A model generated the notes under the pieces. It did not search any database. It was not told where the DNA came from and saw nothing but the letters and a program-made list of their open reading frames with translations. Position numbers and translations under genes: made by a program. Positions 1-26,699 of a stretch of 26,699 nucleotides of DNA are shown here, one piece after another. Every line of letters begins with the position of its first letter. The first letter of the stretch is position 1. This stretch comes from a virus, in IMG/VR virus record IMGVR_UViG_3300032294_003186, positions 1 through 26,699 of that record; one strand, 5' to 3'.

Positions 1-4
1 AAAA

Positions 5-859
5 ATGAGTAATGTATTAGACGCCGTATTGGCACAGTATGAAAAAAATCAAATCGGGGGCGGGGCCCAATCGAAAATGTCGCAAGACGAAAGAATGAAA
101 AAGTATTTCGCTTTAATCCTTGGGGATAAAGAGAAATCAGGTCAAAGAAGAATTAGAATTCTTCCAACACAAGATGGTTCTTCACCATTCAAAGAAGCTT
201 GGTATCATGAAATCCAAGTTGGTGGTCAATGGCAAAAATTCTATGACCCAGGAAAAAATGACAACGAACGTTCACCTTTGAACGAAGTTTACGAAGAGTT
301 AATGTCAACAGGAAAAGAGTCTGACAAAGAACTTGCAAAGCAATACAAATCACGTAAGTTTTACATCGTGAAAGTTATTGACAGAGACAACGAACAAGAC
401 GGACCAAAGTTTTGGAGATTCAAACACAACTACAAAAACGAAGGTATCTTGGATAAGATTATTCCAATTTGGAGAAACAAAGGTGATGTGACTGACCCTG
501 AAAAAGGTCGTGACTTAATCATTGAGTTAGCTAAATCTAAAACTCCAAAAGGTAAAGAATATACAACTGTTTCTGCTATCATGTACGAAGACCAAGGTCC
601 TGTACACGAAGAAAAAGAACAAGCAAACGCATGGATTAATGATGAATTAACTTGGAATGACGTTTACAGTAAAAAACCTGTAGAATATCTTGAAGCAATC
701 GCAAGAGGTGAAACACCAAAATGGGATAGTGAAAAAGGTGGATATGTTTACGGAGATGCATCTGTAACAGAAGAAACTATTGGAGGTTCAAAATCTTCAT
801 CGAAGAAAGTAGAAGACCCACAAGCGGATTCTGAAGTAGATTCGGATTTACCGTTCTAA
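5..859 (+). CDS. 32: T4 gp32-like single-stranded DNA-binding protein
   Basis: This 284-residue protein would coat single-stranded DNA during phage replication, recombination and repair, and organise UvsX and the helicase. The assignment rests on a gp32-type core (the RRIRILP segment near residues 48-54, a basic/aromatic KSRKFYIVKV segment near 115-124, and a KFWRFKHN segment near 135-142), on length close to T4 gp32 (301), and on the uvsX, rnh and gp41-like genes that follow. A Ser/Lys-rich linker leads to an acidic tail ending in Asp-Ser-Asp-Leu-Pro-Phe. Two oddities stand out. The protein has no cysteine, so the zinc site of T4 gp32 (one His, three Cys) is absent. The last six residues look like the bacterial SSB tip rather than the T4 tail. 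The ATG at 5 lies almost at the window edge, so upstream control cannot be seen. A hairpin terminator follows the stop. Confidence 0.88.
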   Translation: MSNVLDAVLAQYEKNQIGGGAQSKMSQDERMKKYFALILGDKEKSGQRRIRILPTQDGSSPFKEAWYHEIQVGGQWQKFYDPGKNDNERSPLNEVYEELMSTGKESDKELAKQYKSRKFYIVKVIDRDNEQDGPKFWRFKHNYKNEGILDKIIPIWRNKGDVTDPEKGRDLIIELAKSKTPKGKEYTTVSAIMYEDQGPVHEEKEQANAWINDELTWNDVYSKKPVEYLEAIARGETPKWDSEKGGYVYGDASVTEETIGGSKSSSKKVEDPQADSEVDSDLPF

Positions 860-869
860 TTTTATAATC

Positions 870-898
870 AAGGGTGGTGAAAGCCACCCTTTAATTTT
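870..898 (+). terminator. Rho-independent terminator after gp32
   Basis: A perfect 8-bp stem (870-877 pairing with 884-891) encloses a six-base loop, TGAAAG, which can also be read as a GAAA tetraloop closed by a T-G pair. It is followed by a TTAATTTT tract. It lies 10 bases after the gp32 stop and before the next gene, so gp32 probably has its own transcript end, as expected for a protein needed in large amounts. Confidence 0.8.
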
Positions 899-904
899 AT
901 TAAC

Positions 905-1198
905 ATGACATTCAAAGAAGAAGTTGAATTACAACTAAGAGACAACAAAGTAGTGTCTCTCGAATTATTAACTGAACTACTAAATAAAAACTACTATTCA
1001 GGTAGAAAAAAAGAAGTTGGTGATACAATCTTATTCGGTATGTTCAGGAGTGAGAATGAAGAAGGGGAGATGAAGATTAGTTTAATAACATTCCACGAAC
1101 AGGAACTTGGAACATTATACGAAGAGGATAAAATGTTCTACAACGGAGATAAAGTGGGTAAATTACCTAACATTAAAAAGATAGAAAATGGCAATTAA
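905..1198 (+). CDS. Small acidic protein of unknown function between gp32 and uvsX
   Basis: I do not recognise this 97-residue protein. It is rich in Glu and Lys, with a predicted helical first third (residues 1-28), then a more beta-like middle (about 40-68) and a Lys/Asn-rich C-terminus. It has no cysteine, no membrane segment and no obvious catalytic motif. It starts with ATG seven bases past the gp32 terminator region and its last 11 bases overlap the start of uvsX, so the two are probably translated together. The location suggests a replication or recombination accessory role. It is not visibly similar to UvsY or gp59, and that possibility is only positional. Confidence 0.65.
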   Translation: MTFKEEVELQLRDNKVVSLELLTELLNKNYYSGRKKEVGDTILFGMFRSENEEGEMKISLITFHEQELGTLYEEDKMFYNGDKVGKLPNIKKIENGN

Positions 1199-2216
1199 GA
1201 AAAATAACTTTAATAAAGTTAAAGAGAAGTTTTCAACTTCCGCAAAATATAAACCTCAACGTTTCTTAGATTTAGGAGGTGATTTCTTAGATGCAGTGGG
1301 TATCCCTGGTCCTGCAATTGGTCATTTGAATATGTTTTTAGGTCACTCAGATACAGGTAAAACAACTGCAGCAATTAAAGCCGCTGTTGATAGTCAAAAG
1401 AAAAAAATATTACCAGTCTTTATTATCACAGAACAAAAGTGGTCTTTCGACCACGCAAAACTAATGGGTTTTGAATGTGAGGAAATAGTTGACGAAGAAA
1501 CAGGAGAAATGGATTGGGGTGGATTTTTCATCTTTAATAACAACTTCAGCTATATCGAACAAATTACTGACTACATCAACTCATTGTTAGATGCTCAGGA
1601 AAAGGGTGAATTAGACTATGAAGATGAAGATGGGGTACAATCACCAAGCTTGTGCTTTATATGGGACTCAGTGGGTTCTGTGCCATGTAAGATGACCTAT
1701 GATGGTAAGGGTGGTAAACAACACAATGCATCTGTGTTATCTGATAAGATTGGTATGGGTATCAACCAAAGGATTTCAGGTTCAAGAAAGGCGGATTCTA
1801 AGTGGGAAAATACATTGATTATTATTAATCAACCTTGGGTTGAATTACCTGATAATCCATTTGGACAACCAAAGATTATGGCTAAAGGTGGAAACGCTGT
1901 ATGGTTAAATTCATCGTTAGTATTCTTATTTGGTAATCAAAAAGGAGCGGGTACTACAAAAATTACTGCAACTAAAGACAAAAGAAGTGTTAAGTTTGCA
2001 GTTAGAAGTAAAGTATCTGTATTGAAGAATCACATCAATGGTTTAGGATTTGATGATGGTAGAATTATTGTGACACCACACGGATTCTTAGCAGGTAAAG
2101 AAACAACTGAAGAAAAAGCATCAATTGAAAAATACAAGAAAGAGTATGCTGAATACTGGAAAGATATCATCGGAACAGATGGCGACTTTGACTTAAAAGA
2201 AGAAAGAGAAGATTAG
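1188..2216 (+). CDS. uvsX: UvsX RecA-like recombinase
   Basis: This 342-residue protein is the phage RecA/Rad51-type strand-exchange ATPase, which forms filaments on single-stranded DNA for recombination-dependent replication and repair. It has a Walker A motif, GHSDTGKT, at residues 52-59, a Walker B strand ending at Asp160 (LCFIWD), and an NQ pair at 214-215 following a hydrophobic strand. A Gly-Gly loop around 231-236 matches the position of DNA-binding loop 2. It is slightly shorter than T4 UvsX (about 390). An acidic stretch (about residues 137-149) precedes Walker B. The ATG lies inside the end of the preceding small gene, an 11-base overlap suggesting translational coupling. RNase H follows 19 bases later. 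The RecA fold is certain; the UvsX name comes from the T4-like context. Confidence 0.9.
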   Translation: MAIKKNNFNKVKEKFSTSAKYKPQRFLDLGGDFLDAVGIPGPAIGHLNMFLGHSDTGKTTAAIKAAVDSQKKKILPVFIITEQKWSFDHAKLMGFECEEIVDEETGEMDWGGFFIFNNNFSYIEQITDYINSLLDAQEKGELDYEDEDGVQSPSLCFIWDSVGSVPCKMTYDGKGGKQHNASVLSDKIGMGINQRISGSRKADSKWENTLIIINQPWVELPDNPFGQPKIMAKGGNAVWLNSSLVFLFGNQKGAGTTKITATKDKRSVKFAVRSKVSVLKNHINGLGFDDGRIIVTPHGFLAGKETTEEKASIEKYKKEYAEYWKDIIGTDGDFDLKEERED

Positions 2217-2235
2217 TAACCCTTAAATAAACTAT

Positions 2236-3237
2236 GTGTCTAAAACTTTGTTGGTAGATGGTGATAACCTTTTTAAGATTGGTTTTCATGGCGTTAAAGA
2301 ACTTTATAATGATGGGTCTCACATTGGTGGTGTTTATCATTTTATTAATACTCTTCGCCGATTCTTGGATGAACACAACCACGACAAAGTCGTAGTTTTT
2401 TGGGATGGAGATTCTAATTCATCAATAAGAAAAAATATATATCCACAGTATAAGGGAAACCGAAGACAGGATATGAATGACTACAAATATGAATCTTACT
2501 TGCACCAAAAGGCAAGAGTTAAGACATATTTGGAGGAGATATTCGTACGTCAGGTTGAAATGGCTAACAACGAAGCCGATGACCTCATAGCATATTACTG
2601 TAAATTAGCAACAAAAGAAAACATTATTATATTCTCAGGTGATAAAGACCTAACTCAACTCATATCTGAACGTGTAACAATTTACTCTCCAGTTCACAAA
2701 CAATACTTCAAAAACGGTGACAAGATTTCAATTAACAAGGTGGATATTCCTCATCAGAATGTAACCGTGTGTAAAATCTTTACAGGAGATAAGTCTGACA
2801 ATATCGATGGTATAGAAGGTTTGGGTGAAAAAACTCTTATCAAATTATTCCCTCAAATGCAGGAAAAAACCTGCACTGTCGAAGAATTGTTGGATATTGC
2901 ACGAAATATCCCGCAAAAGAAACCCATCAAAAGTTTGTCTAATATTTTGACTGGGAAGACAAAAAGTGGTATACTTGGAGAAGAGTTCTACACAATAAAT
3001 TCTAAAATTGTTGACCTTACCAGCCCCTTAATAACTGAGGAAGGAAAACAATTAGTTGAACAAATACTCACCGATACAATCGACCCGACTGACCGAGGAT
3101 ATAAGAACTTGATGAGACTGATGATGGAAGACGGTCTTTTCAATTACCTACCTAAGAATGATGAGGCTTGGGTAAACTTCCTAAAACCATTTATGAAACT
3201 TACTAGAAAAGAAAAACGAAACACACAAAAAAACTAA
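2236..3237 (+). CDS. rnh: T4 RNase H-like 5'-3' exonuclease (flap/FEN family)
   Basis: This 333-residue nuclease would remove RNA primers and 5' flaps from lagging-strand fragments. The acidic metal-binding residues of the FEN/T4 RNase H family are in place: the VDGDN motif (Asp8, Asp10), FWDGDS (Asp57, Asp59), EADD (Glu113, Asp115, Asp116), SGDKD (Asp136, Asp138) and TGDKSDNIDGIEGLGEKT (from 184), the last combining metal ligands with a helix-hairpin-helix DNA-binding segment. Length is close to T4 RNase H (305). The start is taken as GTG at 2236; an ATG two bases upstream is in another frame and soon meets a stop. No Shine-Dalgarno is visible. It sits between uvsX and an unknown gene just before the helicase. 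Confidence 0.87.
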   Translation: MSKTLLVDGDNLFKIGFHGVKELYNDGSHIGGVYHFINTLRRFLDEHNHDKVVVFWDGDSNSSIRKNIYPQYKGNRRQDMNDYKYESYLHQKARVKTYLEEIFVRQVEMANNEADDLIAYYCKLATKENIIIFSGDKDLTQLISERVTIYSPVHKQYFKNGDKISINKVDIPHQNVTVCKIFTGDKSDNIDGIEGLGEKTLIKLFPQMQEKTCTVEELLDIARNIPQKKPIKSLSNILTGKTKSGILGEEFYTINSKIVDLTSPLITEEGKQLVEQILTDTIDPTDRGYKNLMRLMMEDGLFNYLPKNDEAWVNFLKPFMKLTRKEKRNTQKN

Positions 3238-3241
3238 ACTT

Positions 3242-3694
3242 ATGAAAGAGATGGACAGCACAAAAATGGAATTCCTTTTAACTCTAAACGACAACATCGT
3301 TGTACAGAGATTCTTCAACGTTAGAGGTTATAACTCTAAGGCAAAGAATTCATTGGAGTTATACGAATTCATGAAATCGTTAAGTGAAGAATTACGTTAT
3401 TACCTTAAAATGAAGACTGTTGTCTACATGATGGATAACAGAGATTCTATCGAACACGATGCTTCAATTATGGATACATCATTCACTGATGGACCAGAAA
3501 TTTTTAACCTTTTTGTTAAGGTTGGAGAACAGACAATTTGTCATAGAATTTTTGACGGAAAATTATTTCCACCAAAAGTTCGTTATACGGTCGATGTACG
3601 ACCATTTTTGAAAGAGGTCTTAAGAGAACTGACTGACATTTTTTCAAATAACAAATTAACTTATCAGTATTTGGAATTTGATTTGAGTAAGTAA
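3242..3694 (+). CDS. Unknown protein in the replication cluster
   Basis: I cannot name this 150-residue protein. It begins four bases after the RNase H stop. A more internal ATG (residue 9, before EFLLTLNDN) could also be the start. It looks like a soluble alpha/beta domain: beta strands around 10-27, a helix around 38-55, then mixed strands, with a Pro-Pro-Lys-Val-Arg turn near residues 115-119 and a helix plus strand at the end (DVRPFLKEVL, then LTYQYLEFDL). Charged and aromatic residues are well spread as in a folded globular protein. It has one cysteine and no nucleotide-binding motif. Lying between rnh and the helicase gene, it probably helps replication or recombination, but the sequence does not show how. 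Confidence 0.7.
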   Translation: MKEMDSTKMEFLLTLNDNIVVQRFFNVRGYNSKAKNSLELYEFMKSLSEELRYYLKMKTVVYMMDNRDSIEHDASIMDTSFTDGPEIFNLFVKVGEQTICHRIFDGKLFPPKVRYTVDVRPFLKEVLRELTDIFSNNKLTYQYLEFDLSK

Positions 3695-3729
3695 CTATTT
3701 AATAATACAAGGGGGATAGAAAAGAAGAT

Positions 3730-5112
3730 ATGAATAAAAATTTTGATTACTTAGGGAATACTTTCCAATTACAATTAATTAACCAAATCATAGAGGACAA
3801 AGATTTCGCATCATCAATTATGGATGTGATTGAGAGTTCTTATTTCGACAACAAATACTTCAAAATCATTTTACAGATGATTAAGGAGTATCATACGAAA
3901 TATGAATCTTGCCCTAACTTTGATACTTTGGAACAGATTGTTAAGTCTGAAATTACACAAGAATTGGTTTCTAAAATTGTTTTGGATACTCTAAAGCAAA
4001 TCAAGGACGCACCATTTGAAGGGACGGTTTTCGTACAAGAGAAAGCCTTAAAGTTTTGTAAACAACAAGAACTTCAAAAAGCGATGGATAAGGCTCAGAA
4101 AATTATTACTGAAGGGGATTTTGAGTCTTATGACAAAGTTGAAGGATTGGTTAGAGAAGCTCTTCAAGTTGGTGAAATTGAGAAAAATGTTACAGATATC
4201 TTCATGGGTCTTGACACCGTATTAGACGAAGACTATAGACACCCCATACCTATGGGAATTACAGGTATTGATAGATTACTTAAAGGTGGTTTAGCCAAAG
4301 GTGAGATTGGGGTTATACTAGCTCCGACAGGAGTTGGTAAAACCACAATCCTTACTAAGATTGCAAACACTGCTTTCAACATGGGTTACAATGTTCTTCA
4401 AATATTTTTTGAAGACAACCCTAAGATTGTTCAAAGAAAGCACTTCACAATTTGGACAGGTATTGAACCTGATAACCTTGCTTTACATAAAGATGAGGTG
4501 ATGGAAAAAATCACAGAGATTCAAGAAACTATGAAGAACAAATTAGTTCTAAAGAAACTTGCATCTGATACAATCACTATGAGTCAAATCAAAAACCAAG
4601 TTAGAAAAATGATTGCTGATGGTAACAAAATTGACTTGGTATTGTTGGATTACATTGATTGTGTTTTACCTGAATCGAGTGCTAAAGATGAGTGGAAGGC
4701 TGAAGGTTCTGTAATGAGAGGATTCGAGGCTATGTGTCACGAACTCAATCTTGTTGGATGGACTGCGACTCAAGGTAACAGAAGTTCAATTTCATCAGAG
4801 GTTGTTACAACTGACCAAATGGGGGGTTCAATCAAGAAAGCTCAAGTTGGACACGTAATCATCACTGTGGCTAAAACTCTTCAACAAAAAGAGATGAACT
4901 TAGCAACAATTGCCATCACTAAGTCACGTCTTGGTAAAGACGGAGTAGTCTTCGAGAACTGTAAGTTCAACAATGAACTTCTTGAAATAGATACTGAAAC
5001 ATCAGTTACATTCTTAGGATTCGAAGAACAACAAGAGGAAAGAAAAAGAGATAGAGTTAAGGAACTGCTTGAGAAAAGAAAAGAGAGAGAATCTCAGCAA
5101 AAAAGCATTTAA
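3730..5112 (+). CDS. 41: gp41-like replicative DNA helicase (DnaB/RecA fold)
   Basis: This 460-residue protein would be the hexameric helicase that unwinds the fork 5'-3' and works with the phage primase. The N-terminal 150 residues are helical, as in the DnaB/gp41 collar. The ATPase domain starts near 170 with the MGITGIDRLLKGGL segment typical of DnaB-like helicases. Walker A is APTGVGKTT (198-206), and Walker B is the strand LVLLDYID (303-310). The motif ATQGNRSS near 348-355 matches the SQLNR-type motif of DnaB helicases. A highly charged Glu/Arg/Lys-rich helix forms the last 30 residues. Length is near T4 gp41 (475). It has one of the few purine-rich leaders in the window (GGGGG about 15 bases before the start). 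No primase or loader gene is visible here. Confidence 0.87.
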   Translation: MNKNFDYLGNTFQLQLINQIIEDKDFASSIMDVIESSYFDNKYFKIILQMIKEYHTKYESCPNFDTLEQIVKSEITQELVSKIVLDTLKQIKDAPFEGTVFVQEKALKFCKQQELQKAMDKAQKIITEGDFESYDKVEGLVREALQVGEIEKNVTDIFMGLDTVLDEDYRHPIPMGITGIDRLLKGGLAKGEIGVILAPTGVGKTTILTKIANTAFNMGYNVLQIFFEDNPKIVQRKHFTIWTGIEPDNLALHKDEVMEKITEIQETMKNKLVLKKLASDTITMSQIKNQVRKMIADGNKIDLVLLDYIDCVLPESSAKDEWKAEGSVMRGFEAMCHELNLVGWTATQGNRSSISSEVVTTDQMGGSIKKAQVGHVIITVAKTLQQKEMNLATIAITKSRLGKDGVVFENCKFNNELLEIDTETSVTFLGFEEQQEERKRDRVKELLEKRKERESQQKSI

Positions 5113-5244
5113 TTAAATATCCACTTTTTTCAAAAAAAACTTATTTTTTTAATTAAAATTGTTGGTCAATTGGTGTTCGACCACATATTTATCATAAAAA
5201 TCGTTGATTTTTTAATAAAATATCTACACCTAAAAATTTACAAA
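5113..5244 (+). other. Intergenic region between helicase and reductase, no gene seen
   Basis: This 132-base gap is very AT-rich, with A and T tracts around 5125-5150 and two near-identical TTAATTAAA stretches (about 5108 and 5150). A short TGGTC/GACCA inverted repeat spans 5163-5183, followed by a TATTTATC motif. An in-frame TTG at 5170 would extend the reductase by 25 residues, but that extension is hydrophobic and unlike the family, so I treat the region as untranslated and possibly holding a promoter. Confidence 0.5.
5185..5193 (+). promoter_or_regulatory. TATTTATC motif upstream of reductase (candidate promoter element)
   Basis: ATATTTATC here is identical to the nine bases at 7305-7313 before gp25. 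It lies about 50 bases before the reductase ATG, in the longest intergenic region of the window. A promoter role is inferred only from recurrence and position. Confidence 0.25.
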
Positions 5245-7107
5245 ATGGACATTTCAAACAGAATTTTATCGGATATCACTGTGTATATGAAATACGCAAA
5301 GTATATCCCTGAACTAAAAAGAAGAGAAACGTGGCAAGAGTTAGTCACAAGGAACATGGAGATGCATATTAAGCAATATCCACAATTAGAGAATGAAATC
5401 AGAGAGAACTACATGTATGTTTACAGAAAACAAGTTCTTCCTTCAATGAGGTCAATGCAATTTGCGGGAAAACCAATTGAAATTTCTCCTAACAGAATTT
5501 ACAACTGTGCCTTTGCACCAATTGATGATTGGAGAGTGTTCTCTGAAATCATGTTCTTACTTTTAGGTGGAACAGGTGTGGGTTATTCTGTACAAAAACA
5601 TCACGTTGATGCCTTACCTGAAATTAGAAAACCAAATAAAGAAAGAGGTAGAAGATGGTTAGTAGCCGATTCAATCGAAGGATGGGCTGACGCTGTTAAA
5701 GTATTAGTTAAATCATACTTTTTCGGTGGTTCACAAATCGAATTTGATTTCAGTGACATCAGACCAAAAGGTGCTAGACTTATTACATCAGGTGGTAAGG
5801 CTCCTGGACCTCAACCATTGAAAGAATGTTTAATTAAGGTTGAAGGTATTTTGGATTCAAAACAAGATGGTGAAAGATTAAAACCAATTGAAGTACACGA
5901 TATCGTTTGTCATATTGCAGATGCGGTATTGGCTGGTGGTATCAGAAGAGCGGCACTTATCTCTTTATTCTCAGCAACTGACGAAGAAATGATTGGTTGT
6001 AAAAGTGGGGCATGGTGGGAAACAAATCCACAAAGAGGTAGAGCTAATAACTCAGCAGTTTTAATGAGACACAAAATCACTAAAGACTACTTCATGGATT
6101 TATGGAAGAGAATTGAAGCAAGTGGAGCAGGTGAACCTGGTATCTACTTAAGTAACGATAAAGATTGGGGAACTAACCCTTGTTGTGAAATTGCTTTAAG
6201 ACCATTCCAATTCTGTAACCTAACAGAGGTTAACGTTTCTAACGTTGTATCTCAAGAAGATTACGAAGATAGAGTTAGAGCGGCGTCTTTCATTGGAACA
6301 TTACAGGCGGGATATACAAACTTCCACTACTTAAGACCAATATGGCAAAGAACAACTGAAAAAGATGCGTTGATTGGAATTTCTATGACAGGTATCGGTT
6401 CAGGTGCAGTGTTAGGTTTGAATATGAAATCTGCAGCTAAAGTAGTTAAAGAAGAAAACAAAAGAGTTGCTGAGTTATTGAAAATCAATCCAGCGGCAAG
6501 AACAACAACAGTTAAACCTGCAGGAACAACATCGTTGACTTTAGGAACATCATCAGGTATCCACGCTTGGCACAATGAATATTATGTGAGAAGAGTTAGA
6601 GTTGGTAAGAACGAGGCGATTTATTCACATTTGAAAGAAAATCATCCTGAATTGGTTGAAGATGAATACTTTAGACCACATGATACAGCGGTAATTGGAA
6701 TACCACAAAAAGCACCTGAAGGGTCAATCTTAAGAAACGAATCACCAATTCAATTATTAGAAAGAGTGAAAAAAGTTCAACAAGAATGGATTAAACCAGG
6801 ACATAGAAATGGAAACAACGCACATAACGTATCTGCAACAATCTCAATTAGAGAGCATGAGTGGCCAGCTGTTGGTGAGTGGATGTGGGAAAATAAAGAA
6901 TACTATAACGGACTTTCAGTATTACCTTATGATGGTGGAACATACATTCAAGCACCATTTGAAGATTGTACGAAAGATAAGTATGAAGAATTAATGAAGA
7001 CACTTCACGATGTCGACTTATCAAAAATCGTCGAAATGGATGATGATACAGATTTAAGTGGTGAAGTTGCTTGTGCTGGTGGAGCATGTGAAGTCACACT
7101 TGTATAA
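5245..7107 (+). CDS. nrdJ: Class II (adenosylcobalamin-dependent) ribonucleotide reductase, monomeric RTPR type
   Basis: This enzyme reduces ribonucleotides to deoxyribonucleotides using a B12-generated thiyl radical, supplying precursors for phage DNA. In 620 residues it keeps the family cysteines: Cys88 (YNC, first redox cysteine), Cys313 in Asn-Pro-Cys-Cys-Glu (radical site, with Asn311 and Glu315), and Cys324 (second redox cysteine) 11 residues later, the same spacing as Cys408/Cys419 of Lactobacillus leichmannii RTPR. The C-terminal pair Cys610 and Cys615 is spaced CX4C as in RTPR and would be the shuttle re-reduced by thioredoxin. A GTGVGYS segment near 109-115 and the TTTVKPAGTTSL loop (about 413-424) also fit. 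It is shorter than the 739-residue RTPR. No NrdB radical subunit or NrdD activase gene is adjacent. I chose ATG 5245 over the in-frame TTG at 5170 because MDISNRIL begins the conserved part. Confidence 0.9.
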   Translation: MDISNRILSDITVYMKYAKYIPELKRRETWQELVTRNMEMHIKQYPQLENEIRENYMYVYRKQVLPSMRSMQFAGKPIEISPNRIYNCAFAPIDDWRVFSEIMFLLLGGTGVGYSVQKHHVDALPEIRKPNKERGRRWLVADSIEGWADAVKVLVKSYFFGGSQIEFDFSDIRPKGARLITSGGKAPGPQPLKECLIKVEGILDSKQDGERLKPIEVHDIVCHIADAVLAGGIRRAALISLFSATDEEMIGCKSGAWWETNPQRGRANNSAVLMRHKITKDYFMDLWKRIEASGAGEPGIYLSNDKDWGTNPCCEIALRPFQFCNLTEVNVSNVVSQEDYEDRVRAASFIGTLQAGYTNFHYLRPIWQRTTEKDALIGISMTGIGSGAVLGLNMKSAAKVVKEENKRVAELLKINPAARTTTVKPAGTTSLTLGTSSGIHAWHNEYYVRRVRVGKNEAIYSHLKENHPELVEDEYFRPHDTAVIGIPQKAPEGSILRNESPIQLLERVKKVQQEWIKPGHRNGNNAHNVSATISIREHEWPAVGEWMWENKEYYNGLSVLPYDGGTYIQAPFEDCTKDKYEELMKTLHDVDLSKIVEMDDDTDLSGEVACAGGACEVTLV

Positions 7108-7108
7108 A

Positions 7109-7297
7109 ATGAAAGACAAAAATATAAAAAGGGAGAAGTCAAAACTTCTCCCTTCTCATTTTTACGAAGAAAATGGTAGAACTGTTTTCACTGAGGAATA
7201 TCACATTGATAGAGGTTATTGCTGTGGGAATGGATGCAGGCATTGTCCATTTGAACCAAAGGCTCAAAAAGGTAATATCTATTTAAGAAAAAAATAA
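7109..7297 (+). CDS. Small cysteine-rich DUF5522-like protein
   Basis: This 62-residue protein has a Lys-rich N-terminus and then a compact block: FYEENGRTVFTEEYHIDRGYCCGNGCRHCPF split as FYEENGRTVFTEEYH (18-32) and GYCCGNGCRHCPF (36-48). Cys38, Cys39, Cys43 and Cys46 form a CCX3CX2C cluster fit for zinc or iron-sulphur binding. From memory the pattern matches the short DUF5522 family common in Bacteroidota chromosomes; its function is unknown to me. The ATG begins one base after the reductase stop. A perfect 11-bp terminator-like hairpin lies over codons 7-16, so expression may depend on read-through or a later start. No downstream in-frame ATG exists before the conserved block. Probably acquired from a host. 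Confidence 0.72.
   Translation: MKDKNIKREKSKLLPSHFYEENGRTVFTEEYHIDRGYCCGNGCRHCPFEPKAQKGNIYLRKK
7129..7163 (+). terminator. Terminator-like hairpin after reductase, inside the next gene
   Basis: A perfect 11-bp stem (7129-7139 with 7144-7154) closes a four-base CAAA loop and is followed by CTCATTTTT. It starts 21 bases past the reductase stop, exactly where a reductase terminator would be expected, yet it overlaps codons of the small DUF5522-like gene starting at 7109. Confidence 0.75.
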
Positions 7298-7303
7298 TCC
7301 AAG

Positions 7304-7313
7304 TATATTTATC
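7304..7313 (+). promoter_or_regulatory. TATTTATC motif before gp25 (candidate late promoter element)
   Basis: TATATTTATC lies five bases before the gp25 ATG, in the 20-base gap that separates the early-type genes from the structural block. Its nine-base core equals 5185-5193. If a promoter, the gp25 transcript would be almost leaderless, so an upstream promoter is equally possible. Confidence 0.3.
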
Positions 7314-7317
7314 TCAT

Positions 7318-7788
7318 ATGGCAGAAGGAGTAACATATGGTATATATTTCCCCTTTAGGAATTCAACCCGAGGGGATTATTTAGCTCTGACAGAATTAGA
7401 GTCTGAAGAAATAAAATCAGATTTAATTCATCTTTTATTAACAAGAAAAGGTTCAAGATATTTTTTACCTGATTTTGGAACTAGATTATATGAATTCATA
7501 TTCGAACCTTTCGATGGATTAACTTTCGATGCAATACAGTCAGATATAAGAGATTCAGTTGCAAAATATATGCCGAACTTATTGCTCAATAATATTACAA
7601 TTACACCTTTGGACCCACAGGAAGAATATGACATTGATACAAATCAAGCAGTAATTGGAAGTTCAGAATCACCAATATATAGATTCCCTGGTAAAGGAAC
7701 TGCAGAATATACCGCTAAAATCAAAATAGATTATTCAAATAATAAAAACACGTTTGCTCAAAGTGATTTTATTATAATCAATATTTAA
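7318..7788 (+). CDS. 25: gp25-like baseplate wedge protein (GPW/gp25 family)
   Basis: This 156-residue protein belongs to the gp25/W family, which nucleates sheath assembly on the baseplate in contractile tails. The diagnostic central stretch is clear: LTRKGSRYFLPDFGTRLYEF split as LTRKGSRYF (41-49) and LPDFGTRLYEFIFEPFD (50-66), then a helix (about 70-86) and NITITPLDP. Length agrees with the family (about 130). Residues 103-140 add a less conserved strand-rich tail. gp6 follows after a five-base gap, matching the common pairing of gp25 and gp6/J-like genes in contractile systems. This gene opens the structural region. Confidence 0.9.
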   Translation: MAEGVTYGIYFPFRNSTRGDYLALTELESEEIKSDLIHLLLTRKGSRYFLPDFGTRLYEFIFEPFDGLTFDAIQSDIRDSVAKYMPNLLLNNITITPLDPQEEYDIDTNQAVIGSSESPIYRFPGKGTAEYTAKIKIDYSNNKNTFAQSDFIIINI

Positions 7789-7793
7789 TAATA

Positions 7794-9632
7794 ATGGCAA
7801 ATCGTAAAATATCATATACAACCAGAGACTTTCAGGGAATTAGAACTGAACTTCTTAATTACGTAAGAACGTATTATCCTGAGTTAATTCAGGACTTTAA
7901 TGACGCCTCTGTGTTTTCGGTATTCATTGACCTCAATGCTGCTGTTGCCGATAACTTAAATTACCATATTGATAGAAGTGTACAAGAGACAGTTCTTCAG
8001 TATGCACAACAAAGGTCTTCAATTTATAACATTGCCAGAACTTACGGACTCAAACTACCAGGACAAAGACCTTCAGTTGCTCTTGTAGATTTTTCAATCA
8101 CAGTTCCAGCGTTTGGTGACAAAGAAGATGAAAGATATCTTGGAATCTTAACTAGAGGTTCACAAGTAACAGGTGCGGGTATTGTGTTCGAGAACATTTA
8201 TGATGTGGATTTTTCCTCACCATACAACGCACAAGGGTTTCCAAATAGACTTAAAATTCCAAACTTCAACGCCAACAACGTTTTAGTTAATTATACAATT
8301 ACAAAAAGAGAGTTGGTTGTTAATGGTATTACCAAAGTATTCAAAAAAGTAATTACGCCAAATGATGTCGTTCCATTTTTTGAACTATTCTTACCTGAAA
8401 AAAATGTTTTAGGTATTACAAGTGTTTTACTTAAAAGCGGAACCGAATACACAAACATACCAACAGCGGCAGAATTCTTAGGAGTTTCAAATAGATGGTA
8501 TGAAGTTGATGCTTTAGCGGAAGATAGAGTTTTTGTTGAAGACCCGACAAAAGTATCTGACCAACCAGGAATTAAAGTTGGAAGATATATTCAGACTTCT
8601 AATAGATTTATGAGTGAATATACGTCAGAAGGGTTTAAGAAAATGACTTTTGGTGGTGGTACAAATACGGCTCAAGATGCTCTTGACCAATTCACAACTT
8701 TAGGTACAACTTTGGATTTACAAAGATATTCTAATAATTTCTCACTTGGCTCGACATTGATACCTAACTCAACGTTATTTGTTCAATATAGAGTGGGTGG
8801 TGGTTTGGCTACAAACTTAGGTACAAATGTTATCAATCAGATTGGTACCGTTGCATTATTTGTTAATGGTCCTTCGGAATTGACAAACTCATCAGTGGTC
8901 AATTCTTTAAGAGCTAATAACGTGACAGCGGCCGTAGGAGGTGCTGGTATACCTTCATTAGAAGAAATTAGAAATTATGTTTCATTCAACTTCTCAGCCC
9001 AAAAAAGAGCGGTAACAGTACAAGATTATGAATCAATCATAAGAAATATGCCATCAGAGTTTGGAGCACCTGCAAAGGTTTCAGTAACTGAAAACGATAA
9101 TAAAATATTAATTCAACTTTTATCTTACGATACATCAGGAAGGCTCACAAATATTGTTTCAAATACATTAAGACAAAACATTGCCAACTATCTATCAAAT
9201 TATAGAATGATGAATGACTACATTTCAATCTTAACTGCTGAGGTAATTGACTTGAGTGTAGAAGTTTCAATCGTTTTAGATTCTGCGCAAAACTCAGGAC
9301 AAGTAATTGCAAATGTTATTGACAGAATTTCAACATACTTCAATCCACAAACTAGACAACTTGGACAAAATGTATATCTTTCAGAGTTAAGTAGTATTAT
9401 TCAAACACAGAATGGTGTTTTGACAGTTGCAGGACTAAATGTTTACAACTTAGTTGGAGGACAATACTCATCTGCAGAAACCTCAATGGAATACTCTGAC
9501 CCTGAAACGAAGAAGATTTTACCTGTGGATGATACTATCTTTGCACAACCTTCTCAGGTTTACCAAATTAGATATCCTAATAAGGATATTAAAGTTTCAG
9601 TCAAAAATTTCCAATCAGTTACATTCTCTTAA
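7794..9632 (+). CDS. 6: gp6-like baseplate wedge protein (baseplate J family)
   Basis: This 612-residue protein fits gp6, the baseplate wedge component that links wedges into a ring (related to J of Mu/P2). Signs are the N-terminal block beginning ISYTTRDFQGIRTELLNYVR with a conserved helix (VFIDLNAAVADNLNYHIDRS, about 42-61), a beta-rich middle, and a C-terminal block with the baseplate-J-like sequence SLEEIRNYVSFNFSAQKRAV near residues 385-405 followed by TVQDYESIIRNM. Length is close to T4 gp6 (660). It directly follows gp25. After its stop is a 94-base gap with no gene, so it probably ends a transcription unit. Confidence 0.88.
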   Translation: MANRKISYTTRDFQGIRTELLNYVRTYYPELIQDFNDASVFSVFIDLNAAVADNLNYHIDRSVQETVLQYAQQRSSIYNIARTYGLKLPGQRPSVALVDFSITVPAFGDKEDERYLGILTRGSQVTGAGIVFENIYDVDFSSPYNAQGFPNRLKIPNFNANNVLVNYTITKRELVVNGITKVFKKVITPNDVVPFFELFLPEKNVLGITSVLLKSGTEYTNIPTAAEFLGVSNRWYEVDALAEDRVFVEDPTKVSDQPGIKVGRYIQTSNRFMSEYTSEGFKKMTFGGGTNTAQDALDQFTTLGTTLDLQRYSNNFSLGSTLIPNSTLFVQYRVGGGLATNLGTNVINQIGTVALFVNGPSELTNSSVVNSLRANNVTAAVGGAGIPSLEEIRNYVSFNFSAQKRAVTVQDYESIIRNMPSEFGAPAKVSVTENDNKILIQLLSYDTSGRLTNIVSNTLRQNIANYLSNYRMMNDYISILTAEVIDLSVEVSIVLDSAQNSGQVIANVIDRISTYFNPQTRQLGQNVYLSELSSIIQTQNGVLTVAGLNVYNLVGGQYSSAETSMEYSDPETKKILPVDDTIFAQPSQVYQIRYPNKDIKVSVKNFQSVTFS

Positions 9633-9726
9633 CACATTTATTTATTAATTGTTTGACCTATACTTTAATTGTGTATGTGTGCACCTTCAAAAATAACACA
9701 TAAACTATTTATAAGAAAAGGTATTG
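9633..9726 (+). other. Intergenic gap between gp6 and the 1644-residue gene
   Basis: AT-rich, with no gene. It holds TATTTATTAA at 9639-9648, a perfect 7-bp inverted repeat TATGTGT/ACACATA (9674-9680 and 9696-9702, 15-base loop) and then TAAACTATTTATAA at 9701-9714. The hairpin lacks a T-run and is a poor terminator; an operator or chance are both possible. Confidence 0.4.
9701..9714 (+). promoter_or_regulatory. TAAACTATTTATAA element, copy 1
   Basis: This 14-base sequence recurs exactly at 18276-18289. Both copies sit 12-14 bases before the start of a multi-gene structural unit. TATTTATA is the reverse complement of the T4 late promoter core TATAAATA. The + strand orientation therefore does not match T4, so this is a candidate phage-specific late element only. 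Confidence 0.35.
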
Positions 9727-12700
9727 ATGGGTCAATCTTACAGAATAAGAACCGAACTTGGGGTTAACAAAGCTATTAACGTAGATTTAGAACAGGATTT
9801 TGAATTTTTAGAGATTCTATCTTTGAAAATTCAACAAGCAGAAATCTACACAAGAAATTGTTCTGATTATGGTGTTTTAGTTGGTAGAGTAACTGCGAAC
9901 AACGGATTTGGGATACCTAATGCCAGAGTATCCGTGTTCATACCAATTGACGAAATCGACGAGTCGAATCCATTAATATCATCAATATACCCTTATAAAT
10001 CACCAACAGATAAAAATGAGGATGGATATAGATACAATCTATTACCATATGAAAAATCTTACTCAACACACGCGGCTACAGGTACGTTACCTTCACGAGG
10101 GGATTCACTAACAGGCTCAACCGCAGTTGAAATCTACGACAAGTATTATAAGTTTACCGCAAAAACTAATGAGAGTGGGGATTACATGATTATGGGTGCT
10201 CCGTTAGGTTCTCAAACAATTGTTATGGACGTTGATTTGTCTGACATTGGAGAGTTTTCTTTGACACCACAAGATTTAATTCGAATGGGATTAGCCACAG
10301 AAGCACAAGTTGCGGGTAACAGATTCAAAACTTCATCTGACTTAAATTCTTTACCTCAAATTGTAAATCTAACAAAACTAATCGAGGTTTCTCCATTGTG
10401 GGGAGACCCTGATATATGCCAAATTGCAGTTAATAGGTTGGACTTTGATTTAAGGGATGATGCAAATATTAACATTCAACCTACAGCGGTTTTTATGGGT
10501 TCAATCTTCTCGACCGCTGAAAGATTCAGAGTTAGAAAAAATTGTAGACCAAGAGATGACATGGGTAATTTATGTGGATTAGTTGCAGGACCTGGTCAAA
10601 TTCTTGCTGTAAGACAAACCATACAACAGGATTCCAATGGAAATCCAATCTTAGAACAATATGAATTGGAACAAGCGGGAAATGTGATTGATGGGGATGG
10701 AACATGGTTGACAGAGTTACCAATGAATTTGGATTATTTTATTACGAATGAGTTTGGTGAAAAAACACTTTCGAGTGACCCTTCAATTGGTATACCAAGT
10801 AAGGCGAAATATAGGTTCAAAATAAGATGGCAACAGGCGGGAACTCTTACACAACAAACTAGAAGAGCAAACTTTTTAGTTCCAAATGTTAGAGAATATG
10901 GATGGATTAATCCAGTTAATGACCCTAACTACTCAACCAACGTAACTGTTAAAAATAAATTAAGGAGTTCATATTATTTTGGTTTAGATTGGAATGGATA
11001 TGTACCAAGTGGTTCTACAGGATTTTCTGGTTCCGAGAGAATACAGAAATTAAATGAAATTATTGATTGTCAAGACACATTTTACGAATTCAAGTTTAGT
11101 AGAGTGTATACTGTTTCAAACTTAATTGACGAATATAAAAAGGGAGGGAGAGGAAGATTTATTGGAATTAAAGAAATTGATGATTCGGCATGTGAATCAA
11201 CAGTAAATAAATTCCCTACAAACGACGGATTCAAAAATTTCAATTTATTGTTTTTTTTGTTTTCAATATTAATGCAATTATTACAAGTAATTTCGATACC
11301 ATTATTAATTGTTATTCACGTTTTGGCATTTGTTTGGAACACTCTTGTTACATTCAAAGATATCTTTAACGTATTGATGGGTATTCTGACGGGATATTTT
11401 TTATTTTTAGCGATAAAAAACTTCGTATTTGGTGGAAAAGAACAAACTTTAGCGGCTAACTATACTGCTGCGGCTATTACTGCAGCTGCCTTTCTTGTTA
11501 CTGCAGCCCTTGCACCTGTATTTACTTTAGCGGCTTTGGCGGCACAAGCTGCGGCCGCAGCTTATTTCGCTGTGGCTTCCCAAAACTTAATCACGGCATT
11601 TGCGTTATCAGGAGTGTTGATACTATTCAATTTAGCCTTCAGATTATTCAAGGGACAACCAGTAAAAGGATTCAACTTACCTGTGATTTTGTATCCTGAT
11701 TGTACTGCGTGTGATTGTGGAACAAGTGTTGCGGGAGTTGAAAATCAAAGTTCACTATTGAGTACTTTATTAACACAATTTTCTAATCCAGGTTTATATT
11801 ATAATAATTTAGAGACACCTGTTAAAGATTTTATAAGTACATTGTCACCTATTAATCAACCAACACAAGATGATGTGCCAATAATATCTTATTCATTTTC
11901 AACAACTATTGGTGGTAATAATGATGTCGAGAATAATAATGAAAAGTATAAAACAATGAAAGCAGATATTGCTTCACTCACAAATGGAAAAGAGTTTTAT
12001 ACATATTCAAACTACATACCCTTCGGAGAAAGAATAAATAACTTTAATTTAAGACAAAAATATTTCAATGGGATAAATAGAATTAGTGTTTCATTCGATT
12101 CTAATGCGGTCAAGCACTATGACAACACAATGGTATTGATTTATGATGTACCATTAGATTCGGGTTCATTGTTAACATTTGTAAACCCTTTAGCAACGAG
12201 GGATGTTAATGCGACATACACAGGAAATACTGGACCGTTTGTTAGAGGTATTAGTGGTACCCCGCTTAATCCAGGAGTATCAACATATAATGTAGAATAT
12301 TGTGACCCAAATAACCAATTAAATAATCTGAGTGTTAGTTATCTTTTAAGTTCAGGTTCGAATCTGAATAACTATAAATTCCCAACAGACGTAGAATATT
12401 TTCAAGTAATTACAGGATTAACAGTTAGTGAAGCGTCAACAATATGGGATACAACGACTAGTGGACTATTACCAAATATAATGGAATCTGGAACTGTTGT
12501 GATTTACGAACAACAAAGAATAGTTTCTTGGGAAGGGTCACCAGTTAATACGCCTGAACTTAAAATAGCAGATTTGTTCGAATCATTTTCAGAAAAATAT
12601 ATAATAATATTACAAAGAGGTGTTGACCCTTATTCACCAATTTACAAAAACAAATATGGTTTAGGAAAATTATTTGGTTTAAGTAATGAGGATGATATCA

Positions 12701-14661
12701 TAGTAACAGCTGATACAAGGTTAAACATACCTATTCAGAAACTACCTGATGGTGATATTTCAGTACAAAAATTCAATTCACAAGACGATATTTTTTACCC
12801 TTCACATTTCTTTAGAGCAAACAGTACGGACTTTAGTGCTTTCACAACTAGTTTGGTTGGTTATTATGGAAGTTATGATGCTATCAATCGACCTAACTTT
12901 ACCTCAGTGAGTAATGTTAATGGGGTTAATTGTATGGTAACATCAACGTCAAACGATGTTTGGACAAGTGGACTTAATCAACCCGCGAAGTATGAAACAT
13001 CTGAGGACTTGTCGGGAGGGGCTTACTATTATGTTAAAGGAGGGGCTAATCCTTCGTTAACAAAAATTACATACTTTAGTAATGTATTGTTACCATCATT
13101 TACTGCAAGTCCGATGAGTATAAGCTCAAGAATAAATAATGTTATGAGGACTGACAGAATTCCTTCATCAGATGTTTTGGATGGTTCAGATTGGACATAT
13201 AACCCTTCTTTGTTACAACAAAATTTAGGTTTTGCAGTTTATTTCATAGATGATTCTGGTTCAGCGATTCAAGCAACAAGTTATTCAACTGGAGCAGATA
13301 TCGTACCACCGTATATTGAAGGACAATACGCATCAACAAATGTTTTCGAAACAATGAATACTTGTTCGGAGGTTGTGGATTTGAATTGTTATGAAGGTAT
13401 TGGGACTGACTTTAGAGTTAATCCAACTTGTCCAACCAAAGACGCTGTTGTTGGAGGTTGTTATCAATTCTTGAGGAGACCTTTAAGAGATATCAATAAA
13501 GATATTGATAATTTCAACGAGTGGGCGTATCGATGGAGATTTTTTTATGGGTTATGTCAAGGAGTGTTATCACAATCTTTTGTAAATAATTGGGTTAATG
13601 GTGGTTTGTACATGTATCCAATTCAAGTTGATACATATTTTGATTCTCAAAACAAACCGTTACCTCCTGAATTTTGTAAGGATTTAATATTTTTTGAAGA
13701 AACAAGTAATAATTTTTACTACAGAAGCAGTCCATACAACGAATCTACTAATAAGTTTATCGGGAAGTTTGCTACTCAAGATGGAGCATTAAATACCCTC
13801 AATCTTTTATCGCCAACAACAATTATGAATTTGGGTATGAAAGATAGTTTTTATAATGAAATAATACTTGGTGAAGCAGATACTGCAGCGTATGTTATGG
13901 GACAAATGGATTCAACATCTTATTCAGACCCATCTGATTTGATTAACTTATTCGTTATTTCAAGAATCACAGATGAGAATTTTTTACAACGTATGTTAAG
14001 TGGAGGGGATAATGGTATTGACCAATTGTTTTCTAGACCTCAGTTGAGAATTGACGGAGACTTGGCACAACTTTTATCGATAAACTCAGAAATGGGTGTG
14101 ATTAAGTTTTCACCTGAATACTATCAATTAGTTACAGGACAAGTTGGTCCTGTAGAAGTTTTGGGAACGGCTTCTAAACCAGTGGTTGCTGTTTGGTTTT
14201 CATCAACAACTGAAGATTTACAGTTTAAGGACTATTTGACTCCAGGTAGAATTAACTTCAGAGCAAATAATAACTCAGTTAACTACCCATATCCTTACGG
14301 AATTAAATCACAGGTTGTTCCTTTCTATCAGTGGAAATTGACTACACAAACGCCAATTTTTGGTTCAGAGTTAAATAATTGGGCAACAAGTTATGTTGAT
14401 ATAGTTCAAGATAGACCTTATCAATCGTTGGATAGAACAAGTTTAACAAGTCCGAATTACTTCAGACCTCTTACAAGTACTGTTACCGATTTATATGCAA
14501 GAGGATATATTTTCAGTGTGAATGCAAATGGAACGTATTCAACAACTGGTGCGTCTTCAGGTAGATTTATAGTTGGTGCACCATTTCATTTTTACTTCGG
14601 ATTAATCAAAGGTGAAAGTGCTTTGGATAAATTCAAAACAAAATACTCGTTAAGTGAATAA
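9727..14661 (+). CDS. Very large virion structural protein with membrane-like core (gp7 position)
   Basis: This 1644-residue protein follows gp6, the place of baseplate wedge gp7 (about 1030 residues) in many T4-like phages, but I cannot confirm homology. Residues about 48-178 resemble a carboxypeptidase-regulatory/Ig-like domain (GRVTANNGFGIPNARVSVFIP, cut as GRVTANNGFG and IPNARVSVFIP; later TNESGDYMIMGAPLGSQTI), with a long insertion. Residues about 506-642 are strikingly hydrophobic: two or three Leu/Ile/Phe-rich helices, then an Ala-rich stretch (about 577-622) and another Leu-rich helix. A cysteine cluster, CTACDC, follows directly. The remaining 1000 residues look like beta-rich tail protein, with an aromatic WAYRWRFFYGLCQG segment near 1264-1277. 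The start is ATG 9727, preceded by AAAAGG, one of the few Shine-Dalgarno-like leaders; a TTG one codon upstream is less likely. The stop overlaps the next gene by eight bases. Confidence 0.75.
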   Translation: MGQSYRIRTELGVNKAINVDLEQDFEFLEILSLKIQQAEIYTRNCSDYGVLVGRVTANNGFGIPNARVSVFIPIDEIDESNPLISSIYPYKSPTDKNEDGYRYNLLPYEKSYSTHAATGTLPSRGDSLTGSTAVEIYDKYYKFTAKTNESGDYMIMGAPLGSQTIVMDVDLSDIGEFSLTPQDLIRMGLATEAQVAGNRFKTSSDLNSLPQIVNLTKLIEVSPLWGDPDICQIAVNRLDFDLRDDANINIQPTAVFMGSIFSTAERFRVRKNCRPRDDMGNLCGLVAGPGQILAVRQTIQQDSNGNPILEQYELEQAGNVIDGDGTWLTELPMNLDYFITNEFGEKTLSSDPSIGIPSKAKYRFKIRWQQAGTLTQQTRRANFLVPNVREYGWINPVNDPNYSTNVTVKNKLRSSYYFGLDWNGYVPSGSTGFSGSERIQKLNEIIDCQDTFYEFKFSRVYTVSNLIDEYKKGGRGRFIGIKEIDDSACESTVNKFPTNDGFKNFNLLFFLFSILMQLLQVISIPLLIVIHVLAFVWNTLVTFKDIFNVLMGILTGYFLFLAIKNFVFGGKEQTLAANYTAAAITAAAFLVTAALAPVFTLAALAAQAAAAAYFAVASQNLITAFALSGVLILFNLAFRLFKGQPVKGFNLPVILYPDCTACDCGTSVAGVENQSSLLSTLLTQFSNPGLYYNNLETPVKDFISTLSPINQPTQDDVPIISYSFSTTIGGNNDVENNNEKYKTMKADIASLTNGKEFYTYSNYIPFGERINNFNLRQKYFNGINRISVSFDSNAVKHYDNTMVLIYDVPLDSGSLLTFVNPLATRDVNATYTGNTGPFVRGISGTPLNPGVSTYNVEYCDPNNQLNNLSVSYLLSSGSNLNNYKFPTDVEYFQVITGLTVSEASTIWDTTTSGLLPNIMESGTVVIYEQQRIVSWEGSPVNTPELKIADLFESFSEKYIIILQRGVDPYSPIYKNKYGLGKLFGLSNEDDIIVTADTRLNIPIQKLPDGDISVQKFNSQDDIFYPSHFFRANSTDFSAFTTSLVGYYGSYDAINRPNFTSVSNVNGVNCMVTSTSNDVWTSGLNQPAKYETSEDLSGGAYYYVKGGANPSLTKITYFSNVLLPSFTASPMSISSRINNVMRTDRIPSSDVLDGSDWTYNPSLLQQNLGFAVYFIDDSGSAIQATSYSTGADIVPPYIEGQYASTNVFETMNTCSEVVDLNCYEGIGTDFRVNPTCPTKDAVVGGCYQFLRRPLRDINKDIDNFNEWAYRWRFFYGLCQGVLSQSFVNNWVNGGLYMYPIQVDTYFDSQNKPLPPEFCKDLIFFEETSNNFYYRSSPYNESTNKFIGKFATQDGALNTLNLLSPTTIMNLGMKDSFYNEIILGEADTAAYVMGQMDSTSYSDPSDLINLFVISRITDENFLQRMLSGGDNGIDQLFSRPQLRIDGDLAQLLSINSEMGVIKFSPEYYQLVTGQVGPVEVLGTASKPVVAVWFSSTTEDLQFKDYLTPGRINFRANNNSVNYPYPYGIKSQVVPFYQWKLTTQTPIFGSELNNWATSYVDIVQDRPYQSLDRTSLTSPNYFRPLTSTVTDLYARGYIFSVNANGTYSTTGASSGRFIVGAPFHFYFGLIKGESALDKFKTKYSLSE
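11239..11655 (+). other. Membrane-like hydrophobic core inside the large structural protein
   Basis: Codons 505-643 of the gene at 9727 encode about four to six potential membrane-spanning segments in a row, beginning LLFFLFSILMQLLQVIS and ending LSGVLILFNLAFRLF. Short charged links (KDIF, KNFVFGGKE) separate some of them. This composition is typical of membrane proteins rather than baseplate wedges. Confidence 0.7.
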
Positions 14662-16342
14662 GTATACAATCATACCAAGTAACCTTTTGTTTAAGTCTGC
14701 TCCGTTCGTAGATGAGAAGATTTCTATTTCCTTAGACCAAACGAGTCAACAGATAACCGAATATGATAGAAGTGTAACTTTGAGTTTAGCTCAAGTATAT
14801 GATGATGAGAGACAAATCACACAAGTTTATAGACCTACGTTCAAGGTTACATATCTTTATGCCAACACATACACAGGAACCACAAACTATTTACCATTTC
14901 AAAATAATCTATTCTATGTTGACCCAATAGATTCTATGACAACCACAATTTGGAAAGGATTTCCGCAGTATTACGAATTTGATATTTTCAGACCACCAAT
15001 TGATGACCAACACATTAATTATAAATCCAAAAGTGCTTACACATATAATTGGAATTTTTATTTAACCTATGCTTACAATAATAACTATGATAAAAGGTTG
15101 ACCTACTACTCCGAAACAGGAAATAACATTAACTGGATTGCGAAAGATGGAATACCATTTACAATTACTAATGCAACAAATAATGGTAGTGGTGTAATAA
15201 GACTTGAATGTGTTGCTCCTCATGGACTTACACAAGGAGAATATGTTGAACTGTCCCTTTCTTACAGAAACTCGAACATATTTGAGGTATATAATTTGGG
15301 TAATGGAAATTTTGGTAGTGATGTGTATATATTCAACATTTTGAATATAGGATTTACTGGAAATACATTTAATAACGGAGTAACAGGAACTTTCAAGAGA
15401 GTAATCAATCCTGATAATATGGAAACGAAGTCAAAATACTACATTAGGGAAAATAAAGTACTCACGAATGTAGACGACTTGATTGTTACTAAAGCGGGGT
15501 TTGAAAAAAATGTATTTTCAGAAGAAATGAAATTTGAGTTTAGTTCAATTACACCAAATAAAGTTTCGAGAATATCCCAAAAAACAAGTAGTAATGCGTA
15601 TGATATTACTTCTTCATATGATTTAGATTTTAGTAACTTAAGAGATAATCAAAAAAGACCAATCACTGAAATATACCTAACTGCAATATTCAGAGGGTTT
15701 TCAGGATACTTCAATCAGCCGAACAATAACGTGGGTTTGAAACAAGGTTGGGAATTTAATATTACAAAAACACCAAATGCATGGTGGGATTTGAATAATA
15801 CTAATTCAAACACAAACATTCCTGTTTCAGGATATACAAAAACTAGTGGAACCACGAAAACATTTTATTATAATCAAAACCTTAAAATTGATGATGTCAT
15901 CGACGGTGATTTCTGTGAGTGGAATGATTACGAGCAATTAGAAAGAGTGATATCTAACTATCATCAAAAGATAAAGTATAACCAAAATGTATTTCAAACT
16001 ACAAACAATTATAGTACCAACTCACCAGGGTTTTACTATAAGGCACACAACCCAATGACAATCAGAGTCTTTTCAGACTATGTTGAAACGGGAGATGTTA
16101 ATTTTGTGGAGCAAGTACCACAGTGGTCTTTCTTTTCAAGTTCTGACCAAGAATTTAGATGGAGAGATTTATATACTTACGGATTTATTGATAACTTAGG
16201 AAGAGGTGTGGATTATCCTTATTTGAATACTTCCCAATATCCTTTCACAGATATAGTTTTCCGATTAATACCTGAAGGAACAAATCAAAATACCCAAGGT
16301 TTCAGCGGAGAGATAAAACCATTAATTGATAGATGTGAATAA
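14654..16342 (+). CDS. Putative baseplate/tail structural protein (gp8 position)
   Basis: This 562-residue protein is rich in Asn, Thr, Tyr and Phe and poor in cysteine, as beta-rich virion proteins are. By order (gp25, gp6, gp7-like, then this) it stands where baseplate wedge gp8 is found, but it is much longer than T4 gp8 (334) and I see no firm motif match. The last third looks most conserved in character: a helix with YHQKIKYNQN (about 440-449), then WSFFSSSDQEFRWRDLYTYG (about 488-507), then VDYPYLNTSQYPF. It starts at GTG 14654 inside the last codons of the previous gene (GTGAATAA, eight-base overlap), so translational coupling is likely. Structural role confident, exact identity not. 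Confidence 0.62.
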   Translation: MNKYTIIPSNLLFKSAPFVDEKISISLDQTSQQITEYDRSVTLSLAQVYDDERQITQVYRPTFKVTYLYANTYTGTTNYLPFQNNLFYVDPIDSMTTTIWKGFPQYYEFDIFRPPIDDQHINYKSKSAYTYNWNFYLTYAYNNNYDKRLTYYSETGNNINWIAKDGIPFTITNATNNGSGVIRLECVAPHGLTQGEYVELSLSYRNSNIFEVYNLGNGNFGSDVYIFNILNIGFTGNTFNNGVTGTFKRVINPDNMETKSKYYIRENKVLTNVDDLIVTKAGFEKNVFSEEMKFEFSSITPNKVSRISQKTSSNAYDITSSYDLDFSNLRDNQKRPITEIYLTAIFRGFSGYFNQPNNNVGLKQGWEFNITKTPNAWWDLNNTNSNTNIPVSGYTKTSGTTKTFYYNQNLKIDDVIDGDFCEWNDYEQLERVISNYHQKIKYNQNVFQTTNNYSTNSPGFYYKAHNPMTIRVFSDYVETGDVNFVEQVPQWSFFSSSDQEFRWRDLYTYGFIDNLGRGVDYPYLNTSQYPFTDIVFRLIPEGTNQNTQGFSGEIKPLIDRCE

Positions 16343-17171
16343 TTTTGTAATCAAACAGGATTTAGTTCCTACTGCAAAACAAATCAATATTCCAGTAAAA
16401 CTTACTTGGGATTATCTTGGTTTGGATATGGCAATAAATGAATATGAATCTGTTGTTATAGGTGAAGTAATTGGTGTTGGGAGAGACTTCGAAGTTTCAA
16501 GATTTGCTCATGCACCAGCAACAGGTACAACTGACTCAACAGCAATCAATTATGAATTCTACTTTTATTCTGGAGGGTCATTAGACGACATAGCGAATTG
16601 GAGAATCAATTATATCTCTGAAGGATTCACACCACAAGAAATATATTATTATTCGAATAATTTTTCCAACTCGTTTTTTAAGTTAGACTTATATGATACA
16701 CCTGATGATAAAACACAAAAAAACTATATAACTATTATCATTCCTACTCAACAAGGTTTGAAGATGCAAACTCAAATGCAGAGAACACAGGTTCAAATTA
16801 ATAGACCAAAGTTTGTTTTAGATTACATTGGTGACAAAGAAGGTTTTTTTATCTATTGGTTGAAGACGATAGAATTCTTGGCGATTGACACGTTCTATAT
16901 GAGTGCAAAGTTTTTCAATGCGAAGACAGGTCAGTTTACCAAGATGATGACGGGTAATGGCACAGACCCATTGGACTTTACAAATGGACCACAGTCAGAT
17001 ATACCAGGAATCGGACAGGCTAAATTCAATTTCGATAATACACAGTTTTTCTACTACACTGTCAAATTGGATTATTTGACACAGACATATCAGATATTCA
17101 ATACGAAGAATCAAAGATTAGGGACAAACATACCCATAAAATGGTTTGAATACGTAAACCCACCTCAATAA
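16335..17171 (+). CDS. Putative virion structural protein, 278 residues
   Basis: I do not recognise this protein. It is a beta-rich, aromatic and Asn/Gln-rich protein without cysteine or membrane segment. A GGSLDDIANWRINYISEGF stretch near residues 77-95 and a Gln-rich MQTQMQRTQVQINRP stretch near 142-156 stand out. I chose GTG 16335 rather than TTG 16326 because it recreates the same GTGAATAA start/stop overlap seen at 14654 and gives an N-terminus (MNNFVIKQDLVP) similar to MNKYTIIPSN of the upstream gene. It ends with TAATG, sharing one base with the next start. Its place among overlapping structural genes supports a baseplate or tail role. Confidence 0.6.
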   Translation: MNNFVIKQDLVPTAKQINIPVKLTWDYLGLDMAINEYESVVIGEVIGVGRDFEVSRFAHAPATGTTDSTAINYEFYFYSGGSLDDIANWRINYISEGFTPQEIYYYSNNFSNSFFKLDLYDTPDDKTQKNYITIIIPTQQGLKMQTQMQRTQVQINRPKFVLDYIGDKEGFFIYWLKTIEFLAIDTFYMSAKFFNAKTGQFTKMMTGNGTDPLDFTNGPQSDIPGIGQAKFNFDNTQFFYYTVKLDYLTQTYQIFNTKNQRLGTNIPIKWFEYVNPPQ

Positions 17172-18262
17172 TGGACCAAGATTATTATAAAGTAGTGATA
17201 TCACCCGAAAACGTAATTAGTGATTTCGGCGTTGTAAATTATAGTGGAATATCTGTGGGTGTTTATTCAGGTATGTCACAAGTGGTTAGTTCAGGACCAG
17301 CAGGTTCATCGTTGATGACAAAATTATCGATTCCGATATTATTGAGACAGAGTGCTGTGGACGTTGGATATTACACACAATTTGACGGAGCGGTTTTACA
17401 AAAAGATGTTGTTGCTAATTTTATATTTTCAGCAACTACGGGAAGTCCATATACCTATTATGTTTATAATACCTCCGACCAATTCCAAAAGTTTTTAGAA
17501 CTTTCTAAATATACAATTGATTGGGGTGACGGTTCACCTAAAGAAATCATAACAGGATACACACCTAATTCTATTGTACATGTTTACCCTGTAGCGGAAA
17601 AGGAATATACAATTGTAATGGAACAGGTTAATCCGTGGGGAGTGACAAAAGTTTCGAAAGTAATAACAACACCATTTTCCAACGTAATTGATTTCAACCC
17701 TGAAGGACAGGCGTTTTTTGCACCTTCATTTGGAAATTGGGTTGGAACACCTGTATCTTACGATTATATATTTTCAGGGGATTCGGTAAATGAAGTTGAA
17801 CCACAAGAATCCTTTAATTACGTTACTGTTCCCTTTGCGGTTTCAGGTTTGACAAAATCAAGAATTACTGAACTAGCACTTTATGGTACACCAAAATATC
17901 AAGTTGGGGTACCTGTGATAAGTAATGGTCAGATTTGGGGTGCAATATCGGATATAAATCCTGTCTTCACTGCCTATACAATTAATGGAACTGATTACTA
18001 TGATTATAATAATGGAATTAGTATCTATTTCCAACAATCATCAGGACTAACAGAATTTAACTTGACTGCGGTACCAATAACTAAGGACGAAGTTTTGTTA
18101 AAGGTTATGGACCAACCGCAGATTCAAACCGATGTTTTTGTTGAAAGAGGAAAGAATAGTGCTTATGAAAGGGTACAACGACTTGGTGAGGTTGACAACA
18201 TAGGAGATTTAATTAACTACGGATATGGATTTTTTAATGTGGTTGATAAAAAAATTCAGTAA
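17171..18262 (+). CDS. Structural protein with a PKD-like domain
   Basis: This 363-residue protein carries one PKD (polycystic kidney disease type Ig-fold) domain at about residues 80-170. The hallmark DWGDGS lies at 117-122 and is followed by VHVYPVAEKEYTIVMEQVNPWG, cut as VHVYPVAEKEY and TIVMEQVNPWG, the usual Y-x-V strand. PKD domains serve as spacers or carbohydrate/protein contacts in surface proteins and are common in Bacteroidota secreted proteins. The N-terminal 80 residues (Ser/Gly-rich, ending in KLSIPILLRQ) and the C-terminal half are unfamiliar. It is last in the overlapped unit beginning at 9727; a 41-base A-rich gap with the repeated TAAACTATTTATAA element follows. It is probably a baseplate-periphery or fibre-attachment protein. 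Confidence 0.65.
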   Translation: MDQDYYKVVISPENVISDFGVVNYSGISVGVYSGMSQVVSSGPAGSSLMTKLSIPILLRQSAVDVGYYTQFDGAVLQKDVVANFIFSATTGSPYTYYVYNTSDQFQKFLELSKYTIDWGDGSPKEIITGYTPNSIVHVYPVAEKEYTIVMEQVNPWGVTKVSKVITTPFSNVIDFNPEGQAFFAPSFGNWVGTPVSYDYIFSGDSVNEVEPQESFNYVTVPFAVSGLTKSRITELALYGTPKYQVGVPVISNGQIWGAISDINPVFTAYTINGTDYYDYNNGISIYFQQSSGLTEFNLTAVPITKDEVLLKVMDQPQIQTDVFVERGKNSAYERVQRLGEVDNIGDLINYGYGFFNVVDKKIQ

Positions 18263-18275
18263 TGAAAAAAATAAC

Positions 18276-18289
18276 TAAACTATTTATAA
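18276..18289 (+). promoter_or_regulatory. TAAACTATTTATAA element, copy 2
   Basis: Identical over 14 bases to 9701-9714. It lies 14 bases before the ATG of the next structural unit and just after the previous gene stops, the right place for a transcription start signal. Confidence 0.35.
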
Positions 18290-18303
18290 AAAAATAAAAA
18301 CAA

Positions 18304-19212
18304 ATGGCGATAGGTTCATATGGTACAATAAGACCAAGTGATGTTTCACCTTCAGATGTTGAGATTATCATGAATTATACGGCATCTCGAGATGTGACTG
18401 ACTCTTTTGTCCTGACTAAATTAGATGCCCAAACGATATTAAGACCGTATTTCAATAATAGTGAAACAGGGGGTAATGCTGGTGTAGAGGTCTTGGGAGG
18501 ACTTTACAACTTAACTCTACCCGCAAATCAGTTCAATGCCTTAGGGATTTATACTCTTTATTTAAGACCTGTGCAAATCAGAACCGTTATAACGGACTGT
18601 GGTGTCTTAAGTGCCTTACCAAACGTAAAAGGTTTGGTTATCGATATATCAAATGTTCCGACACAATTTGTTAACAAATTTGTTGCACAAGGATTGGTTG
18701 GATTCAGAGTTGAATATCTTAATGCGGATGGTTCTAAAATACCTAACTTCTTTAGAGTGGTAACCTCAAGTTTCTTTTGTGAGCCTGTTGTAACCAATGA
18801 AGTGAACACAACTCAAAAAGCAATCAGATATAGATATGTTGACGGAGATTCTAATCTTTTATTTTTAACTTTATCACCATCATCATCACCAACAAACAAA
18901 CCAAACGCGACTCCATTTATTGGACAGCCGAATCAAGATATTATTATAACAAATACATTCTTTAATCCTGTAACTATAGAAATTGAGATGGTTGAATATG
19001 ATGTATCATCTCTTGCAATTGCACTTTATGGTAATCAGACTAAGTCTATTGATGACGGTATTTACACCATTTACGATAGTCAAAATAACATATACAAACA
19101 GTACAACTTATACGAAATCAGAGACCAATTTAATGCATTATTATATGAGGTTAGACAGAGTAGAGGTAATAACATTGATTTTAGTAAAAATTTCACATCA
19201 ATAACTAGCTAA
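18304..19212 (+). CDS. Putative virion structural protein, 302 residues
   Basis: I cannot name this protein. It opens with MAIGSYGTIRPSDVSPSDVE and has Ig-like strand patterns: FVLTKLDAQTILRPYF near residues 36-51, LYNLTLPANQFNALGIYTLY near 67-86 and a Ser/Pro/Asn-rich linker (SPSSSPTNKPNATP, about 193-206). The C-terminal part returns to YTIYDSQNNIYKQYNLYEIR and ends in a polar helix. There are few cysteines and no membrane segment. It leads a four-gene overlapped unit, and its stop overlaps the next ATG by one base (TAATG). The layout suggests a tail-tip or baseplate attachment protein for the larger proteins encoded after it. Confidence 0.6.
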   Translation: MAIGSYGTIRPSDVSPSDVEIIMNYTASRDVTDSFVLTKLDAQTILRPYFNNSETGGNAGVEVLGGLYNLTLPANQFNALGIYTLYLRPVQIRTVITDCGVLSALPNVKGLVIDISNVPTQFVNKFVAQGLVGFRVEYLNADGSKIPNFFRVVTSSFFCEPVVTNEVNTTQKAIRYRYVDGDSNLLFLTLSPSSSPTNKPNATPFIGQPNQDIIITNTFFNPVTIEIEMVEYDVSSLAIALYGNQTKSIDDGIYTIYDSQNNIYKQYNLYEIRDQFNALLYEVRQSRGNNIDFSKNFTSITS

Positions 19213-22200
19213 TGGCGACAACGATTAGGACGACAAAATATTTTTATCCACCAAGACCAGGTAGTGGTGCGGCTACTTTTTCAGACAACATTGTAGGATT
19301 GCAAACTGTTGAAGGGGGAGGTTTGACCCAAGGAAACTTCGAGTTCACTACCTCAGTTGTTGAAAAGGTTAGTAGAAAATTTAATGTTGGTGCGTTTTCG
19401 GAACCAATTAATTTGGGGGATTTGGATATCGATGATTTGGCACAGAGTAGAGCAATCCTTGCAACTCAATTTAGGGTTTATCCGAATTATGATGTTTCAC
19501 AGGTTCTGAACTTTTCAATGTATGGTTCTTTGGCGAAAAGATTTCAGGTATCTGTTACCAAAATTATTAATTATTTTCCTGCGTCTTTGGACGTTTTATC
19601 CACAAATTTATTTTTCGAAACAGGGTCAACAGCAGTCAACATTTCATATGACTCAGTTATGGATGAAACGTATTTCGAGGTAAATGTTGATAGGATTAAT
19701 AATCCATTTGATATTGATTATTCAGTTAGTGCTTCAACTAATCTGAATGTTCGCGAGATACAAGTTTCGAAATATAGAAATTTGTACAACACATATTTGG
19801 ATTATTGTATTTCGATAACTAATAGTGGTAATACTGAAAACCCTTATGACATTTATAAAGTGGTTTCATTTTCACCGTCTCAAACGTTAAGTTCAGGATA
19901 CATTGCATTTTATGTTTCAGGTGCGCCATTCGGTACTACTGCAACCACTTACAATGAAAATTTTCAAATAAGACCGAATGATTATATTGCGGACAAAGTT
20001 TTTGCGGAAGACTTTGATGAAGTGGAAAAATTCATTCTTAATAGATTAGTAAGACCAGAATACACCGCAACCTTCCAAGTACCAGCCCAATCTGAAAATG
20101 GTGAATTTTATACTGATTATCAAGAAGTAACTTGGCCAAAAGACGGTCCTTGGAACTTAGATATTAGGTCATTTTTATTTGACAACTATTTGGCTCAATT
20201 GGAGGCAATTGCTGTTAATTTAGATTCTTTCAAGACAAACCTTATTTCAAGATTTTTAATTACAGATTCATTCAAAGAATTCGACACCTTAAATCAAAAG
20301 GTAGAAAAGATTTTACAAATATATGGTAGAAGTTTCGACCAAATCAAACAGTTCATTGATTCTTTGGCATACATGAACTCTGTGAATTATAATCCTGAGA
20401 ACGACATTCCATCACAGTTATTAGTAAATTTAGCACAAACTTTGGGTTGGTCTTCAAATTTTTCACCGATAACAAACGAAGATTTTTTAAGTTCAGTTTT
20501 TGGTAACACACAAACACCGACTTATCCTGGTTACGCTAGAGCCCAAACACCAACAGAGTTAAATTATGCTTACTATAGAAATTTAATCATGAACGCTTCA
20601 TATCTTTTCAAGTCAAAAGGAACAAGAAGGTCTGTTGAATTTTTATTAAGAATGATTGGTGCCCCTGAGTCATTAGTAGAATATAATGAACACATTTATC
20701 TTGCAGACCAAAAGATAAATATGGATTCGTTCTTTGACCAATGGGCTCAAATTTCAGGTGGTACATATGTACAAACATCTCCGAGTTATGATGAGGGAAA
20801 TACCTACAAAATTAAAGGTATGACTTTCACAGCCATTACATCAACAGACACATATACAGACGTTTCGATTAGACTACAGGACTATCCTGTTGATGATTTA
20901 GGGTTTCCGAAGGCGCCAATCAATACTGAAACTTACTTTTTCCAGTTAGGTGCGGGTTGGTATGAACAAACACCACAACACAGAAGTCCTGATGAAGTGG
21001 TTATTACGGGAGATGTATACACTGGTCAAAACTTTTCAATTCAAACACAACTTCAACCGTTCACGTATGGACAACCCTATCTTGATAGATTTAGAAGTTT
21101 CCCTTACATGACAGAAGGATTCAAACTCCAAAAAGTTGTTGATAATAAAAAGTCGTGGTTGGAAGAAGATAATAGAATAAGGGTTGCGGTTGATGGAGAC
21201 TATGATGCTTATTATTTTGTTGATGATGAGAAATTAGTTTTGAATGTCAAAAACGTAGATTTATTCTTGAATCCATCACAGGGTATGGCATACGATGTAT
21301 GGGTTCAATCTGTTAGAAATGATTATCCAATACCTGAATCAGGACTTACGGTTGGTTATCCTGTTCCTGGTGGTGTGGATTGGACATATGTTGACCCTAA
21401 GCCAAAACAAAAAACATTCTTTGAATTCTACCAAACATTTTGGGAGAATATGATTAATGTCAGAAACAGACAATATATCTCAGATGGTAAGACGGGAGGA
21501 TATCCAACACTACAATCTATTTGGTGGAAGTATATTGAACAAGAACAAACTATTAATGTTCCGAATAACAAATACACATATCAAAAACTAATTGATTATG
21601 TAAATGGTATCGGTCCTTATTGGATGAAGTTGATTGAACAGATGATTCCTGCAACAACGATTTGGAATACAGGGGTTAGAATGGAAAACTCAATCTTCCA
21701 AAAACAAAAGTTTGTTTATAGAAGACAAAGAGGTTGTGAATTTATTCCAGTCCCTGTCGAACCTTGTTTCATTATCTCGAATATTTTCGATTTCACTTGT
21801 GCGGCAGAATACGTTGATTTTTTCATTTTCCCATGGTTAAATGGAAATACTAATGTAAGTAACTTCGATAGTATTTTAGCGAATAGAATTAATAGTTTCT
21901 TAGCAACAAATAATTTAACGTTGAATGATTGTATAGAAAGTTCAACTCAAACAGAGTGGTTTGTTGATTTGAGAATTGGTGGGGATATAATTATACAGGA
22001 ACCTTTTTATAGTGGATATGGATACACTGACGTACCAACCAATCAGATGTGGAGAAGTGCGTTGATTCAATACCTCCCTAATTTATATGATTATGGATTC
22101 ACTTATTTCCTTAACGGTAATAATTTAACTATAACAAGTTTAACATGTGAGACAAGAAACTTAGAAGAAACAGTTTCATTAAACGTAGGAATAAATATAA

Positions 22201-22217
22201 GTATTAATTGTAACTAA
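19212..22217 (+). CDS. Large baseplate/tail-tip structural protein, 1001 residues
   Basis: This is probably a central host-contact scaffold. The first 330 residues are beta-rich. A helical block (about 330-490) contains QLLVNLAQTLGW and SKGTRRSVEFLLRMIGAPE, a pattern that recalls the P2 gpI-like tail protein family, where a helix pair precedes a Gly-Ala-Pro turn; I offer that only as a possible relation. Near 740-850 is an aromatic, charged region with FWENMINVRNRQYI, then GPYWMKLIEQMIPATTIWNT and QKQKFVYRRQRGC, which has the look of a strongly conserved core. The C-terminal 150 residues hold paired cysteines and Asn-rich strands. Start and stop both use the TAATG junction with neighbours. 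The function is inferred from size, composition and position before the fibre-like genes. Confidence 0.62.
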   Translation: MATTIRTTKYFYPPRPGSGAATFSDNIVGLQTVEGGGLTQGNFEFTTSVVEKVSRKFNVGAFSEPINLGDLDIDDLAQSRAILATQFRVYPNYDVSQVLNFSMYGSLAKRFQVSVTKIINYFPASLDVLSTNLFFETGSTAVNISYDSVMDETYFEVNVDRINNPFDIDYSVSASTNLNVREIQVSKYRNLYNTYLDYCISITNSGNTENPYDIYKVVSFSPSQTLSSGYIAFYVSGAPFGTTATTYNENFQIRPNDYIADKVFAEDFDEVEKFILNRLVRPEYTATFQVPAQSENGEFYTDYQEVTWPKDGPWNLDIRSFLFDNYLAQLEAIAVNLDSFKTNLISRFLITDSFKEFDTLNQKVEKILQIYGRSFDQIKQFIDSLAYMNSVNYNPENDIPSQLLVNLAQTLGWSSNFSPITNEDFLSSVFGNTQTPTYPGYARAQTPTELNYAYYRNLIMNASYLFKSKGTRRSVEFLLRMIGAPESLVEYNEHIYLADQKINMDSFFDQWAQISGGTYVQTSPSYDEGNTYKIKGMTFTAITSTDTYTDVSIRLQDYPVDDLGFPKAPINTETYFFQLGAGWYEQTPQHRSPDEVVITGDVYTGQNFSIQTQLQPFTYGQPYLDRFRSFPYMTEGFKLQKVVDNKKSWLEEDNRIRVAVDGDYDAYYFVDDEKLVLNVKNVDLFLNPSQGMAYDVWVQSVRNDYPIPESGLTVGYPVPGGVDWTYVDPKPKQKTFFEFYQTFWENMINVRNRQYISDGKTGGYPTLQSIWWKYIEQEQTINVPNNKYTYQKLIDYVNGIGPYWMKLIEQMIPATTIWNTGVRMENSIFQKQKFVYRRQRGCEFIPVPVEPCFIISNIFDFTCAAEYVDFFIFPWLNGNTNVSNFDSILANRINSFLATNNLTLNDCIESSTQTEWFVDLRIGGDIIIQEPFYSGYGYTDVPTNQMWRSALIQYLPNLYDYGFTYFLNGNNLTITSLTCETRNLEETVSLNVGINISINCN

Positions 22218-24358
22218 TGGCGACATTCAATTATTTGGTAAATGTAACGGGTGATTGTTCCCAAAATAGCTCTGGTATTATCAGTGTTTTACCATTCGGT
22301 GGAACACCTCCGTATACCGTAGATTGGTACAGTCCATCATTACCTCCAGCAAATATTGTAAGTGGAACCGCATCACAAAGAACAGGATTACCGTTCGGAA
22401 CTTATTCAATTAGACTTAATGATAGTTCCTTACCAACCAACAACGAATTTTTCATAAATGTTCCTGTTTCAAGTGGGGTTTGTGCAAATGTCGTATCAGT
22501 TCAAAACAGTACATGTGGTTTCAATAATGGCTCCGTAGTGTTAGGGTCATCAAGTTTATACTCCTCAACGAGTTTTCTCGTTTATTCTGGTAACGGAACT
22601 TTTATTAGTTCAGGAACAACAACCAATCAATCTACAATTACCATAGGTAACTTAACGGCAGGTACTTACTATGCTGTTGCGGTAGATATTGGAGGTTGTA
22701 GTGGTAAGAGCCAAAATTTTGTAGTTAACACATCATCACAATTAGATTTTGGATTATATATTGTCCCAAATTCCACTTGTGCAAACATACCGAATGGTAA
22801 AATATTTGTTTCAGGACAAACAGGAACTGGACCTTATACTTATCTTTGGAGTAATAGTGCGACAACTGATTCGATATCGGGTTTAACACAAGGTAGTTAT
22901 TCTGTAACCGTTACTGATTTTTATGGTTGTTCACAATCAAAGACAGGAATTGTTGATGTTGTATTACCAATTGGTATTGGTACAGTCACAAGTCAACCGC
23001 CAACATGTTTTTTGAATAATGGTTCTGTAACAGTGACTGTTACTGGCGGTACTTCACCATTCTATTATTCAGCATCGACAGGAAATGTTTTGGTATCTTA
23101 TTCCCGTGAATACACCCTCTCAGGTTTATCGTCGGGGAGTTATCAAATTTTAGTGACAGATTCAGGTTTATGTACTGTCACTGGTAATGCAACCTTACAA
23201 ACACCTGAAGGAATTGCTCAGGTTAGCGTGATTGGACAAAGTTCAAGTTGTTCAAGCACCAATGGTTCCATATCAATTAGTTTAACAGGAGGGGTAACAC
23301 CTTACACATATACTTTGATATATCCTGACTTGACACAACAAAATATAATCACACAACAAACCGCACAGATATTTTCTGATTTAGCATCAGGTGATTATAC
23401 TGTGATTGTGAGTGATAGTTCAAACTGTACATATTCACAAGATGTCATACTGGTCACAGAAAATAAGTTTACAATATCCACAGTGGTCACACCTACAACT
23501 TGTGGTCAAAGTAACGGACAAATTTTGATAACATCAACATCAGGGGCTACATTACCGATTGATTATTCTGTTGATGGCATATTTCAAGTTATCGACACGA
23601 CATTAAGTGCCGTTACATTTACAAATATTTCACCAGGTCCTCATATCGTAAACGTAACAGATGCGTCGGGATGTGTTCAAACTGCAAATGTGTATGTACC
23701 AACAAGTGAGGTATTGGATTTCTCTTTATATAGTACGTCTTGTGGTAATGGAAACAATGGTTCTATTACAGCATTTATTTCTTCAGGTAATCCACCTTTT
23801 ACATTCAATTGGTCCGATAATATTCCATCGAACCCACAACAAATTCAAGTAAGTGGATTGACAGCTGGAACTTACAATGTGATTATAACAGATGTTGATG
23901 GATGTAGTCAAAACAGAAGCACTACCATTGAGTGTTCAACTAATTATGTTTCTTACCAAACATATGTAATGGGTTCTGAGATATTCAATGTTAATTCACC
24001 TGTAAAACTCGGATTGTTACAAATGTTGAATGAAGGATATTTCGATTTGACATCAGGAAATACAAACTGTAACTTGGTTTCTGCGAATTATTTTGCCAAC
24101 GTTTCCATGATACCTGCGGGATATAGTGCATCTACAAATTTTTATACGACAACATCATTGAATGATGCGCCAAGTGATAATTTATATTATAATAATGTTA
24201 GAAACTTATTATTGAGTATACCTGGCATTGGTTCCGTAACCATAAATCAATTAACGAATCAGATAACAATTTCGACAATACCTGGCAACAATGCTGCGAT
24301 AGGACAAACGATTGTTATAGATATTGTTATAGTGTATGATATAATGTGTTTAACATGA
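22217..24358 (+). CDS. Tail fibre/adhesin with seven SprB-like repeats
   Basis: This 713-residue protein is built of seven degenerate repeats of about 75-83 residues (roughly 7-84, 89-172, 177-249, 252-331, 333-415, 417-497, 499-573) and a separate C-terminal domain (about 575-713). Each repeat has the SprB pattern: Cys, NGS, a GG-x-PP/SPY-T/F strand, then L-x-x-G-x-Y-x-V-x-V-x-D-x-x-G-C. Six repeats have two cysteines 50-61 residues apart (for example 100/161, 188/238, 429/486), likely an intradomain disulphide. SprB repeats are known from gliding-motility adhesins of Flavobacteriia, so a flavobacterial host is implied. There is no signal peptide, which fits a virion protein released by lysis. 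It would extend from the tail tip and touch the cell surface, or mimic host adhesins. The stop overlaps the next gene by four bases. Confidence 0.78.
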   Translation: MATFNYLVNVTGDCSQNSSGIISVLPFGGTPPYTVDWYSPSLPPANIVSGTASQRTGLPFGTYSIRLNDSSLPTNNEFFINVPVSSGVCANVVSVQNSTCGFNNGSVVLGSSSLYSSTSFLVYSGNGTFISSGTTTNQSTITIGNLTAGTYYAVAVDIGGCSGKSQNFVVNTSSQLDFGLYIVPNSTCANIPNGKIFVSGQTGTGPYTYLWSNSATTDSISGLTQGSYSVTVTDFYGCSQSKTGIVDVVLPIGIGTVTSQPPTCFLNNGSVTVTVTGGTSPFYYSASTGNVLVSYSREYTLSGLSSGSYQILVTDSGLCTVTGNATLQTPEGIAQVSVIGQSSSCSSTNGSISISLTGGVTPYTYTLIYPDLTQQNIITQQTAQIFSDLASGDYTVIVSDSSNCTYSQDVILVTENKFTISTVVTPTTCGQSNGQILITSTSGATLPIDYSVDGIFQVIDTTLSAVTFTNISPGPHIVNVTDASGCVQTANVYVPTSEVLDFSLYSTSCGNGNNGSITAFISSGNPPFTFNWSDNIPSNPQQIQVSGLTAGTYNVIITDVDGCSQNRSTTIECSTNYVSYQTYVMGSEIFNVNSPVKLGLLQMLNEGYFDLTSGNTNCNLVSANYFANVSMIPAGYSASTNFYTTTSLNDAPSDNLYYNNVRNLLLSIPGIGSVTINQLTNQITISTIPGNNAAIGQTIVIDIVIVYDIMCLT
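22235..23935 (+). repeat. Seven tandem SprB-like protein repeats
   Basis: The repeats are clear at protein level but diverged in DNA, so they are old rather than recently copied. The best recognised units are 3 (STCANIPNGKIFVSG, then GPYTYLWSNS, then GSYSVTVTDFYGC) and 7 (TSCGNGNNGSITAFISSG, then PPFTFNWSDN, then GTYNVIITDVDGC). Confidence 0.75.
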
Positions 24359-24792
24359 CGCAGGTAAGAATAACAGACATATCAGGAGGTACATATCCGA
24401 TTAATGTTTACATAGCAGATGTTTATGGAAATAATCAAAGTTTACTTGGTGTAATCAATACTGGACCTGTTCCGCCAACAGTAGAGTATAATACTGTAAT
24501 TCCTTCAATTTTCGAGACCGCTCCTGAAATAATGTTATTGTTAGTGGATGCGAATAATTGTCAAGTCTTCAAAATATTACAATGTACTTTTGGTTGTACT
24601 TTCCAAATTACAATTCAATTGGAAAGTTGTGTTGTCGATATTGATATACAGAATTCATCATGTGTTTTTGGGGTAACTTTAGCTGACCCAAGTTGTTTCA
24701 TTAATGGTCTTAAATTATCAGACCCAAGTTGTTTAATTGATAGTGTTAATCTACTTAATCCAAGTTGTTCAATTGATGGTGTGTCTATTTAA
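24355..24792 (+). CDS. Small protein with an 11-12 residue cysteine ladder
   Basis: This 145-residue protein is unknown to me. Residues 1-77 look like a small Ig-like domain (PINVYIADVYGNNQSLLGVI near 15-34) ending in Cys77. The second half is a tandem repeat: cysteines at 81, 92, 103, 114, 126 and 138 are spaced 11, 11, 11, 12 and 12 residues, each in a unit of the form Asp/Asn-Pro/Ser-Ser-Cys followed by alternating hydrophobic residues (for example DPSCFINGLKLS). This periodicity suggests short stacked beta strands, perhaps a trimeric or solenoid needle with a line of cysteines. I prefer ATG 24355, overlapping the upstream stop as ATGA, to GTG 24346. It lies between two adhesin-like genes, so it may be a fibre-tip or connector protein. 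Confidence 0.65.
   Translation: MTQVRITDISGGTYPINVYIADVYGNNQSLLGVINTGPVPPTVEYNTVIPSIFETAPEIMLLLVDANNCQVFKILQCTFGCTFQITIQLESCVVDIDIQNSSCVFGVTLADPSCFINGLKLSDPSCLIDSVNLLNPSCSIDGVSI
24652..24789 (+). repeat. Tandem 33-36 bp repeats encoding the cysteine ladder
   Basis: Four DNA units are recognisable: 24652-24684 (33 bp), 24685-24720 (36), 24721-24756 (36) and 24757-24789 (33). The last three share CCAAGTTGTTYAATTGAT-like sequence with few changes, so they are recent duplications. Confidence 0.7.
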
Positions 24793-24845
24793 TCAAAGTT
24801 GCTAAAATAATTTGGAATTAAGCTCATTAAATAATATTCACGCGG

Positions 24846-24855
24846 TATTTATTAA
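24846..24855 (+). promoter_or_regulatory. TATTTATTAA element before the Thr/Pro-repeat gene
   Basis: Identical to 9639-9648. It lies 14 bases before the ATG in a 77-base gap, flanked by CGCGG on both sides (24841-24845 and 24865-24869), and overlaps a small inverted repeat TTTATT-A-AATAAA (24848-24860). A promoter or operator role is inferred from position. Confidence 0.3.
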
Positions 24856-24869
24856 ATAAAAATTCGCGG

Positions 24870-26699
24870 ATGTCTCTATATACTATATTAGTCGTTAATA
24901 ACGCACCTGGTTGTAACACGGAAGTTGAACAACAAGTTACCGTAACAGGATGTACAACATACATTGTAAGATTAGCATCGAATTCGAATGCATTAGGTCC
25001 TTTCAGTATTTATATTGATTCATCATTATTTGGTTCAGGATACACTAGAACTGACATGTTCAATGGTGTGGTTGTATCATTAGAATGTGCAACACCAACG
25101 CCAACACCAACACCTTCATCGACACCTCCTGGAGCTACTCCAACAAACACGCCGACAAATACTGAGACTCCAACACAAACTCCAACACCTACTCAAACAC
25201 CATCAAATACTACAACACAAACTCCAACACCATCAATTACTGCAAGTCAAACTCAGACTCCAACTCAAACTAACACTCAAACACCAACAAATACTGCAAG
25301 TCAAACCGAGACTCCAACTCAGACACCTTCTCAGACACCGACTACAACTCCAACATTGAGTCCAGGTGCAACTCCAAACCCAACAAGTTCACCTACACCA
25401 ACTAATACTGAAACTCCAACACAAACTCCGACTAACACTGCAACATTAACACCAACTAATACTGCAACAGAAACTCCAACACAAACTCCAACACAGACTG
25501 AAACTCCAACACAAACTCCAAGTGTTACTCCTACATTAACGCCAACAAACACAATATCACAAACTCCAACAAATACTGAAACTCCAACTCAGACTCCGAC
25601 AAATACTGAGACTCCAACACAAACTCCAACTGAAACTCCAACACAAACTCCAACATTGAGTCCTGGAGCAACTCCTGCGGAAACACCAACTTCAACTCCG
25701 ACTCCATCAGTAACACCGTCAATAACACCTTCTGAAACACCAACTAACACTCCAACAAATACTGAGACTTCAACTCCAACTCCAACTGAGACTCCAACAT
25801 TAACACCAACAAATACGGCATCACAAACTCCGACTCAGACAGCTACACAAACTGAAACTCCAACACAAACTCCAAGTGTTACTCCTACATTAACGCCTAC
25901 AAATACAATAACACAAACACCTACTAATACTGAAACTCAAACACAAACTCCAAGTGAGACTCCAACAAACACACCTACTCCAAGTATTACTGCATCTCAA
26001 ACACCAACACCAACTGAAACTCCAACTCAGACACCTAGTGAAACTGCAACTCAGACACCAACTAATACTGAAACACCAACACCAACTCCAAGTGAGACTC
26101 CAACACAAACTCCAACAGAGACTGCGACTCAAACACCGACACCATCTGAAACTCCAACTCAGACACCAACTCAAACTATAACTCAGACACCGACTAACAC
26201 AGTAACGACTACAACTACACCGACTCCAACACCGACTAGACAACCGTTATTTGCTTACTTAACAATTGAACCTCAAGGACAAGCATCAACTTTCAACGGA
26301 TGGATGGCATCTCAAGGTTCAACATGGCGTGGTTTCTGGACTGGTGGAGCAACAGTTGCTAACCCTGTAACATTCAACCAACAGTTTAATTCGTACTTGA
26401 ACTACTCTGGATGGGGAGGAAACGCACCTGCAATTATCACAGGTACAATCTCTCCAACATCAGGAGGGAACGATACCTTTGGAAATCCAATTCAAGCTTA
26501 CTTATTCCAAACTACGCAAGTATCTGCAGGAACTACACCTACCTTAGCGTGGTATACTTGGTACGTTTCGACAGGAGCTACGAACGGTCAAATTATGACT
26601 CAAGTTGGTACAAATACTGCAAATAATCCAAACGCATTAGTCTCAAGAAATATGAACTCAGGTTATTATAATAATATAGTGACTTACACAGGTTCAACA
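24870..26699 (+). CDS. Giant Thr/Pro-repeat adhesin or tail fibre (partial, continues past window)
   Basis: An uninterrupted frame of 610 codons runs from ATG 24870 to the last base of the window, so the C-terminus is missing. Residues 1-73 form a compact N-terminal module ([20 protein letters not shown] near 18-37, then [19 protein letters not shown] near 45-63) ending in a cysteine. Residues 75-456 are a low-complexity stalk in which nearly every second residue is Thr and Pro recurs about every fourth, as [12 protein letters not shown]-like units. It contains no Lys, Arg, His, Cys or aromatic residue. Residues 457 onward are a Gly/Asn/Ser/Trp-rich globular domain ([16 protein letters not shown] near 476-491) that looks like a receptor-binding or adhesive head. 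There is no signal peptide. The stalk resembles mucin-like extended linkers. The other frames and the opposite strand across the repeat are also open, but only because the repeat lacks stops. Confidence 0.8.
25092..26237 (+). repeat. Thr-X-Thr-Pro coding repeat, 382 codons
   Basis: The DNA is a degenerate tandem of ACN CCN ACN NNN codons (period 12, sub-period 6) with very few G residues on this strand. X is mostly Gln, Asn or Glu, sometimes Pro, Ser, Ala, Leu, Val or Ile. Larger duplicated blocks exist: 47 bases are the same at 25497-25543 and 25851-25897, and a TLSPGATP block occurs near 25353 and 25653. Confidence 0.9.

Follow-up and report, generated by a model that had tools for sequence, protein, structure and literature searches.

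The locus and its open reading frame

The source record, a 26,699-base piece of virus DNA, ends inside the gene for the stalk protein described here, and "the window" below means this whole stretch. The features considered are as follows:

7318..9632, + strand: baseplate wedge genes, gp25-like and gp6/Baseplate_J-like (phrog_261, 4.2e-18; phrog_219, 7.2e-26; PF04865, 6.1e-07)
19212..22217, + strand: 1001-aa protein of the baseplate/tail module (77.8% identity in relative L008; weak match to Microcystis phage Mel-JY01)
22217..24358, + strand: 713-aa protein with SprB repeats, Ig-like (six stretches of PF13573, E=2.7e-29)
24355..24792, + strand: small conserved protein directly upstream of the stalk gene (~75% identity and same position in L008)
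24870..26699, + strand: open reading frame of 610 codons from ATG, open at the contig end
24870..25088, + strand: N-terminal module (N-module), 73 aa, conserved putative anchor (51-88% identity; 81 IMG/VR loci; model)
25089..26237, + strand: Thr-X-Thr-Pro stalk, 383 aa, residues 74-456, assigned by composition and alternation; putative spacer and recombination junction
26238..26699, + strand: head domain, first 154 of ~188 aa, clipped by the contig end (heads in other contigs)

The stalk gene lies beside baseplate and tail genes on the same strand, as is expected of modular tail-fibre proteins, and its position is that of tail-fibre genes in a contractile-tail module. Where the contigs of relatives reach, gene order is constant: the SprB-repeat protein (~710 aa), the small protein, the stalk protein and a giant Gly-rich collagen-like protein, whose gene starts 15-55 nt after the stalk gene. 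The SprB-repeat protein was present in 12 of 12 longer relative contigs, and the small protein is the upstream neighbour in the relatives' loci as well. The collagen-like gene is absent from the window, and we infer its presence next to the stalk gene from the relatives, in which the protein has its own C-terminal domain. One such protein (L007:8578-13170) has 1530 aa, every third of them Gly (GSSGTSGSNGTDG repeats); these repeats are probably why many relative contigs are broken within or close to the gene. Within the window, a ~36-nt tandem repeat at 24688-24801, near the end of the small-protein gene, encodes 12-aa units of DPSCxIDxVxL-like sequence and is almost the sole repeat outside the stalk.

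Six SprB repeats in a phage protein (22217-24358) point to Bacteroidota as a possible host phylum; the family is otherwise named after a gliding-motility adhesin. A host-phylum check gave matches in none of 14 control genomes, one of them a Bacteroides, and helicase identity to Microcystis and Flavobacterium phages is only ~27%.

The initial annotation had described the frame as lacking a stop in the window, and it does run open to the contig end over 610 aa. Complete close relatives place the expected stop ~34 codons past the window end, and the full-length protein should have roughly 644 aa. Close relatives end in ...IPxGTYRVYTTYS..FRINASxNNIYFKGNTL*, of which YFKGNTL is conserved. Since the head is kept in relatives, the early stop with no conserved head that had been named as a counter-argument is not what we find. 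The relatives likewise support the predicted plan of a phage structural-type protein, with a small N-module, an extended stalk and a conserved head.

Composition and variation of stalk, anchor and head

The stalk consists of T168 P82 Q33 S26 E21 N20 A14 I6 L6 V4 G3 and is without D, K, R, H, C, F, W or Y, so that the earlier statement that basic residues, aromatic residues and cysteine are excluded is borne out by the residue counts. It is the longest stretch free of D/K/R/F/W/Y/C/H in any frame of the window, at 383 aa (382 in the initial annotation), with a runner-up of 39 aa. Thr or Ser occupies 181 of 192 alternate positions, compared with a mean of 101 and a maximum of 115 in 10,000 composition shuffles; the alternation of Thr is indeed nearly perfect. 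The stalk had also been called slightly acidic: acidic it is, although a net charge of -21 is hardly slight. Thr, Pro and Ser make up 276 of the 383 residues, a richness typical of mucin-type proteins, and the Gly-X-Y triplets of collagen-like fibres are absent (T-X-T-P; 3 Gly in 383 aa). PHROG 15511 (unknown function) matches the stalk at 2e-14, through the low-complexity region only, and is uninformative on anchor and head. At repeated stalk residues the same-codon rate is 0.37-0.54, against ~0.48 for random codon usage. Codons are thus randomised within the repeat; the array is therefore old at the DNA level and maintained at the protein level, which rules out recent slippage or a slippage artefact.

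A search of IMG/VR with the N-module returned 81 relatives, of which 80 were kept, giving 51 distinct proteins with 50 reaching the stalk. The head retrieved nine contigs as a single sequence and 14 as a profile. The anchor-stalk-head plan is common to nearly all complete family members. As the initial annotation had suggested might be the case, stalk length differs among related phages, from 68 to 500 aa with a median of 283 (47 complete proteins, stalk segments summed). The contigs L090 and L091 have 0 mismatches over 6,000 nt upstream, yet a single in-frame insertion of 174 nt sets their stalks apart; an assembly collapse of the repeat could also account for it. Pooled over the family, the stalk is 47% Thr and 21% Pro, with Asn, Gln, Ser and Glu at ~5-8% each; Cys is absent, and none of Asp, Lys, Arg, His, Phe and Tyr exceeds 0.2%. 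A domain of 60-100 aa interrupts the stalk midway in L025, L027, L034, L064 (residues ~98-188) and L076, and a different C-terminal domain ends L071 and L088.

T-X-T-P arrays occur often among viral contigs, with at least 120 pattern matches, and an alternating stalk of at least 40 aa was present in 47 of 80 loci. Three other viral contigs (L124, L140, L142), found by DNA pattern and not by the N-module, carry T-X-T-P stalks of 392-476 aa. Among the isolated phages of INPHARED there was no relative by anchor, head or N-terminal domain of the next protein. A set with one genome per prokaryote species likewise gave no match with head or anchor, which disfavours a prophage or host gene.

The N-module is 51-88% identical among 35 diverse sequences and has three invariant Cys (15, 28, 73); its model is beta-rich (pLDDT 87.8), with no PDB match for the model or by sequence profile. 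The window head is 50-84% identical to heads in other contigs, and over the family heads range from 22 to 88%. A conserved N-terminal anchor combined with a divergent C-terminal domain is the arrangement of modular tail-fibre proteins and adhesins. The head of a relative was modelled with confidence (pLDDT 93.3, pTM 0.90). Against the PDB this model gave no match at E<=0.001 (best TM ~0.3), and a profile search likewise gave none; in BFVD the single match was the uncharacterised A0A6J5L892 (TM 0.93). Pfam matches to heads were sub-threshold only, and PHROGs gave no match to one head and the N-module. The head is thus a confidently predicted domain without a solved counterpart, and because neither model matches the PDB, the tail-fibre role draws no support from any fibre fold.

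Exchange of a cassette across a gene boundary

Pairwise distances over 42 loci showed that the head varies together with the N-terminal 220 aa of the next protein (r=0.88), compared with r=0.25 for its own N-module and r=0.24 for the SprB-repeat protein. In a sliding scan of 35 loci, correlation with the head was 0.07-0.32 across the SprB-repeat protein and the N-module, 0.91-0.96 within the head and 0.64-0.88 for the next protein's residues 1-160, before falling to 0.53, 0.30, 0.22, 0.09 and below. The co-varying block therefore stops at about residue 180 of the next protein, which is an internal domain border and not the gene end. The same borders are visible in DNA: L029 and L033 are 94-100% identical to mid-stalk, ~50-68% identical in the head and next N-terminal domain, and 91-93% identical thereafter. 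The pairs L029/L069 and L033/L049 have the reverse pattern, and L046/L047 are also complementary. The window is itself a mosaic, with upstream DNA nearest to L028 (81%) and a head that is 50% identical to that of L028 and 84% to that of L046. Together these data show that related phages exchanged the head together with the beginning of the next fibre gene as one cassette. As the head shares its history with the start of the next protein and not with its own anchor, the stalk is the recombination junction and the swapped unit crosses the gene boundary. This crossover zone had been missed in the initial annotation, as had the additional T-X-T-P proteins and the glycan-biosynthesis cluster of relatives described below.

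These data allow us to propose that the gene product is probably of the tail-fibre type and belongs to a T4-like phage with a contractile tail. On the baseplate side, the 73-aa N-module would serve as the anchor, and the Thr-X-Thr-Pro stalk would be an unstructured, extended spacer that determines reach and can accommodate changes in length. At 0.31 nm per residue in polyproline II, the 383 residues would span at most about 120 nm. Its protein-level repetition should let crossovers inside the stalk preserve frame and function. The head would form a joint to which the giant collagen-like fibre protein docks by its N-terminal domain, the two proteins would be consecutive segments of one appendage, and the head would be swapped together with the opening ~180 residues of the next protein while the anchor is retained. 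A place in the virion, an extended conformation and an effect on host range would belong to this model. Joint exchange up to an internal domain border suggests mutual fit, as in consecutive fibre segments; however, because the head adjoins the next N-terminal domain, linkage alone, without contact, could produce the same co-segregation, and docking is accordingly a tentative part of the model that could well prove wrong. If correct, the model offers a simple way to remodel a fibre without breaking its assembly, in which a protein-level repeat may serve as a safe crossover zone and interacting domains on either side of a gene boundary move together.

The head could instead be the receptor-binding tip of a stand-alone short fibre, with the next N-terminal domain travelling along by adjacency and the types being too divergent for crossovers between the two. 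That heads are far more diverse (22-88%) than anchors (51-88%) is typical of receptor-binding domains, and a low-complexity array beside a variable domain is found in antireceptors of S. thermophilus phages (PMC5601072). We nevertheless think this reading unlikely, given that co-variation stops at a domain border within the next protein (~residue 180) and that the far larger collagen-like protein, with a C-terminal domain of its own, is the more obvious tip. Changes in array length between close relatives would also fit a neutral expansion of a DNA repeat without a role. This reading, already disfavoured, is very improbable: the repeat codons are randomised and yet Thr alternation is maintained, Cys is absent from 50 of 50 stalks, basic and aromatic residues are absent from nearly all, and Thr spacing holds family-wide.

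Another reading is that phage-encoded enzymes O-glycosylate the stalk to give a mucin-like, protease-resistant or glycan-displaying virion surface. In 7 of the 12 longest relatives a GT2 enzyme scored above the family cut-off, each within ~6-12 kb of further T-X-T-P proteins, and in two relatives the cluster comprises GT2, GT11, GT10, DegT aminotransferases, epimerases and a GDP-mannose 4,6-dehydratase. Simple hydropathy found no multi-pass export protein in that cluster, which fits cytoplasmic glycosylation of virion proteins, and mycobacteriophage virions are reported to be glycosylated by phage glycosyltransferases (Freeman 2023, cited in PMC11256854). Such clusters could, however, modify DNA or the host surface instead, and glycosyltransferases were not significantly associated with T-X-T-P stalks in general, with GT2 in 10 of 27 unrelated T-X-T-P contigs and 4 of 21 control contigs with the reversed pattern (one-sided Fisher p=0.15). 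The window holds no such sugar or glycosyltransferase gene; glycosylation of this stalk is therefore a possibility, and in our judgement a doubtful one. That widespread uncultivated phages both glycosylate their own T-X-T-P tail appendages with such a cluster and retarget by a two-gene cassette through stalk crossovers seems more doubtful still. Thr-rich stalks near a phage glycan-synthesis cluster nonetheless make virion glycosylation in uncultivated phages testable.

The glycan cluster spans ~25 genes in two phage contigs (L113:14844-20000, L114:1-15532, L115:12429-20000, L116:1-11253). Longer relatives also have a second T-X-T-P locus (L113:6028-12038 and L115:1261-9591, both - strand), in which one protein has Laminin_G_3 domains, and these phages seem to use T-X-T-P as a general-purpose linker. 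It had been proposed that the stalk avoids the Asp-Ser/Thr glycosylation system of Bacteroidota hosts. The stalk indeed has no Asp and no D-S/T-(A/I/L/V/M/T) site, and within the family such a site occurs solely in L090 and its near-identical counterpart L091. The avoidance argument itself carries little weight, since no signal peptide is evident in the protein, and a virion protein assembled in the cytoplasm should in any case not encounter a periplasmic system.

Comparison with known fibre systems

In the T4-type long tail fibre (gp34-gp37), consecutive proteins encoded beside baseplate genes are joined end to end. This is a proposed analogy only, as we found no relation of sequence or fold to the stalk protein. 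Antireceptors of S. thermophilus phages have collagen-like repeats beside variable regions (VR2), according to PMC5601072, citing Duplessis & Moineau 2001. They resemble the stalk protein in that a low-complexity array parts constant from exchangeable domains, and differ in being Gly-X-Y rather than Thr-X-Thr-Pro, whereas here the swapped unit also runs into the next gene. The collagen-like side tail fibre proteins of E. coli prophages (EPclP) similarly have a repeat stalk and modular ends thought to be reshuffled by recombination, but are triple-helical collagen with unrelated end domains and no Thr-Pro stalk (PMC3368898). In a survey of 102 phage proteomes the longest low-complexity region was 115 aa (PMC6821194), and the literature we searched gave no description of Thr-X-Thr-Pro phage stalks. 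A repeat stalk adjoining exchangeable adhesin domains, with collagen-like repeats, is already known (PMC5601072, PMC3368898). New here are the Thr-Pro version of the stalk, a cassette that extends across a gene boundary and an unmatched head fold. The proposed exchange offers a concrete, testable route by which phages could change their fibres.
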